Shown one piece after another: positions 1 through 64,000 of a DNA stretch of 64,000 nt. The stretch lies in NCBI RefSeq assembly GCF_904846615.1, contig NZ_CAJHBK010000001.1, forward strand, positions 1,736,001-1,800,000. The letters run 5' to 3'. Source of the DNA: Psychrobacter sp. JCM 18902 (lineage in GTDB: Bacteria > Pseudomonadota > Gammaproteobacteria > Pseudomonadales > Moraxellaceae). Numbering within the stretch: the stretch's first letter is position 1; the number at the start of each line of letters is the position of its first letter. The notes beneath the pieces were generated by a model. That model was not told the origin of the DNA, ran no database searches, and was given only the letters and a program-made list of their open reading frames with translations. Both the position numbers and the translations under genes were made by a program.

Positions 1-340
1 AATTCGCATTTACAATAGGATCAGCAATCACGCCCTCGCCCTCTACAAACGTCCAACCCTTATCGCCCATAAATGGATGCACCACTGACAGCGAAATCAG
101 GTCTTGCAAACCCTTTAGCTGACGGTAAATAATGGTACGATGTGCCCAAGGACATGCAAGCGAGAGATATAAATGATAGCGATCAGCTTCGGCTTTAAAA
201 CCGCCAACACCTGATGGGCCTGCGCTGCCATCGACCGTGACCCAATTTCTAAAACCGGCATCTTCTCGCTCAAAGCGTCCACCGCTCGCCTCTGTGTCAT
301 ACCATTTGTCTTGCCATTGACCATCAACCAATAGACCCAT
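1..340 (-). CDS. yqjG: Glutathionyl-hydroquinone reductase (YqjG/ECM4 family), partial
   Basis: This is the N-terminal 113 codons of a gene that runs off the left edge. Translation from the ATG at 338-340 on the minus strand starts MGLLVDGQWQDKWYDTEASG and contains SLACPWAHRTIIYRQLKGL. The CPWAHR motif, with the catalytic Cys, is the hallmark of Xi-class glutathione transferases that reduce glutathionyl-hydroquinones in the cytoplasm. A GAGGAGA Shine-Dalgarno sits just upstream of the ATG. A longer open frame in another phase on the same strand is only a shadow. Family assignment is firm; the C-terminal half cannot be seen. Confidence 0.9.
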   Translation of the reverse strand, partial: MGLLVDGQWQDKWYDTEASGGRFEREDAGFRNWVTVDGSAGPSGVGGFKAEADRYHLYLSLACPWAHRTIIYRQLKGLQDLISLSVVHPFMGDKGWTFVEGEGVIADPIVNAN

Positions 341-608
341 ATCACTCTCCTCAACATTCTATTTTGATATAATTTTTGTGAACTATGAGTACTGTGAAAC
401 TATTATCACAATCCTCACTTTATTTTGAGAATGATGATACCAGTTATATATCACCTAGCTATCAAGGTTTGTAGTTCTACTGACAATAAAAAATAAACCA
501 ATTTCAATCACTATTTAATATAACTACATAAAAAAATATTAAAAGTCACTTAATATAAAGTGTGATAATCATTATTATGCTAATAAAAAAATTTATTAGA
601 AATAAAGC

Positions 609-636
609 TTGCAAAGTCTCAAAAACTTGATAGAAT
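609..636 (+). promoter_or_regulatory. Probable sigma-70 promoter of tRNA-Val
   Basis: TTGCAA at 609-614 and TAGAAT at 631-636 are separated by 16 bp and lie about 15 bp before the mature tRNA 5' end, a normal arrangement for a single tRNA gene. Assignment is by consensus match only. Confidence 0.55.
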
Positions 637-650
637 ACTCAACCTAAATA

Positions 651-784
<134 letters not shown>

Positions 785-968
785 TGTAGAGGAAAAGAAA
801 ACTATACGTCGATTCAAATCTCCTCTTTTCTCACTTTCAGTAAACGTCATCAAAAAGTGTGTGTGCCCAAATTGTGCCTAAGTTGCGCCTGCTCTCTATT
901 TCACCTTTCTTTCAGAGTAGCATTTTCGACCTCTACCCTAGATTATCTAAAACCACTTTAAAATCAAT

Positions 969-1193
969 TTACTTCTCTTTATCTAGCGGCTCGTTAGGTA
1001 CATAAGTAAATAAATCACCTACCTCAATATCTAGTGCCTCACAAATTTTATCCATAGTGTCAAAATCTATTCTTGAAGTCTGTTCGTTATATATCTTGTG
1101 CACTGTTGACTTGCTAATTCCTGTCATTCTTATTAGATCTGCAACCTTCATACGTCGTTCAGCTAGTAGCACTGGTAAATTACATAAAATCAT
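969..1193 (-). CDS. XRE-family HTH regulator
   Basis: A 74-aa protein that is almost entirely a Cro/CI-type helix-turn-helix: RMKVADLIRMTGISKSTVHK forms the HTH, and ALDIEVGDLFTYVP is the typical end of the HTH_26/XRE domain. It is divergent from the excisionase-like gene and integrase, so it is the likely repressor of the integration module. Three copies of an AAGTACTTNTATCGA-like element lie in the intergenic region. Function is inferred from fold and position. Confidence 0.85.
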   Translation of the reverse strand: MILCNLPVLLAERRMKVADLIRMTGISKSTVHKIYNEQTSRIDFDTMDKICEALDIEVGDLFTYVPNEPLDKEK

Positions 1194-1217
1194 TAATAAT
1201 TCCTTAATAGACTAAAA

Positions 1218-1285
1218 AAGTACTTGTATCGACTAACGATAGCTAGTAAAGTACTTCTATCGAACAACAAATTACTTTTATAGAA
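1218..1285. promoter_or_regulatory. Candidate operator repeats of the XRE regulator
   Basis: Three related direct repeats, AAGTACTTGTATCGA (from about 1218), AAGTACTTCTATCGA (from about 1249) and AATTACTTTTATAGA (from about 1270), lie between the divergent XRE and excisionase-like genes. They are spaced roughly 20-31 bp apart, as expected for repressor operators. Binding is inference. Confidence 0.5.
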
Positions 1286-1343
1286 TTATTTGTTATTTTG
1301 ATAAAATAACCTAGTTATTTAATTGGCTTACAAGGAATTTATT

Positions 1344-1559
1344 ATGTCACATACCTACCTAACTACCCAAGAGCTTTCTGAGCTCATCAAATATAACCCT
1401 CGTACTATCCGTAATGAGCTCAAGGATAGCGTGCTTATCGAAGGCATTCATTATATACGCCCGTTCGGTGGTCGTAAGATTTTGTACATTTGGGAAGAGA
1501 TTGAAAAAGATATGCGCACTGGCATCGCCGGTAGCATCAACGCCATGGCACTACAATAA
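1344..1559 (+). CDS. Excisionase-like small DNA-binding protein
   Basis: A 71-aa protein from the ATG at 1344, chosen over an upstream TTG because AAGGAA lies at the right distance. TYLTTQELSELIKYNPRTIR followed by a short wing (GIHYIRPFGGRKILYIWEEI) matches a winged MerR/excisionase-type HTH. It stops 11 nt before the integrase start with a GGAGAAATAGG Shine-Dalgarno between, so the two are co-transcribed. A role as recombination directionality factor is inferred from size, fold and position. Confidence 0.7.
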   Translation: MSHTYLTTQELSELIKYNPRTIRNELKDSVLIEGIHYIRPFGGRKILYIWEEIEKDMRTGIAGSINAMALQ

Positions 1560-1570
1560 GGAGAAATAGG

Positions 1571-2773
1571 ATGGCTAGTATTAGAACCCGCAGAGGTAGC
1601 AATATGCTATTCGTCGATTTTTATTATATGGGTATACGCTGTCGGGAGACGACAAACCTGACGGACACGCCAGCGAATCGCAAAAAGCTTGAAAAAGTGA
1701 TTGAGAAAATGGAAGCAGAAATCATCCTAGGTTTATTCAACTACGCTAAGTACTTTCCAAAAAGTGACAAAGCGGCAGAAATGGTAGCGTTGAACGATCG
1801 CAAGGAATGTATCAACACTAATACACCTTCCTTTGAGCAGTTTGCAAAATTATGGTTTTCTGAAAAAGAAATTGAATGGCGTGATACTTATAAGCGCAAA
1901 ATAAAGGAGATTATTGATATGTACTTGATTGTTAAGTTTGGGACTAAGCCCATTCATCTCATAAAAAAGACAGATGTATTAGCCTTCCGTTCATCGCTCG
2001 CCAAAGTAACGTACGGAAAAGCTAACAAACATCTGTCAGCGGCACGCATCAATTCGATCATGGTACCTTTAGGTATGATACTAAAAGAAGCAGCTAAACG
2101 CTATCAGTTTGACAACCCTTACTACGATATCAATGCGCTCAAACAGCCTAAAACGGATATTCAACCATTCACACTGAATGAGGTTTGGACGTTTATTAAT
2201 GGTGTGAGAGCAGACTATCGCAATTATTATCTGGTACGTTTTTTTACAGGGATGCGTACGAGTGAGATTGATGGGTTGACGTGGGAGAACATTGACTTTG
2301 ATCGACGTGAGATTGTGATCAAACAAGCTTATGTTAAAGGCAAAATTGTTCCTCCTAAGACTCAAGAGTCTTACCGTGCGATTCAAATATCACCTTGGGT
2401 CTATGATGCTCTAAAAGAACAGCAAACTATTACTTATGGACGCTCTGATTATGTGTTTTGCGCACATACTGGTGAACCACTTGATTATAACAACGTGAAT
2501 AAGCGTGTTTGGCACCCTACTCTTAAGATTTTAGGTCTCAAGAAGCGCAATGCTTATCAGAGCCGTCATACCGCAGCGACGTTATGGTTAGCTGCTGGCG
2601 AAAGTCCTGAGTGGATAGCCAGTCAAATGGGACACTCTACGACCAAGATGCTATTCAATACTTATAGTCGCTACGTACCGAACATGACTCGGCAGGATGG
2701 TAGTGCATTTGAAGCATTGGTCAACCGAAGTCAGATTGCTCAGGTATCTAATGACAAGGAGGCGTCAAAATGA
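1571..2773 (+). CDS. int: Tyrosine integrase of the tRNA-Val island
   Basis: A 400-aa site-specific recombinase. The N-terminus (MASIRTRRGSNMLFVDFYYM) is the DUF3596-type arm-binding domain, then a SAM-like core-binding domain at about residues 85-190, then the catalytic domain. Catalytic motifs are visible: FFTGMRTSEIDGLTW (Arg I), YQSRHTAAT (box II, with Tyr in the first position of HxxR as in other integrases of this group), QMGHSTTKM, and NTYSRY carrying the nucleophilic Tyr. It lies about 0.85 kb inside tRNA-Val and its 3' end overlaps the next gene by 4 nt. It most likely catalysed insertion at the tRNA. Confidence 0.92.
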   Translation: MASIRTRRGSNMLFVDFYYMGIRCRETTNLTDTPANRKKLEKVIEKMEAEIILGLFNYAKYFPKSDKAAEMVALNDRKECINTNTPSFEQFAKLWFSEKEIEWRDTYKRKIKEIIDMYLIVKFGTKPIHLIKKTDVLAFRSSLAKVTYGKANKHLSAARINSIMVPLGMILKEAAKRYQFDNPYYDINALKQPKTDIQPFTLNEVWTFINGVRADYRNYYLVRFFTGMRTSEIDGLTWENIDFDRREIVIKQAYVKGKIVPPKTQESYRAIQISPWVYDALKEQQTITYGRSDYVFCAHTGEPLDYNNVNKRVWHPTLKILGLKKRNAYQSRHTAATLWLAAGESPEWIASQMGHSTTKMLFNTYSRYVPNMTRQDGSAFEALVNRSQIAQVSNDKEASK

Positions 2774-3060
2774 AAATCATTGATTACGATAAACTGCATG
2801 CGACGTTTAAACCTAGTGGCTATATCAGTAATGATGCAAATAATATGGCTAACTCTCTAATTTGTGAGCTCTATATTCAGTCAGGTAGTGGTTTGGCTCG
2901 TTTCTTAAATGTGGATAGCTGCTTTGATAATCATATGGCAATGCGAGTATGGGTACAGAAGCGCTTAGATGCCAATTCTGACTATGTACTTGATGAGATG
3001 CGTGGTCAGCTACAGAGTGCGCTTTACGAGCTACTACCACACACTGGCTATGGGTACTAA
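2770..3060 (+). CDS. Hypothetical protein downstream of the integrase
   Basis: 96 aa, starting in an ATGA overlap with the integrase stop, so it is translationally coupled. It is soluble and slightly acidic with no recognised motif. Position suggests an accessory of the integration module. No function can be assigned. Confidence 0.7.
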   Translation: MKIIDYDKLHATFKPSGYISNDANNMANSLICELYIQSGSGLARFLNVDSCFDNHMAMRVWVQKRLDANSDYVLDEMRGQLQSALYELLPHTGYGY

Positions 3061-3070
3061 GGAGAATACT

Positions 3071-3397
3071 ATGAGTGTTAAGCTTCAGCCTAGTATGACT
3101 CAAAATGCTCGAGATCTAAGAGTTTGTGCAGACTATTGGGCATATTCAAACAATGACGGATATGATGGCTATATTGAACATGTAAATGCACTTTGTTGCC
3201 AATATGAGATCAGCTTACACGTTTTGTTTGAAACGATAGGTCAATGTTTTGCTTATTTAGATGATGTGCTATGCGAATACTGTGGCTATATTTGTCCTTT
3301 AGAGGTACCAGCAGATATTCCTTACATGCGCTCAAAACAGAGCTGGTGTTGTGAGGTATGTGAGCACGCTGCATGGCGTGAGCATAATAACCGATAA
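3071..3397 (+). CDS. Cys-rich hypothetical protein
   Basis: 108 aa from the ATG at 3071, chosen over an upstream start in the same frame because TAAGGAGAA precedes it directly and the longer version would overlap the previous gene. The C-terminal half carries CEYCGYICP and CCEVCEH, a four-cysteine arrangement that could bind zinc. It is the last gene of the integrase operon and is followed by a clear terminator. Function unknown. Confidence 0.7.
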   Translation: MSVKLQPSMTQNARDLRVCADYWAYSNNDGYDGYIEHVNALCCQYEISLHVLFETIGQCFAYLDDVLCEYCGYICPLEVPADIPYMRSKQSWCCEVCEHAAWREHNNR

Positions 3398-3403
3398 ATA
3401 TTT

Positions 3404-3436
3404 AAAGCCAAACAGTTTATGTTGTTTGGCTTTTTA
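3404..3436 (+). terminator. Terminator of the integrase operon
   Basis: An 11-bp perfect stem AAAGCCAAACA / TGTTTGGCTTT with an 8-nt loop, followed by T residues, 6 nt after the last stop codon of the operon. Confidence 0.85.
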
Positions 3437-3551
3437 TTGTCTGACGACATCTGTTGTCATAAAGACTTTTATATATATTGTTTTACCAACATAGTTCGGT
3501 TAAAGTAAATTGGTATTAAACTCTACAATAATTCCAATGGACGGAACTACT

Positions 3552-3680
3552 ATGGCAAAACCTAGCAACTCCTATACTGACAATAGTTTCGCGTCCTCTG
3601 ATCTAAAGACTATTTTGCACTCTAAACGTGCCAATATTTACTACCTTTCTCATTGTAGGGTAATGCAAAAAGTGACTTAG
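3552..3680 (+). pseudogene. cas1: cas1 (type I-F) N-terminal remnant fused to a CRISPR repeat
   Basis: A 42-codon frame from the ATG at 3552. Residues 15-32, SSDLKTILHSKRANIYYL, followed by SHCRVMQK, match the conserved start of type I-F Cas1, where the family has DLKTILHSKRAN-YYL-HCRV before the beta-rich N-terminal domain. After codon 40 the frame continues directly into GTGACTTAG, the 3' half of the CRISPR repeat, and stops there. Everything else expected of the locus (rest of cas1, cas3, csy1-4, CRISPR leader) is missing. The catalytic C-terminal domain of Cas1 is absent, so this is a non-functional scar of a deletion. Confidence 0.85.
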
Positions 3681-4283
3681 AAATGATTACTTCCTTGGTG
3701 ATTATAAACCCTAGTCTTCATCACCGCTCAGGTGACTTAGAAAATCTATCAACGCCAAGCTCTTAGCATCCTGATCTTCATCACCGCTCAGGTGACTTAG
3801 AAAAGTGATGGACTGATAAAATCTTTAAGTGGCTTCTTCATCACCGCTCAGGTGACTTAGAAATATTAACGCAAGAACACTGCGTTGACTTGATTCTTCA
3901 TCACCGCTCAGGTGACTTAGAAAAGTTAAAGGGCTTTTCGTTAGGTGAGCTAGAGCTTCATCACCGCTCAGGTGACTTAGAAATTGTAAGATAGGCTCAT
4001 CATCTGCGCTGCTAACTTCATCACCGCTCAGGTGACTTAGAAACATATCAATCACCCATCTAAGTAAGTTGAGCTCTTCATCACCGCTCAGGTGACTTAG
4101 AAATTACGAACATCAAGACAGGCAAAGAAATGCGGCTTCATCACCGCTCAGGTGACTTAGAAATGCTGCACCAGGGTCGCCCGAATAAGGCACAACTTCA
4201 TCACCGCTCAGGTGACTTAGAAACAGCAGCAGCAGGGAAAGGATGGGCGCAAAGACTTCATCACCGCTCAGGTGACTTAGAAA
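3656..4283 (+). CRISPR. Orphan type I-F CRISPR array, 10 full repeats plus one half repeat
   Basis: Ten identical 28-nt repeats start at 3716 and recur every 60 nt to 4256-4283, separated by 32-nt unique spacers. An eleventh repeat at 3656-3683 keeps only its 3' part (GTGACTTAGAAA) and is joined to cas1 sequence, so there are ten spacers in all. The repeat contains the hairpin TCACC-GCTCA-GGTGA and ends in CTTAGAAA, which with the 28/32 geometry identifies type I-F (Cas6f/Csy4-processed). No cas genes and no AT-rich leader remain in the window. The array can act only if cas genes are supplied elsewhere in the genome. Confidence 0.95.
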
Positions 4284-4452
4284 GTCCATATGATATAAAT
4301 ATATCTCCCAAATACTTGGGAAGGTATTAGTAGTTATAGTTGTAGTGAGCTAATAGTAGCAGGGCAAATATATCAAACTAACCATTGTTTAATGACAGAG
4401 CACTATCAAAATAGTGTAACATTTGTTTATTAAAATGCTGGAAGATAAAAAG

Positions 4453-5556
4453 ATGAGTTTGTTTCAAACCTTTATCCAGAAAATAGGCATAGTAGTCTTA
4501 GTCTTGGGTATAAGTGGTTCAGTATTAGCGGCAGACTTTAAGTCTATTCAAGCATCTGCAGAATCAGGAGATGTCAATGCTCAGCTTGAGCTTGCTGAAA
4601 GATATGAAGCGCTAGAAAAGTCAAATCGTAAAGTTGTCAACTTTGAACCTCAAGAATTATATTATGAAGGTAAAGCAGTAGATGAAAATGCTAAAGAAGC
4701 TTTGAGCTGGTACCTAAAAGCAGCTAACCAAGGTAACGCTGTCGCCCAAGCGAAGGTTGGCGGTATTTATCATGATGGTAGATATGTCAAACTAGATTAT
4801 TCCAAAGCATTTGAGTGGTATCAAAAAGCGATCAAAGAGAATGTAGCCGAAGCACAGTTTGGCTTAGGGCTGATATATGCTTACGGTAATGAAGTACCTA
4901 AAGATCCAGAAAAATCACAATATTGGCTTACAAAAGCAGCAGAACAAAACTATGTTCCCGCTTTGTTTAATCTTGCATATGAGTATCATGGTCACTACGA
5001 CGATCATGAAAGTCAAATAAAAGCGCTTGAGCTATTTAAAAAAATGGCTAATGGAGATGACCCAAACGATGAGTATGTTGTTCGTTCTCAGTACGCATTA
5101 GGCTCTATGTACTACGATGGTTATGGTACTGAAGAAGATTATCACAAGTCAGCATACTGGTATCAAAAAGCGGCTGAGCACGGACTTACTAGCGCGCAAA
5201 CAGAGCTTGCTAGGATGTACTCTAGAGGTGAGGGTGTAGATCAAAGTCATGATGAATCTATAAAGTGGTATAAAAAAGCAGCGAATCAAGGGAGTTTGCT
5301 GGCGCAGACGGGACTAGCAATGATGTACTACGATGGTGAAGATGTCGCGCAAGATTATACTCAAGCGTTTAAATGGTTAAATAAAATAGTAGAGAGCGGT
5401 AAAGATGACTACTCTATTCAATTGATGCTTGCTTCGTTATACCTCAATGGCGATGGAGTCACTCAAAACGATGCTGAAGCGACCAAATGGTATGCTAAAG
5501 CTTGTCAAAACGGTAATCGCTACGGCTGTATTCAATATCGAGAATTAACCCAATAA
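4453..5556 (+). CDS. Secreted Sel1-repeat protein
   Basis: 367 aa from the ATG at 4453 (GGAAG Shine-Dalgarno 8 nt upstream; two upstream in-frame starts are less likely). A hydrophobic signal segment (IGIVVLVLGISGSVLA) with cleavage near VLAAD is followed by about eight Sel1-type helical repeats of about 36 residues, for example EALSWYLKAANQGNAVAQAK and SAYWYQKAAEHGLTSAQTEL. Sel1 proteins are adaptor solenoids that mediate protein-protein contacts in the periplasm or cytosol. It ends 14 nt before the next gene, so the two are probably co-expressed. The partner and process are unknown. Confidence 0.85.
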   Translation: MSLFQTFIQKIGIVVLVLGISGSVLAADFKSIQASAESGDVNAQLELAERYEALEKSNRKVVNFEPQELYYEGKAVDENAKEALSWYLKAANQGNAVAQAKVGGIYHDGRYVKLDYSKAFEWYQKAIKENVAEAQFGLGLIYAYGNEVPKDPEKSQYWLTKAAEQNYVPALFNLAYEYHGHYDDHESQIKALELFKKMANGDDPNDEYVVRSQYALGSMYYDGYGTEEDYHKSAYWYQKAAEHGLTSAQTELARMYSRGEGVDQSHDESIKWYKKAANQGSLLAQTGLAMMYYDGEDVAQDYTQAFKWLNKIVESGKDDYSIQLMLASLYLNGDGVTQNDAEATKWYAKACQNGNRYGCIQYRELTQ

Positions 5557-5570
5557 TAGAACAAATCCAT

Positions 5571-6248
5571 ATGAAAACAGTCACATTCTGTCTACTAGCC
5601 AGCCTAGTTTTAAGCGCTCACGCAGCGGAGATAAAAACCAACTCATCGCTCGATGATACCGATCAAGTGGTGAATCAATTTCCGGTAGAGACTGCCTTAC
5701 TCAATATCTATACTAAAGAAAGCAGTAGAACCTTATCAGCTATGGTGTATGGTCATAAAGAGTCAATTGAAATCAAGGTAACACCAAAAGGAAACCTGAC
5801 ATTTGAAAACATACTTGTTCAAGGTGCCGAGCAACGCTTCACCTATAGGTACGATGATGAGGTCATCGAAGAATCTATCGGCATCAACTACTTCACCCTT
5901 AATCCTTTAACTTTTTACGGTTTTGATAAGCCTTCAGGCAAGTATTCATTAGCGACGCAGACAGCGGTCATTCCTAAAATGGCGAGCATTGGTGATTCAA
6001 ATCAGTTTGTCACTGAACGTATCTACTTAGATAGTAGCAAAAATACACCAGTTGATTTTTACAACTTAACTTGGTCCCTATCACGTGCCAGCGCAAATAC
6101 TGCATGGCTCTGTATAGATATTGATATCTATGAAAATTCGTCCGAATGCTATCAGATCGATGGCAGTGGCAATATATTGCAGAGCAAAAAACGTTTGCAG
6201 TATTGGGCAGAAAATAGCTTTGAGATCATAAACTATATGAGTGAATAA
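5571..6248 (+). CDS. Secreted hypothetical protein, paralogue of the gene at 58003
   Basis: 225 aa with a clear signal peptide (MKTVTFCLLASLVLSAHA). It is co-linear with the protein encoded at 58003-58710: both contain NQFPVETALLNIYTK / TQYPVETAMLNIYTK, VTPKG, INYFTLNPL, a -GKYSL--QT--IPKMA block and a C-terminal SSECYQI / SSECYKI. Unlike its paralogue it lacks a lipobox. The family is unknown to me. Location behind a Sel1 protein suggests an envelope role, but this is only context. Confidence 0.8.
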   Translation: MKTVTFCLLASLVLSAHAAEIKTNSSLDDTDQVVNQFPVETALLNIYTKESSRTLSAMVYGHKESIEIKVTPKGNLTFENILVQGAEQRFTYRYDDEVIEESIGINYFTLNPLTFYGFDKPSGKYSLATQTAVIPKMASIGDSNQFVTERIYLDSSKNTPVDFYNLTWSLSRASANTAWLCIDIDIYENSSECYQIDGSGNILQSKKRLQYWAENSFEIINYMSE

Positions 6249-6759
6249 TGGTGTCAAAACCACCTTCAGTACAAACCACCTGTCTTTGCCACCAAATTTA
6301 TATGATTTAGACACACAGGCATTCGCGTTTATGATCAACATTTCTTTCATGTCGATAATTAATCGAGTGTGTCATGCATGTGTTCATTGAACAAAAAATA
6401 GCTTGAGCTATATGAATTAATAATGAAAATTATTATAAATTTTAAGAAGTGATTTGAAATAATCATCAAACCTTATTTTGACATCTTAGAATTACAGGTC
6501 AATCTGTATCAAGCATCTAAGCCTTACTCTTCTATTAATGGAACATTTTCGCTCTACTTTCCACTCCCAAGCTATCACCCTAAACTGCTTTTCTAGTGAT
6601 CTTATCCATTCATGCACCTACAAACTCTAGCTACACTCCTAAACTACCTCAGATAAGATCACCATAGATTGTCTATAAAAGCTCAAAAGCATAGCAAGAC
6701 GTCACCTGCTGTCGTGTATTTCATGATTTTTCCTCAAAGCCTCACAAATTGGCTTTCAA
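6249..6759. other. Intergenic, 511 bp, no gene seen
   Basis: AT-rich, with no convincing frame, RNA gene or hairpin on either strand. It must hold the promoter of the recombinase operon that follows. I could not find a repeat here matching the region after the operon (13207-13459) that would mark the ends of a separate element. Confidence 0.5.
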
Positions 6760-7359
6760 TTGTTTGCTAATCCTCGTAAATTATTAGTAGAGGTCAATAC
6801 ACAGGATATAACGACCAAACCATCAACTCGATATCTCAGTGAGAAAGATATGAAATCACTATCGATTGCTAAGCTACAAACACTCAATGTGCTTGTATAT
6901 CCAGAAATCGTTGGTTTATTTGATATTTATACCTGCCATATTAGACCGCTGCTTGACAGCAAGACTATCGAACTTGAGCAAAGTAATGCTTGCTCGAAAC
7001 TTACCCGCTTTATAAAAGAGGATAAAAAGTGGTTCTTGCTGAACAACTTTGAGCTATTTCATATAGTAAAAAGCCCTTATATTGATTTTGATGTATTAAG
7101 ACAAGAAGTGGCTGTGAAATATACCTCAAAGAGTCAGTTTGATTTTGGCATCAGTTTTTACGAGCTTATTGACCTCATTGCTCAACATAATAAAAAGATA
7201 GATATTAAGCTCGTTTATACGCAGCTAAATGAGCTCTTGAATCAAGAAATAAACCAAAAACTATTTGGCAAAACTATTTTTGCTATTACTACATTTTGTC
7301 GGCTTATAAAAATAAATGAGCAGACTTATCATAAACGTCGTCCTACTGGAGTATTGTGA
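6760..7359 (+). CDS. Small first protein of the recombinase trio
   Basis: 199 aa if started at the TTG at 6760; an in-frame TGA lies about 36 nt upstream and the first ATG is at 6850 (MKSLSIAKLQTLNVLVYPEI), so the start is uncertain. It is helical and soluble with no motif I recognise. Its stop overlaps the start of the next gene by 1-4 nt. A small protein followed by two large recombinase-like proteins recalls the gamma-mobile-trio (GmtX/Y/Z) arrangement and the Tn554-type three-gene transposition operon. Which, if either, applies cannot be settled by eye. Confidence 0.7.
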   Translation: MFANPRKLLVEVNTQDITTKPSTRYLSEKDMKSLSIAKLQTLNVLVYPEIVGLFDIYTCHIRPLLDSKTIELEQSNACSKLTRFIKEDKKWFLLNNFELFHIVKSPYIDFDVLRQEVAVKYTSKSQFDFGISFYELIDLIAQHNKKIDIKLVYTQLNELLNQEINQKLFGKTIFAITTFCRLIKINEQTYHKRRPTGVL

Positions 7360-9833
7360 TGGCTCAAGATAATGACACCTCACCCAATGAGGAACAATGG
7401 CTGTCTGCAAAGACCATTGATTATTTAAAAAGTGAGGAAGCGTTTGTTTACCCAGAAGCTATTATAGATGCTATCTCCACCATCATTATCGCAGTACATG
7501 ACAGTTATAAACCCTCTAATAATTCTATTGAACCTTTATTAGAGATGACTGTACTAATACTACAAGATGAGCCTATTGCCTCTAAGTATATGCAAATCAG
7601 TCGTACTCATTTAGCAGAAAAACCACTGATGATGCAGCTGTTTATCCTAATGCAGAATATTGTCACCAAACAACAATTAGGCCACTCATTGCAACACCTA
7701 GTTTGGTTAGCAATAGCAATGCACACTGCAGCTTTACTTATCATTCAAGATAAGAAAACTCATACCAATAATATACTGATGCAGTTTAAGATGGCACAAT
7801 TCTCAGCATCTTCTAGGCGCAAATGGCTTTGGAACGCACTTCCTGACATCTTCCACACTGAGATGAGTATAGAGCGTATATTATCGGTATTTAATAGTCT
7901 ATTAGATCAGCAAAAAAGCGAACTTGTAGCACTAATCAATGGCCAAGCTACTCATACAGAGAAAGTAAAAAAAGACAAGTCTGACATAAAAGCCAAGCTG
8001 AGCCAGATAGATAAAATAACGACTGCCTACCAACACGCACACGACTTGCATGCACCAAAACCTGAACGCAAGAAGCCACCAAAAAATAACAGCATTAAAC
8101 CCATAAACCTATCCGATGATAAACCAATATATCCTCTCGATTATGAAGCTACAAACTCTAACTGGAATAGTGAGCCTGATAAAGACAATTGGAACACCAC
8201 ACCTGATGATGTCGAACACAGCTCTACCACCATAGACCTAGCATTTCTGGAAGCTAATACCGAAACCTATGAAGGGTTAATGACGAGCTTTGAAGAGTAC
8301 ATCGATCACAATGAATTGCCCTATATCAGCTACGACAACTATCCAAACCCTCTAGTTAGAAACTCTATACCGCTGCAAACTATCGACTTATCGCTGCAGC
8401 AAAACTATATGTCCCAGCGTAATCTCGCGCTCAACTCTAACACACGCTTACTTTCCGTTGCTGGTTATCAAACCCTATTTGCAGCACTACACCAAGATGC
8501 TAAATCTTTACCAGAGTCAGATAATAATAAAACCTGCGCTGGCATTTTATTGCTATCAATGCTTACTGGCCTTCCAGTTAAGTCCTTAATAATACCAGGC
8601 TATATCGGTCATCCTAGTATTTTTAGCATCCATGACAAAAGAGCTTATATTAAACATAGCCTTGGTATTACTAAACGATCTGTTAGCCAAACGTTAACAA
8701 AGGAAGATTACGAAAATCATTCTGACACTATTAAAATTCCACTGCCATTATGGCTAATTGATAACCTGCTGGCTTGTCAGTTGCCTATAAAAGAAGAGTT
8801 TACGACTTACCTTGCCAACTTGCGTAATAGCCTTGGACTGCCCTATCTTTCGGTCAATCGAATAGAAACAGTATTACATGTTGTACTCTCTCGCTATACG
8901 CCAGATTGTCATGCACATATTGCCGATATCATTTGCCGCACGCCAGCGCCCCATGCTCCAGCGATGTACTATAGCAGCCATACTAGTGAAGGGATCATCG
9001 CTCACTATAAGTCGGCGCTAAGTGTACTCAGCAATATAAGTAGTTTTGACTTAGCTTATATCACCCCTTGGCATAAATACACCATAGGCTCTGGGTTTGC
9101 ACTCAAGCTCGAAACCGTTCGTAACATCATAGATGAGATAAAAACTTGGGTAGATCAAAGTACAAATTATGATGAGCACTTTAATAGAACCAGTATTTTT
9201 ATATGGTTTATCTTTTGCCTTTTAACGGGCGTGCGACCGAACAACGGTCTTGGCAAGATGTACGATATCGATCTTGATATGGGGTGGCTAGAGATCAACG
9301 ATAAGCCCGTTAAGAAAGTAAAAAGTGATCGTCTGATACCACTATGCCTCACCCTTGTACGCCATTTGACAAAATATAGAGACTATATAATTGACTATCA
9401 GGCTAAGCATCAATTGAAGCATGACATCAGCACTACCATTGATGATATTCGCTTAGGTAACGATGAAGCGTTATTGAAAATTTTGTCTGCAAGTGTAAGT
9501 AACCTAAAAGATATTAAGCGCGGTGACACCTATAATTTTACCAAAAACGTTATTGATGCCAACCCTTACTGGACTCGTCACTTTGTGCGTACTCAGCTTG
9601 AGAAACGTAGTGTTCAGCTGCCACTCATCAACACTATTATTGGTCATGAAAAATCTCGTCAAGAGGTATTAGGACGTTTCTCATCGAGCAGTAAAAGAGA
9701 TATAAGACGTGTAGCACCTGTATTTGAGCAGATCGCTGAACAGTTAGGGTTAAACCTTATAGAGATAAACAACTATTCTAAGATAAGCCATATTGAAAGA
9801 ATATATGCGGGAGTAGACCATGTTGATAGATAA
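7359..9833 (+). CDS. Large tyrosine-recombinase-like protein, nucleophile replaced by Phe
   Basis: About 824 aa from the ATG at 7359 (GTG at 7356 also possible). Residues 1-250 are helical, 250-330 an Asn/Asp-rich linker, and the C-terminal third is a degenerate tyrosine-recombinase domain: TGVRPNNG (Arg at about 627), RHFVRTQL (HxxR at about 742-745), IIGHEKSRQEVLGRFSS (His at about 764). Large recombinases with this GH-x(n)-GRYSS ending carry the nucleophilic Tyr where this protein has Phe (about 775). That suggests a catalytically dead partner subunit or a different Tyr. It overlaps the next gene by 14 nt, so the two are probably made together. Numbering counts from the GTG. Confidence 0.8.
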   Translation: MAQDNDTSPNEEQWLSAKTIDYLKSEEAFVYPEAIIDAISTIIIAVHDSYKPSNNSIEPLLEMTVLILQDEPIASKYMQISRTHLAEKPLMMQLFILMQNIVTKQQLGHSLQHLVWLAIAMHTAALLIIQDKKTHTNNILMQFKMAQFSASSRRKWLWNALPDIFHTEMSIERILSVFNSLLDQQKSELVALINGQATHTEKVKKDKSDIKAKLSQIDKITTAYQHAHDLHAPKPERKKPPKNNSIKPINLSDDKPIYPLDYEATNSNWNSEPDKDNWNTTPDDVEHSSTTIDLAFLEANTETYEGLMTSFEEYIDHNELPYISYDNYPNPLVRNSIPLQTIDLSLQQNYMSQRNLALNSNTRLLSVAGYQTLFAALHQDAKSLPESDNNKTCAGILLLSMLTGLPVKSLIIPGYIGHPSIFSIHDKRAYIKHSLGITKRSVSQTLTKEDYENHSDTIKIPLPLWLIDNLLACQLPIKEEFTTYLANLRNSLGLPYLSVNRIETVLHVVLSRYTPDCHAHIADIICRTPAPHAPAMYYSSHTSEGIIAHYKSALSVLSNISSFDLAYITPWHKYTIGSGFALKLETVRNIIDEIKTWVDQSTNYDEHFNRTSIFIWFIFCLLTGVRPNNGLGKMYDIDLDMGWLEINDKPVKKVKSDRLIPLCLTLVRHLTKYRDYIIDYQAKHQLKHDISTTIDDIRLGNDEALLKILSASVSNLKDIKRGDTYNFTKNVIDANPYWTRHFVRTQLEKRSVQLPLINTIIGHEKSRQEVLGRFSSSSKRDIRRVAPVFEQIAEQLGLNLIEINNYSKISHIERIYAGVDHVDR

Positions 9834-12800
9834 TATTCACCTGCCCAAAATCATCGATGGCTTGGCAAATTTTGATGGCAGAAAAAGACGCTACGTGCCT
9901 TATCCTTCTGAACTCAAAGACGATAGCCCTAAAAAATACGACATACAGCTACTGGCCGATCTACAGACTGAGTGGGATTTCCTGCAAAGAACTCATCCTG
10001 GTAATATTAGGTTCACCAAATCTTTTGACAAATATTACGAACAAGTACTTTGGCCAAGTAATCGCACCTTTTTAGTTATACCGAGCCCTGTAAGTTTTGC
10101 TGATGAGTTATGGTTATTACAGAGTCAAGAACTAGACCAATTTCAGCGTGACTTTAATAATAAGCTAAAACCCTTGTCTAACGAAGGGTTCGATAAGTTT
10201 CAAGTTGTTGTTCAAGACAAAATTTCTAAAGCCTATAAAACAACCAAAAAATTAACACAAGCATGGCAGACTGTTAGTCAATTTATTGATTATCAAAATC
10301 AACATTACATGCTTGCAAAACACTATTACCCTAAGGTAGTCGCGCCGCAGCCCACAAAGTTCAATCCATTGATTATTAATAACGACTGGGTCAAAAATGG
10401 CAAGTCACTGGTCAAGATTATTCGTGTCGCACAAACACACTGGAATCAAACAGCTAATTATAGCCAAGATCAGATTTTAGGCTGGCTGATATTTTCAGGG
10501 ATTGTGTATGGTGGTATTAATGAAATACAGATGCTCCAAGGGTGGCTTACCTCATTGCTCGCCAAAAAACATCAGCCATTCATCAAAGAAAGGATAATAA
10601 TCTCACCGTGCTTTGTGCAAAAGGGCTTTGGTAATGAACGAGAAGAAGAAAGTGACAAGCTTTATAACACCAAGCAAATCGTCGTAGATGTAGTCAGTCA
10701 GTGTTGGCTGATGCGTTACCATAAAAACAGCAGTCAAACAGATATCAATCATATCATTGACAAGCTGTCAGCAGATAAGATTGAGCTATACTTGACCACT
10801 GTTTTATCTGACCTAATCAAGCCTTTAAATATTAAACCCCTCTCCTTTTCAAAATTTTTATATTACGCAAGCTACCACTGGGAGATGCTCGATGGCGCTG
10901 ATATTGATCATGCTTCAGTTGGTATACTTCGAGGTATGCATAACACTGCTGGACTGAGCACGCAGGATTTTGATAATTTTTTGAACCAAAAATATCAACA
11001 TAAAGTTGAGCACTATAATCTAGAACATATTTTAGCGCTATCTATCAGTAAAAGCTCTATTGCTCAAAAAGATACGACCAACATTTCTACCAAAAAAATA
11101 GAGGTTAGAAAGTCTGATTTGATTATGAGTCTCACTAAAGACTTTAAAATAGATAAAAAATATGCAAAGAAAAAATCCAATAGCAATCCGTACACAATTA
11201 TCGAAAGAGTACAAAAACGCTATAAGCAATATGATGACTTAAGTGAAAAGATTTTATTAGATTGGGTGCTCAGTTTACTCAATCGAAAAGAGTCAAAATC
11301 ACTTAGTAATGAGTCTATTTTGAAATATATTAGAACCATAGGCTATGAGTGGTTGTATTTCACAACAGCGCAACCGCTTGATATTTGGTCAGAGGAAGAG
11401 TTTGAGGAACTTTATGAAGATATTTTAGAGTACAAAGCTGTCGTACGGAACAATACTGACATTGGATACTCTGCCAATTTATTGAAGAGTATGCACAACT
11501 TTGCTAAGAGCAAATACAATTTACCCTCCGTGAACTTTCAACAGTCGAAAAACGGTCGGCGTGTACGTGCCGAGCTGATATCACCGCAAGCGTACCAAAC
11601 CATTATCACGCAAATACTGAGTTCTGTAGATATACTAGAGCGGGAGATATTCGCACTTTTATTTATCTTAGTCTATCGTACTGGCATGCGCAAAAAAGAG
11701 CTGTTGGGACTTAAGTATAATGACATCGAAGGCTTAAAAACAGCTGTACCATCAGTGATAATCAGGCCCAATAGCTATCGTCCAACCAAGACTCAAAGTA
11801 GTATTCGCCGCGTTCCCTTATTTGCCTTCCTCAAACCTAATGAACTGAATTTTTTTATTAACTTTGTGCAGAGTAATATTGGCGACAGTTCAAACAAATT
11901 TATCTTTACCTTATCATCGGATCAGCGCCCTATTGATGACCATGTTCCGTTGCAGTTACTCAAACGAGTTTTAAAAGACATATCGGTAGATGATAATGTC
12001 GCAACGCATACCTTTCATGGTTTTAGGCATACGGCAGTGAGTAACCTATCTTTAGCGCTATTAGGTCATCCAGATCTCGTAAAAGCCCTCACCGATTATG
12101 ACGAAAAAGACATATTGCGTATAAAAAAAGGCCTACTTGGGGAGCATATAAATGCACAAGATCGTTGGTACGCTCTATCGGGTATTATGGGGCACTTATC
12201 GCCTGAGCGTAGCTTTGAGTATTACAATCACTTTGCTACTTTGATGGCTACTTATGCGTTGAGTGTTGTTGACATCGGACTACCCAAGCAAACACTGTGC
12301 AACATTACCGAATTCCCTCCTAGAAGGATTGAGGATAATGCTGACATTACTGCTAATGGCATAGTCAGCATACCTAGCATGCGTACACTTTTATTTAAAA
12401 ATATTATAGAAGGCAAACGCAAGTCACCGAAATTCACGATCGAGAACTGTGATAAGCGATTTCTCTTGAGTACAAATACGCCAGCCACTGATGAACTGTT
12501 TGGTCGTTATGGTCTAAACCGAGTACAGCTGCTACTACAGACCTATGATAAAGAGATGCCTTTAAGTAAAGCAGCCCAGTTAGCAAATATTTCTATTCAT
12601 GATGCAAACATTTTAATAGAACGTGCGAGCGAGGTTGCCGCTATCACTACCAAACGCGGCAAACCTCGCTTTGTAAAGCTATCCGATTCAAATAATTCCG
12701 TACTGAGTCCACTGAACATTCAATACCAAAGTGATTTAAGATTACTATCGCTTTTGTTAAGTAATGCCTACCGTCTACGAGAAAAGTCAGGGGCTGACTG

Positions 12801-13206
12801 GACTTGGTTTATTGAGATATGTAGTCAAAAACTGTCTAGTAGCAGAGCATACCTACCATTTAGAAAAGGAGATGAGAAAGAGTTGCAACGTTTCATTGAT
12901 ATTGCTAAGAAACTGCTGCCTCTGAAACGTTGGCTAATGAGTAGCAACGAAGCCTTGTTGATGAAAAATATGTCACCTAACGATTATCAAGATATTAAGC
13001 AGCAATCTAACGACTCGATAGAAGCTATTCATATTGGTATTGCTAGCCGAGATCCTAGAGATCAAACCAACAAATGGCAGTATTCGCCCCTACTACGGTT
13101 TTTTGTGCATATGATGCTAATTACTGATGAGAGGCTAGTTATTAATGATAGTCAGACACAATCATTATTGAATAAGCGCACTCAATGCTTTACAAAAATT
13201 GACTAA
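9820..13206 (+). CDS. Very large tyrosine recombinase with complete catalytic set
   Basis: 1128 aa, start ATG at 9820 behind GGGAG. The catalytic domain is central (about residues 600-815): YRTGMRKKELLGLKYNDI (Arg 624), RPTKTQSSIRRVPL (Lys 657), HGFRHTAVS (His 733, Arg 736, His 737), IMGHLSPERSFEYYNH (His 792, Tyr 801 or 802). All RKHRHY positions are present, so it should cut and rejoin DNA. The 600-residue N-terminal part and about 310-residue C-terminal part (including an HTH-like KAAQLANISIHDANILIERA) are far beyond normal integrases. It is the last gene of the overlapping trio. GmtZ/VPA1269-like or RIT/Tn554-like relatives are candidates. Confidence 0.85.
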   Translation: MLIDNIHLPKIIDGLANFDGRKRRYVPYPSELKDDSPKKYDIQLLADLQTEWDFLQRTHPGNIRFTKSFDKYYEQVLWPSNRTFLVIPSPVSFADELWLLQSQELDQFQRDFNNKLKPLSNEGFDKFQVVVQDKISKAYKTTKKLTQAWQTVSQFIDYQNQHYMLAKHYYPKVVAPQPTKFNPLIINNDWVKNGKSLVKIIRVAQTHWNQTANYSQDQILGWLIFSGIVYGGINEIQMLQGWLTSLLAKKHQPFIKERIIISPCFVQKGFGNEREEESDKLYNTKQIVVDVVSQCWLMRYHKNSSQTDINHIIDKLSADKIELYLTTVLSDLIKPLNIKPLSFSKFLYYASYHWEMLDGADIDHASVGILRGMHNTAGLSTQDFDNFLNQKYQHKVEHYNLEHILALSISKSSIAQKDTTNISTKKIEVRKSDLIMSLTKDFKIDKKYAKKKSNSNPYTIIERVQKRYKQYDDLSEKILLDWVLSLLNRKESKSLSNESILKYIRTIGYEWLYFTTAQPLDIWSEEEFEELYEDILEYKAVVRNNTDIGYSANLLKSMHNFAKSKYNLPSVNFQQSKNGRRVRAELISPQAYQTIITQILSSVDILEREIFALLFILVYRTGMRKKELLGLKYNDIEGLKTAVPSVIIRPNSYRPTKTQSSIRRVPLFAFLKPNELNFFINFVQSNIGDSSNKFIFTLSSDQRPIDDHVPLQLLKRVLKDISVDDNVATHTFHGFRHTAVSNLSLALLGHPDLVKALTDYDEKDILRIKKGLLGEHINAQDRWYALSGIMGHLSPERSFEYYNHFATLMATYALSVVDIGLPKQTLCNITEFPPRRIEDNADITANGIVSIPSMRTLLFKNIIEGKRKSPKFTIENCDKRFLLSTNTPATDELFGRYGLNRVQLLLQTYDKEMPLSKAAQLANISIHDANILIERASEVAAITTKRGKPRFVKLSDSNNSVLSPLNIQYQSDLRLLSLLLSNAYRLREKSGADWTWFIEICSQKLSSSRAYLPFRKGDEKELQRFIDIAKKLLPLKRWLMSSNEALLMKNMSPNDYQDIKQQSNDSIEAIHIGIASRDPRDQTNKWQYSPLLRFFVHMMLITDERLVINDSQTQSLLNKRTQCFTKID

Positions 13207-13459
13207 AACCCTATATCCTGACACCTATTATTTTTTATCATCACCGCAATGACCTTATATCAGAGTTATTCAAAACGATAACGAAACCATTCCATCCATC
13301 ATCGTCTCCACACCTCCTTTAATGATCTATGCGGTCAAATCCGTAGACATTAACTTGGCAGATTTTAGTTATCCCACCTAATATAATAATAAAAAAAACG
13401 CTACCCGATAATTAATCAGATAACGCTTTCCTTATTACTTGTCTAAACTATGTTAAACA

Positions 13460-14629
13460 CTAACGCTCACCCAAGCCTTCAGAAAAGGTTTTGGTTAATG
13501 GCTTAGTCAGATAGGACAGCACTGAACGCTGTTGCGCTTTGATATCGACTGAAGCAGTCATACCAGGTCTAATGATAATTTCATCGCGACGCGCAGCAAA
13601 CTCAGCACCGGTAATTTTTATTTGTACGCGATAATATGGCTCCTCTCCTTTGGGTGTTTGCTCAATCAAAGTATCTGGACTGATATAGGTCACCTTACCC
13701 GTCATAGCACCAAAGATAGAGTAATCATAAGCATCAAGCTTAACGCTAGCGACTTGATTCTCTTTGACATAAGCGATATCCACTGGACTAACTTTAGCTT
13801 CGACGATCAGGTCGCTACTGGTGGGCAATATCTCCATAATAACCTCACCAGGTTTCACAACGCCGCCAATAGTGGTAATTAAGATATTATTTACCTTGCC
13901 CTCAGTTGGAGCAAATAGCTTGGTCTCTTCCAATACTTGTGAATGATCACGCAGCTGCTCAAGCTCAGTATCCAGCTCTTCTTGTGCTTTGGTCATTTCC
14001 GATTGTGCTTCTTCAAAGTACTTGTTTCGCTTATTGGTAATTTGTGCTTGGATCTCAGCAACTTGTCGGCGCAGTTTAATCACGTCAGCTTGGCTGACAT
14101 CACCATATTCTAACAGTGGTTCATTCATACTGAGCTCTTGCTGAGCCAGTACCATCATATTCTGTAGCGAGCTGACATCTTGATCAATGGCTTGCCGACG
14201 GCGGTTATATAGTTGGGTTTGGTTTTCTACGTATTCGCTATAGTTTTTGATTCCATCTGGAAACTTAAGCGGCTTTTCAAATATTTCTGCTTCAAGGCGA
14301 GATAACTTGGCTCTTAGCGCGGCGATCTTCGAACTTGAATTAGCGAATGCCGCTTGCGCCCGCTCTTCTTCTAGTGTGACAACCAGTTGTCCCTTAGTGA
14401 CATCCTCTCCTTCTCGCACTAATATTTCAGTCAATACACCACCCTCAACTGCTTGAATATCCTGCGTTCTAGCACTGGCGATAACCGTTGCTGTGGCACG
14501 GGTTACTTGATCAATTTGAGCAAAATAGGCCCAAACTACCAAGACGATTACCCCTATAAGTGCACCCCAAATAATAATACGGGTACGCCCAACTTTAGGA
14601 TCATGAGACTTATGCTGATAGTTATTCAT
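13460..14629 (-). CDS. Type I secretion membrane-fusion protein (HlyD/LapC family)
   Basis: 389 aa. Residues about 17-37 (IIIWGALIGVIVLVVWAYFA) form the single inner-membrane anchor, followed by a lipoyl-like half, a long coiled coil (about 95-225, Gln/Glu-rich) and a beta-barrel region ending in the HlyD signature GMTASVDIKAQQRSVLSYL. It bridges the ABC exporter and TolC in the periplasm. Its start overlaps the ABC gene by 8 nt, and it closes the minus-strand TolC-ABC-HlyD operon. The obvious substrate is the giant RTX adhesin encoded nearby. Confidence 0.93.
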   Translation of the reverse strand: MNNYQHKSHDPKVGRTRIIIWGALIGVIVLVVWAYFAQIDQVTRATATVIASARTQDIQAVEGGVLTEILVREGEDVTKGQLVVTLEEERAQAAFANSSSKIAALRAKLSRLEAEIFEKPLKFPDGIKNYSEYVENQTQLYNRRRQAIDQDVSSLQNMMVLAQQELSMNEPLLEYGDVSQADVIKLRRQVAEIQAQITNKRNKYFEEAQSEMTKAQEELDTELEQLRDHSQVLEETKLFAPTEGKVNNILITTIGGVVKPGEVIMEILPTSSDLIVEAKVSPVDIAYVKENQVASVKLDAYDYSIFGAMTGKVTYISPDTLIEQTPKGEEPYYRVQIKITGAEFAARRDEIIIRPGMTASVDIKAQQRSVLSYLTKPLTKTFSEGLGER

Positions 14630-16934
14630 TATCTTGTCCTACATCATCTGGGTTATTGCGAACATCGGTGGCTAGCGAGGTATTAGAGGTATTGCTAATG
14701 ACTTTAACTTTAGACTTACTCACCTTAATTGAGGTTTTATTTTTATTTTCTTGATCATCATTACCTTTTAGTTGTTTAAGCACTTGCTCTTTTGGTCCAT
14801 CCATCACTATTTTCTGATTGTCCATGATAATAATACGATCGACCAATTGTAATAACGGCATCTTGTGAGTAGCTACAATGAGAGTCGAGCCTTGTCCAAA
14901 CTCTTTACTAAGCACATTGATACATTGCAACTCTTGACGGTTGTCCATCGATGCCGTCGGCTCATCCATCAATAAAATCGTTGGCTTGGTCAGCAGTAAG
15001 CGAGTGAAAGCGACCAGTTGTTTTTGACCACCAGATAGCCCTTTACCACCCTCACTAATAGGTAGATCCAAACCACTGGAGTGGCTAGCCACCAGCTTAA
15101 TCAACCCCGTCTTTATTAGAGCGTCACGCATCACATCATCACTTGGCGCAGGTAGCCCAATCAATAGGTTTTCTCTTAGCGTGCCCTCAAACAGACGATG
15201 GTCTTGTTGTAAGTAGCCGATCTGTTCACTAAGAGACTCGCGGCTAATCTGTTGAATATCCAGTCCATCTAGCAGTATTCGACCCTGCGTTGGGGCATAT
15301 AACCCTGACAGTACTTTTAATAACGTCGACTTACCTGAACCAATAGCGCCCAAAATTGCAATACGCTCGCCCGCTGTGATATATAGTTTATTAATGGCTA
15401 ATGCTGGCTGCTCATTGTCTTGGTAATTAAAAGTCACTTTTTCTAAGTCAAAACTACCAGCAATATGACTGGGCGACAAGGGATGCGCCACGCCATGATT
15501 GTCTTGTTGTAATGAAAAAAGCTGTTCGATATTCAGTTTTGCAGCTTTCGCATGTGAATGCTGTACCAGTAAATTGGGGATACTCATGACAGGTGCTAAG
15601 ATACGCCCTCCTAAAATAGAACAGGCAATCAACCCGCCCATAGTCATATCACCTGACATCACTACGAACGATCCAACAATAACAATGCCGACATAGCTTG
15701 TCTGCTGAACCATCTGTGACAGATAGCTTAAGTTGTCATTGGCATGCTTCATATCCAAATCATTTTTGGTCGTAATATTCATTACATCAAGCCAACGGGA
15801 TAAAAACTTCCAATTACCCGAACCAGCCTTAATGGTTTCAATACCCTCGACTGTTTCAACCAAAATACCAGTTTTACGATAAGAGGCTGAGGCACCAACG
15901 GCCGCGATACTATCAATTTTTTTGCGTGCAGCAAACCCCAATGCAATAGCAATAATCGCCGCTACAATAGGTACTAAAGCCACTAAAGGATTACCAATAA
16001 CGATGATCAAGGCTACAAAAATGATTGCCATCGGAATATCGACCAATCCAAACAAAGTACTCGCTGTATAAAAACCACGAACTTGCTCGTAACCCCGGAG
16101 CTGCGCGGCCATTGAACCCACCGACCCTGGCATTTGGTCAATCCGAACACTCAGAAGCCGCTGAAATACTTCTCGAGACAAGTGTTGATCAAGGTTGACC
16201 ACTACTTTATCCATAATCTTTGAGCGCGCAAACTTCATAAATGTTTCAAATAAAATAACTAAACCGACACCACTTGCCAGAATGATTAAAGTGTATTCAC
16301 TGCGAGTTGGAATGACTCGGTCATAGACCTGCATCGAAAATAGTGATACTGCTAACGCTAGCATATTAATCAAAAGTGATGCGACTACCGCTTCAATAAC
16401 AATACCACGATAGTTTTTTAAATCTTTTTTAAGTATTTGATCAAATGATAACTGTTTGCGTTTGCTCGGCTCGCTTTCTAAGCGGATACGCAATAATTGT
16501 GTAAACGCATCACTTGGATGAACACTAATTTGCTCAGACTGACTAAACTGCCATAATCCTTGAGGGTTTTGTTGTTCAATGACCCCCCAACCTTGCGACG
16601 AATGTAATGCCAATAAGGGTAAAAAGGCAGCATCTGGCATCGGTAATGATTCTGGTAGCTGATCCACCCCTAACTGTTCTAGCACCTTTACAATGCTTGC
16701 CAGTGTCATTAGTTCTGTCTGCTGATGAAGCACCCCGTAAAGACGCAACTTATCAATGGGATAACCTTGCTGAGTGAGCAAAGTGTGCAGCGAGAAAGCC
16801 AATTGCTCAATCTCATTACTGACTTGCTCTTTCACCTGTTCATCAGTTTCAGGCGTCAAAAATTGCAAAGTAGAATTTTCCATCAGCTCACTATCAGAGG
16901 CTTGGTCACTCGAAGCTGGAATAGGGTTATTCAT
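14622..16934 (-). CDS. Type I secretion ABC exporter (LapB/HlyB family)
   Basis: 770 aa. Residues about 45-170 form a C39-like domain without the catalytic Cys, as in LapB/HlyB exporters that recognise RTX substrates without cleaving them. Six membrane helices follow (about 195-470), then the ATPase: Walker A GAIGSGKST, signature LSGGQKQ, Walker B ILLMDEPTASMD, and a switch His in VATHK. A charged low-complexity tail of about 50 residues follows. It energises export of the adhesin across both membranes. Confidence 0.94.
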   Translation of the reverse strand: MNNPIPASSDQASDSELMENSTLQFLTPETDEQVKEQVSNEIEQLAFSLHTLLTQQGYPIDKLRLYGVLHQQTELMTLASIVKVLEQLGVDQLPESLPMPDAAFLPLLALHSSQGWGVIEQQNPQGLWQFSQSEQISVHPSDAFTQLLRIRLESEPSKRKQLSFDQILKKDLKNYRGIVIEAVVASLLINMLALAVSLFSMQVYDRVIPTRSEYTLIILASGVGLVILFETFMKFARSKIMDKVVVNLDQHLSREVFQRLLSVRIDQMPGSVGSMAAQLRGYEQVRGFYTASTLFGLVDIPMAIIFVALIIVIGNPLVALVPIVAAIIAIALGFAARKKIDSIAAVGASASYRKTGILVETVEGIETIKAGSGNWKFLSRWLDVMNITTKNDLDMKHANDNLSYLSQMVQQTSYVGIVIVGSFVVMSGDMTMGGLIACSILGGRILAPVMSIPNLLVQHSHAKAAKLNIEQLFSLQQDNHGVAHPLSPSHIAGSFDLEKVTFNYQDNEQPALAINKLYITAGERIAILGAIGSGKSTLLKVLSGLYAPTQGRILLDGLDIQQISRESLSEQIGYLQQDHRLFEGTLRENLLIGLPAPSDDVMRDALIKTGLIKLVASHSSGLDLPISEGGKGLSGGQKQLVAFTRLLLTKPTILLMDEPTASMDNRQELQCINVLSKEFGQGSTLIVATHKMPLLQLVDRIIIMDNQKIVMDGPKEQVLKQLKGNDDQENKNKTSIKVSKSKVKVISNTSNTSLATDVRNNPDDVGQDNE

Positions 16935-17027
16935 GATAAGTACATCCTACTGATTAACGGGTTTTTAGATAAACAAGTGCAAAAAATACAAGACAGCTTA
17001 TTTATTCATAGAGGCTTTGCGATAGGC

Positions 17028-18584
17028 TCAAGGGCTCTCTATCAGCAAACCTGTATTGGAATCAATCATATCAGGGTCATTAGAGATGGTATTCGAAAAC
17101 CCATCAGATGCATCTTTAATAGAGTAGGTCACCATCTCTTGATTTTTCATACCTACAGGTTGAATCACCGCTCTATTGGATGTTTGCTGCGCAACATGCT
17201 GACCATTAAGCCATTTCTTTACGGGATCTATTGGGTGGAATATAGGTTCAGGCTGGCGACTTTGGTTAAACTGTTGCCATGACATCATGCCAAAATCAAC
17301 TTGCAGTTTATAATAAGCAGCAATGATAGATGCTCGGGTGTCAACCAATTGTGCCTGATACTGGGAGTGCTCACGAACCGCATTCAGCACCTCAAGCCAA
17401 GACTTACGACCAGCGATGAATTGACGACGGTACGAGCTGACCACAATCTGAGCACCTGCAACTGCTGCTATCAATGAGCGCTCTTGATCTTTAGCACTGG
17501 CAAACTGTTGATACTGGGTCTGTATGGTCTCAAGCACCAAGCGCCTAGAAGCCTCTTTTGATTGAACAAGACTATTGACGCGTGATTCTGATGCTTTTGC
17601 AAGGGCTAAGTTAGATAGCCCTGCCCCTGGATCATAACTGAGCCCTACTGAGAACTCTCCACCATTATCCTTATCTTTATCACTCTCATGATAATAATCA
17701 TACTCGTATTGTGCGTATATTGTCGGATAGCGAGAGGACTGCAAAGACTTCAGCCCTTGCTTGGCCGCCTCAACTTGATAACTCTCTTTTACCACAGTAG
17801 GATTATAAAAACTGGCTTTATCAAAGGCTAGCTTCTCAAAAGTTTGGGAATAACTTCTGGCGCGTGCAACCATTTCACTTAAGTTTGGAACGGGTAGTTC
17901 TATCGCTGACACCTTACGACCGGTAATTTGCTCTAAACGAGCCATAGCGATACGTTGCTGCTCGACAGCAGACTGATAGGAGTTTTGTTCTTGCAAAATA
18001 CGGTTAGTCACCAAGTCCATCTCAATGCGAGCGGAGACTCCTTGGCTAACACGCCGTTGCATCATGGCTTCAAACTCAGCAAGCAACTGCAAATTGTCAT
18101 AATAGACTTGTTGTTTTGATAAAGCCGTAATATAGCTTTGCCACGCCTCTATCGTCGTTTTAGCCACTTGGTTTTGTTGCTCGTAGACATATTCTGTCGC
18201 CGCTTTATCATCAAATATCGCTTGATTAACATTGGCGGTCAGCTTGCCTCCTGTCCATAATGACTGGCGGAGCTGAAACTGGGAGACCATGCCGTCATCA
18301 CGATCATAACCTGATGAAAAAGTAGGAGCAGGCAACAAATTAAGCTTCGCTGCACTAATGCTTTCAGTGGTCGCCTGTTGCTCTGCTCTTGCTGAACCCA
18401 CCATAGGGTGAGTTTGAATCGCTTGATTAATAAGTGCATCCATATGCGCATCAGCGCTTGCTAACGCAGCACTGGATACCGTCATAAGTAGCAAACTTAC
18501 ATGTATACTATGGCATATTTTTTTTATGATATAACACCTCTTAGGCAACATATTTTTTGACAAGTTATTTTGGTAAACAGTCAT
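17028..18584 (-). CDS. TolC-family outer-membrane export channel (LapE-like)
   Basis: 518 aa. A cleavable signal (HVSLLLMTVSSAALASA) is followed by two TolC/OEP repeats, recognised by INQAIQTHPMVGSARAEQQA near the start and the paired RRQFIAGRKSWLEVLNAVRE segment in the second repeat. A tail of about 75 residues after the barrel/coil is unrelated to the core and poorly conserved in general. First gene of the TolC-ABC-HlyD operon, 93 nt before the ABC gene. The start could be the second Met (residue 12). Confidence 0.9.
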   Translation of the reverse strand: MTVYQNNLSKNMLPKRCYIIKKICHSIHVSLLLMTVSSAALASADAHMDALINQAIQTHPMVGSARAEQQATTESISAAKLNLLPAPTFSSGYDRDDGMVSQFQLRQSLWTGGKLTANVNQAIFDDKAATEYVYEQQNQVAKTTIEAWQSYITALSKQQVYYDNLQLLAEFEAMMQRRVSQGVSARIEMDLVTNRILQEQNSYQSAVEQQRIAMARLEQITGRKVSAIELPVPNLSEMVARARSYSQTFEKLAFDKASFYNPTVVKESYQVEAAKQGLKSLQSSRYPTIYAQYEYDYYHESDKDKDNGGEFSVGLSYDPGAGLSNLALAKASESRVNSLVQSKEASRRLVLETIQTQYQQFASAKDQERSLIAAVAGAQIVVSSYRRQFIAGRKSWLEVLNAVREHSQYQAQLVDTRASIIAAYYKLQVDFGMMSWQQFNQSRQPEPIFHPIDPVKKWLNGQHVAQQTSNRAVIQPVGMKNQEMVTYSIKDASDGFSNTISNDPDMIDSNTGLLIESP

Positions 18585-18891
18585 CCAGTTACCTCAGTTT
18601 TATTTTGAGAGAATAAAAATTTTAGATGTTATATAGTAAGGTATGAAAATACTATCGTTAAATTTAGACATATTAAATACACGCTCTGTCAAAGCCTTAA
18701 CTCATGATTGTAAGACAACTAAATCTAAGCATAAATTTAAAAATATTTCCAACTAACTGCCAACATAGATTCTTTTTTTATATTGATAGTTGAATACTCG
18801 CAGACAGCGTTAATGATTATAATCGCTGAAAAGGCCCTGCTCGCACATCCACAAACTACGAGTATGTGTTTAATTAATGGATTAAAAACTA
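18585..18891. promoter_or_regulatory. Divergent promoter region of the secretion operon
   Basis: 307 bp between the divergent tolC-like gene (minus) and the 221-aa anchor gene (plus). Very AT-rich, no ORF. It must contain both promoters, but I cannot place -35/-10 boxes with confidence. Confidence 0.4.
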
Positions 18892-19557
18892 GTGATGCCT
18901 TCATTACCACCTATTTCAGCTAAAAAACAAAAAAACAGGAGTATGATAGCAATTGTGATGGCTATCATGCTCCATATTTTGATTGCAGTTATTGTCTATT
19001 TCAGTGTTTTTGATAAAAAACCTTTATCAACACTAGGGTCTGTATCAGATACTAATAGGCACCCTATATTAAAAGCTACAGAAGTAAAGCCACAAATATT
19101 ACCTGCACTAATAGAAAACAAAAAGTCGCAAGCTCCCCAGTCTTCTGAACCGATAAGTAACTACGATACAACCAACTCTTATAAAGTAGCAACTGATACT
19201 CAACGTAAATCAATAAGTACAGCTGTGGAGATAGCCACTAAGGAAGCAATACCCGTAAATAACACTCAAAGCCAAGCACAAGAAAAAAAATCAGTAGTGA
19301 GTCCGACAGACGAATCATCTATAGGGTCAATACCTGACAATCAAAACAATCGTGCTGAGTATACGCTTAAGCAGACTAAAGAATATGAAGCTCTAGATGC
19401 TGAGATCGATAAAGACAATGAACAGCTCTCAAAGTTGATCAATGAAGTCAAAAAGCATAATCAAATTCAAATTCAACAACATCAGCTTCCTAGTGGTAAT
19501 ATTAATAATCAACCAACAGTTAAGTACGGTTACCCTATTACTCCCATCACCCCCTAA
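18892..19557 (+). CDS. TonB/TolA-like membrane-anchored periplasmic protein
   Basis: 221 aa. A short basic N-terminus (KKQKNRS) is followed by one membrane helix (MIAIVMAIMLHILIAVIVYF, about residues 18-37), then a polar, Ser/Gln/Lys-rich, probably extended periplasmic region with a short coiled coil (about 165-190) and a Pro-rich end (YGYPITPITP). This is the layout of TonB and TolA anchors, and the His in the membrane helix also occurs in TonB, but no TonB C-terminal domain is present. It sits between the exporter operon and the adhesin. A role in adhesin export or display is a guess from position. Confidence 0.7.
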   Translation: MMPSLPPISAKKQKNRSMIAIVMAIMLHILIAVIVYFSVFDKKPLSTLGSVSDTNRHPILKATEVKPQILPALIENKKSQAPQSSEPISNYDTTNSYKVATDTQRKSISTAVEIATKEAIPVNNTQSQAQEKKSVVSPTDESSIGSIPDNQNNRAEYTLKQTKEYEALDAEIDKDNEQLSKLINEVKKHNQIQIQQHQLPSGNINNQPTVKYGYPITPITP

Positions 19558-19611
19558 CTTTCAAAAAAGAACTCGGCTGTTGAGGCTTCAAACGCAGATA
19601 TATAAAAGTTT

Positions 19612-19665
19612 GCATCATTCACCCTAAAAGCCTTGATTATCTAAAGCTTTTAGGGTGAATGATGC
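19612..19665. terminator. 20-bp perfect inverted repeat between convergent genes
   Basis: Left arm at 19612-19631 and right arm at 19646-19665 are perfect complements (GCATCATTCACCCTAAAAGC and its complement) with a 14-nt loop. It lies between the convergent anchor gene and adhesin gene. It lacks a clear T run, so terminator function is likely but not certain. Confidence 0.5.
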
Positions 19666-19687
19666 CATATTAATGCAGGAATTAATA

Positions 19688-19721
19688 ATATAAGGTGCGC
19701 TTTGATAGCCGCACCTTATAT
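19688..19721 (-). terminator. Hairpin downstream of the adhesin gene
   Basis: 12-bp perfect arms (ATATAAGGTGCG / CGCACCTTATAT) with a 10-nt loop lie 27 nt after the adhesin stop codon on the minus strand. Probable terminator of the adhesin transcript. Confidence 0.55.
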
Positions 19722-19747
19722 CCATATTTTCAAGTTTCAGTCATCGT

Positions 19748-22700
19748 TTATAAAATCGTAATGTCGGTCTGAATCAATAGCTCATGAGTGCCATTGGTAT
19801 CAGAGAAGCTATAGACATTGTAACTATTGCCCCCTTGAGCGGTAGTGCCGCTGTTCGTCCAATCGTTACCAGTTAGACTCACGCTATCAGCACTATCACC
19901 GTTGATGATCAAGCCTTTATTGGTCATCAACGTGTCATTGATTATATCTAGCACATCACTGGTACTAAGGTTGGTCAGCGTCTGCGCACCGTTACCAGTC
20001 ATATCGATGGTTTCAATACTCTCAAATACAGTCGCATCAAAGCTGCTAAAGTCGATACTGGTATCAGCAACGTTAATGAGGAGCGTATCATTACCAGCAC
20101 CACCATCCATTAAGGCGTTATCTACAGAGAATACAATTTTATCGTTACCTGCACCACCTTTCAGCGTATTGACACCAGTGCCACCATCGATTAAGTCATT
20201 ACCGCTACCTCCAATCAAGATATCATCACCAGCGCCGCCTTTATAATTCACAGCTACAGACTGTCCAGAGGCATCAACGATATCATTCTCTGCTGTACCT
20301 ACAAAGGTTTTGCTAAAAGCAATATCGACAGATATAGACGGCAATTCACCATTGTTAACTGTATAAACGCCAGACGTATCCGTCACAGTCCCTACGGTAT
20401 CGGTAGTACTAAGAGCGAAGTCCAGATCGCCTTTTAGCGGTATGGAAGACTGAATTTGTAAATCATTGATTTGCTCAGGGGTGATACCAGCTATAGTATA
20501 GCTGTTAGCAGCATCATCCCACACGGCAGTCAACATTTCACCTGTACTTTTTACTCTAAAGCGTAAGACATCATCGGTCAAGCTAACGCCATCATCAGTG
20601 ATGACCATATTAACGGTCTCACTACCATCCGTGTCTTGCATAACTGCGTTTAGATTAAGTGTGGTCCACTTACCCTGATTACCGAGGATAGTAGAAGGAT
20701 TAGCTGTTACCCCATCAGCGACTGGCGTCACATCGAGATTAATCACTAGAGGATCACTGATCATACCGCTGTCATTAACCACCTTCATCTCGATCCCTGT
20801 TACTTTATCACTGCTATTTTCAGGTGGCATAATGAATATATTAGGCGTTTCATTCGCTGCGCCACTGTTAATATTATTCAGTTTAGAGGTGTCGATAGAC
20901 CATGAGTTATTACCACCAGAATTACCATTATTGCTTGCCAACACTGTATTACCATTGGTATCAGTATAATAAACTAGATAGCCATTAGGGATATTGTCTA
21001 AGGTAATAGCGCTTGCTATATCACCTTCATCGATATTGGAGATTTTATAATCGATAGCAATCATGCTATCTTCGTCACCAATAGCTGTGGCTATTGACTC
21101 ACCACTATTACTAGTGATATCTAGATTATCCGGCTGCGCTGAGACTTCAACGGTATATTCATGCTCATAGGTTAGCGTACCACTGTCATATCCTGCCTCA
21201 TCTGTCATTTCTTTGTGAGCAGCTTTTACGGTGATAGTGGCATTACCATCGGCGTTTTCGGCAGGCGTGTATTTGACCGTGACGCTATCAGGAGGGTTAG
21301 TACCAACCTCTAGCTCATAGTAAGTGCCAGCAGGAATATCACCGACTTCGTTATCATTCAATACCACCTCGTTTAGGGGATTACCATTGGCATCAGTCAG
21401 CACTCCAGCAGGACCAGTACCTGTCAATAAACTAGATTCATCTACTTGAATGTAGAGCTTGCCATTGATTAGTAGGACGTAATCACCATCAGCACTGTTT
21501 TTTAGGTTGATATTGATATCGATGCTAGTATCTTCATCCGTTGCCACCGTGGTTGATTTGCCATCAGCATCCATAGGATCAGTAACTGGCTTGATTTCGA
21601 CATTGACGTCACTGACCTGCTCCCTTTCCTCGCCACCATCTTTATCCAAGACGGTAAAGTTGGCATTAAAGGTAAAATCTTGGGTGCCATCTGTCACGTT
21701 GGTACTAAAGTCTTTCGGCGGAGTCACTGTCACTCCATTAAGTGCTGCTTCTGGATTAAGATTACTGGCATCATTCACGCTAATAATCCATTTACCACCA
21801 ATCTGCTGCACACTCACCGCTGGATTGGTACTCTCTAATACAGTACCTGTTGGCAGATCAGTCAATGAGAAAGTATAGGAGTCGACAGTATCAGCGGTCG
21901 CAGGGTTCAGAGTCGCATCTAATATATCGCCAAGAGTGAAACCAATATCCTCTAACTGTGCTGGTATTTCTACCTTACTAGTAAAGCTATCTATTAAGTC
22001 AGGCTTGACAGGCGCATCACCCCCGCCCGTTCTGTCTAAGGTAATCTCAAAGTTCCCCTCTACACGCGCTTCGCTACCGTTACTACCTTGACCATTAATA
22101 TCCTGCGTAATACCCGTCACTTTAATATTGAAAGAACCTTTAGGTATATTGACCGTGCTGTCATTACGCTCAAGCACTAACTCATAAGTCGGCGCCATAG
22201 TAGTGATGACTGGGTTATTGGGCACATCAACGTACCAGATACCATCTGATAAGATACCACCCACTACATTCAGACCCTCTGGAACATCAGTAACTTCTAG
22301 GCGAGTAAAGCTCTCTGAGCCATCTTGGTCAGGTGACGATAGTGATACGGTGACAGAAGCAGTATTATCCGTACCGCTATTATTAATAGTGCCATCTGTC
22401 ATATCAAAGGTCATGCTTGGTGCATCAGTGACCGCTTGGAAGGTCACATCTACCACTGCACTGCCTGTGTTAGAAGTGCTAATCTCTGAACCATCAGTCA
22501 GTTCAGTGGTGTCAGTATAAGTGTAGTCAAATTCTATACTGACATCATCATCGCTATGGCGTTTATCGTCATCGTACATAATTTCGATTGTTTGATCGGG
22601 CGTAAATTTCAAAATTGGTGGTGGATTAGTTGTTAAGTCCACTTCAATACCGTCGACACGTAAAATGACGTCTTTAGCCATTAGATCAGTTACTGATAGC

Positions 22701-25700
22701 GTGATACTCTCAAGTGATTCTGTTCCTGTCGCTGAGTCACCCTTATCTGTCGTTGTAAAGGCCGATTCAAAGTCCATGGTCGCCCATAGATCTTCAGTAG
22801 CAACAACTTGAGGATCATTCATATTGCCATCAGCAGCATCAGGGGTCACTAGAATAGAAACGTCTTTACCATCATGAGTCACACTGTCACCAGATGCTGT
22901 CTCTGTAGTGGTACCCGTAATCGTAAAGTTAATTTCACCAGCGAAGTTATCTGGTGTTTTTAATTGTGCAGTATTATTCTGTAGCGCCTCTAGGGTCACT
23001 GACCATACTCGATCAGAACCACTGCCACCTAAGAAGGTAACCCCTGCACCAGTTAAGTTGAAACCAGTAGGTAAGTTTTCAACTCGATACACTATCTGCT
23101 CAACAGCTGGGCTATCACCATCATATGCCTCGATATCCGCAACAGTAGCAAATAGGCTGAATAAGGCAATCTGATGGTTGCCCGTACTATCTAGCGTTGC
23201 CTCGTCAGTGACATAAGTATAGTCCTTACCATTGATAAGAGCTGTGTCGGTTGCTAATTTGTCATTTATTATCAGATCTGCCTTGCCAATGACCTTAACA
23301 GGTAGGTTGAGCATAGGACTTGCAGCACCGGTAGTTCCACCCTCTTGACTTACTGCCTGTACTTTTAGATTTACCGTACCGCTGAAGTTCTCGGCAGGCA
23401 CAAAGTACAACCCAGTTACGCTATTATTGTAATCTTCAATCACTACCGTACCACCAGTAGTATCAAGCAAGAGTGTATCACCGTCTTTATTGGTGTAATA
23501 AAGCTGCCCATCTGCTGGTATCTCTGAGATGGTCACATCATAAGTCTCAGACCCGTCGTTATCACGCGAGCTTGGGCGGATATTGAGTGCAATGCCGTCG
23601 GTAGGAGTGACATCAGTTGTCATGTCCGCAGCAGTATCACGATTATTACCACCGGTTATCGCCTGATCTTCGACCCCTTCGGCAGGATCAACGGCTAAGG
23701 TGGCTGGGTCGGCTATGCCTGTCACCTCAAAGGTCAGGTAGCTCTCACCGCTAGTGGCTTCAACCATAGCGTTAGTATTTTCATCAAAGTCTTGGGTCTT
23801 TGCTTCGACCTTGACTGCTGTCTCAGCACCACTGGCAAGGTTGTAGTCGCTATAGTCTTGCGGTGGGGTTACGGTGACGGTATCTAGGTATTCCATAGGA
23901 ATATCGACGCCATTACCATTATCAGTCATTCTAACTAGACCATTGCCATCATTATAAGTAAACACCGCCCCCTCAACTGAACTAAAGTCACTACCATTCT
24001 TATTACCAAAGGTCATATGGGCGTAAGTATCTTCAGAAGTGTCTTGGTTGCTCCAAAAACCTTTTAGGTTAAAACTATCACTATTAAGATCAAAAGGAGT
24101 ATCTTCTTTTGCTTTGGTCGTGTAATTTTTATCTGGATTAATGGTTAAATCATCTGTTAAGTCACCGTCAGTATCTGTACCAACTTTTTCAGCAACTGGA
24201 GTAACTGTTACTTTTTGGGTTAATTCTGCTGTACCTGTAACGGTGTTACCACCATCGTCATCAGTGTCTTGGCTGGTCACTGTAAAGGTAATATCAGCAT
24301 CTTTAGATGAATGAGGTGGTGGAATGACTGTCATTTGACTTAGATCCGCTGATGGATCAGTCATATTAATGGTTATGGTACTGCCAGTTATGATTGCAAC
24401 ACCAGTAGTATCTTCAAACCTCCAACCCGCTGGTAATTCAAAACTAATCTCGGTGATGATTTCTGCACCAGCGCCATTCTTATCATCCAGCACTTTAAAG
24501 CCAAACTTATCAAGGGTGACAGCAGTGTCCTCTTTAGTGCTAGCGTCATTAGCAGTCACTTGACCAGCAACTGGAGTGACGGTTAAGTCTACTTCAACTG
24601 TATCTATCAGCTCAGGTACAATCACACCACTTGAATCAGAATCATGATCCTGAGTATATAAAGATACTTTAATGTTATTCATATCAAGAGAATTATGATC
24701 ATTCGTTTTGATACTAATCTGCGGCGTTGATCCGCCATCAACTAGCAAGGTGGTTTCAGTAGGTGTAGCCGAATCAATGCCGATCAATACTTGACCGCTA
24801 CTATTGGCAGTAAACTCTTGTACTGCACCACCACCAGCTGGGGTAAACTCGATTACAGTACCTGGAGCCAGACCCTCAATAACAAAACCATAGGTTTCTC
24901 TGTTACTGTCATTACTATAGACCAAATCACCGAAGGCGGTGGAGATTGGCAAGGAAACGGTACTGCCTTCAGCAACATTAGCGATTACATTATTACCAGT
25001 AATCGATGTAATACCATCTTCAGGCGTAATCACATAATTTTCATCAATACCAAACTTACTGGCGTCGTCGTCACCTTGGTTGTCATTACCATCTGTTGTC
25101 GCTTGGACATCAATGTCGATAGTGACTGTAGTAGTTGCTCCAGCCACATTGTCACCATCCACCTGTGCAATATTGCCACTGCTATCAACTTCATACTCCG
25201 TGACTGACATCTCAAATGAGATGTTGGTAGCATCATCTGCAGGTGGCGTTAGGGTTATTCCTTCGAATTCAGCACTACTCATACTGACCGTATGTGTACC
25301 GTCATCGATTAAGTCACCTGTATCGTTTAACTGAATAACGATGTTACCGTCTGCATTTGGAGTAAGGATATTACCTGAACCATCTTTCAGCACTGCACCT
25401 TCAGGGATACCGGATAGAGTGATATAGCCAAGACGCTCTGGCGTATCATCATCACTGCTCGTATCAAGATCAGTCTTATCAGTAATCGTAGGTACTTTTA
25501 GACCTAGTAAAACGGTGGTGTCTTCTTTGGTCACGACTGAAACACTCCCTAATCCAGGTTTATCTGATACTGGATTGACTGTGATGGTTAGAGTTTCAGT
25601 GCCAGTCTGTAGGGTAGTCGCATTAGGACCATTCGAGACGTTAATAGTAATGTCTGGTACTTGGCCACTATAATTGTCAGCAGGCACAAAAGTATAGCTG

Positions 25701-27691
25701 CCATCACTATTGATAGTGATATTGCCAATAGAATTTGTACCATCAACTAAGATATCGACACTGTCACCCGCATTTTTGATAATGGTTGTACCATTAGCAA
25801 TAAAAGTATAACTGTCAACAGTAAGCGCTTCACCATCATCAGCGTCATCGGTATCGTTATCAAAAATATTACCCATTACGTCAGTATCTTCAGGGGTGAA
25901 TACTTCATCACCGACCAGTACAAACTCATTGTCTGTACCAGTAATGGTTACTTCTACATAACGGATTTCACTATTACTAAGCTCATTACCGTTGCCTGCG
26001 CTATCAACATCTGCATTGTCTGAAACCTGTACGGCATAACGAATAGTGATGGTTTCGCCAGCAGGGATAAAATCAAGCGCATTTTTTGGTGCGTTAAATG
26101 TCCAGTCGGCGCTGTTACCTGCTGCATCGACAGCATTGAGAGCGTCATCTACAGAAAATAATTTCTTTAATGCTTCCTTTTGATCATCGGTAAGCGTGTA
26201 GCCGCTAGCACCATTGACTGTAACAGTAGTAAAATCAATTACGTGTTCAAGTTTTACTTTATCATTAAGGTCAATATCTTCAAAGGTTACAGTTCCAGTC
26301 TTTGTTACTTCCTCACCTGGGGTTGGCTCATCGAAAGCTTCTGAACCAATCACATCATTAGTAGCTCCAGAGACAGCGTTAGTAATCACTGGACTATCGT
26401 TAGTTCCAGTTATGGTGATAGTTAAGGTTGCACTGCTGCTATCACCATCAGCATCAGCGTCAGTGATGGTATAGGTAAAGGTTTCGGTGAGCTCTTGACC
26501 TTTACTCAGGTACTGCACATTATCATTATCAACTTTATAGCTGTAGCTACCATCAGCGTTTAGGGTGAGTTCGCCATAATTACCTGTAGTGCTACCATCA
26601 ACGGTTCCATCTGTACCACCCACTACTTTTACTGCTGTTACCGTAGTTGCATCTGCTCCTAAATCATCTGCTTGGTCAGGCGCAGTACCCGTTATTACGT
26701 TACCTGATGCTGTTATTTCGTTTGATACAGCACCTACATCTTCAGTGATGCTGTTGGCATCAGGCTTGGCAGTCGGTACGGTGTCGATAATTTGAATATC
26801 TAAGATATCATTGATGGTACCGCCAATTGTGTTGGTTAATTCAACATTGAAATGGTCAATCACTGAACCACTACTGTGATCCTCTGGATTACCATTTTCG
26901 ATATATTTGTAGGTGAGAATACCTGTTGCTGCATCATAACCAGTGATTACCAGCTCACCTAAACTAGTATTAATAGTGACCGATGTATTGGAAGCATTAG
27001 TAACGTCTAGACCGCCAACAGTTAGATCGGTGACGCTTTGTGGGTTGGTGATATTAATGGTGCCAGTTATTGTGTTACCCGTACCTTCGATGACGCTGTT
27101 GTCAGCAGGTGTTAATGCTGCGTCTTCATCGACGATGTTAATGGTTGGTGCCGTATCGTTGTCTTCGATGGTACCCGTGGCACTACCATTCGGTCCAATA
27201 GCCGCATTGCTTGGATTACTGATATCCAGTACTAGGTCTTCTGACTTTTCATAGATGGCATCATCAGCGACGTTGATGGTGATGACTGGGGCTTCGGTAC
27301 TGCCCGCTTCTATCTTGACGCTGACGCCATTGTCTAGGAAGTCTTGAATCTCAGCTTGGGTCGTTAAGGTGATCTCAGTGCCCGTCGCATCTGTATAAAC
27401 AATGCTGTCGATGTCAGCGGCATCAATGTCGCTAGCACCGCTATTTAGTTTAACGTCAACGGTGGTGTCAAAGTTACTTTGGTTGTTCTGAGAGACGGTG
27501 AATTCTAAGGCGTTGTTACCCGCCTCGCCTTCAACGGCTTGTGGTTTGGTCGCAATAATGCCAACCACAGGTTTGTCGCCATCAACCGGATCAGGGATCA
27601 TCTGGGTTGTTCGGGTTATCGACGTCATTGTCAACTTGGTCTTCATCGAAGATGGTACCCGTGGCACTACCATTCGGTCCAATAGCCGCAT
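19748..27691 (-). CDS. Giant RTX adhesin, C-terminal part (BapA/LapA type)
   Basis: 2647 codons that continue, through a run of frameshifts at 27.6-28.6 kb, the gene starting at 36637. It opens inside the repeat region. One last Calx-beta-type repeat (to about 27170) leads into a series of cadherin/VCBS-type extracellular beta domains, recognisable by TFTYTITDADADGDSS, NGDGSYTF-like and PENSSDKVTG-like strands and many D-x-D-x-D calcium loops. Near the end are RTX nonapeptides (GGAGDDILIGGSGNDLIDGG at about 20190-20250) and a hydrophobic beta-rich tail ending LLIQTDITIL, the usual uncleaved C-terminal type I secretion signal. The apparent Met start at 27691 is an artefact of the frameshift. 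Confidence 0.85.
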   Translation of the reverse strand: MRLLDRMVVPRVPSSMKTKLTMTSITRTTQMIPDPVDGDKPVVGIIATKPQAVEGEAGNNALEFTVSQNNQSNFDTTVDVKLNSGASDIDAADIDSIVYTDATGTEITLTTQAEIQDFLDNGVSVKIEAGSTEAPVITINVADDAIYEKSEDLVLDISNPSNAAIGPNGSATGTIEDNDTAPTINIVDEDAALTPADNSVIEGTGNTITGTINITNPQSVTDLTVGGLDVTNASNTSVTINTSLGELVITGYDAATGILTYKYIENGNPEDHSSGSVIDHFNVELTNTIGGTINDILDIQIIDTVPTAKPDANSITEDVGAVSNEITASGNVITGTAPDQADDLGADATTVTAVKVVGGTDGTVDGSTTGNYGELTLNADGSYSYKVDNDNVQYLSKGQELTETFTYTITDADADGDSSSATLTITITGTNDSPVITNAVSGATNDVIGSEAFDEPTPGEEVTKTGTVTFEDIDLNDKVKLEHVIDFTTVTVNGASGYTLTDDQKEALKKLFSVDDALNAVDAAGNSADWTFNAPKNALDFIPAGETITIRYAVQVSDNADVDSAGNGNELSNSEIRYVEVTITGTDNEFVLVGDEVFTPEDTDVMGNIFDNDTDDADDGEALTVDSYTFIANGTTIIKNAGDSVDILVDGTNSIGNITINSDGSYTFVPADNYSGQVPDITINVSNGPNATTLQTGTETLTITVNPVSDKPGLGSVSVVTKEDTTVLLGLKVPTITDKTDLDTSSDDDTPERLGYITLSGIPEGAVLKDGSGNILTPNADGNIVIQLNDTGDLIDDGTHTVSMSSAEFEGITLTPPADDATNISFEMSVTEYEVDSSGNIAQVDGDNVAGATTTVTIDIDVQATTDGNDNQGDDDASKFGIDENYVITPEDGITSITGNNVIANVAEGSTVSLPISTAFGDLVYSNDSNRETYGFVIEGLAPGTVIEFTPAGGGAVQEFTANSSGQVLIGIDSATPTETTLLVDGGSTPQISIKTNDHNSLDMNNIKVSLYTQDHDSDSSGVIVPELIDTVEVDLTVTPVAGQVTANDASTKEDTAVTLDKFGFKVLDDKNGAGAEIITEISFELPAGWRFEDTTGVAIITGSTITINMTDPSADLSQMTVIPPPHSSKDADITFTVTSQDTDDDGGNTVTGTAELTQKVTVTPVAEKVGTDTDGDLTDDLTINPDKNYTTKAKEDTPFDLNSDSFNLKGFWSNQDTSEDTYAHMTFGNKNGSDFSSVEGAVFTYNDGNGLVRMTDNGNGVDIPMEYLDTVTVTPPQDYSDYNLASGAETAVKVEAKTQDFDENTNAMVEATSGESYLTFEVTGIADPATLAVDPAEGVEDQAITGGNNRDTAADMTTDVTPTDGIALNIRPSSRDNDGSETYDVTISEIPADGQLYYTNKDGDTLLLDTTGGTVVIEDYNNSVTGLYFVPAENFSGTVNLKVQAVSQEGGTTGAASPMLNLPVKVIGKADLIINDKLATDTALINGKDYTYVTDEATLDSTGNHQIALFSLFATVADIEAYDGDSPAVEQIVYRVENLPTGFNLTGAGVTFLGGSGSDRVWSVTLEALQNNTAQLKTPDNFAGEINFTITGTTTETASGDSVTHDGKDVSILVTPDAADGNMNDPQVVATEDLWATMDFESAFTTTDKGDSATGTESLESITLSVTDLMAKDVILRVDGIEVDLTTNPPPILKFTPDQTIEIMYDDDKRHSDDDVSIEFDYTYTDTTELTDGSEISTSNTGSAVVDVTFQAVTDAPSMTFDMTDGTINNSGTDNTASVTVSLSSPDQDGSESFTRLEVTDVPEGLNVVGGILSDGIWYVDVPNNPVITTMAPTYELVLERNDSTVNIPKGSFNIKVTGITQDINGQGSNGSEARVEGNFEITLDRTGGGDAPVKPDLIDSFTSKVEIPAQLEDIGFTLGDILDATLNPATADTVDSYTFSLTDLPTGTVLESTNPAVSVQQIGGKWIISVNDASNLNPEAALNGVTVTPPKDFSTNVTDGTQDFTFNANFTVLDKDGGEEREQVSDVNVEIKPVTDPMDADGKSTTVATDEDTSIDININLKNSADGDYVLLINGKLYIQVDESSLLTGTGPAGVLTDANGNPLNEVVLNDNEVGDIPAGTYYELEVGTNPPDSVTVKYTPAENADGNATITVKAAHKEMTDEAGYDSGTLTYEHEYTVEVSAQPDNLDITSNSGESIATAIGDEDSMIAIDYKISNIDEGDIASAITLDNIPNGYLVYYTDTNGNTVLASNNGNSGGNNSWSIDTSKLNNINSGAANETPNIFIMPPENSSDKVTGIEMKVVNDSGMISDPLVINLDVTPVADGVTANPSTILGNQGKWTTLNLNAVMQDTDGSETVNMVITDDGVSLTDDVLRFRVKSTGEMLTAVWDDAANSYTIAGITPEQINDLQIQSSIPLKGDLDFALSTTDTVGTVTDTSGVYTVNNGELPSISVDIAFSKTFVGTAENDIVDASGQSVAVNYKGGAGDDILIGGSGNDLIDGGTGVNTLKGGAGNDKIVFSVDNALMDGGAGNDTLLINVADTSIDFSSFDATVFESIETIDMTGNGAQTLTNLSTSDVLDIINDTLMTNKGLIINGDSADSVSLTGNDWTNSGTTAQGGNSYNVYSFSDTNGTHELLIQTDITIL

Positions 27692-30600
27692 TGCTTGGAT
27701 TACTGATATCCAGTACTAGGTCTTCTGACTTTTCATAGATGGCATCATCAGCGACGTTGATGGTGATGACTGGGGCTTCGGTACTGCCCGCTTCTATCTT
27801 GACGCTGACGCCATTGTCTAGGAAGTCTTGAATCTCAGCTTGGGTCGTTAAGGTGATCTCAGTACCCGTCGCATCTGTATAAACAATGCTGTCGATGTCA
27901 GCGGCATCAATGTCGCTAGCACCGCTATTTAGTTTAACGTCAACGGTGGTGTCAAAGTTACTTTGGTTGTTCTGAGAGACGGTGAATTCTAAGGCGTTGT
28001 TACCCGCCTCGCCTTCAACGGCTTGTGGTTTGGTCGCAATAATGCCAACCACAGGTTTGTCGCCATCAACCGGATCGGCAGGATCATCTGGGTTGTTCGG
28101 GTTATCGACGTCATTGTCAACTTGGTCTTCATCGAAGATGGTACCCGTGGCACTACCATTCGGTCCAATAGCCGCATTGCTTGGATTACTGATATCCAGT
28201 ACTAGGTCTTCTGACTTTTCATAGATGGCATCATCAGCGACGTTGATGGTGATGACTGGGGCTTCGGTACTGCCCGCTTCTATCTTGACGCTGACGCCAT
28301 TGTCTAGGAAGTCTTGAATCTCAGCTTGGGTCGTTAATGATCTCAGTGCCCGTCGCATCTGTATAAACAATGCTGTCGATGTCAGCGGCATCAATGTCGC
28401 TAGCACCGCTATTTAGTTTAACGTCAACGGTGGTGTCAAAGTTACTTTGGTTGTTCTGAGAGACGGTGAATTCTAAGGCGTTGTTACCCGCCTCGCCTTC
28501 AACGGCTTGTGGTTTGGTCGCAATAATGCCAACCACAGGTTTGTCGCCATCAACCGGATGGCAGGATCATCTGGGTTGTTCGGGTTATCGACGTCATTGT
28601 CAACTTGGTCTTCATCGAAGATGGTACCGTGGCACTACCATTCGGTCCAATAGCCGCATTGCTTGGATTACTGATATCCAGTACTAGGTCTTCTGACTTT
28701 TCATAGATGGCATCATCAGCGACGTTGATGGTGATGACTGGGGCTTCGGTACTGCCCGCTTCTATCTTGACGCTGACGCCATTGTCTAGGAAGTCTTGAA
28801 TCTCAGCTTGGGTCGTTAAGGTGATCTCAGTGCCCGTCGCATCTGTATAAACAATGCTGTCGATGTCAGCGGCATCAATGTCGCTAGCACCGCTATTTAG
28901 TTTAACGTCAACGGTGGTGTCAAAGTTACTTTGGTTGTTCTGAGAGACGGTGAATTCTAAGGCGTTGTTACCCGCCTCGCCTTCAACGGCTTGTGGTTTG
29001 GTCGCAATAATGCCAACCACGATCATCTGGGTTGTTCGGGTTATCGACGTCATTGTCAACTTGGTCTTCATCGAAGATGGTACCCGTGGCACTACCATTC
29101 GGTCAATAGCCGCATTGCTTGGATTACTGATATCCAGTACTAGGTCTTCTGACTTTTCATAGATGGCATCATCAGCGACGTTGATGGTGATGACTGGGGC
29201 TTCGGTACTGCCCGCTTCTATCTTGACGCTGACGCCATTGTCTAGGAAGTCTTGAATCTCATGGGTCATCTCAGTACCCGTCGCATCTGTATAAACAATG
29301 CTGTCGATGTCAGCGGCATCAATGTCGCTAGCACCGCTATTTAGTTTAACGTCAACGGTGGTGTTGCCTTCAACGGCTTGTGGTTTGGTCGCAATAATGC
29401 CAACCACAGGTTTGTCGCCATCAACCGGATCAGCAGGATCATCTGGGTTGTTCGGGTTATCGACGTCATTGTCAACTTGGTCTTCATCGAAGATGGTACC
29501 CGTGGCACTACCATTCGGTCCAATAGCCGCATTGCTTGGATTACTGATATCCAGTACTAGGTCTTCTGACTTTTCATAGATGGCATCATCAGCGACGTTG
29601 ATGGTGATGACTGGGGCTTCGGTACTGCCCGCTTCTATCTTGACGCTGACGCCATTGTCTAGGAAGTCTTGAATCTCAGCTTGGGTCGTTAAGGTGATCT
29701 CAGTGCCCGTCGCATCTGTATAAACAATGCTGTCGATGTCAGCGGCATCAATGTCGCTAGCACCGCTATTTAGTTTAACGTCAACGGTGGTGTCAAAGTT
29801 ACTTTGGTTGTTCTGAGAGACGGTGAATTCTAAGGCGTTGTTACCCGCCTCGCCTTCAACGGCTTGTGGTTTGGTCGCAATAATGCCAACCACAGGTTTG
29901 TCGCCATCAACCGGATCAGCAGGATCATCTGGGTTGTTCGGGTTATCGACGTCATTGTCAACTTGGTCTTCATCGAAGATGGTACCCGTGGCACTACCAT
30001 TCGGTCCAATAGCCGCATTGCTTGGATTACTGATATCCAGTACTAGGTCTTCTGACTTTTCATAGATGGCATCATCAGCGACATTGATGCCGCTGACATC
30101 ATCAGCGACGTTGATGGTGATGACTGGGGCTTCGGTACTGCCCGCTTCTATCTTGACGCTGACGCCATTGTCTAGGAAGTCTTGAATCTCAGCTTGGGTC
30201 GTTAAGGTGATCTCAGTACCCGTCGCATCTGTATAAACAATGCTGTCGATGTCAGCGGCATCAATGTCGCTAGCACCGCTATTTAGTTTAACGTCAACGG
30301 TGGTGTCAAAGTTACTTTGGTTGTTCTGAGAGACGGTGAATTCTAAGGCGTTGTTACCCGCCTCGCCTTCAACGGCTTGTGGTTTGGTCGCAATAATGCC
30401 AACCACAGGTTTGTCGCCATCAACCGGATCGGCAGGATCATCTGGGTTGTTCGGGTTATCGACGTCATTGTCAACTTGGTCTTCATCGAAGATGGTACCC
30501 GTGGCACTACCATTCGGTCCAATAGCCGCATTGCTTGGATTACTGATATCCAGTACTAGGTCTTCTGACTTTTCATAGATGGCATCATCAGCGACGTTGA

Positions 30601-33600
30601 TGGTGATGACTGGGGCTTCGGTACTGCCCGCTTCTATCTTGACGCTGACGCCATTGTCTAGGAAGTCTTGAATCTCAGCTTGGGTCGTTAAGGTGATCTC
30701 AGTGCCCGTCGCATCTGTATAAACAATGCTGTCGATGTCAGCGGCATCAATGTCGCTAGCACCGCTATTTAGTTTAACGTCAACGGTGGTGTCAAAGTTA
30801 CTTTGGTTGTTCTGAGAGACGGTGAATTCTAAGGCGTTGTTACCCGCCTCGCCTTCAACGGCTTGTGGTTTGGTCGCAATAATGCCAACCACAGGTTTGT
30901 CGCCATCAACCGGATCAGCAGGATCATCTGGGTTGTTCGGGTTATCGACGTCATTGTCAACTTGGTCTTCATCGAAGATGGTACCCGTGGCACTACCATT
31001 CGGTCCAATAGCCGCATTGCTTGGATTACTGATATCCAGTACTAGGTCTTCTGACTTTTCATAGATGGCATCATCAGCGACGTTGATGGTGATGACTGGG
31101 GCTTCGGTACTGCCCGCTTCTATCTTGACGCTGACGCCATTGTCTAGGAAGTCTTGAATCTCAGCTTGGGTCGTTAAGGTGATCTCAGTACCCGTCGCAT
31201 CTGTATAAACAATGCTGTCGATGTCAGCGGCATCAATGTCGCTAGCACCGCTATTTAGTTTAACGTCAACGGTGGTGTCAAAGTTACTTTGGTTGTTCTG
31301 AGAGACGGTGAATTCTAAGGCGTTGTTACCCGCCTCGCCTTCAACGGCTTGTGGTTTGGTCGCAATAATGCCAACCACAGGTTTGTCGCCATCAACCGGA
31401 TCGGCAGGATCATCTGGGTTGTTCGGGTTATCGACGTCATTGTCAACTTGGTCTTCATCGAAGATGGTACCCGTGGCACTACCATTCGGTCCAATAGCCG
31501 CATTGCTTGGATTACTGATATCCAGTACTAGGTCTTCTGACTTTTCATAGATGGCATCATCAGCGACGTTGATGGTGATGACTGGGGCTTCGGTACTGCC
31601 CGCTTCTATCTTGACGCTGACGCCATTGTCTAGGAAGTCTTGAATCTCAGCTTGGGTCGTTAAGGTGATCTCAGTACCCGTCGCATCTGTATAAACAATG
31701 CTGTCGATGTCAGCGGCATCAATGTCGCTAGCACCGCTATTTAGTTTAACGTCAACGGTGGTGTCAAAGTTACTTTGGTTGTTCTGAGAGACGGTGAATT
31801 CTAAGGCGTTGTTACCCGCCTCGCCTTCAACGGCTTGTGGTTTGGTCGCAATAATGCCAACCACAGGTTTGTCGCCATCAACCGGATCAGCAGGATCGTC
31901 TGGGTTGTTCGGGTTATCGACGTCATTGTCAACTTGGTCTTCATCGAAGATGGTACCCGTGGCACTACCATTCGGTCCAATAGCCGCATTGCTTGGATTA
32001 CTGATATCCAGTACTAGGTCTTCTGACTTTTCATAGATGGCATCATCAGCGACGTTGATGGTGATGACTGGGGCTTCGGTACTGCCCGCTTCTATCTTGA
32101 CGCTGACGCCATTGTCTAGGAAGTCTTGAATCTCAGCTTGGGTCGTTAAGGTGATCTCAGTGCCCGTCGCATCTGTATAAACAATGCTGTCGATGTCAGC
32201 GGCATCAATGTCGCTAGCACCGCTATTTAGTTTAACGTCAACGGTGGTGTCAAAGTTACTTTGGTTGTTCTGAGAGACGGTGAATTCTAAGGCGTTGTTA
32301 CCCGCCTCGCCTTCAACGGCTTGTGGTTTGGTCGCAATAATGCCAACCACAGGTTTGTCGCCATCAACCGGATCGGCAGGATCGTCTGGGTTGTTCGGGT
32401 TATCGACGTCATTGTCAACTTGGTCTTCATCGAAGATGGTACCCGTGGCACTACCATTCGGTCCAATAGCCGCATTGCTTGGATTACTGATATCCAGTAC
32501 TAGGTCTTCTGACTTTTCATAGATGGCATCATCAGCGACGTTGATGGTGATGACTGGGGCTTCGGTACTGCCCGCTTCTATCTTGACGCTGACGCCATTG
32601 TCTAGGAAGTCTTGAATCTCAGCTTGGGTCGTTAAGGTGATCTCAGTACCCGTCGCATCTGTATAAACAATGCTGTCGATGTCAGCGGCATCAATGTCGC
32701 TAGCACCGCTATTTAGTTTAACGTCAACGGTGGTGTCAAAGTTACTTTGGTTGTTCTGAGAGACGGTGAATTCTAAGGCGTTGTTACCCGCCTCGCCTTC
32801 AACGGCTTGTGGTTTGGTCGCAATAATGCCAACCACAGGTTTGTCGCCATCAACCGGATCAGCAGGATCGTCTGGGTTGTTCGGGTTATCGACGTCATTG
32901 TCAACTTGGTCTTCATCGAAGATGGTACCCGTGGCACTACCATTCGGTCCAATAGCCGCATTGCTTGGATTACTGATATCCAGTACTAGGTCTTCTGACT
33001 TTTCATAGATGGCATCATCAGCGACGTTGATGGTGATGACTGGGGCTTCGGTACTGCCCGCTTCTATCTTGACGCTGACGCCATTGTCTAGGAAGTCTTG
33101 AATCTCAGCTTGGGTCGTTAAGGTGATCTCAGTGCCCGTCGCATCTGTATAAACAATGCTGTCGATGTCAGCGGCATCAATGTCGCTAGCACCGCTATTT
33201 AGTTTAACGTCAACGGTGGTGTCAAAGTTACTTTGGTTGTTCTGAGAGACGGTGAATTCTAAGGCGTTGTTACCCGCCTCGCCTTCAACGGCTTGTGGTT
33301 TGGTCGCAATAATGCCAACCACAGGTTTGTCGCCATCAACCGGATCAGCAGGATCATCTGGGTTGTTCGGGTTATCGACGTCATTGTCAACTTGGTCTTC
33401 ATCGAAGATGGTACCCGTGGCACTACCATTCGGTCCAATAGCCGCATTGCTTGGATTACTGATATCCAGTACTAGGTCTTCTGACTTTTCATAGATGGCA
33501 TCATCAGCGACGTTGATGGTGATGACTGGGGCTTCGGTACTGCCCGCTTCTATCTTGACGCTGACGCCATTGTCTAGGAAGTCTTGAATCTCAGCTTGGG

Positions 33601-34782
33601 TCGTTAAGGTGATCTCAGTGCCCGTCGCATCTGTATAAACAATGCTGTCGATGTCAGCGGCATCAATGTCGCTAGCACCGCTATTTAGTTTAACGTCAAC
33701 GGTGGTGTCAAAGTTACTTTGGTTGTTCTGAGAGACGGTGAATTCTAAGGCGTTGTTACCCGCCTCGCCTTCAACGGCTTGTGGTTTGGTCGCAATAATG
33801 CCAACCACAGGTTTGTCGCCATCAACCGGATCAGGATCATCTGGGTTGTTCGGGTTATCGACGTCATTGTCAACTTGGTCTTCATCGAAGATGGTACCCG
33901 TGGCACTACCATTCGGTCCAATAGCCGCATTGCTTGGATTACTGATATCCAGTACTAGGTCTTCTGACTTTTCATAGATGGCATCATCAGCGACGTTGAT
34001 GGTGATGACTGGGGCTTCGGTACTGCCCGCTTCTATCTTGACGCTGACGCCATTGTCTAGGAAGTCTTGAATCTCAGCTTGGGTCGTTAAGGTGATCTCA
34101 GTACCCGTCGCATCTGTATAAACAATGCTGTCGATGTCAGCGGCATCAATGTCGCTAGCACCGCTATTTAGTTTAACGTCAACGGTGGTGTCAAAGTTAC
34201 TTTGGTTGTTCTGAGAGACGGTGAATTCTAAGGCGTTGTTACCCGCCTCGCCTTCAACGGCTTGTGGTTTGGTCGCAATAATGCCAACCACAGGTTTGTC
34301 GCCATCAACCGGATCAGCAGGATCATCTGGGTTGTTCGGGTTATCGACGTCATTGTCAACTTGGTCTTCATCGAAGATGGTACCCGTGGCACTACCATTC
34401 GGTCCAATAGCCGCATTGCTTGGATTACTGATATCCAGTACTAGGTCTTCTGACTTTTCATAGATGGCATCATCAGCGACGTTGATGGTGATGACTGGGG
34501 CTTCGGTACTGCCCGCTTCTATCTTGACGCTGACGCCATTGTCTAGGAAGTCTTGAATCTCAGCTTGGGTCGTTAAGGTGATCTCAGTGCCCGTCGCATC
34601 TGTATAAACAATGCTGTCGATGTCAGCGGCATCAATGTCGCTAGCACCGCTATTTAGTTTAACGTCAACGGTGGTGTCAAAGTTACTTTGGTTGTTCTGA
34701 GAGACGGTGAATTCTAAGGCGTTGTTACCCGCCTCGCCTTCAACGGCTTGTGGTTTGGTCGCAATAATGCCAACCACAGGTT
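27166..34782 (-). repeat. 16 tandem 486-bp Calx-beta-type repeats
   Basis: The phrase encoding VVGIIATKPQAVEG recurs 16 times. Nine intervals are exactly 486 bp, plus one 483, one 513 (a 27-bp in-frame insertion near 30080-30106) and, at the low-coordinate end, 486, 387, 484, 484 and 484. Units are almost identical at nucleotide level. Each encodes one 162-residue domain with the Calx-beta pattern (VEGEAGNNALEFTVS ... YEKSEDLVLDISNPSNAAIG ... ATGTIFDED) plus a Pro/Asp linker (NPNNPDDPADPVDGD). Near identity points to recent expansion or homogenisation by recombination. Confidence 0.93.
27591..28406 (-). pseudogene. Frameshifted middle fragment of the adhesin gene
   Basis: 271 codons of repeat units in their own frame between the two large parts. 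It is linked to the upstream part by 1-nt losses near 28558 and 28626 and a 2-nt loss near 28337, and to the downstream part by a 2-nt loss near 27597. All are judged against neighbouring 486-bp units. It has no start or signal of its own and is not an independent gene. Confidence 0.75.
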
Positions 34783-36637
34783 TGTCATCACCCACTGTTG
34801 GATCGTTAGGATCAACAGGCGTGTTGCCATCAGTGGTGCCATCGTCATAAATAGTGGTATTGACGCTGTTGTCAGGACCAATCGTGGCGGTACCTGAGGT
34901 AACATCAGTAACGGTGACGTCAAAGTCCTCTGGGCCTTCAAATAGGTTGTCATCCACAATCGGTACAGTGATGTCAACGGAGGTTTGACCCGCTGGAATC
35001 GTCACATCTTGGGTGACAGGCGCGGTATAGTCAGCCGACCCCTCGGTGCTGCCATCACTAATCGTGATAGTCACGACCGTATCTTCAGTGCTTGGGTTGC
35101 TGATGCTGACCGTATAGGTCGCTTCATTGGCACTGCCATCAGCCGCGGTTTCATTCAAGCTTGTGGTACCACTAATGCTTACTATTCCTGGATAGTCAAC
35201 GGTAATAGTCGCTTGGTTAGATTTCTCACCCGTTTTATCAGACACCACATAGTCTACTGGTGTTGGATCCGCTGTAAAGCCTGACTCTGGCGTAAAGGTC
35301 ACTTTGCCTGTATTGCCATCAACGGACCAAGTACCTTCGCCATCTACCACTACATTGGTGACTTCATTACCTGTTACAGGGTCGATTAGCTTGACTGTCG
35401 TTGGGTCTAAGTCGTTTTCAGGATCGCTGTCATTCGCTACTACGTCGATGATAACAGGCTGACCTGTTTCACTTTTGACTGTATCGTTTTCAGCTACTGG
35501 CGGATTTTGTGGATAATCAACGGTGATCGTCGCTTGGTTAGATTTCTCACCTGTTTTATCAGACACCACATAGTCCACTGGCGTTGGATCCGCTGTAAAG
35601 CCTGCTTCTGGCGTAAAGGTCACTTTGCCTGTACTACCATCAACGGACCAAGTACCTTCGCCATCTACCACTACATTGGTGACTTCATTACCTGTTACAG
35701 GGTCGATTAGCTTGACTGTCGTTGGGTCTAAGTCGTTTTCAGGATCGCTGTCATTCGCTACTACGTCGATGATAACAGGCTGACCTGTTTCACTTTTGAC
35801 TGTATCGTTTTCAGCTACTGGCGGATTTTGTGGATAATCAACGGTGATCGTCGCTTGGTTAGATTTCTCACCTGTTTTATCAGACACCACATAGTCCACT
35901 GGCGTTGGATCCGCTGTAAAGCCTGCTTCTGGTGTAAAGGTCACTTTGCCTGTACTGCCATCAACTGACCAAGTACCTTCGCCATCTACCACTACATTGG
36001 TGACTTCATTACCTGTTACAGGGTCGATTAGCTTGACTGTCGTTGGGTCTAAGTCGTTTTCAGGATCGCTGTCATTCGCTACTACGTCGATGATAACAGG
36101 CTGACCTGTTTCACCTTTGACTGTATCGTTTTCAGCTACTGGTGCCTCATTAACAGGAGGAGTGGTTGACGAGCTATTACTACTGCTACCGGCTACTATA
36201 CCTATCAGTCCTAGACCAGCAGCAGCAGGCATCCACCAAGGTATAGCAGCAGCATACTCTTGGCCACCCAAAGCCTGCCCTTCAACCGCACCTTCTTCTA
36301 GCTGCGTTACATAGTCATAGGTTTCGCCAGTATCTGGTATATAATAATAATACTCTCCATCTTCAGAAATTCCAAGCAGCGCACTATCTGCACTATCGTA
36401 GAAACCTTCTATAATAAGGTCACTCTCTTTACCGTCTTCTTCAAATGAGACGTGTAAATCATTTTTCAAACGTTTAGTGATAATGTGGTTTGGTGCACGG
36501 CCTATAGCAGTATCATGAAACTCGTAATTCACTTTATCCATAGCTGTGATAATTGTAGGCTTTCCATTCTTAGTCACTACTTGTACTTGATCTATGGTCT
36601 TAGTCGCATCATTGGTTTTCACTGTAATCGTATTCAT
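28550..36637 (-). CDS. Giant RTX adhesin, N-terminal part (BapA/LapA type)
   Basis: 2695 codons from the ATG at 36637. Residues 1-130 are a BapA-prefix-like module (MNTITVKTNDATKTIDQVQV... and EDGEYYYYIPDTGETYDYV), followed by a hydrophobic stretch (AIPWWMPAAAGLGLIGIVAG, about 131-150) and a Ser linker. That is the retention type of N-terminus used by type I-secreted adhesins that stay plugged in TolC. Then come three 105-residue Ig/cadherin-like repeats (APVAENDTVKGETGQPVIID...), one divergent Calx-beta domain, and the block of 162-residue Calx-beta-type repeats. The last residues are out of frame after a 1-nt loss near 28626. The intact protein would have about 5,630 residues, displayed on the cell surface for adhesion or biofilm formation. 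Confidence 0.85.
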   Translation of the reverse strand: MNTITVKTNDATKTIDQVQVVTKNGKPTIITAMDKVNYEFHDTAIGRAPNHIITKRLKNDLHVSFEEDGKESDLIIEGFYDSADSALLGISEDGEYYYYIPDTGETYDYVTQLEEGAVEGQALGGQEYAAAIPWWMPAAAGLGLIGIVAGSSSNSSSTTPPVNEAPVAENDTVKGETGQPVIIDVVANDSDPENDLDPTTVKLIDPVTGNEVTNVVVDGEGTWSVDGSTGKVTFTPEAGFTADPTPVDYVVSDKTGEKSNQATITVDYPQNPPVAENDTVKSETGQPVIIDVVANDSDPENDLDPTTVKLIDPVTGNEVTNVVVDGEGTWSVDGSTGKVTFTPEAGFTADPTPVDYVVSDKTGEKSNQATITVDYPQNPPVAENDTVKSETGQPVIIDVVANDSDPENDLDPTTVKLIDPVTGNEVTNVVVDGEGTWSVDGNTGKVTFTPESGFTADPTPVDYVVSDKTGEKSNQATITVDYPGIVSISGTTSLNETAADGSANEATYTVSISNPSTEDTVVTITISDGSTEGSADYTAPVTQDVTIPAGQTSVDITVPIVDDNLFEGPEDFDVTVTDVTSGTATIGPDNSVNTTIYDDGTTDGNTPVDPNDPTVGDDKPVVGIIATKPQAVEGEAGNNALEFTVSQNNQSNFDTTVDVKLNSGASDIDAADIDSIVYTDATGTEITLTTQAEIQDFLDNGVSVKIEAGSTEAPVITINVADDAIYEKSEDLVLDISNPSNAAIGPNGSATGTIFDEDQVDNDVDNPNNPDDPADPVDGDKPVVGIIATKPQAVEGEAGNNALEFTVSQNNQSNFDTTVDVKLNSGASDIDAADIDSIVYTDATGTEITLTTQAEIQDFLDNGVSVKIEAGSTEAPVITINVADDAIYEKSEDLVLDISNPSNAAIGPNGSATGTIFDEDQVDNDVDNPNNPDDPDPVDGDKPVVGIIATKPQAVEGEAGNNALEFTVSQNNQSNFDTTVDVKLNSGASDIDAADIDSIVYTDATGTEITLTTQAEIQDFLDNGVSVKIEAGSTEAPVITINVADDAIYEKSEDLVLDISNPSNAAIGPNGSATGTIFDEDQVDNDVDNPNNPDDPADPVDGDKPVVGIIATKPQAVEGEAGNNALEFTVSQNNQSNFDTTVDVKLNSGASDIDAADIDSIVYTDATGTEITLTTQAEIQDFLDNGVSVKIEAGSTEAPVITINVADDAIYEKSEDLVLDISNPSNAAIGPNGSATGTIFDEDQVDNDVDNPNNPDDPADPVDGDKPVVGIIATKPQAVEGEAGNNALEFTVSQNNQSNFDTTVDVKLNSGASDIDAADIDSIVYTDATGTEITLTTQAEIQDFLDNGVSVKIEAGSTEAPVITINVADDAIYEKSEDLVLDISNPSNAAIGPNGSATGTIFDEDQVDNDVDNPNNPDDPADPVDGDKPVVGIIATKPQAVEGEAGNNALEFTVSQNNQSNFDTTVDVKLNSGASDIDAADIDSIVYTDATGTEITLTTQAEIQDFLDNGVSVKIEAGSTEAPVITINVADDAIYEKSEDLVLDISNPSNAAIGPNGSATGTIFDEDQVDNDVDNPNNPDDPADPVDGDKPVVGIIATKPQAVEGEAGNNALEFTVSQNNQSNFDTTVDVKLNSGASDIDAADIDSIVYTDATGTEITLTTQAEIQDFLDNGVSVKIEAGSTEAPVITINVADDAIYEKSEDLVLDISNPSNAAIGPNGSATGTIFDEDQVDNDVDNPNNPDDPADPVDGDKPVVGIIATKPQAVEGEAGNNALEFTVSQNNQSNFDTTVDVKLNSGASDIDAADIDSIVYTDATGTEITLTTQAEIQDFLDNGVSVKIEAGSTEAPVITINVADDAIYEKSEDLVLDISNPSNAAIGPNGSATGTIFDEDQVDNDVDNPNNPDDPADPVDGDKPVVGIIATKPQAVEGEAGNNALEFTVSQNNQSNFDTTVDVKLNSGASDIDAADIDSIVYTDATGTEITLTTQAEIQDFLDNGVSVKIEAGSTEAPVITINVADDAIYEKSEDLVLDISNPSNAAIGPNGSATGTIFDEDQVDNDVDNPNNPDDPADPVDGDKPVVGIIATKPQAVEGEAGNNALEFTVSQNNQSNFDTTVDVKLNSGASDIDAADIDSIVYTDATGTEITLTTQAEIQDFLDNGVSVKIEAGSTEAPVITINVADDVSGINVADDAIYEKSEDLVLDISNPSNAAIGPNGSATGTIFDEDQVDNDVDNPNNPDDPADPVDGDKPVVGIIATKPQAVEGEAGNNALEFTVSQNNQSNFDTTVDVKLNSGASDIDAADIDSIVYTDATGTEITLTTQAEIQDFLDNGVSVKIEAGSTEAPVITINVADDAIYEKSEDLVLDISNPSNAAIGPNGSATGTIFDEDQVDNDVDNPNNPDDPADPVDGDKPVVGIIATKPQAVEGNTTVDVKLNSGASDIDAADIDSIVYTDATGTEMTHEIQDFLDNGVSVKIEAGSTEAPVITINVADDAIYEKSEDLVLDISNPSNAAIDRMVVPRVPSSMKTKLTMTSITRTTQMIVVGIIATKPQAVEGEAGNNALEFTVSQNNQSNFDTTVDVKLNSGASDIDAADIDSIVYTDATGTEITLTTQAEIQDFLDNGVSVKIEAGSTEAPVITINVADDAIYEKSEDLVLDISNPSNAAIGPNGSATVPSSMKTKLTMTSITRTTQMILPSG
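35185..36130 (-). repeat. Three tandem 315-bp repeats (105 aa each)
   Basis: Three copies spaced exactly 315 bp apart encode PPVAENDTVKSETGQPVIID followed by a conserved beta-sandwich ending NQATITVDYPQN. The copies differ by a few substitutions (for example TFTPEAGF against TFTPESGF). They form the proximal stalk of the adhesin. Confidence 0.9.
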
Positions 36638-36728
36638 TTTCTTACCTTCTATTTTTTCAAGTCAAATAATACAGATTGGCATATATTCATATTAGGCAGC
36701 TTTATTTGCCCGCAGATAGCATTATTAG

Positions 36729-37703
36729 TTATTTATGTACGCGCTCTTCAACTACGGCAACAACTCGACGATTGAGCTGGCGACCTTCTACAGTATCATT
36801 GCTTGCTCTCGGCTGCGACTCCCCATAGCCAACTGCATTTAAGCGCTCAACTGCCATACCGAATTGAGTAATTAACACCTCTTTTACTGCGTTTACTCGG
36901 CGTTGGGATAGGGCCTGATTATAAGCATCTTTACCGCGATTATCGGTATGACCTTCTATAACCACAACTGTGTTGGGGTACTTTTTCATAAATTCTGCTA
37001 CTTCAATGATTTTTGAGTAATATTCTGGACGCACGATAGCTTTATCGGTTTCGAATAATACTTCGAGATCAATAACAATCTTTTCGGTTAAAACTGGCGG
37101 TTGCGTTTCTACAATAACTGGAGGTACAATTTTGAGTTCTTCAGATACGATAGGTAGTGCACAGTTTGGAATAACTCGACTGACTTGATGATTTTGATAA
37201 CGCTTATTAGCTAGGAATGATAATGCACTTTCAGAGGTAATTTGCTTTAAGGTACTTTGTCCTTCTTTATTCATACTAATATGAAAAAAATAAGTTTGAC
37301 CACCTGTTAGCTCATAGTCTTGTTTATCTGCTAATAAATTATTATTTTTAAAACCTGTTGCATGAGCACTTAGCTGGTTCATACCAACACATGAGTTAAC
37401 AACGGTATAGTTGTCTGCATGTAAACTGACTTGGAATCTATTATTGACAGAAACATTAGCACTTGTTTGTTCAGAATAATCATCATTACTTCGAATGAAT
37501 ACCAACCGAGTTTTGTCTTTAGCGACTTCTTTTTCTAACACTTCGTTGATATCGGCTTTGACTTGATTGTTCCACACAACACCATCGACACGACGTGTGT
37601 CTCCTTCGTTTTGGACACCACTAACGGTAATACAAGAAGACATACTGAATAAGGTGATTGGGACAATCATAGCAATAATATTTCTCTTAACTACTTTCTT
37701 CAT
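36729..37703 (-). CDS. OmpA-family peptidoglycan-binding lipoprotein
   Basis: 324 aa. The N-terminus has a lipoprotein signal with lipobox FSMSSC (Cys 28). Residues about 205-320 form an OmpA C-terminal domain: FETDKAIVRPEYYSKI, VIEGHTDNRGKDAYNQALSQ, RRVNAVK. The Asp and Arg that bind diaminopimelate are present. The middle region is unassigned. It ends 91 nt upstream of the adhesin start on the same strand, so the two probably share a transcript. A role in anchoring the export machine or adhesin to the cell wall is inference. Confidence 0.9.
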   Translation of the reverse strand: MKKVVKRNIIAMIVPITLFSMSSCITVSGVQNEGDTRRVDGVVWNNQVKADINEVLEKEVAKDKTRLVFIRSNDDYSEQTSANVSVNNRFQVSLHADNYTVVNSCVGMNQLSAHATGFKNNNLLADKQDYELTGGQTYFFHISMNKEGQSTLKQITSESALSFLANKRYQNHQVSRVIPNCALPIVSEELKIVPPVIVETQPPVLTEKIVIDLEVLFETDKAIVRPEYYSKIIEVAEFMKKYPNTVVVIEGHTDNRGKDAYNQALSQRRVNAVKEVLITQFGMAVERLNAVGYGESQPRASNDTVEGRQLNRRVVAVVEERVHK

Positions 37704-38263
37704 AGTATTATCCTGACTTCTAGCATTATTTAGTGGTTGATATTTTTTAATTAGAGATGATGTAAATCAAAGTTTTAATAATTTTTTATGAAATCTTATA
37801 AGCTTCACTCTAGTCATGTCTTTATCGTATCTTTACTATAATTATATTACATGATTTCAGTAACTTTCTGTAACCGCTCATACCTTGTTTCCGACCACTT
37901 ATCAAACTCAGTCGTAATGACTTGTATAAATCACTTGAAAATTTCTTGGCAGTATATAGAAGATACTATTACTGAATATTTTGTAAACATAAATTAACTC
38001 TTAAGCGAACACGGCAACATAATACTGACCCAAAATGCAACATAACAACCGAGAAACTTGAAATCATCAAATATGATAATGGAGCTCATGTGAATCATAC
38101 TTTTCATTTATGATGCAAGTAGACCTTTTTAGCATAGCTCAAACCATTAAAAAAGCCACTTAGCTTTAAGTGGCTTTTTTAATGGTTTGAGCTATGCTTC
38201 AATTTTAGTAAACCAAGCCGGCCTTGATATGAAGATACTACCTATATAAGTAGCCAATTTAAA
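37704..38263. other. Intergenic, 560 bp: promoter of the OmpA-adhesin unit and a long hairpin
   Basis: No gene seen. The part next to 37703 is very AT-rich and must carry the promoter of ompA-like/adhesin transcription. The part near 38131-38198 holds a 32-bp hairpin described separately. Confidence 0.5.
38131..38198 (-). terminator. Terminator with a 32-bp perfect stem
   Basis: Arms at 38131-38162 and 38167-38198 are perfectly complementary around the 4-nt loop GCTT. The central part (AAAAAAGCCACTTA / TAAGTGGCTTTTTT) is a normal Rho-independent terminator, and the outer 18 bp lengthen it. It lies 66 nt beyond the AraC-type gene stop codon on the minus strand. Confidence 0.8.
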
Positions 38264-39361
38264 TTATCGCTCTACATGAATAGTAAGATTTTGATAGGTT
38301 TTCGGTGTCATACCGAACCAAATTTTGAAAGCTTTGAAAAACTGACTATGAGATTTGTAGCCTAGTAAATGTGCAACATCCGTTGTTGATAATTTTTTTT
38401 CTATCAAATACAATTTGGCTAGTCGCTTTCTAATGTCCTCTAAAATCTCTTGGAATGAAGTACCCTCTTCACTAAGCCTCCTTTGTAGAGTACTCACACT
38501 CAGATTCATTGAAGTTGCTACATGAGTACGAGTTGGTGGGCTTACACCCATCACTGTATCAATGATAATCTCACAGCGGTGTCTGTAACTAAGCCCAGAA
38601 AACTGTGTGGATAGCATGTTAAATAGAGGGTTAATAAAAAACCTTCTACCAAGCTCTTCTTCAGAGTTTATCAATAAGCCCATGGCATTTTTATAGTGCT
38701 CTCTACACTTTAGGTCATATATTAAACTCGTTGTACTAGTAAGCTCAACAGGCACACCAAAGATAGATTGATAGTATTCTAATTCGTAGGATGTCTTCCG
38801 ATGTGCAACAGTTACTCTTTTTAATACACCAGGGCAAAAATCCTCTACGATTCTATAAAATAATACCATAGCACCATCAATTTGATTTTTATTCATAATT
38901 TCTGGTGCACTGGATATAAAGTCAAATCGAACCAAGCCTCTTTCTGCAATGAGTTTAAGATTGACAGACTGTGTAATCATAAAGAAAAAATGAAATACGA
39001 TTCGGCTAACTAATAAGAAAGGCAATTCATTATTGGTATTGGAAAAAGGTCTTACACATTCACTAATGGCTTTATAAAAAGGCAAAGATTCAATATTTAC
39101 CAGCATATTTAAATTTAAGCCTAAATAATTATCTTGTAATGCATCAGATAAGGCTTGAACTTCCTTAATGACCTCTGCTGTAGGCACTCTTTCACCTTGA
39201 TAATCGTCCAAAGATAAAAAGACCGCTGCAATTTTAGGGATGTCTTTTTCACGGTTTCTATCGAATAGGTATAAAGCGGCTGCTTCTCTTATGGCAAACA
39301 GTATACTTTTATGTGTACTTTTTTCAGCTTCTATCATTTTTCTTAACTCAATTACGATCAA
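38264..39361 (-). CDS. AraC-family transcriptional regulator (OruR-like)
   Basis: 365 aa. Residues about 30-210 fit the arabinose-binding-like N-terminal domain of the OruR/ArgR-type subfamily. The C-terminal 100 residues carry two HTH motifs: MNLSVSTLQRRLSEEGTSFQ and TTDVAHLLGYKSHSQFFKAF with the closing GMTPKTYQ signature. It lies upstream of the OmpA/adhesin transcription unit on the same strand but behind its own terminator. Control of the adhesin is possible but not shown. Confidence 0.9.
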   Translation of the reverse strand: MIVIELRKMIEAEKSTHKSILFAIREAAALYLFDRNREKDIPKIAAVFLSLDDYQGERVPTAEVIKEVQALSDALQDNYLGLNLNMLVNIESLPFYKAISECVRPFSNTNNELPFLLVSRIVFHFFFMITQSVNLKLIAERGLVRFDFISSAPEIMNKNQIDGAMVLFYRIVEDFCPGVLKRVTVAHRKTSYELEYYQSIFGVPVELTSTTSLIYDLKCREHYKNAMGLLINSEEELGRRFFINPLFNMLSTQFSGLSYRHRCEIIIDTVMGVSPPTRTHVATSMNLSVSTLQRRLSEEGTSFQEILEDIRKRLAKLYLIEKKLSTTDVAHLLGYKSHSQFFKAFKIWFGMTPKTYQNLTIHVER

Positions 39362-39559
39362 CGGTTACTTATTTTTGCTGACCTTCAAATGAATAGATTA
39401 AAAGGAGTTATTCTAGATAACTGGTTCAAACATGGAGATTTTACTACGCTTAAGCTAGCTGAGCTTCCTACTATTCTAGCTATGTGTTGTGCAAAAATTA
39501 GTTCAATTAATTTATCTATTTAGAAAAATCTATCTAACAATTTATATTAACTCAAATAA

Positions 39560-40084
39560 TTAATCATTACGAGTTTTATTGAACCAGTCTACCCATTCAA
39601 AGGTTGCCAGTTCCACATCATTAACACCAGTCCAGTTCTGCTTTAAGTAATGAATTATTTCAGCCTTATAAAGCCCATTGACCGTTTCAGCTAGTGCATT
39701 GTCGTATGAATCGCCTGCTGTACCAACAGAAGCAATCACGCCGCAGTCTTTCATCTTATCTGTGTAGCGCATAGATAAGTACTGAACCCCTCGATCACTG
39801 TGATGAATGACATCTTTAGGCTTATTCCTATCAGCTATTGCTTGGTTTAATGCCGCCATCACCACATCGGTATTCATACGATTGGATACTTTCCAGCCGA
39901 CGATAGCGCGAGCAAACACATCAATAATAAAAGCGGTATACACCCAACCATTCATTGTCTTAATGTAAGTGAAGTCCGCAACCCAAAGCTGATTAGGGCG
40001 ATGGGCATTAAAGTTACGATTGACTAGGTCATCAGCGCATTTTTGGTCATCACGGCTGTTGGTAGTACTCTTACCCTTACCCTT
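39560..40084 (-). mobile_element. IS3-family transposase (OrfB) internal fragment
   Basis: From about STTNSRDDQK to the final FNKTRND: the integrase core with WVADFTYI (Asp), HHSDRGVQYLS (Asp) and YDNALAETVNGLY (Glu). The spacing between the second Asp and the Glu is exactly 35 residues, as in IS3-group DD(35)E enzymes. OrfA, the N-terminal part of OrfB, the C-terminal end (normally -R-L-G-I-PP-E) and terminal inverted repeats are missing, so it is an immobile remnant fused in frame to the Fic gene. Confidence 0.85.
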
Positions 40085-41182
40085 ACTACGCCCAGAAGCC
40101 TCAGACTTTTTCAGCACCCCCTTCCCTACTAAATTATTAATATCACGCAGTGCTGTGTCTATAGAGCACTTAGTCATCACTGACCATTTCTTCGTAGTTA
40201 GTTTGCCATAAAAGTCCGTTAGCAAAATATTGAGCATAGTGACTTGTCTGGTGTTCAAAGCATGCTGTCGATGCGTCTGCCAAAAACCTGATTTACTGAT
40301 AATTTTATCTGTGGTTTCTTGAGCCGCAACAAGTGATTGCTCTAACGTTTGTAAAAACCACACCAACCAATAAGTGATATCAGTATCGCCTTTTTGCGTG
40401 CGCTCCAGTATTTTGTAGTATTCATTGCGCTGTTTAAGAATCTGCGCTGACATACTATAAAAGCGCTGGGCACTTTTATCGCTTTGCGCTAGCATTCGTT
40501 CTGTGATTGCTCGTGTTAGTCGTCCATTTCCATCATCAAATGGATGCAAAGTCACAAACCATAAATGAGCAATACCTGCTTTTATGACCAAATCTATATC
40601 GTCTTGCTCATTTGACGAAGTATTAAACCACAATAAAAATTTGTCTAACTCATCTGGCAACCTATTCGCACTCGGGGCAACAAAATGAACCCGCTCGTGA
40701 CCATACCCACCAGACACTACTTGCATTGGCCCTTTACTATCATCACGGGTACTAAATGCTTGAATGCGATATAATCCACTATATCCATCTGGAAATAATG
40801 CTCGATGCCATCCAAGTAAATCATCTAACAATAGCAGCTGTTGATAACGATAGGTAGCACTTAGCATCATCTTTACCACTGCATCGATCTAACGAGTAGT
40901 GGTTGGCATACTGGCGTTATCTAACCCTAAATGCCGCGCAACTGAGGAACGCACTTGCTCGTTATTTAGCGTCTCACCTTCTATTTCAGAAGTTTTTATA
41001 ATCTCCAAGGTCACCGCATCTAACTGTGCCTCAACATTCAGATCAAACCCTATTGTTAGCAGCTTTCCTAGTAAATGGCCTTGTAATATCCGCACACGAC
41101 TCACCAATGGCAATAGTTTTTTATCTGACCATTGCCACTCAGTCCAGTCTTTATTTTCATGAATATAGGTAATATGCTTCAT
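39560..41182 (-). pseudogene. Fic-family gene, broken by an amber codon and fused to an IS3 transposase fragment
   Basis: One reading frame from the ATG at 41182. Codons 1-97 (WQWSDKKLLPLVSRVRILQG ... VARHLGLDNASMPTTTR) are the DUF4172 N-terminus of Fic proteins. A TAG stop follows, and the frame continues as IDAVVKMMLSATY... with the Fic catalytic motif HPFDDGNGRLTR, so AMPylation chemistry was once possible. After ASGRS, where the Fic family closes, the frame runs without interruption into an IS3 OrfB core. The part after the stop could restart at 40879 and give a 439-aa Fic-transposase chimera. Confidence 0.85.
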
Positions 41183-41478
41183 ATTCTTATCAATTACATG
41201 CAGAGAAAAAACAAATAAGACAATTCATGCCAATTGAAAGAAGAAGAAAGCACCTTGAAAAACAGAATTAAAGAAGAGTGTTTTGGATAGAAAACGCACT
41301 GATTTTGTCATAACCGAAGCTAAAGTGGAGGTAAAAATACTATAAAATCATAGTGCCCAAATACGTGCTAAACTTTATCTTATACTCATTCACCTTGCCC
41401 TTTTTTAATTATAGAATAGCTAAAAGCAAATAGAATCAATACATGTAAGATAATGTCATATCATGATATTTGGTTGAC
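41183..41478. other. Intergenic, 296 bp, between Fic gene and island right end
   Basis: AT-rich sequence with no supported frame. It should contain the original promoter of the Fic gene. Confidence 0.4.
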
Positions 41479-41584
41479 CTACCTTGACATGGTAGAGGTC
41501 AGCAGTTCGAGTCTGCTTATGCCTACCAAATTTAGAAAGCCCCAATCTTCAGATTGGGGCTTTTTTTGTCTGTAAAATATTGGC
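41479..41584 (+). repeat. attR: partial tRNA-Val copy plus terminator
   Basis: Starts at the anticodon-stem CTACC and repeats the tRNA 3' half including CCA, then the terminator hairpin (AAAGCCCCAATC / GATTGGGGCTTT). The first 53 nt are identical to 677-729. The 5' half of a tRNA is absent, so no functional tRNA is encoded. In this type of integration the displaced original tRNA tail marks the far end of the element. Confidence 0.88.
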
Positions 41585-41797
41585 TCTCCACCCAATAAAA
41601 AGATCACCATGAATAGTATTAGATTTTGCAGTAGCGTCATGACGGAACCGCCCTTGACCCATGTAAGCAATCCAACGCCTCACCATTCCCCAGTTGCTCG
41701 GTGGAATATTGAATACATACTTCCTGAGTAATGATCATAAGTCCATCACAGCGGTAGCGCCAATACCGATTAATATTATAAAAACGACGTTATCCAT
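41583..41797 (-). pseudogene. DUF2938 family gene, truncated, with an internal stop
   Basis: From the ATG at 41797 the minus strand reads MDNVVFIILIGIGATAVMDL, then TGA, then SLLRKYVFNIPPSNWGMVRR and WIAYMGQGRFRHDATAKS to FIGWRA. This is the N-terminal half of the DUF2938 membrane-protein family, which normally has MDLW, so the stop is TGG changed to TGA. Homology ends exactly where the tRNA-end repeat begins, meaning the gene lost its 3' part at that boundary. It is divergent from the MerR gene. Confidence 0.8.
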
Positions 41798-41864
41798 GAT
41801 GACTCTCTTACTGGTTTCAGTATAAATATGATGATTGCATACAATTTTAAGTCCAGAGGGCATT

Positions 41865-42215
41865 ATGGATATTTCGCAGGGTGCTAAACAGTCTGGTGTT
41901 CCTGCTTCAACGTTACGATTTTATGAGAAAAAATACCTAATTCGCTCTGTTGGTCGGCACGGTATCCGCCGATTTTTCAGCAAAGATATATTAGAGCGCC
42001 TGGTCTTAATTGCTTTAGGACGTGTTGCAGGGTTTTCATTGGATGAGATTGCTGGGATATTAGGGTCTGAAAAAACCTTAGATGTTGATCGAGATTTGTT
42101 GCTGAATAAAGCCTTTGAACTGGATGAAACGATTCAAAAATTAAGCGCTATGCGTGATGGGCGGCAACTTACACAGCGCCTAGCCACTTGGAGTGTCCGA
42201 GGTTTCGACGTCTAA
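41865..42215 (+). CDS. MerR-family transcriptional regulator
   Basis: 116 aa from the ATG at 41865 (AGAGGG Shine-Dalgarno; an upstream in-frame non-ATG start is rejected). The N-terminal MerR winged helix is clear: ISQGAKQSGVPASTLRFYEK followed by GIRRFFSKDILERLVLIALG, then a dimerisation helix. No Cys is available for metal sensing, so an organic or oxidative signal is more likely. It is divergent from the DUF2938 remnant, which was probably its target. Confidence 0.88.
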   Translation: MDISQGAKQSGVPASTLRFYEKKYLIRSVGRHGIRRFFSKDILERLVLIALGRVAGFSLDEIAGILGSEKTLDVDRDLLLNKAFELDETIQKLSAMRDGRQLTQRLATWSVRGFDV

Positions 42216-42932
42216 TGAATCTAGCAGCACTGGCGCTATTAAAGGTAACACCTTGCATTAATAAGCAATAGAGCTGATTCTATTAGGTGATTAGGTCACT
42301 CAAATAATATTGAACTGCTTAACAAATACACTGCGATTATCCAAAAAATCTAGATTACTGATATTAATAGCCTACAGCCAGCTATTCAATTGCGCCAAAC
42401 GTATAGAGTAGCATTCGTAAATAAAGACAAACCTACTCTAAGGCCTGCCCCCTCATACGATGTTTGTTTTTCGCAACTGTCGTTAAAGCTAAACTAGCTA
42501 TTTTTTATTCAAGTTATCACTCAAAGTTGGTTTTAAACTTCCAAAATATAACACCTTCAGCCATGTGAAATCCTAAACTCTAGTGCTGAATTCCTGCAAA
42601 CTGTCATTAGACCAGACGATCTATTATTGATTTATTGCCTACCATTTCTTATTTCTTCAGAGACTGGTTTACAAAGTGCTCTATATTTCAGACGTGTCAA
42701 TTCATTGACCAGAGATCTATAAGGCTTTTTATGATTGATATTCTCCTGAACCATAGTCCTTAACACATTCATTTTTCTAACTTTCGACATACTCATCATT
42801 ATCTCAGTACCAACACATTCATTGAATGACCGTGACATTTATCACTCACAAAGAAAGTCAAATATTGAAGTTACCTTGTGTAAGCGTAGCTAATATGCAC
42901 ACCTTACTGAAATATAAAGTTTGTATATCTTA
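42216..42932. other. Intergenic, about 720 bp, no supported gene
   Basis: AT-rich. A 68-codon minus-strand frame at 42632-42838 has no clear ribosome-binding site or recognisable domain, so I do not call it. The stretch ends in the Zur box of the zinc receptor. Confidence 0.45.
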
Positions 42933-42949
42933 ATGTTATATTATAACAT
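42933..42949. promoter_or_regulatory. Zur box upstream of the zinc receptor
   Basis: ATGTTATATTATAACAT is a perfect 17-bp palindrome that matches the core of the gamma-proteobacterial Zur consensus (ATGTTATANTATAACAT). It lies 61 bp before the receptor start, so zinc repletion should repress the receptor and the lipoprotein gene behind it. The match is seen directly; regulation is inference from the known consensus. Confidence 0.85.
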
Positions 42950-43010
42950 AACTAAAGTATTTACTCTTATCGTTATTTATCCCTATATAACTTCTTATTT
43001 TGGTAATCTC

Positions 43011-45356
43011 ATGTCTCCAATTTTTCATATCAACAGATTAAGAGAACCTGATTATACTTCTGTGTCTTCAGTTAATTTTAGTATTCGCCGGGTAACGACT
43101 GTATTCTCAGTAACGACAGCTTTAGGTATGGCAAGTTTGTCAGTAAATGCGAAGGATACGATGGTAGATATCAAACCTATGACATCCTCATCTTTTCACC
43201 TAAACTCTCCTGATACGACCCACCCTTCGGTGACTCTAGACACCATAGTGGTGACGTCTAACCCTTTATTACCACAAGCGAATGAAATGGCAACCGCAAC
43301 CAGTATTGTTATTGGCGATGCGCTCACTACTCAGACAAGCAGTACGCTTGGTGATGCACTAGCAAATGAAGTTGGCGTGTCTACTGATAGTTTTGGACAA
43401 GGTGCGAGCCGACCCATTATTCGAGGACAAAGCGCACCGCGCGTCCAAGTCATGCAAAATGGTTTGAGCGTACAAGATGCGTCACAAATCTCACCAGACC
43501 ATCAAGTGGCGGTACCTATACTAGGTGCCAAACAAGTTGAAGTAATCAAAGGCACGTCAGCGTTGATGTATGGCGGCGGTGCTATAGGCGGTGTGGTCAA
43601 TATCGTCAATGACACTATCCCTAAAGAGAAACGACAAAAAAACATCAGCGGAAAAGTGGCATTGATTGGTCAACAAGCCACAGACGGTTATTTGGGTTAT
43701 GCAGAACTCAATGGCAGTATCGGTGAAAACTGGCTATGGAGTGGGTATTACCAAAAGACGGATAAAGGCAATATCCAAGTGCCACACTTAGATACCGATG
43801 AGATTGCCAACAGTTGGTACACGCAAGACAATGGTAGCATCGGCTTGTCTTATGTAACTGATATGGGCTATATCGGTGCATCATATCAGCGCCTATCCTC
43901 AGAATATGGCTTGCCCTTTCATGTGCATAATGAATGCTCACCTGATAGCGCACTGACTAACCAACTGAGCTGTGAGGCGGATCACGAACATGACCACGAT
44001 CATGGTGAAGCACCCTATGTCGATATGACGTCAAACGTCTATCAGCTCCATGTAGAGCGAAAATTACCCATGATAGGCGTCGATAGCATCAATACGAAAC
44101 TCAGCTATACAGACTACCGTCACGATGAAATAGATGAAGGTGCGGTGGGCACAACTTTTGAAAACAAAGCCATTAGTGCTCAAGCTCAAGCCACACACAG
44201 CACGTATAAAACAGGCAATCTAGGTTTTATGAAAGGTGTGGTCGGTCTAGATTACACAAACAGTCGGTTTTCTGCTATTGGGCTAGAAGGTTATTTGCCG
44301 CAAACTGATCGTACACAGGTCGGTTTATTCTTCATTGAACGACTCACGCCAGATTATTTTGGCGCAAAAATACAGAATGCTGATAAATTTGCAGGTCAAT
44401 CATTATCTGCAAGTGATGCCCATGCTGGTCATAATCATGGTGAGATGACGGCTACCACCAGTGCTCCTCTCGATACGTCTAGTATTTTAAGAAAACAAGG
44501 CAAAAGTCCTTGGTATATTCAGTTTGGCGGTCGTCAAGATTTTCAAAGCCTAATAGATAACGACAATAACATCGAAAAAACACATGCCGGAACGTCTGTC
44601 AGTTTAGAAGGTGGCAAATATCTTACGCCTAATACGCAGTTGTCAGCCAGAATCAGTCATTCTGAAAGATTGCCTTCTCCACAAGAGTTATTTTCTAATG
44701 GCGCCCATCTTGCAACCAATACTTGGGAGCGTGGCAATGGGCAATTAGAGGAAGAATCTACTGATGGCGTAGAGCTCACTTTGCGTTACGACAATGGCAA
44801 TCGTTTTGATAGTAGTATTTCTGTCTTTTATAACGACAGTACAAATTATATTTATGCCAAAACTCAAGACATTGCTACTGAAGGAGAATCTGCAGGTTTT
44901 CGTTTAGTGGATTATGTCCAAAGCGATGCCAAACATTATGGTGGTGAAATTCAATCACGCTATTATCTTAATGACAATATTAGTATTGGCAGCTTTGCCG
45001 ACATTGCACTCATCACGCTAGATGATGCGAGCCTTACACGGAAATACGCGCCAAGATTGGTAGCGCCTCGTATTGGTGGTGATATTACCTCTCAATTTGG
45101 TCAATTTGACTTGGTGCTGTCTGGATATCATCGTTTTGAGCAAGATCACATTGCTGATTTTGAAACCAATACGCCGAGCTACAACATGGTTGATGCCAAG
45201 CTTGTCTATCACAGTTCGAGCGCTCATGATTACACCGCTTTTTTTCAACTCGAAAACATTCTAAACGAGCTTGCTTATAATCATGCCTCTTATTTGGCTG
45301 AACAAGTGCCAATGCCAGAACGCTCGTTAAACGCAGGTATCACCTATAACTTCTAA
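43011..45356 (+). CDS. znuD: TonB-dependent zinc receptor (ZnuD-like)
   Basis: 781 aa from the ATG at 43011. The frame can be opened at a TTG at 42921, but that would place translation across the Zur box. A signal segment (VTTVFSVTTALGMASLSVNA) precedes a plug domain with LDTIVVTSNPL (TonB-box region), RPIIRGQSAPRVQVMQNGL and GGGAIGGVVNIV, then a 22-strand barrel ending in a C-terminal aromatic (GITYNF). Two His/Asp-rich loops, EADHEHDHDHGEAPY and HAGHNHGEM, are typical of ZnuD zinc-capture loops. Together with the Zur box this supports outer-membrane zinc uptake. Confidence 0.9.
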   Translation: MSPIFHINRLREPDYTSVSSVNFSIRRVTTVFSVTTALGMASLSVNAKDTMVDIKPMTSSSFHLNSPDTTHPSVTLDTIVVTSNPLLPQANEMATATSIVIGDALTTQTSSTLGDALANEVGVSTDSFGQGASRPIIRGQSAPRVQVMQNGLSVQDASQISPDHQVAVPILGAKQVEVIKGTSALMYGGGAIGGVVNIVNDTIPKEKRQKNISGKVALIGQQATDGYLGYAELNGSIGENWLWSGYYQKTDKGNIQVPHLDTDEIANSWYTQDNGSIGLSYVTDMGYIGASYQRLSSEYGLPFHVHNECSPDSALTNQLSCEADHEHDHDHGEAPYVDMTSNVYQLHVERKLPMIGVDSINTKLSYTDYRHDEIDEGAVGTTFENKAISAQAQATHSTYKTGNLGFMKGVVGLDYTNSRFSAIGLEGYLPQTDRTQVGLFFIERLTPDYFGAKIQNADKFAGQSLSASDAHAGHNHGEMTATTSAPLDTSSILRKQGKSPWYIQFGGRQDFQSLIDNDNNIEKTHAGTSVSLEGGKYLTPNTQLSARISHSERLPSPQELFSNGAHLATNTWERGNGQLEEESTDGVELTLRYDNGNRFDSSISVFYNDSTNYIYAKTQDIATEGESAGFRLVDYVQSDAKHYGGEIQSRYYLNDNISIGSFADIALITLDDASLTRKYAPRLVAPRIGGDITSQFGQFDLVLSGYHRFEQDHIADFETNTPSYNMVDAKLVYHSSSAHDYTAFFQLENILNELAYNHASYLAEQVPMPERSLNAGITYNF

Positions 45357-45443
45357 CAGCTTACTCTCTTTTCATTAGTCACCAGTAACTAGCAATCCGT
45401 AATCAATTGTCATAAGCCTCATAACTTATGACTGGAGTCCTTT

Positions 45444-46847
45444 ATGAATCAAATAAATCCTTTGAGCCGTGCCATCGCGCTCGCTTTCTCTTCTTTAATC
45501 GCCGTTTCAGCACTTAGCGGCTGCGGGTCATCAGATGATAGGAAAACACCAATCATAGATTCAGAACACGACCACGACCACGACCATGGAGACGATCATG
45601 ACCATGATGATGAATCTGCTGTCAGCACTGAAATGGAACAAGGTCGTTTATTCATCACTGCAAAAGATGGCAGTCAAGCTTACATTTATAGCCTTGCTCA
45701 AGATAAAGTGATACAAACCCTACCTTTGACAGGTCAAGCCGATGCCGTACAAAGTAGTCCAGATGGTCATTACGCCGTCATCATGGATCGTACTAATAAC
45801 ACAGTCAATTTTTATCATAGTGGGCTTGAGATTGAAAACCATGGCGATCATGATCACCGATATGCTCGTGATGCGGCAAAAATGCCATTACAGCTAAACT
45901 ATACCCGTCCTGTACATTTTCAAACTTTTGGAGAGCAAGCAGGGCTGTTTTTTGACGGCTTAGGTGCGACAGGCAATCCCATAGAAAACCCTGTACAAGA
46001 AGCTGGATTTGTACTTGTAACAGATACCGGTATAGCTGACGGTACACTGCCTTATCAAAAGCTTAATACCAGCATGCACGGTACAGCGGAACCTAGAGGC
46101 AATTATGTGATTGCCTCGCAGCGTTATCAGACAACTGGTAGCTCACTGGCTGATACGCTCTCTGTATTTGAACAGCATGGTGATCACTATCATATAAGCC
46201 AAACCTTTGAGACAAAATGCATGGGGTTGCATGGCAGTGGCAGCGTCACAGATTACAGTGTCTTTGCTTGTAGCGATGGCGTTTTAAGCGTCAAACAAAC
46301 CGGAGACATTTTCAGCGCCGAAAAAATTGCCTATCCCAGCAGCCTAATCAATATTCAATGTGATGGTACAAGCAGTAGTCCTGCTCGAATTGGCTCATTC
46401 ATCACTAACCACCATCATAATTATGCCATTGGCAGCGCTTGCGGTCAGCCTTACCGTGTCGATCCTGTCAGTAAAAACATGACACCGATTGTCTGGACCA
46501 CAGACAGCCGTCGCCGTGTTGTCAGCTATGATTTTGATGCCCATGGAGAGCACCTGATGCTACTCGATGATACCGGCAAGCTGTATATCCTTGATGTTGC
46601 ACAAAATTATAAGCAAACCGCCGTATTAAATGTTTTCCCTAATGGCATCGAAGGCAAAGCGGTTCCCTCATTTATTGTTAACCCAAACACGCAAATGGTT
46701 TATATGATGGATGACTCAAACCAGCAAATTATCGAGATTGATCCTCATGATGGTAAAATCGAGTCAAAAATAACACTGAATTTCACACCCTCTCATGTGA
46801 CTTGGTTTGGTATGAAAGCTGGGCATGATGATGAACATAGCCATTAG
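45444..46847 (+). CDS. Zinc-binding beta-propeller lipoprotein (AztD-like)
   Basis: 467 aa. A lipoprotein signal ends in the lipobox LSGC (Cys 27) and is followed by a His/Asp-rich segment (HDHDHDHGDDHDHDDE). The rest has seven-bladed-propeller character (AYIYSLAQDKVIQTL, YILDVAQNYKQTAVL, PHDGKIESKI) and ends GHDDEHSH. This resembles periplasmic zinc metallochaperones of the AztD type. It starts 87 nt after the receptor gene with no terminator between, so it is in the same Zur-controlled unit. It probably hands zinc from the receptor to an inner-membrane transporter. Confidence 0.82.
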   Translation: MNQINPLSRAIALAFSSLIAVSALSGCGSSDDRKTPIIDSEHDHDHDHGDDHDHDDESAVSTEMEQGRLFITAKDGSQAYIYSLAQDKVIQTLPLTGQADAVQSSPDGHYAVIMDRTNNTVNFYHSGLEIENHGDHDHRYARDAAKMPLQLNYTRPVHFQTFGEQAGLFFDGLGATGNPIENPVQEAGFVLVTDTGIADGTLPYQKLNTSMHGTAEPRGNYVIASQRYQTTGSSLADTLSVFEQHGDHYHISQTFETKCMGLHGSGSVTDYSVFACSDGVLSVKQTGDIFSAEKIAYPSSLINIQCDGTSSSPARIGSFITNHHHNYAIGSACGQPYRVDPVSKNMTPIVWTTDSRRRVVSYDFDAHGEHLMLLDDTGKLYILDVAQNYKQTAVLNVFPNGIEGKAVPSFIVNPNTQMVYMMDDSNQQIIEIDPHDGKIESKITLNFTPSHVTWFGMKAGHDDEHSH

Positions 46848-47100
46848 CGCTTAGCACCTCATCTAATAAAGATAGTTTAATGACTGCTGACAGTAATTGG
46901 CTATTAAATATATTTATAAATGCTAGTATTCAAGATAACCCTTAATCCGACGCTTTTTAAATTCCGAAGCATCCGATTAAAGCGCTCGATGATCTTGAAT
47001 TCTTCTATAGGCATATCTTAAACAACTGGGCTAGTAGGATTTACTACATTAGTTATAGTCTGCTATAAAATCATATTATCCCAGTTTATAATTATAAAAA
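46848..47100. other. Intergenic, convergent, with a possible transposase relic
   Basis: On the minus strand about 46925-47000 reads KIIERFNRMLRNLKSVGLRV, vaguely reminiscent of transposase C-termini, but it is too short to assign. Nothing else is seen. Confidence 0.25.
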
Positions 47101-47145
47101 AACCAATGAAACCGCTACGATATTTTCATAGCAGTTTCATTGGTT
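47101..47145 (-). terminator. Terminator between the zinc lipoprotein and nitroreductase genes
   Basis: 17-nt arms AACCAATGAAACCGCTA and TAGCAGTTTCATTGGTT pair with one G-T exception around an 11-nt loop. A run of A at the left gives a U tract when transcribed from the minus strand, so it most likely serves the nitroreductase gene. Confidence 0.75.
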
Positions 47146-47167
47146 ATACGGTCTTTAACGCTAAAAA

Positions 47168-47779
47168 TTATTTACCGAATACTTTCATACGTTCATCAAT
47201 TGGCTGAAATGCTTTTTCGCCTGCTGGCTGCTCAATAGCGCCGAATACCATTTGAGCATTTAATTCCCAATCATCAGCGATGTCCCAAGCATCAGCAACT
47301 CTCTGATCAATGACAGGATTATAATGCTGCAAGTTAGCACCGATATCTAAGCTAGCCAATGCCGTCCAAATTACATATTGATGCATCGCGCTGGTTTGAT
47401 GTGCCCAGATTGGGAATTTATCCGCATATAAAGGGGCGGCTTCTTGCATGTTTCTCACGACGCCTTTGTCCTCGAAAAACAATACTGTACCCGCACCCGC
47501 TCTAAAGCCTGCGATTTTTTCTTTAGTACCTTGGAACTTCTCGTCATCGCTGACGATAACCTTGAGTGTCTCTTCAGTGATGTCCCATAATTTTTTATGA
47601 TCTTCACCAAATAACACCACGATACGCGTCGATTGTGAGTTAAAAGCGGATGGCGTATGCAAAACCGCATGCTCAACTAACTTAACGATTTCGTCATTTG
47701 ATACTGGCAATTGATTACTCAATGCATAGATAGAGCGACGTTTTTCTGCCAATTGCTGTAATGTTTTTAGGTCTGACAT
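47168..47779 (-). CDS. Nitroreductase family protein (HBN/YdgI-type)
   Basis: 203 aa. The N-terminal RRSIYALSNQLPVSNDEI and VLHTPSAFNSQSTRIVVLFG are the FMN-binding signature of the small nitroreductase branch that includes Bacillus YdgI and yeast HBN1. AGAGTVLFFEDKG and NLQHYNPVID are also conserved in that branch. The protein is a cytoplasmic flavin-dependent reductase of quinone or nitro substrates. It is the first of several redox genes here; GTTTTCTCC in the upstream plus strand gives a GGAGAAAAC ribosome-binding site. Confidence 0.9.
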   Translation of the reverse strand: MSDLKTLQQLAEKRRSIYALSNQLPVSNDEIVKLVEHAVLHTPSAFNSQSTRIVVLFGEDHKKLWDITEETLKVIVSDDEKFQGTKEKIAGFRAGAGTVLFFEDKGVVRNMQEAAPLYADKFPIWAHQTSAMHQYVIWTALASLDIGANLQHYNPVIDQRVADAWDIADDWELNAQMVFGAIEQPAGEKAFQPIDERMKVFGK

Positions 47780-47852
47780 TGTTTTCTCCAGTGATTATTG
47801 ATAAATTTAAGTAATTAAGAACTAAGTTATAAAGCTAAATGGTAATCAACCT

Positions 47853-48794
47853 TTAACCTTTAAAGCCTTGCGGTAATTCAGGTGCTGGCAAACGTTTCAT
47901 ATCAGAGTCGACATTACCGAAACGCTCATGACCATTATTCCAGTCGATAATAGATTGCTCAATCTCTGCTTTATTGTCCGCAACAAAGTTCCACCACAGT
48001 AGCACCTGGTTATTCAATGGTTCACCACCGATAAACATCACACGTGTGCCTTTTTTGGCGACCAGCTTGATGCTTTTGTTATTAGCAACATCGCTATCGT
48101 GGAAACGAAAGAGTTGATCTTGCTTACATACCTTTCCTTCAGATTCTATCTCACCCTCTGAGACTAAGATGCCGTATTCAAAGCCCGATTCTAAAGTCAG
48201 TGTAGCCTCGCCATCTTCGGTAAAGTACACGTCGATACCGACCAGCTTGGAGTATTGGATGGTAGGCGCTTCAAAGTGCTGACCTGAGGCATTGGTATAG
48301 CTACCGGTGGTCAGAATCATCTCAACACTATCTTCCGTCCACGTTGGTAGCTCAGGATAATGGTGAAAACCGCGCTCAATCTCTTGATCCGTCGGTAGCG
48401 CAATCCAGAGCTGTACCATGCTGAGGGCACGCGCTGCGTCTGGTGAGCCACCAGTGTCTGGAAACACGCTTTGTTCCGTATGACTGATACCTTGATTCAA
48501 ACCTGTACCGGCTGTCATGACGTTGACTTGGTTCTTAGTAATGACTTGCTCGTTACCTAAGCTATCTTTATGCAGTACTTCACCATTTAACATCCAGCTA
48601 AAGGTTTGCAGATTAGTATGCGGATGACGACCAACTTGCATACCGGTTTCATCTTCACCAAAGTCAGCAGGACCAGCGTGATCCAAAAAGCACCAGGCTC
48701 CGATAGGTTTTTTGCCAGTGTTAGGTAGCAGACGGGCAATAGGAATACCGCCAACATCAGCCAACCTTGGCTCTAGGGTTTGAACACTCATCAT
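47853..48794 (-). CDS. Pirin family protein (long form)
   Basis: 313 aa. Two cupin domains. The N-terminal domain carries the metal site: CFLDHAGPADFG, VGRHPHTNLQTFSWMLNGEV and the E of GTGLNQGISHTE. PGFKG-type ending LPQGFKG is typical. Bacterial pirins bind Fe and some have quercetinase activity. It lies upstream of the nitroreductase gene (73 nt) on the same strand. Confidence 0.93.
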   Translation of the reverse strand: MMSVQTLEPRLADVGGIPIARLLPNTGKKPIGAWCFLDHAGPADFGEDETGMQVGRHPHTNLQTFSWMLNGEVLHKDSLGNEQVITKNQVNVMTAGTGLNQGISHTEQSVFPDTGGSPDAARALSMVQLWIALPTDQEIERGFHHYPELPTWTEDSVEMILTTGSYTNASGQHFEAPTIQYSKLVGIDVYFTEDGEATLTLESGFEYGILVSEGEIESEGKVCKQDQLFRFHDSDVANNKSIKLVAKKGTRVMFIGGEPLNNQVLLWWNFVADNKAEIEQSIIDWNNGHERFGNVDSDMKRLPAPELPQGFKG

Positions 48795-48953
48795 TCACCT
48801 CTTATTATAGATAGTTATAGATTATTGAATGCTTACTGGTAAATTAGTACTACTTTTTGTATGGATTGATACTGCTGTTGACTGTATAAGTGTTTAATAT
48901 AGGATTATTCAATAAATAGGTACTGAATAATTAGTTACTTAATACATAGGTAC

Positions 48954-49664
48954 TTAATACATAGGTACTTCCATTAACAATACTCTAGAGTTCTCAGTAG
49001 CATCCATCGTGAAGCTTTTGGTGTCTGAGATACCAAGACCATCTCGAGTATCAAGTACGTTACCGTTGATAGTCACTTTACCCTCTAGTACCAAGACATA
49101 AACACCGTTGTTGACATCTTTTAAATCATAAGTCTGAGTCACGCCTTTATCGAAATAACCCATATGAAACCAAGCGTCTTGATGAATCCAAACCCCAGCG
49201 TCGTCCGCGTTTGGCGAGAGCACTTGGTTAAACTCATTAGCTTTCATGTGCTCATCCATACGTACTTGCTGATAGCGCGGCGTCACACCCATTTTATTGG
49301 GAATCACCCAAATTTGTAAAAACTTGACAGGTTCATTGGCATCGCCATTCATCTCACTATGAGTAATACCCGTACCCGCTGACATGACCTGAATCTCACC
49401 CGTTTCGATGATGCCTTGGTTACCGATATTATCGCCATGAGCTAACTTCCCACTTAGAGGAATACTGATAATTTCCATGTCGCGGTGTGAGTGCTTGCCA
49501 AAACCTTGACCGCCAATAACAAAGTCATCATTGATGACTCGTAGCGCGCCAAAACCCATACGCTCTGGATTATGATAATTGGCAAAGCTAAAAGTATGCT
49601 TACTTTTGAGCCAGCCATGGTTAGCATCGCCACGAGAATCTGCTGCATGATAGATCGTTTTCAT
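48954..49664 (-). CDS. Pirin family protein (YhhW-type)
   Basis: 236 aa. SRGDANHGWLKSKHTFSFAN and GKHSHRDMEIISIPLSGKLA are diagnostic of YhhW pirins, with the metal ligands in HRDME and HSEM (GTGITHSEMNGD). YhhW degrades quercetin in vitro; the in vivo substrate is unknown. Its promoter region contains a 51-bp sequence closely matching the LysR/DoxX intergenic region, so it is probably a member of that LysR regulon. Confidence 0.93.
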   Translation of the reverse strand: MKTIYHAADSRGDANHGWLKSKHTFSFANYHNPERMGFGALRVINDDFVIGGQGFGKHSHRDMEIISIPLSGKLAHGDNIGNQGIIETGEIQVMSAGTGITHSEMNGDANEPVKFLQIWVIPNKMGVTPRYQQVRMDEHMKANEFNQVLSPNADDAGVWIHQDAWFHMGYFDKGVTQTYDLKDVNNGVYVLVLEGKVTINGNVLDTRDGLGISDTKSFTMDATENSRVLLMEVPMY

Positions 49665-49730
49665 AAGTTATCCTTTATTTTTAATTGGCTTGTTTAAGCT
49701 ATGGTCCTATTATAATTGTTGACCATATAT

Positions 49731-49781
49731 AGATAAACAGTGCTTATTGCAAATGACTATTCTTATTTATAGAACAATAAG
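49731..49781. promoter_or_regulatory. Candidate LysR-type operator, copy A
   Basis: This stretch, upstream of the YhhW-type pirin gene, matches 52089-52140 at roughly four of five positions over 47 bp, including AGATAAAC, CAAATG and CTTATTTA-AGAACAA. The imperfect inverted repeat TTATT-N8-AATAA within it fits a LysR site. Nothing else in the two regions is alike, so a shared regulator is likely. Confidence 0.6.
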
Positions 49782-49876
49782 TGCTTAGAATTAACGTACT
49801 ATGACTTCAGTGCGATAAATGTCAGATGTTATTATAATTTGGCGTATTAAATCCTAACGATAAAGAGAGAACAACA

Positions 49877-50203
49877 ATGTCAAATCAGCATACAACGCAT
49901 TACGATGTGATCGACAATAAAAGCCAAAATCGCTTTGAGATTCATATTGATGATCAAATTGCTTTTGAAGACTATGAGTTTTTTACCACCTCACAAGGTG
50001 AGAAGGGTATTGAATATAAGCACACTTTCGTGCCAGAAGCGCTTAGTGGTCGCGGTATTGCAGGCTACTTAGTTAAGGTTATCTTAGATTGTGCAGCCGC
50101 TAGAAAACTGCGCGTGAAGCCAACTTGTCCTTATGTGAAATCTTATATTGATAAGCATCCAGAATACCAAGCCAATTCGGTGTTTCATGGTGCGAAAGCC
50201 TAA
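49877..50203 (+). CDS. GNAT-like N-acetyltransferase (YjdJ family)
   Basis: 108 aa with AGAGAG Shine-Dalgarno. ALSGRGIAGYLVKVIL is the acetyl-CoA pyrophosphate loop of the short Gcn5-related group, and CPYVKSYIDKHPEYQ is the family ending. The physiological acceptor is not known for this group. It is transcribed alone and ends in a bidirectional terminator. Confidence 0.92.
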   Translation: MSNQHTTHYDVIDNKSQNRFEIHIDDQIAFEDYEFFTTSQGEKGIEYKHTFVPEALSGRGIAGYLVKVILDCAAARKLRVKPTCPYVKSYIDKHPEYQANSVFHGAKA

Positions 50204-50219
50204 GACAATATGCATAAAA

Positions 50220-50246
50220 AAAGCCATGATAAATTATCATGGCTTT
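50220..50246. terminator. Bidirectional terminator
   Basis: AAAGCCATGAT / ATCATGGCTTT with a 5-nt loop and A/T runs on both sides, between the convergent acetyltransferase and DUF1275 genes. Confidence 0.85.
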
Positions 50247-50286
50247 CTACGATTAATGGCATTACTCAATAACGGTAGAACTTTTA

Positions 50287-51039
50287 TTAGCTAATATGCT
50301 GTAAGAACTCTGAATTACGCGCTAGTAGTGATAAGTACAGCACAGGAATGACAAACAAACCGACTGCCCAATAACTGAGATTGACGTACAGTATCGCGCC
50401 GAGTAGCGCGCCAATCACAAAACTGATAACCAATGCCGCGCTATGCCCCAATTTTTTGGCATTATCAGCGCTACGGTTGGCAATATAATCTGACAGACCA
50501 ATACTCAGTTGGGTCGTATTACCCGTCATTAATACCGTAGGACTCATATGTTTGATGACTGTTTTACTAGCCGTATTACGAATGGCAAGTGCCGTTAAGC
50601 CCAAACCACCAGTGATGGCGACGGTTATATCGCCTGCTTCAGTGAAAGGTTGAAAGGACAATCCTGCTATCATAAATGCGCTCAAAAATAGCGCTTCTGC
50701 TAAAAACAAATGACTGAGTACTAACGTTTGCTTTCGGCTTTTATCAATGTATATTTTGGTAATAACCACCGTTATTATAAAAAGTGGCACCGATGCCAGC
50801 TTGATCCACAAGCCATCTTCACCTTTAACCAAACCGCTACCAGCCAGTACTAAGTTACCCGTGACATGAGCGGTAAAGAAGCCAAATAAAGTGATGAAGC
50901 CAATGGTATCAATAGCCCCACCAACTATCGTTAATAGTATAGGCGCTTGATAGCGTTGCCAGAAGCTTGGTGTCTTACGATCTAGAGTGTTGTTATCAGC
51001 GACAGCTTTAGGCACTGGTATTCCCTGCAAAATCCACAA
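50287..51039 (-). CDS. DUF1275 (YoaK-like) membrane protein
   Basis: 250 aa with about six membrane helices. ILLTIVGGAIDTIGFITLFG, FFTAHVTGNLVLAG and a second half with MSPTVLMTGNTTQLSIGL are the DUF1275 signature repeats. Function of the family is unknown. The listed start overlaps the upstream flavin reductase gene by 32 nt; a shorter start is possible. It is in a three-gene minus-strand operon with the reductase and DoxX. Confidence 0.88.
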   Translation of the reverse strand: MWILQGIPVPKAVADNNTLDRKTPSFWQRYQAPILLTIVGGAIDTIGFITLFGFFTAHVTGNLVLAGSGLVKGEDGLWIKLASVPLFIITVVITKIYIDKSRKQTLVLSHLFLAEALFLSAFMIAGLSFQPFTEAGDITVAITGGLGLTALAIRNTASKTVIKHMSPTVLMTGNTTQLSIGLSDYIANRSADNAKKLGHSAALVISFVIGALLGAILYVNLSYWAVGLFVIPVLYLSLLARNSEFLQHIS

Positions 51040-51562
51040 AATCAGTCACAAAGCGCTGTAAGAATTTCTGTGTGCGCGGGCTAACACTGCCATCATCATT
51101 TAAGCTATCAGTTGCGCGACTTAAATGAATTTCAGGATCAATCATCATTTGTGCCGACAGCATTTGCATGCTTTTTCTGAAATCAAGGCCACTATTGATA
51201 CCGCCAAAACTGCCTGGCGAGGCCGTCACTACCGCAACTTTTTTATGGGTCCACACGCTTTCTTTATAAGGACGTGAGCCGATATCTACGACATTTTTCA
51301 AGGCGGCAGGCATAGTGCGGTTATGCTCTGGCGTCACAATCAAGACCGCATCAGCGTCTTTTAACTGTTGACGTACGCGCTCATAGCTATCAATGGTTTT
51401 ATCATCATAATCTTGATTATAAAGGGGCAAGTCTGCGATATGGACTTCCTTTATAGTGACGCTGTCAGGCATCTGCGCCGCAATAAACTCTGCAAATTTA
51501 CGATTGATAGATTCTTTTCGCAAGCTGCCAATAATTAAGGCGATGTTTATGGATGCGCTCAT
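51008..51562 (-). CDS. NADPH-dependent FMN reductase
   Basis: 184 aa flavodoxin-fold protein. IIGSLRKESINRKFAEFI binds the FMN phosphate, and TPEHNRTMPAALKNVVDIGS is the second FMN loop that defines the ChrR/YieF/azoreductase group of quinone reductases. It acts in the cytoplasm in two-electron reduction of quinones and similar compounds. It is the second gene of the DoxX-reductase-DUF1275 operon and the likely functional centre of the LysR regulon. Confidence 0.93.
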   Translation of the reverse strand: MSASINIALIIGSLRKESINRKFAEFIAAQMPDSVTIKEVHIADLPLYNQDYDDKTIDSYERVRQQLKDADAVLIVTPEHNRTMPAALKNVVDIGSRPYKESVWTHKKVAVVTASPGSFGGINSGLDFRKSMQMLSAQMMIDPEIHLSRATDSLNDDGSVSPRTQKFLQRFVTDFVDFAGNTSA

Positions 51563-51615
51563 AGCGGCTCCTTGATTATGATGATAAGTCGATATTTTCT
51601 AAGCCATTTACTCTA

Positions 51616-52008
51616 CTATATTCTGCGATGATTACTGTTATCAATTGAATAAGCACCTGCTCCATGAGCAAATATCATCAAGAAACCACCCGCCATCGCA
51701 ATGTTTTTCATGAAAGGGTTCATCTGTGATTCATCTATCCAGAATTGATGGAAAAGCAGCGCTGAGACAACGCTAAAACCAGCCATTAAAATCGCTACTA
51801 AGCGCGCTTTAAAGCCTAATAAAATAGCGATACCACCAAGCAGCTCAACAGCAATAACCAAAGGCAATAGCATCCCAGGCACACCCATTGCTTCCATATA
51901 ACCTTGGGTAGCGGCGTAGCCGGTAATTTTAGTAAAGCCTGAAAAGATAAAAATCATTGATAAAAACAGGCGTCCGATAGGAGCGCTTAGCTCTTGTAGT
52001 TTATCCAT
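51616..52008 (-). CDS. DoxX family membrane protein
   Basis: 130 aa with four membrane helices. LFLSMIFIFSGFTKITGYAA, MLLPLVIAVELLGGIAILLG and MNPFMKNIAMAGGFLMIFAH match the DoxX/SURF4-like family. DoxX proteins often accompany redox and electrophile-stress operons; their chemistry is not settled. It is first in its operon and divergent from the LysR gene. Confidence 0.92.
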   Translation of the reverse strand: MDKLQELSAPIGRLFLSMIFIFSGFTKITGYAATQGYMEAMGVPGMLLPLVIAVELLGGIAILLGFKARLVAILMAGFSVVSALLFHQFWIDESQMNPFMKNIAMAGGFLMIFAHGAGAYSIDNSNHRRI

Positions 52009-52088
52009 GGGTTTTCTCCAGTAATAGAATGTTTTTTAAGCTTTTATTTGATTATGTGACAGGACTATTGTATTCGTTGCTTATAACT

Positions 52089-52140
52089 AGATAAACCGTG
52101 ATAATTACAAATGTAAGTTCTTATTTAAAGAACAATTAAG
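52089..52140. promoter_or_regulatory. Candidate LysR-type operator, copy B
   Basis: Lies between the divergent DoxX operon and the LysR gene and ends next to the LysR ribosome-binding site. It resembles 49731-49781 over nearly its whole length. The position fits autoregulation plus activation of the DoxX operon. Confidence 0.6.
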
Positions 52141-52151
52141 AGGTGGTTTAC

Positions 52152-53057
52152 ATGGGACAATTAGAAGATATGGCAATGTTTGTGCGTATTGTCGAAGCAG
52201 GCAGTATTACCAAGGCTGCCGAGCAACTTAATATCGCAAAATCTGCGGTAAGCCGGCGTTTAAAGGAGTTAGAGACGCGCTTGGGCAGTCAACTGATTAG
52301 CCGAACCACGCGTCAATCAAGCTTAACCCAAGCTGGTGAACAGTATTATCAAAAGGTGCACCATATACTCAGTGAAGTGGATGCGCTGAATGAAGAGACG
52401 AGTGGTACTCCGACGCGTATCGAAGGAACATTAAAGATGACAGCACCATTGTCCTTTGGTTTGATGCATTTAAACGATGTCATCGATGAATACGCCAATC
52501 AGCATCCTGAGTTAAAGTTTGAGCTGGATTTTTCTGATCGGCATACTGATTTGATTGAGGAAGGGTTTGAGTTAGCGATTCGTATTAGAGAGTTGCAAGA
52601 CTCCAGTTATCAAGCCAAACGTCTAGCACTGATTCGTTATGCATTATGCGCCAGTCCCGAATATTTAGAGAGAATGGGTACGCCAAAGACTTTTGACGAT
52701 CTGTCAGAACATGAGTTTTTACAATATGGTCTGAGCAAATCTAGCGCGATAGAACTGATAGATGAGCAAGGTAAGAAGCATCAAGTCGCCGTAAACGGTA
52801 AAATAAAAGCCAATAATGGGGACTTTTTGCGGGAGATGGCAGTCAAAGGTCATGGTATTGCTTTTCTGCCAACTTTTATTACGTATCAAGCCTTAATCAG
52901 CGGCGAGCTTGTGCCTATCCTGCAGCAGTATCAATTACCCACTTTAAACGCTTATGCAGTCTATCCCAAAAATCGATTTTTATCGCAGCGTTGTCGTTAT
53001 TTGATTGACTTTATTGCCGAGCGTTTTGGTGATAATCCGTACTGGGATAAGTTTTGA
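52152..53057 (+). CDS. LysR-family transcriptional regulator
   Basis: 301 aa from the ATG at 52152, 9 nt after AAGAGG; a GTG three codons upstream lies inside the ribosome-binding site. The winged HTH is EAGSITKAAEQLNIAKSAVS followed by RRLKELETRLGSQLISRTTR, and the C-terminal part is a type 2 periplasmic-binding-like effector domain (FELAIRIRELQDSS, GIAFLPTFI). It belongs to the CrgA/AphB-like branch common next to quinone reductases. Likely controls the DoxX operon and the pirin gene through the shared sites. Confidence 0.93.
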   Translation: MGQLEDMAMFVRIVEAGSITKAAEQLNIAKSAVSRRLKELETRLGSQLISRTTRQSSLTQAGEQYYQKVHHILSEVDALNEETSGTPTRIEGTLKMTAPLSFGLMHLNDVIDEYANQHPELKFELDFSDRHTDLIEEGFELAIRIRELQDSSYQAKRLALIRYALCASPEYLERMGTPKTFDDLSEHEFLQYGLSKSSAIELIDEQGKKHQVAVNGKIKANNGDFLREMAVKGHGIAFLPTFITYQALISGELVPILQQYQLPTLNAYAVYPKNRFLSQRCRYLIDFIAERFGDNPYWDKF

Positions 53058-53164
53058 TACGGTCTGATTTAGCGAACTCGGCAGTATTTTAAATTCGCTA
53101 TAAACCTTAAAACAATACTGTTAATATTATTTTAAGACATCCATCAGTCATAAGGAGATGCAAC

Positions 53165-54274
53165 ATGGATCTAACATCGCTCGGCATGAAAGCCATTCAC
53201 GACTTTGATAACGTTCGCCAAAGCCCGTTACCACAGGAGCGCTTGAGCGCTGCACGGAAAACAGCCAGTGCATTTAGAGAGCGCTTTATGGATGAGCCGG
53301 AGGTACAATTTTATCAAAGCGCGGATATGGTCAGAGTGCCTTATCCGACTTGGTACGCTTATAGTGGCGTATACACTCAAAGTACTTATAAGTTCCCTTA
53401 TCTACACATTTTGAATCGTATCTTTATCATTCAGTATCACAACTTTTTAGGCGAATTAAAGACCTTGTTGTTTTCCCCATCAGATATTGAAGCTGACCGC
53501 GAGACCCCATTTTTTAAACGCTTAACAGACAAAATGCCAAACTGGTCACCGCTTGAGAGTGTTGTGGCTCCTATTATCCGTGATGTGGCTGTTGCCTTAG
53601 CAGAAATTGGCTTAACGCCCGCTGATATTGACTATATCAGTTACGACCACCTGCATACTCAAGATGTACGTCAATGGCTTGGCAGCACAGACAGAGACCC
53701 TTATTTCCCAAACGCTAAACTGTTGGTACACGAAAAAGAGTGGCAAAGTGTACAAGGGTTATTGCCCGTACAAGCAGAGTGGTATTGTCCAAATGGCATT
53801 GACGGCGTTGATCCTGATAAAGTCATTACTTTCACCAGCAGCCTTCATTTAGGGGAAGGCTTGGCTTTGATTCATACTCCGGGGCATACCGAAGGCAATC
53901 ATTCATTGGTTGCTCGCGTACCCGATGGTATTCGCGTCACCTCAGAGAATGGTGTTGGTGCAGACGCTTATGCACCGAAGAACTCTAAAGTTAATGCCAT
54001 TCGTCGATATGCCAAGCAGACAGGAATGGAGGTCATCTTAAATGGCAATACGCTAGAAGATAGTACCGATCAATACATCTCTATGGTGATAGAAAAAACC
54101 ATTGCTGGTCCTTCAAAGAACCCCGATTTCCCCAATTGTGCCTCAAGTAGCGAAGCGACGCCTTATTGGTTGATTCCTGGGCACAAAGTCAGTCATTTGA
54201 TAGGGGAGGCAAAATTTGGCAGCTTGAATGCAGGCTCGTTGAAACATAGCTCCTTGCAGAAGGAAAACGCTTGA
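53165..54274 (+). CDS. Metallo-beta-lactamase-fold hydrolase-like protein
   Basis: 369 aa, AAGGAG 7 nt before the start. LIHTPGHTEGNHSLVARVPD is the third metal-binding motif region of the fold. The first motif is YDHLHTQDVRQW, where the usual HxHxDH has become HxHxxD, so metal binding may differ from the canonical form. Its C-terminal WLIPGHKVSHLIGEAKFG is unassigned. The stop overlaps the SDR gene start by one base (TGATG). Substrate unknown. Confidence 0.82.
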   Translation: MDLTSLGMKAIHDFDNVRQSPLPQERLSAARKTASAFRERFMDEPEVQFYQSADMVRVPYPTWYAYSGVYTQSTYKFPYLHILNRIFIIQYHNFLGELKTLLFSPSDIEADRETPFFKRLTDKMPNWSPLESVVAPIIRDVAVALAEIGLTPADIDYISYDHLHTQDVRQWLGSTDRDPYFPNAKLLVHEKEWQSVQGLLPVQAEWYCPNGIDGVDPDKVITFTSSLHLGEGLALIHTPGHTEGNHSLVARVPDGIRVTSENGVGADAYAPKNSKVNAIRRYAKQTGMEVILNGNTLEDSTDQYISMVIEKTIAGPSKNPDFPNCASSSEATPYWLIPGHKVSHLIGEAKFGSLNAGSLKHSSLQKENA

Positions 54275-55092
54275 TGGATTATTTTTCTAATAGCTATTTT
54301 GCTAAAAAGACGGTTTATATTACTGGCGCCGCATCAGGTATTGGCTTTGAGACTGCTAGGCAACTGATTCAACAAGGTGCCAATTTGGTATTGTTTGATG
54401 TGCAAGCGCTTGATGAAGCCGTGGTAATACTAGAAGACTTGAATAAAAATAACGCTTCCATTGTCAGTCATCAGTTAGACGTCACCGATGCCGATATGAC
54501 AGCCAAGCAAATGGCCGATGCTGCGAGTAAGCAGTCGCCTGATATCTTAATGCATTTTGTCGGGATTACAGGACCTTGGACGTTTGATGATATGAGTCAA
54601 GCGCAGTTTGAGCGAGTGATTAACATCAATTTATTTGGTACTCGTAATGTACTGGCAGCCGTAAGACCTTTTTTATCTCGTGGCGATCAAGTCATGGTTA
54701 CCGCTTCGATGGCCTCTTTCACTGGCAGCTACGGCTACAGCTCTTATAGTGCCTCAAAATTTGCCATTTGGGGCATGATGCAATCCATCAGTTTTGAGTG
54801 GCAACCTCACGGTATTGATATCACTGTTTTTGCCCCACCGCCAATCGATACGCCGTTGACTCAAGCTGAGGTAGGCGTGATGGCAAAAGCTGGGGTCGGC
54901 ATGAAAAAGCTGGCAGGCGAGTTGAAAATTGAAGATGCGGTCAAATCTATGTTAAAAGGTGTAGAAAAACGACAATTTTTGGTCGTTCCTGGCGTCATGG
55001 CAAATATAATACGACTGCAATTGCGATTTTTTCCAGTCAGCTGGGTCAATTGGATAGGCAACAAAACTGTGGCTTTTTCGCTAAAAAAGTAA
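54274..55092 (+). CDS. Short-chain dehydrogenase/reductase
   Basis: 272 aa from the ATG at 54274 (an in-frame TTG one codon earlier is less likely). Cofactor motif TGAASGIGFETA, structural NNAG equivalent in LMHFVGITGPW (unusually lacking Asn), catalytic Ser in TASMASF and YSSYSASKFA with the Tyr-x-x-x-Lys pair. The C-terminal helix PVSWVNWIGNK resembles membrane-associated SDRs acting on lipids such as 3-ketosphinganine reductases. It is coupled to the preceding hydrolase-like gene. Confidence 0.9.
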   Translation: MDYFSNSYFAKKTVYITGAASGIGFETARQLIQQGANLVLFDVQALDEAVVILEDLNKNNASIVSHQLDVTDADMTAKQMADAASKQSPDILMHFVGITGPWTFDDMSQAQFERVININLFGTRNVLAAVRPFLSRGDQVMVTASMASFTGSYGYSSYSASKFAIWGMMQSISFEWQPHGIDITVFAPPPIDTPLTQAEVGVMAKAGVGMKKLAGELKIEDAVKSMLKGVEKRQFLVVPGVMANIIRLQLRFFPVSWVNWIGNKTVAFSLKK

Positions 55093-55128
55093 CCTCTTCA
55101 AAAAATTTAGGTAAGCGAAATATAAATC

Positions 55129-56331
55129 ATGATCCCTATGCCTGTCACCGTACCTGCCATTAATAAAATTTGTGCCCGCGATCCCAATGAGCCATATCGG
55201 GCCTCAACAACGCTTGAGTTATTATTTGATCTGGTCTATGTCATTGCCGTTTCGGCAGCCGCAAGCGGGCTACATCATCGTTTGCTTGAGCGTGACTTTT
55301 TAGGGTTTTTGACCTTTATCATCGCCTTCTTTATTTTATGGAATGCTTGGACGAGCTTCACATGGTTTGCTTCCGGCTACGATCCTGATGATTGGTACTA
55401 TCGTCTCTCAGTATTGCTGCAAATGTTTGGCTCATTAATGATTGCAGCCAACATCAATCAATTTTTCGAGCAAGGGCTAACATGGATAGGAGTCACTGGT
55501 TACGCGATCATGCGATTGGCCAGCTGTAGCCAGTGGTGGCGTGTCTATCGCCAAGTAGAAGGTCACAAAAGGGTGGCTGGTCGCAGTATTATTGGCTTAT
55601 TAATGCTACAAAGTGTTTGGATACTTTGGTTGTTTCTACCTGCTTCGGTACAAACGCCTGCGTTGTTTTTATTTATAGCAGCTGAATTACTGATGCCAAT
55701 ATGGGCGCGTGCCGCACAGAACATAAATTGGCATCCTCATCACATGGCTGAACGTTATGGTCTGTTGACCATTATTGTTTTAGGCGAAGGCGTGCTAGGG
55801 GTCAGTAACAGCATTCGAACCTTTTTAGTCAATTCCGAGTCTGCTGCTAGCGCTATTATATTACTAGGTTCAAGCCTTGTGGCATTGGTTTTTGCCTTAT
55901 GGTGGCTTTATTTTACGATCCCGTTTGGTACTATTTTGGACAAGGAGCGTCGCCGTTATGATTTATTCTTATTCGGCTATGGGCACTTTTTTGTTTTCGC
56001 TACGCTTGCAGCGTTAGGCAGCGCGCTTAATTTAGTGACCGATGCTTGGGCAGATACTCTGAATCGTACGGTCACCCAGCCTTATGCTATGGGATTATTG
56101 ATGATAATGCTATTTGGCTTTTTAGTGACCCTAACTTTACTTCGAGCCTTGATGTGCCGCAAATCAAGTCATAATATGACCGCTCTTATTCTTGCCACCT
56201 TTATTATTTTGCTGAGCTATACCATAGTAGCGCAAGGGCTATCGATTACTTATGGTATTTGGCTAAGCCTGCTCGCGCCTATAATAATGACGTGGTACTT
56301 TCATCAAGACAATAAGCAATGGCAAGTATGA
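55129..56331 (+). CDS. Low-temperature-requirement A (LtrA) family membrane protein
   Basis: 400 aa with ten or more membrane helices. The conserved start RASTTLELLFDLVYVIAVSA and the internal HHMAERYGLLTIIVLGEGVL are the LtrA signature (Glu-Arg-x-Gly, ILGE). First described in Listeria growth in the cold; molecular function remains unknown. It follows the SDR gene by 36 nt and may belong to the same transcript. Confidence 0.92.
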   Translation: MIPMPVTVPAINKICARDPNEPYRASTTLELLFDLVYVIAVSAAASGLHHRLLERDFLGFLTFIIAFFILWNAWTSFTWFASGYDPDDWYYRLSVLLQMFGSLMIAANINQFFEQGLTWIGVTGYAIMRLASCSQWWRVYRQVEGHKRVAGRSIIGLLMLQSVWILWLFLPASVQTPALFLFIAAELLMPIWARAAQNINWHPHHMAERYGLLTIIVLGEGVLGVSNSIRTFLVNSESAASAIILLGSSLVALVFALWWLYFTIPFGTILDKERRRYDLFLFGYGHFFVFATLAALGSALNLVTDAWADTLNRTVTQPYAMGLLMIMLFGFLVTLTLLRALMCRKSSHNMTALILATFIILLSYTIVAQGLSITYGIWLSLLAPIIMTWYFHQDNKQWQV

Positions 56332-56547
56332 CCTCTGCCGTCAAATCCGTAGACTTAAACATAGGATAATATTGATTTTAATAGGTACAAATACGATACT
56401 GGATATATTTCTAAGGTTTTGCCCTTCTCTCCCGAAATGGATATTGAATTTCCTATATAATGTGAGCCATCTCTTTGTTGATAACCCCTTTAATTTAGGC
56501 TTTTTTCTTAGTAAAAAAATGCTGCTTATCAGGTAAAACGGTGCTTT

Positions 56548-57534
56548 ATGCTTAACGCTTCCTCAACTCGTTTAAATAAATACATCAGCGAAAGCGGTAT
56601 TTGCTCCAGGCGAGACGCTGACCGCTTTGTTGAACAAGGTAATGTATACATCAATGGTAAGCGTGCTCAAGTAGGTGATCAAGTGGTTGCTGGAGATACG
56701 GTAAAAGTCAACGGGCAACTCATTGAGCCGCGAGAGGCGGATGATTTTGTGTTTATTGTCTTGAATAAACCCGTGGGTATTGTGAGCACTACGGAAGCTT
56801 CAGAAAAAGATAATATCGTTGATTTCGTTCGACATAGTACACGTATTTTTCCGATTGGACGGTTGGATAAAGACTCTCAGGGTTTAATCTTTTTGACCAG
56901 TAATGGTGATCTGGTTAATAAGGTACTTCGTGCTGGTAATAACCACGAGAAAGAATATTTGGTGACGGTGAACAAGCCGATAACAGATAGTTTTATTGAA
57001 GGTTTAGCTGGTGGCGTGCCAATGCTTGGGAAGATGACCAAGAAATGCCCAGTTACTAAGGTGGCACCCACCGTGTTTAACATCACGCTAGTGCAGGGTT
57101 TAAACCGTCAAATTCGTCGTATGTGTGAGCATTTTGGCTATGAAGTGGTGAAGCTTGAACGTACGCGGATTATGAATGTCAGTCTTAAAGGTACTCCCGT
57201 TGGAGACTGGCGAGATTTAACCGAAAAAGAGTTGTCTGTTTTACTTAAGTCCATAGAAGGTTCTTCTTCAGATGCCAGTAATCCGGGCAAGAAATCTCGT
57301 AATGCGCCACGAAAAAACGCTCGTACTGATGATTCATCAAAGACAAAAACGTCTTCGAAATCAGCGGGGGCAGCAAAGGGCAACAAGAAACACGCCAAGG
57401 ATGACGCTAGAAAACCAGCGGGTTCTAAAGGTAAAGATAGACGTCCTTTTGGTAATGGCAAGAAGTCTGTGGGCAATGGCAAACCTGCTGCAAATGGTAA
57501 GCGCCCTGCAAAAGGTCGAAGTTCTAAGCGGTAG
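56548..57534 (+). CDS. rluF: 23S rRNA pseudouridine synthase (RluF-like)
   Basis: 328 aa. The N-terminal S4 RNA-binding domain ([20 protein letters not shown]) is followed by the RsuA/RluB/E/F catalytic domain: [20 protein letters not shown] with the catalytic Asp, [10 protein letters not shown], and [33 protein letters not shown] fits RluF, which modifies U2604 of 23S rRNA. The last 90 residues are a low-complexity Lys/Ser/Gly/Arg tail (for example [20 protein letters not shown]), longer than usual for the family and likely an RNA-contacting extension. Confidence 0.92.
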
Positions 57535-57602
57535 CAGTATCGCGACTATAGATTAATGGTTAATGGTTAGCTAATTAGGATAGCTGATAAAAGATTCTGC
57601 AC

Positions 57603-57636
57603 AAAAAGCCAGACAATTTCAGTTGTCTGGCTTTTT
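57603..57636 (+). terminator. Terminator of the RluF-like gene
   Basis: A 14-bp stem AAAAAGCCAGACAA / TTGTCTGGCTTTTT with a 6-nt loop and T run. Confidence 0.9.
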
Positions 57637-57672
57637 TGTGGTCTGCAGATTTTCTCAACCAAATAATTTTTA

Positions 57673-57870
57673 TTATAAAGCCAACTCATAACTCGTAATG
57701 CGCCCCGAAGCTTGAAATTTTTGCGGCATCCCCTGCTCTACTAAGTCATTAATCTCTCTTAATACGGTATCGATAGAACACTTGGTCTTAATTGCTGCGG
57801 CGCTGCCATACTATAAAATCGTTGGCTACTATTATCGCTTTGTACCAAGACTCTCTCAGTAATCTCTCAA
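57673..57870 (-). pseudogene. Second Fic gene remnant (C-terminal HTH and part of the core)
   Basis: The minus strand reads ERVLVQSDNSSQRFYSMAA and then, in another frame, AIKTKCSIDTVLREINDLVE followed by ASGRITSYELAL and a stop. Both blocks match the Fic gene at 39560-41182 (RAITERMLAQSDKSAQRFYSM and TKCSIDTALRDINNLVGKG), with the stretch between them deleted and the frame shifted. This copy keeps the natural family ending (ASGRITSYELAL) that the island copy lost to the IS3 fusion. Confidence 0.75.
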
Positions 57871-58002
57871 TAACTTCACGAAGTACCATTGGTATGGGCG
57901 GACTAAAAATAGCAAAGTCTAAGACAGTTAGCAGATGTCATTGTTTAAAAATTCGATTATAGTAGATATCAAATCATACATTTAAAAGTTGAGGACAGAA
58001 TA

Positions 58003-58710
58003 ATGAAGACACTAAGTTTATGTATTGCAGCAGGACTGGGTTTAAGCGCTTGTGCTGGTGGAATGACAGGGAATACGGGTCAAAACAACAATGTCAATGG
58101 CATCGTCACTCAATACCCTGTTGAGACTGCCATGCTCAACATCTATACCAAACAACGCAGTGATAAATTAGTTGCGGTTGTCGGCAGTCAAAGCGTGTCA
58201 GCAGAGATTCAAGTGACGCCTAAAGGTAGTATGGTATTTAATAATAAGTCTGTACAAGGTACCGAAATAAATACCATCAATAAGATGAATAATCAAATCA
58301 CCAATCAATCAGTCGCTATCAATTACTTCACCCTGAATCCACTGATATTCCATGGTTTTACAGACGGTACAGGTAAATACTCATTATCTAACCAGACGAC
58401 CACCATTCCTAAAATGGCGACGGTGGGTGCTTCTAGTAAGCTGCTGACGGAAAATGTCTATGCCGATAGCAGCATGCGTAACAGGATAGGGACTTATAAC
58501 CAAGACTGGTCTTTATCGCGTGATACGAATAATACCGCATGGTTCTGTATAGAAACCTCAGGCAATCTATTACTCAGCTTTGACCCTGCAGGTACTTCAT
58601 CAGAATGCTACAAGATCAATGCCAAAGGCGATATCTTAGCAAGCAAAGTGACACTGAGTCAGCCTAGTAGTAATGGTAGTACTAAGACGGTTACTTTAAA
58701 CAGTCAGTAG
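58003..58710 (+). CDS. Lipoprotein, paralogue of the island protein at 5571
   Basis: 235 aa with lipoprotein signal and lipobox LSAC (Cys 17), preceded by AGGACAG. It aligns along its length with the protein at 5571-6248 (shared PVETA-LNIYTK, INYFTLNPL, IPKMA, DWSLSR-/TWSLSRA, NTAW-CI, SSECY), so the two are paralogues on either side of the island boundary. Family and function unknown. The Gly/Asn-rich linker after the Cys suits an outer-membrane-anchored protein. Confidence 0.8.
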   Translation: MKTLSLCIAAGLGLSACAGGMTGNTGQNNNVNGIVTQYPVETAMLNIYTKQRSDKLVAVVGSQSVSAEIQVTPKGSMVFNNKSVQGTEINTINKMNNQITNQSVAINYFTLNPLIFHGFTDGTGKYSLSNQTTTIPKMATVGASSKLLTENVYADSSMRNRIGTYNQDWSLSRDTNNTAWFCIETSGNLLLSFDPAGTSSECYKINAKGDILASKVTLSQPSSNGSTKTVTLNSQ

Positions 58711-58817
58711 TGATTATCTTTGTGACATGCCCTTTATCATATAGCCTTATTACATATAGTAGAGTTCAGATAAAACCGATACAACACATAAAAACTAATC
58801 AACTATTTAGATAAACC

Positions 58818-59156
58818 ATGACTTATTCAATCGACTATCGTAAACAGGTTCTTTCTAGCATCGATAATGGTCTGACTGTTAGAGAAGCTGCTGCTTTTTA
58901 CACGCTTAGCACCAGTACTATACATAGCTGGAGACAGAGCTTAGAGCCTAAGAAAGGGCGAGATAAAGCCCCGACTAAAATACCTGATGACGCTTTGCTT
59001 CAGGATGTCAAAGCGTATCCTGACGACTATCAATATGAGCGTGCAGGTCGATTAAATTGTAGTAAGACGGGCATTCATCATGCTTTAAAACGATTGAACA
59101 TCAGTCAAAAAAAAGATACTAGAACATCCAAAGGCCTGTCCGATAAAAAGAGCTAA
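58818..59156 (+). CDS. IS630 transposase, N-terminal frame
   Basis: 112 codons. Helix-turn-helix segment NGLTVREAAAFYTLSTSTIH and WRQSLEPKKGRDKAPTKIPD are the DNA-binding half of IS630 transposases. After an eight-A run (59107-59114) the frame diverges from the family; continuing in the +1 frame gives ILEHPKACPIKRAKYLNYLS, which joins the next frame. Either ribosomal frameshifting at the A tract or a one-base insertion explains this. Confidence 0.8.
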   Translation: MTYSIDYRKQVLSSIDNGLTVREAAAFYTLSTSTIHSWRQSLEPKKGRDKAPTKIPDDALLQDVKAYPDDYQYERAGRLNCSKTGIHHALKRLNISQKKDTRTSKGLSDKKS

Positions 59157-59169
59157 GTATCTCAATTAT

Positions 59170-59655
59170 TTGAGTGATTATATGATTGAAGGCTATCCGA
59201 TTGTTTATATGGATGAAAGTGGCTTTGAGCATGAGAGCATCAGGCCTTATGGCTACGCACCGATAGGTAAACCTTGTATCGATCGCTACAATTGGCAAGG
59301 TAAAAAACGTACCAACGTCATTGGTGCCCTGTACGAAAGAGTACTATTTGCACTTGATTACTTCGAGAAAAACATCAATGGAGATGTATTCTATAATTGG
59401 TGCAAGTACACGCTAATACCGAGCCTGAAAACCAAGTGCGTAATCGTAATGGATAATGCAAGCTTTCATAAACGCGTGCAAAAGCTACTTAATAGACACG
59501 GCCATCGCCTGTTATTTTTACCACCGTACAGCCCTGATCTGAACCCTATTGAGAAAAAATGGGCACAGGTGAAGTTTCTACGACAAGGGTGGATGGAGAA
59601 TAATCTGCCTAAACTGTTTCATGATATGGGCTGTATCGATTTTATATTAAGCTGA
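59170..59655 (+). CDS. IS630 transposase, catalytic frame
   Basis: 161 codons from the first Met, but the true frame extends upstream to the A tract. DDE residues are present: VYMDESGFEHE, CVIVMDNASFHK, PPYSPDLNPIEKKWA. The C-terminus (KLFHDMGCIDFILS) is normal for the family. Catalytic core looks intact, so activity depends on the upstream frameshift. Confidence 0.85.
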   Translation: MSDYMIEGYPIVYMDESGFEHESIRPYGYAPIGKPCIDRYNWQGKKRTNVIGALYERVLFALDYFEKNINGDVFYNWCKYTLIPSLKTKCVIVMDNASFHKRVQKLLNRHGHRLLFLPPYSPDLNPIEKKWAQVKFLRQGWMENNLPKLFHDMGCIDFILS

Positions 59656-59700
59656 CTATAGCTTTCGTCACATAGCATTTATTACATAACAACGAAACAA

Positions 59701-59731
59701 AAAAATAGCGCCTAATATGGGCGCTATTTTT
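59701..59731. terminator. Bidirectional terminator
   Basis: AAAAATAGCGCC / GGCGCTATTTTT with a 7-nt loop, between the IS630 element and the convergent small basic-protein gene. Confidence 0.88.
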
Positions 59732-59750
59732 ATATCAGTCAGCTGAACGA

Positions 59751-60011
59751 TTAAGAACGATGTCCATGAGTATGCTTAGCTTGATATTTGCTTTTTGCTT
59801 TGAGATGAGCCGCTGGTTTTTTTGATTGATGCTTTGACACTACTACCTTTTTCTTAACATGCTGATGTTTATTACCAAACTTTGCATTGACCTTTTGATG
59901 CTTCACTTGAGCGGCATGATGCTTAGCAATTTGCGGTGCAGCACTTGCTTGGCTAACCATTGTGAAGCAAGCAGTAATGGCTAATATTGAACTTATCATT
60001 ATTTTTTTCAT
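59751..60011 (-). CDS. Small secreted His/Lys-rich basic protein
   Basis: 86 aa from the ATG at 60011; a longer in-frame opening at 60086 is rejected because residues from MKKIMISSILAITACFTMVS to SASAA form a standard signal peptide. The mature part is about one-third Lys, His and Gln (KHHAAQVKHQKVNAKFGNKH, KAKSKYQAKHTHGHRS), like acid-shock and other small basic periplasmic proteins. Function unknown; metal or polyanion binding is possible. Confidence 0.75.
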   Translation of the reverse strand: MKKIMISSILAITACFTMVSQASAAPQIAKHHAAQVKHQKVNAKFGNKHQHVKKKVVVSKHQSKKPAAHLKAKSKYQAKHTHGHRS

Positions 60012-60558
60012 TATTTTTTCTCGTATAAAGTCATATTGGTTATGAGTTGTAGTTGAAACTGCCTCACTCAATATCAAGTAAAGCATTCACGTGATAAAAA
60101 GCATCGTGATAAAAATTTGCTCTATCGACAACGAGAATGATAAATGATTCAAACGTTAAGTAGATTTATGAAGATTAAAGAAAGGTAACCTTAATGAGGG
60201 AAGGTTTCTTAAGTGGTACGCTATAAGCGTCATATTGGCGCTTTTCTAGACGGGCAAGTAATAGCGAATGAAAAGATATCTTATATATAGATTAGGATGA
60301 CTGGCTTTGGCATATTTTTTATAAAACGTAGACGTTGTCACGATACTTTCATTTTCACCCTATAAAATGCGTTGATTATTCAAAGCCATTGACGATATGC
60401 CGCATCACAATAAAGACTTTTAAAGAGTAAAGAGTGAAGACCAAACTAAGCAGGCTAGATAAGTATTTTGCAAGAGTCGCTGGGTTTGGGGTTTTTTTAA
60501 AGTAGCCACACTTATGGTCTTCTGAATAGCAATTTTGAAATAACTGAGAATCAATGTA
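60012..60558. other. Intergenic, 547 bp, no supported gene
   Basis: AT-rich; the only minus-strand frame (60376-60567) has no recognisable content. It must contain the promoters of the two flanking genes. Confidence 0.4.
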
Positions 60559-60948
60559 ATGAACCATTACTTATGTTTGACAGATTATGAAAAAAACTTG
60601 ATTGATAGTGCTTTGCTCATTCTAATGAAAAAAAACATCCAGTATAGCGATCAATCAAAAGAAAACTCAGTGCAACAATACTATCAAGATTTTAATCTCA
60701 CACTTTTTGAGCTATGTGCAAAAATAAAAGCACCTGATTTTGATAAGCAAATAGATTTATCCTCAAGAGAAATCAAAGCAATTAAAAAAGCCCTAACCTC
60801 ACTGTACAACCGTATCTATCAAAGAACCCTTAAGGACATAGAGGGCAATCAAGAAGATCACTATAAGAGCTATAAGTTACAGATTATAGAATTAGAGAGA
60901 AAAATCGATATTATCGAGAAAAACAATATAGAGAGCAATAGTTGTTAA
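60559..60948 (+). CDS. Hypothetical cytoplasmic protein
   Basis: 129 aa, helical and highly charged, with a probable coiled coil at the end (YKLQIIELERKIDIIEKNN). No signal, no membrane segment and no recognised domain. Shine-Dalgarno is weak (GAGAA). Codon content is consistent with a real gene, but support is modest. Confidence 0.5.
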   Translation: MNHYLCLTDYEKNLIDSALLILMKKNIQYSDQSKENSVQQYYQDFNLTLFELCAKIKAPDFDKQIDLSSREIKAIKKALTSLYNRIYQRTLKDIEGNQEDHYKSYKLQIIELERKIDIIEKNNIESNSC

Positions 60949-61408
60949 ATTGTCCTTTTTTAGCGAAAAATTTCACTATTTTTAAGTCGCTAGCACCATC
61001 AGCATTGGTCACGTACAACAAAAATCATATTCTGCATTACATTAGCCTATCTTTTCCGCTGGGTTTTATTAGCTCTTTCCCGTTTGCTTGGTTATCGTCT
61101 AGCTACTTTAGTCATATAGCATTCTTAGTACAAGATGGATAGGTACAGCATAGGATAATACGGCAAATAGCAGGCTGAGCAAACATGACGACGCTGTGAC
61201 CGATTTCTCTAGAATGCCCGATATATCTCTATACAAGACTTGTAAAGAGCATACCCCTTGTCTTAGAATGGCATTGTTAATGATAATGTCTATTTTGTTA
61301 AGTATTCTTTCTAAAATGCTTTAAACTGACGTTTTAAGTTAGCACACCTCCTTACTTATAAATGTTACCTATGCATCATCAGCATGCTGGTAATACGATG
61401 ACCCTATC
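60949..61408. other. Intergenic, 460 bp, no supported gene
   Basis: A 66-codon frame here lacks start signals and looks accidental. Upstream of the DUF2946-like gene there is ATTGTTAATGATAATG, weakly Fur-box-like. Confidence 0.35.
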
Positions 61409-61999
61409 ATGTCTACTAAGCGCCGCAAGCTTGTTTTACGATATTCATCACCGGTAACGATGTGGTTCGGTATGTTGGTCGCGTGTTTTGCTTGGATCAT
61501 GCACATTACGCTGTTGCTCACACCTCTATGGGACGATAATGCCCACTTAGGTCATGGTATCTGTGCAGAGCTTGCACCGATTGTATCGGCAGCTAAGCAG
61601 TATGAGCAAATACAGACTGATATTGCGCAAACGAATCACAACATACCCATTGATAGTGCCGCTCGTCATTTCCTTCATCATAATGCATCCCTATCTTTAG
61701 CATCGCCTGCGACCGTTGAGCCAGTCATAACGGTTGACGCCGCACCTTCACAGGAAGCTTTGTATAGCAAAGATAAGGTTGCAAGCTCTGAATCTAACCC
61801 TGATGCCGTAAAATACACTGGCTGTGACCTTTGCACTGCCATGTCTGCGGCACTATTGCCAGTCGCTTTTACACATACTGACTCGGCTTTGATTGAGCTG
61901 TCTACTGTCTCAGTCACGTTTTTGTATCGCTCACATACCTACTCTCCTAGTAATTTTTTACGACCCCTAGCACGCGCTCCTCCAGTCATACTCACATAA
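61409..61999 (+). CDS. DUF2946-like protein next to a copper receptor
   Basis: 196 aa. One N-terminal membrane helix (MWFGMLVACFAWIMHITLLL), the GHGICAELAP segment and, near the end, CDLCTAMSAALLP, which corresponds to the CxxC/His region of DUF2946. DUF2946 genes are commonly found before TonB-dependent copper receptors, as here. A role in copper handling is inference from this pairing. Confidence 0.65.
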   Translation: MSTKRRKLVLRYSSPVTMWFGMLVACFAWIMHITLLLTPLWDDNAHLGHGICAELAPIVSAAKQYEQIQTDIAQTNHNIPIDSAARHFLHHNASLSLASPATVEPVITVDAAPSQEALYSKDKVASSESNPDAVKYTGCDLCTAMSAALLPVAFTHTDSALIELSTVSVTFLYRSHTYSPSNFLRPLARAPPVILT

Positions 62000-62038
62000 C
62001 TATCTACATAATTATCCAAATTTATAGTCCAATATTTT

Positions 62039-62212
62039 TAGGGCGTGTCCTCATTTTAAAAATGGTGATAAACATGAGATAAATTGCCGTCAAACAAGGA
62101 AAGTAGCGCAAATAATATCAAGATATTAATAAGCTATTTGATGATGTTTGGCAAAATTTAGCCATTTTTAGCCTATTTCGAAAGTAATCGATTGAATTGA
62201 GGACACGCCCTA
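62039..62212. mobile_element. MITE-like element, 174 bp, with 15-bp perfect terminal inverted repeats
   Basis: TAGGGCGTGTCCTCA at 62039-62053 and its exact complement at 62198-62212 bracket 144 bp of non-coding AT-rich sequence. No transposase is inside. The outer TA at both ends may be the target duplication. It lies between the DUF2946-like gene and the copper receptor. Confidence 0.7.
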
Positions 62213-62295
62213 GAGCATTAGTGACAATGCTCTCAATCAACGCGCTCATTTGAGCTCTGATTGAGGCACTTGTATGCGTTTGCCTAAAACATTGC

Positions 62296-62331
62296 GCTCA
62301 AAACTGTGCTCAAAACTGTGCTCAAAACTGT
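62296..62331. repeat. Three tandem 12-bp repeats
   Basis: GCTCAAAACTGT occurs three times without gap, followed by two degenerate GCTCA copies up to about 62352, 150-200 bp upstream of the copper receptor start. Confidence 0.75.
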
Positions 62332-62499
62332 GCTCATAATATTGTGCTCAAAATGCTATCTATTTATATCGGAAAATATTCGGCAAGTGCTTAGTCTAAG
62401 TCCATAAATGGCTTGGCTTACCTTGGCTGACATTGCCTCTTGGTAAAAACTGAATAACCGATTTCATAAAATATTTTTGCGAATTTCTAGGAAAGTAAG

Positions 62500-64000
62500 A
62501 TGTCATCTTCATCAATGAATGCTGTACCTATTTTAAAACTAAGTGTTTTAGCTTTGTCTTTATTGCATATCAGTAGCGCTTATGCGGATTCCACAACCGT
62601 AAAGGCGCACCTGCCTACTACGGATGATGAGCCACATATTCAATTGCCAGAAATCGTCGTTTATGCGACAGCAGCGGATAAGCGCTCTAGTACCAATGCA
62701 CTTGGAACAGCCGCCACCCTTGATCAAAAATTTATTAACAGCAAACAAGTGGCAAGCAGTGATACGGCCACCATACTGACAAAAATACCCGGTCTAAATG
62801 TCCAAAGTGCCGGTGGTATCTCAAACTTGCCCGTGATGAGAGGCTTGGCGGACAACCGTCTGCGTATCTTAGTGGATGGCGTTGACTCAATCGCCTCCTG
62901 TCCAAACAGTATGAACTCACCCTTGTCTTATATTGCGCCAAGCGCTATAGAGAAGACCACCGTCTATGCAGGTGTGACGCCTGTGAGTGTCGGTGGTAAT
63001 AGTATTGGCGGCACCATCGTCGTCGAAACAGCAGAGCCTATGTTTTCAACGGATAGCGACATACTAACTTCAGGTGAAATTGGCACATTTTATCGTAGTA
63101 ATGGTGACGCTTATGGTGCCAATTTATCTACCACAGCGGCAAACGATCAGCTTAGCCTCACCTATAAAGGCAGCTTTGCGCAGGCGGATAATTATAAAGC
63201 TGGTGGTGATTTTAAATTTTATACAGAGACAGGAAACGCTGGTAAAACCTTAGCGAAGGACGAAGTTGGTTCAACCGCCTATGAAAGCAAAAACCAGTCA
63301 GTAGATGTGGCTTATAAGAATGGCAATCATCTACTACAAGGCACTTATTTGTGGCAAAACGTCCCAAAAGAGCTATATCCAAATCAGCGGATGGACATGC
63401 TCGACAATCAGCTTGACCGCATTAATTTGCGCTACAAAAGCGAGTTAAATTGGGGACAGTTAGAAGCACAGGCCTATCATGAAGATGTCGATCACTATAT
63501 GAATTTTGGGGAAGACAAACAGTTCTTATATGGTAATGCCAAAGGTATGCCGATGTACACCAGTAGCGAGACCATCGGTGCCAATCTTAAAGGTATTATT
63601 GATTTAACCAATCAAAGCACGCTCAATATAGGTGCTGAATATCAAGACTACACGCTCGATGACACGTGGGCGGCATCTGGCGACGGTATGATGTCGCCAA
63701 ACGACTTTCAAAATATCAACAATGGTCAGCGTCAGCGCATCGGTATCTATGGCGAATGGGAAAAAGACATCTCGCCTGACTGGAGCACCCAGCTTGGCGC
63801 TCGCTATGAAAACGTACGTACCAGTGCTGATGAAGTACATGGCTATCAAATCGATGGTCAAAACAATATGACCAATCAGCTGCGAGATAGCGCTAACTTT
63901 AATGCCAGTGACCGCCGAACCACTGATAACAACTTTGATATTACTGCACTCGCACGCTACAACATTGATTCACAAAAAAATCTAGCCTTAGGTCTGTCGC
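62500..64000 (+). CDS. TonB-dependent copper receptor (OprC/NosA-like), partial
   Basis: 500 codons from the ATG at 62500, open to the right edge. A signal peptide (LSVLALSLLHISSAYA) is followed by a plug with LPEIVVYATAADK (TonB-box region), LPVMRGLADNRLRILVDGVD and CPNSMNSPLSYIAPS. The Cys-Pro-Asn-x-Met-Asn motif is characteristic of the OprC/NosA copper receptors, where Cys and Met contribute to copper binding. Barrel strands follow (GVTPVSVGGNSIGGTIVVE...). With the upstream DUF2946-like gene it forms a probable copper-uptake pair. Confidence 0.88.
   Translation, partial: MSSSSMNAVPILKLSVLALSLLHISSAYADSTTVKAHLPTTDDEPHIQLPEIVVYATAADKRSSTNALGTAATLDQKFINSKQVASSDTATILTKIPGLNVQSAGGISNLPVMRGLADNRLRILVDGVDSIASCPNSMNSPLSYIAPSAIEKTTVYAGVTPVSVGGNSIGGTIVVETAEPMFSTDSDILTSGEIGTFYRSNGDAYGANLSTTAANDQLSLTYKGSFAQADNYKAGGDFKFYTETGNAGKTLAKDEVGSTAYESKNQSVDVAYKNGNHLLQGTYLWQNVPKELYPNQRMDMLDNQLDRINLRYKSELNWGQLEAQAYHEDVDHYMNFGEDKQFLYGNAKGMPMYTSSETIGANLKGIIDLTNQSTLNIGAEYQDYTLDDTWAASGDGMMSPNDFQNINNGQRQRIGIYGEWEKDISPDWSTQLGARYENVRTSADEVHGYQIDGQNNMTNQLRDSANFNASDRRTTDNNFDITALARYNIDSQKNLALGLS

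What the first reader, a model, noticed from the sequence alone, without database searches (positions are those of the whole stretch)
3552..3683. Deletion scar joining cas1 directly to a CRISPR repeat
The first 40 codons of a type I-F cas1 (SSDLKTILHSKRANIYYL...) run straight into the 3' half of a CRISPR repeat. The stop codon of the remnant is the TAG inside the repeat's ACTTAGAAA. One event therefore removed the rest of cas1, all interference genes and the leader, while keeping ten spacers. This is a base-resolution record of how an orphan array can arise.
Basis: partly seen in the sequence, partly recalled or inferred. Interest (0 to 1): 0.85.

Follow-up and report, generated by a model that had tools for sequence, protein, structure and literature searches.

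The report
Recurrent exact deletion of CRISPR-Cas genes
This bacterium lost its CRISPR immune genes by a deletion that fused the start of one gene to the middle of a CRISPR repeat, and relatives lost theirs at the same base pair more than once, which hints at an unknown site-specific way of discarding CRISPR systems.

Summary
Window 3552-3671 holds 40 codons of a type I-F cas1; at 3671/3672 they run into the last 12 nt of the 28-nt repeat, whose TAG ends the frame. Ten spacers and ten perfect repeats follow. Searches of the genome found no other cas1f and no csy3 or cas3f. The orthologous locus in a relative (G051) is intact and matches flush to the junction, and again beyond the array: an in-situ deletion of about 9 kb.

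The scar is not unique. Of 105 Psychrobacter genomes, 8 carry it at 9 loci (one 1 nt shorter, two with mutated tails); a genome of another Moraxellaceae genus has it twice, with its own repeat. Truncated cas1 starts do not form one clade (p-AU 8.9e-5, 101 columns). Three have an intact sister (nearly) identical up to the junction (G028/G027, G092/G090, G296/G298). Breakpoints share one base at most. Cas-targeting spacers, homeology, a common hairpin and a neighbouring integrase were tested and not supported.

Best reading: repeated deletions, at least three of them recent, between cas1 codon 40 and repeat position 17. The mechanism is unknown; recombination moved some copies but does not explain all.

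The parts
3552..3671 (+). cas1 remnant: first 40 codons of a type I-F cas1
   Evidence: PADLOC Cas1fv E 2.7e-12, Cas1f 8.9e-7; TIGR03637 3.3e-6; last 72 nt 78-97% identical to the seven other Psychrobacter cas1 starts it was compared with
3671..3672 (.). junction: cas1 K codon | repeat position 17 (one-base ambiguity at G3672)
   Evidence: same junction at 8 other Psychrobacter loci and 2 loci of another genus
3672..3683 (+). 3' 12 nt of the CRISPR repeat; supplies the stop codon TAG 3678-3680
   Evidence: identical to the last 12 nt of all ten full repeats
3684..4283 (+). orphan I-F array: ten 32-nt spacers, ten identical repeats CTTCATCACCGCTCAGGTGACTTAGAAA
   Evidence: 280 repeat bases without a difference
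3404..3433 (+). terminator-like hairpin upstream of the cas1 remnant, so transcription of the array may start after it
   Evidence: consensus match only
3434..3551 (+). retained cas1 5' flank (presumed cas1 promoter region)
   Evidence: in the stretch 132-250 nt before the junction 65% identical to the intact G051 locus and 72% to intact G100; promoter activity not tested, and the consensus scan found only one weak promoter-like site here, fewer than shuffles give
18..3672 (.). upstream flank orthologous to the intact G051 locus, ending at the junction
   Evidence: 85.5% over 3,688 aligned columns
6702..14000 (.). downstream flank orthologous to the sequence at the end of the G051 array (14000 is where I cut the comparison)
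   Evidence: 83.5% over 7,380 aligned columns

Best explanation
An intact type I-F locus (cas1, cas2-3, csy genes, leader, array) lost everything between cas1 codon 40 and position 17 of a repeat inside its array. This left a dead 42-codon frame and a leaderless array in a genome without the cas genes searched for. Shown: the scar, the orthologous intact locus, and the same junction on several separate cas1 backgrounds. Inferred: each deletion is one step, because one endpoint is fixed in cas1 and the other is fixed within whichever repeat is used, so the number of spacers kept varies (1 to 80) while the junction does not. Inferred and unproven: a process that breaks or joins DNA at these two sites drives the recurrence. 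The orphan array itself most likely has no function in this genome.
For: In-situ loss: G000 vs intact G051 on both sides; G028 vs intact G027: 98.0% over 2,991 bp flush to the junction and 96.7% over 12.8 kb after the array; G092 vs intact G090: 94.5% over 3,130 bp flush to the junction, downstream match patchy (best piece 587 bp at 96.9%). G296 in another genus: cas1 start identical over 101 nt to intact G298, joined to its own repeat's last 12 nt. One clade of truncated cas1 starts rejected: p-AU 8.9e-5, 7 changes on the tree, at least 4 forced by starred branches. Of 9 below-cut-off cas1 matches in the genus that begin at profile position 1, 8 end at this junction (sequences). Recency: 0 differences in 280, 504 and 2,240 repeat bases of G000, G026 and G092, while their cas1 starts differ from each other by 4 or more of 75 bases. 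Spacers kept: 1 to 80.
Against: No mechanism was found that hits both sites. G026 is a mosaic: its last 72 nt resemble G000 (94%), its next 180 nt resemble G066's truncated locus (85-92%), so junction segments do move by recombination. G028 is slightly more diverged from G027 at 72-250 nt from the junction (95-97%) than farther out (97-100%), which also suggests some recombination. The tree rests on 101 columns, 23 of 32 inner branches are open, the bootstrap had not settled, and the truncated label is somewhat clustered (33 of 500 shuffles as low). The G296 contigs end about 100 nt before the junction, so only that stretch speaks there. In genus g2, cas1-array fusions end at varied places, so the hotspot is not general.
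Confidence: 0.78

Rival explanations
1. One ancient junction was formed by chance and then spread among Psychrobacter by homologous recombination (natural transformation is assumed from recall); recipients lost their cas genes in one step.
For: G000, G101 and G026 share a 93-97% identical last 72 nt although G026 is only 52-72% alike over the next several hundred bases.
Against: Backgrounds differ within the last 18 nt before the junction, so crossovers would have to fall within about 9-18 nt, several times. G296 carries its own genus's repeat half and a local cas1 start. One clade rejected. Perfect repeats suggest recent loss in G000, G026 and G092.
Confidence: 0.17
2. The cas1'-half-repeat unit is functional: a Cas1 N-terminal mini-protein or a cas1-promoter-driven array is kept by selection, so an old junction persists.
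For: The 40 codons are open in the nine Psychrobacter copies, and in the last 24 codons the differences among G000, G101 and G026 are synonymous.
Against: G028's frame stops at once; G047 has several amino-acid changes and a decayed array; the synonymous pattern is equally expected if each copy was recently cut from a working cas1. Over 44 codons G000 vs G101 shows 2 synonymous and 1 non-synonymous change, too few to tell. 7 of 8 Psychrobacter genomes with the junction lack Csy3.
Confidence: 0.08
3. Ordinary short-homology deletion with chance convergence.
For: In G122 (genus g2) a cas1-half-repeat fusion lies at a 4-nt match (ATAT), judged by eye against the intact wording of related fragments in the same output.
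Against: In Psychrobacter the shared base is a single G, and none for G028 unless an A was lost later. The junction region is not among the best cas1-repeat local alignments in the 3 loci tested. Chance agreement at both ends is about 1 in 25,000 per extra event (own estimate, about 900 x 28 positions, from no call).
Confidence: 0.04

Closest known systems
Orphan type I-F CRISPR4 arrays of Escherichia coli (Almendros et al. 2016; seen here only as a passage in the review PMC8616872)
   Same: I-F cas genes lost, small array kept.
   Different: There the spacers match I-F cas genes; here 0 of 1,620 spacers tested, 147 of them from loci with the junction, give a credible cas match.
Orphan arrays by degeneration of CRISPR-Cas systems (Shmakov 2020 and Pourcel 2020, known here only as citations in PMC8616872)
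   Same: Array outlives cas genes.
   Different: Here the boundary is resolved to the base and is the same in several lineages.
cas1-array fusions in genus g2 of the same family (Acinetobacter by inference; G122, G126, G215, G217, G229, G230)
   Same: A deletion from cas1 into the array or its edge.
   Different: Breakpoints in cas1 vary (about codon 28 to 104 of the profile) and mostly leave a full repeat, some with part of a spacer before it.

Membership tests
Orphan (cas-less) type I-F array | regular array of identical repeats | tested here: met
   10 identical repeats, 60-nt period
Orphan (cas-less) type I-F array | I-F repeat hairpin and linked I-F cas1 | tested here: met
   5-bp stem in the repeat (DNA parameters); Cas1f remnant; the same repeat beside intact I-F genes in relatives such as G010, G027 and G090
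Orphan (cas-less) type I-F array | no cas genes in the genome | tested here: inconclusive
   Cas1f: remnant only; Csy3 and Cas3f: none. Csy1, Csy2, Cas6f and other CRISPR types were not searched
Orphan (cas-less) type I-F array | leader missing | tested here: met
   leaders of intact loci compared by eye with window 3500-3683; none there
Anti-cas orphan array (E. coli CRISPR4 kind) | spacers match cas genes | tested here: not met
   0 of 1,620 spacers credible; best has 7 mismatches without CC PAM, the two with CC have 11 and 14
Conservative site-specific recombination (att sites) | shared core of 2 or more bases between the two parent sites | tested here: not met
   one shared G at most (by eye)
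Conservative site-specific recombination (att sites) | recombinase gene near each locus | tested here: inconclusive
   present at the window locus; none recognised by eye from the starts of ORFs of at least 120 aa at G028 and G092 (no family search was run on them)
Microhomology or homologous deletion | direct homology at the breakpoints | tested here: not met
   1 nt; in G027, G090 and G051 junction windows score 4-6 against 8-9 for the best cas1 windows
Hairpin-driven deletion | the same hairpin at the cas1 breakpoint in all parents | tested here: not met
   in G298 the break lies at the 3' edge of a hairpin loop, but not in G027, G090 or G051; the repeat does form a hairpin

The most novel reading that the evidence does not exclude
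A dedicated or co-opted enzyme, perhaps part of the I-F machinery or carried by a mobile element, recognises cas1 codon 40 and the middle of the repeat and excises the whole cas operon and leader, so that CRISPR-Cas loss in these bacteria is a site-specific, repeatable switch rather than random decay.
Probability: 0.33. Interest if true: 0.88.

Novelty: new variant of a known kind. Interest (0 to 1): 0.67.

Why it matters
How bacteria lose CRISPR-Cas is usually inferred from absence. Here several losses can be compared at base resolution with intact sisters, and the loss does not look random: two fixed points are used again and again. That makes the mechanism of loss testable in culture and offers a signature (cas1 start fused to the last 12 nt of a repeat) for finding recent losses.

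Tried and rejected
Cas-targeting spacers: 1,620 of the 1,623 spacers extracted (those of 28-36 nt) from 32 loci against the cas regions of 26 Psychrobacter loci, some partial; no credible match. Exact repeat-plus-anti-cas1 guide in viral contigs: 0. Exact junction in viral contigs: 0. Plasmids: 2 records matched, both stopping where intact cas1 stops matching. E. coli genomes: no match. Integrase of the tRNA-Val island as cause: none recognised beside G028 or G092 (by eye). Homeology between cas1 and repeat: not supported in the 3 loci tested. Reduced synonymous variation at the breakpoint: none in 24 loci; the dip at codons 4-12 of the compared region is no lower than one at 84-92. Regulatory guide of the operon as the cutter: its best targets do not lie at cas1 codon 40. 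Junction outside the family: 14 of 390 genomes of a sample of the order, own genus and family included, matched a loose pattern; of the 16 loci only those of G005 and G000 held a cas1 start. Phage match for the ten spacers: none in one blastn search of the array. G184 fragment: cas1 start without an array. Of 18 remnant regions fetched I looked at 9 plus the end of G324; the other 8 were not examined. An early script for repeat-like sites printed nothing, the next stopped on an index error after its listing, and a look for locus titles found none.

Full report
OBSERVATION. The sequence is as described. ATG 3552 opens a frame of 42 codons. Forty are the start of a type I-F cas1; the last two and the stop come from GTGACTTAGAAA, the last 12 nt of the 28-nt repeat. 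Ten full, identical repeats and ten 32-nt spacers follow to 4283. The genome is a Psychrobacter by the company of its repeat: the 8 stretches found in named genomes all bear that name. Its only Cas1f match is this remnant; Csy3 and Cas3f are absent. Csy1, Csy2 and Cas6f were not searched.

IN-SITU DELETION. The same chromosomal place in G051 holds an intact locus: the window matches it upstream at 85.5% over 3,688 columns ending at the junction, and downstream at 83.5% over 7,380 columns, starting at the end of the G051 array and at window 6702. In G051 the array starts about 9 kb after the same cas1 point, so about 9 kb, the leader and an unknown number of spacers were lost.

RECURRENCE. Searching the genus (105 genomes) for Cas1f gave matches in 33 genomes, 26 over the cut-off; the DNA around the junction matched in 83, mostly by its upstream part. 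Nine below-cut-off cas1 matches begin at profile position 1, and 8 of them stop at the same codon: G000, G005, G026, G028, G066, G092 and two in G101; the ninth (G017) runs to profile position 54. Four other below-cut-off pieces (two in G030, one each in G077 and G070) begin later and are not counted, nor is a contig-edge piece in G080. G047 was added by DNA. In these nine loci the cas1 K codon is followed by a 12-nt repeat tail; G028 has one A fewer, and the tails in G047 and the second G101 locus are mutated. The second G101 locus shows no array and G047 only a decayed one. G012 keeps a further decayed piece. In the family a pattern search of 348 genomes matched 11; new were two loci of G296, another genus, which use that genus's own repeat, ATGCAAAAA|GCGGCTTAGAAA, and two unrelated reading frames in G117 and G186. 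The pattern misses G028, so it can miss other variants. G296 has no other Cas1f match.

INDEPENDENCE. G028 is 98.0% identical to intact G027 over 2,991 bp up to the junction and 96.7% over 12.8 kb beyond the array. G092 is 94.5% identical to intact G090 over 3,130 bp up to the junction, with only pieces matching beyond the array. G296 is identical over 101 nt to intact G298; its contigs end about 100 nt before the junction. A tree of 38 cas1 starts (10 truncated; one of the two G296 loci used, the G017 fragment left out) rejects one truncated clade, p-AU 8.9e-5, with 7 changes and at least 4 forced; 101 columns, 23 of 32 inner branches open, bootstrap not settled, and 33 of 500 shuffles as low, so the label is somewhat clustered. 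The repeats counted in G000, G026 and G092 show 0 differences in 280, 504 and 2,240 bases (altered trailer repeats, as in G092, lie outside the count), so these losses look younger than the divergence of their cas1 starts; this assumes that repeats drift freely after cas loss. G101's array mixes repeat variants (25 differences in 840 bases) and gives no such clock. No spacer is shared between truncated loci; one spacer of G026 is also in G082 and G100.

RECOMBINATION TOO. G026's last 72 nt resemble G000 (94%) but its next 180 nt resemble G066's truncated locus (85-92%). So some copies of the junction segment have been moved. This does not easily explain G028, G092 and G296, where the local cas1 sequence reaches the break.

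MECHANISM. What joins the two points is unknown. Parent sites share one G. Homeology (3 loci), a common hairpin (4 loci, present in one), cas-targeting spacers, and an integrase beside the G028 and G092 loci (judged by eye) were tested and not supported. In genus g2 (175 genomes; Acinetobacter by inference) I looked at nine cas1 fragments: six join or lie just before a CRISPR repeat at varied breakpoints, three (G241, G176, G133) run into other sequence (the match list was capped). I rate a site-specific process as the likeliest reason for the recurrence, with modest confidence.

FATE OF GENOMES. Csy3 was found in 21 of 105 genomes. Of the 8 Psychrobacter genomes with the junction only G066 is among them, and it has a separate intact locus. 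So the junction usually marks a genome without I-F interference.

LITERATURE. Seven searches of the paper library (several listings capped) listed no title or abstract start on a recurrent cas1-repeat junction. I read passages of one review (PMC8616872) and otherwise saw only listings. The E. coli orphan arrays with cas-matching spacers are cited through that review. The library lacks most subscription journals, so absence from print is not shown.

VERDICT. A real deletion scar, and more interesting than proposed because it recurs exactly. New variant of a known kind.

Noticed in passing
L117 (G051), L149 (G104), L152 (G103), L154 (G072), L137 (G082), L120 (G066), about 4.5-4.7 kb after the cas1 start, antisense: A mini-array inside the cas region whose roughly 23-nt guide matches a site with a CC PAM 70-150 bp away (seed runs 10-21 nt, every sixth base ignored); guide and target change together between species, as in a self-regulating guide. 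G006 gave a 13-nt run with CC PAM some 830 bp away, G078 none with CC. That such regulatory elements are already described is recalled, not checked.
   Followed up: partly
trailer ends of arrays, e.g. L149, L162 (reverse strand), L159; positions: Many Psychrobacter arrays end in a repeat whose GAAA is replaced by TGAG, followed by a hairpin-like element that is sometimes tandem and is preceded each time by about 19 nt of repeat; the stem letters seem to change in pairs (by eye).
   Followed up: partly
L015, L027, L030, L041: A second kind of array with a fixed upstream boundary: the start of a transposase-like frame (IS256-like from recall) and an atypical first repeat; L015 and L030 have different spacers behind near-identical upstream sequence.
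   Followed up: partly
window 4453-6248: A Sel1-repeat protein gene (PF08238) and a 225-aa gene lie between the array and the flank shared with G051 and G101, so they look inserted at the array's end.
   Followed up: no
window 650-3397 and 7356-13206: tRNA-Val followed by a phage-type integrase (1571-2773), small genes, and beyond the array a large integrase-like frame (9820-13206, PF00589 E 1.6e-8): a genomic-island setting.
   Followed up: partly
L179, L180 (G126, G217): Two cas1 remnants of genus g2 both break just after the same TEY codons (about codon 103) and join a CRISPR repeat, perhaps another preferred breakpoint.
   Followed up: no
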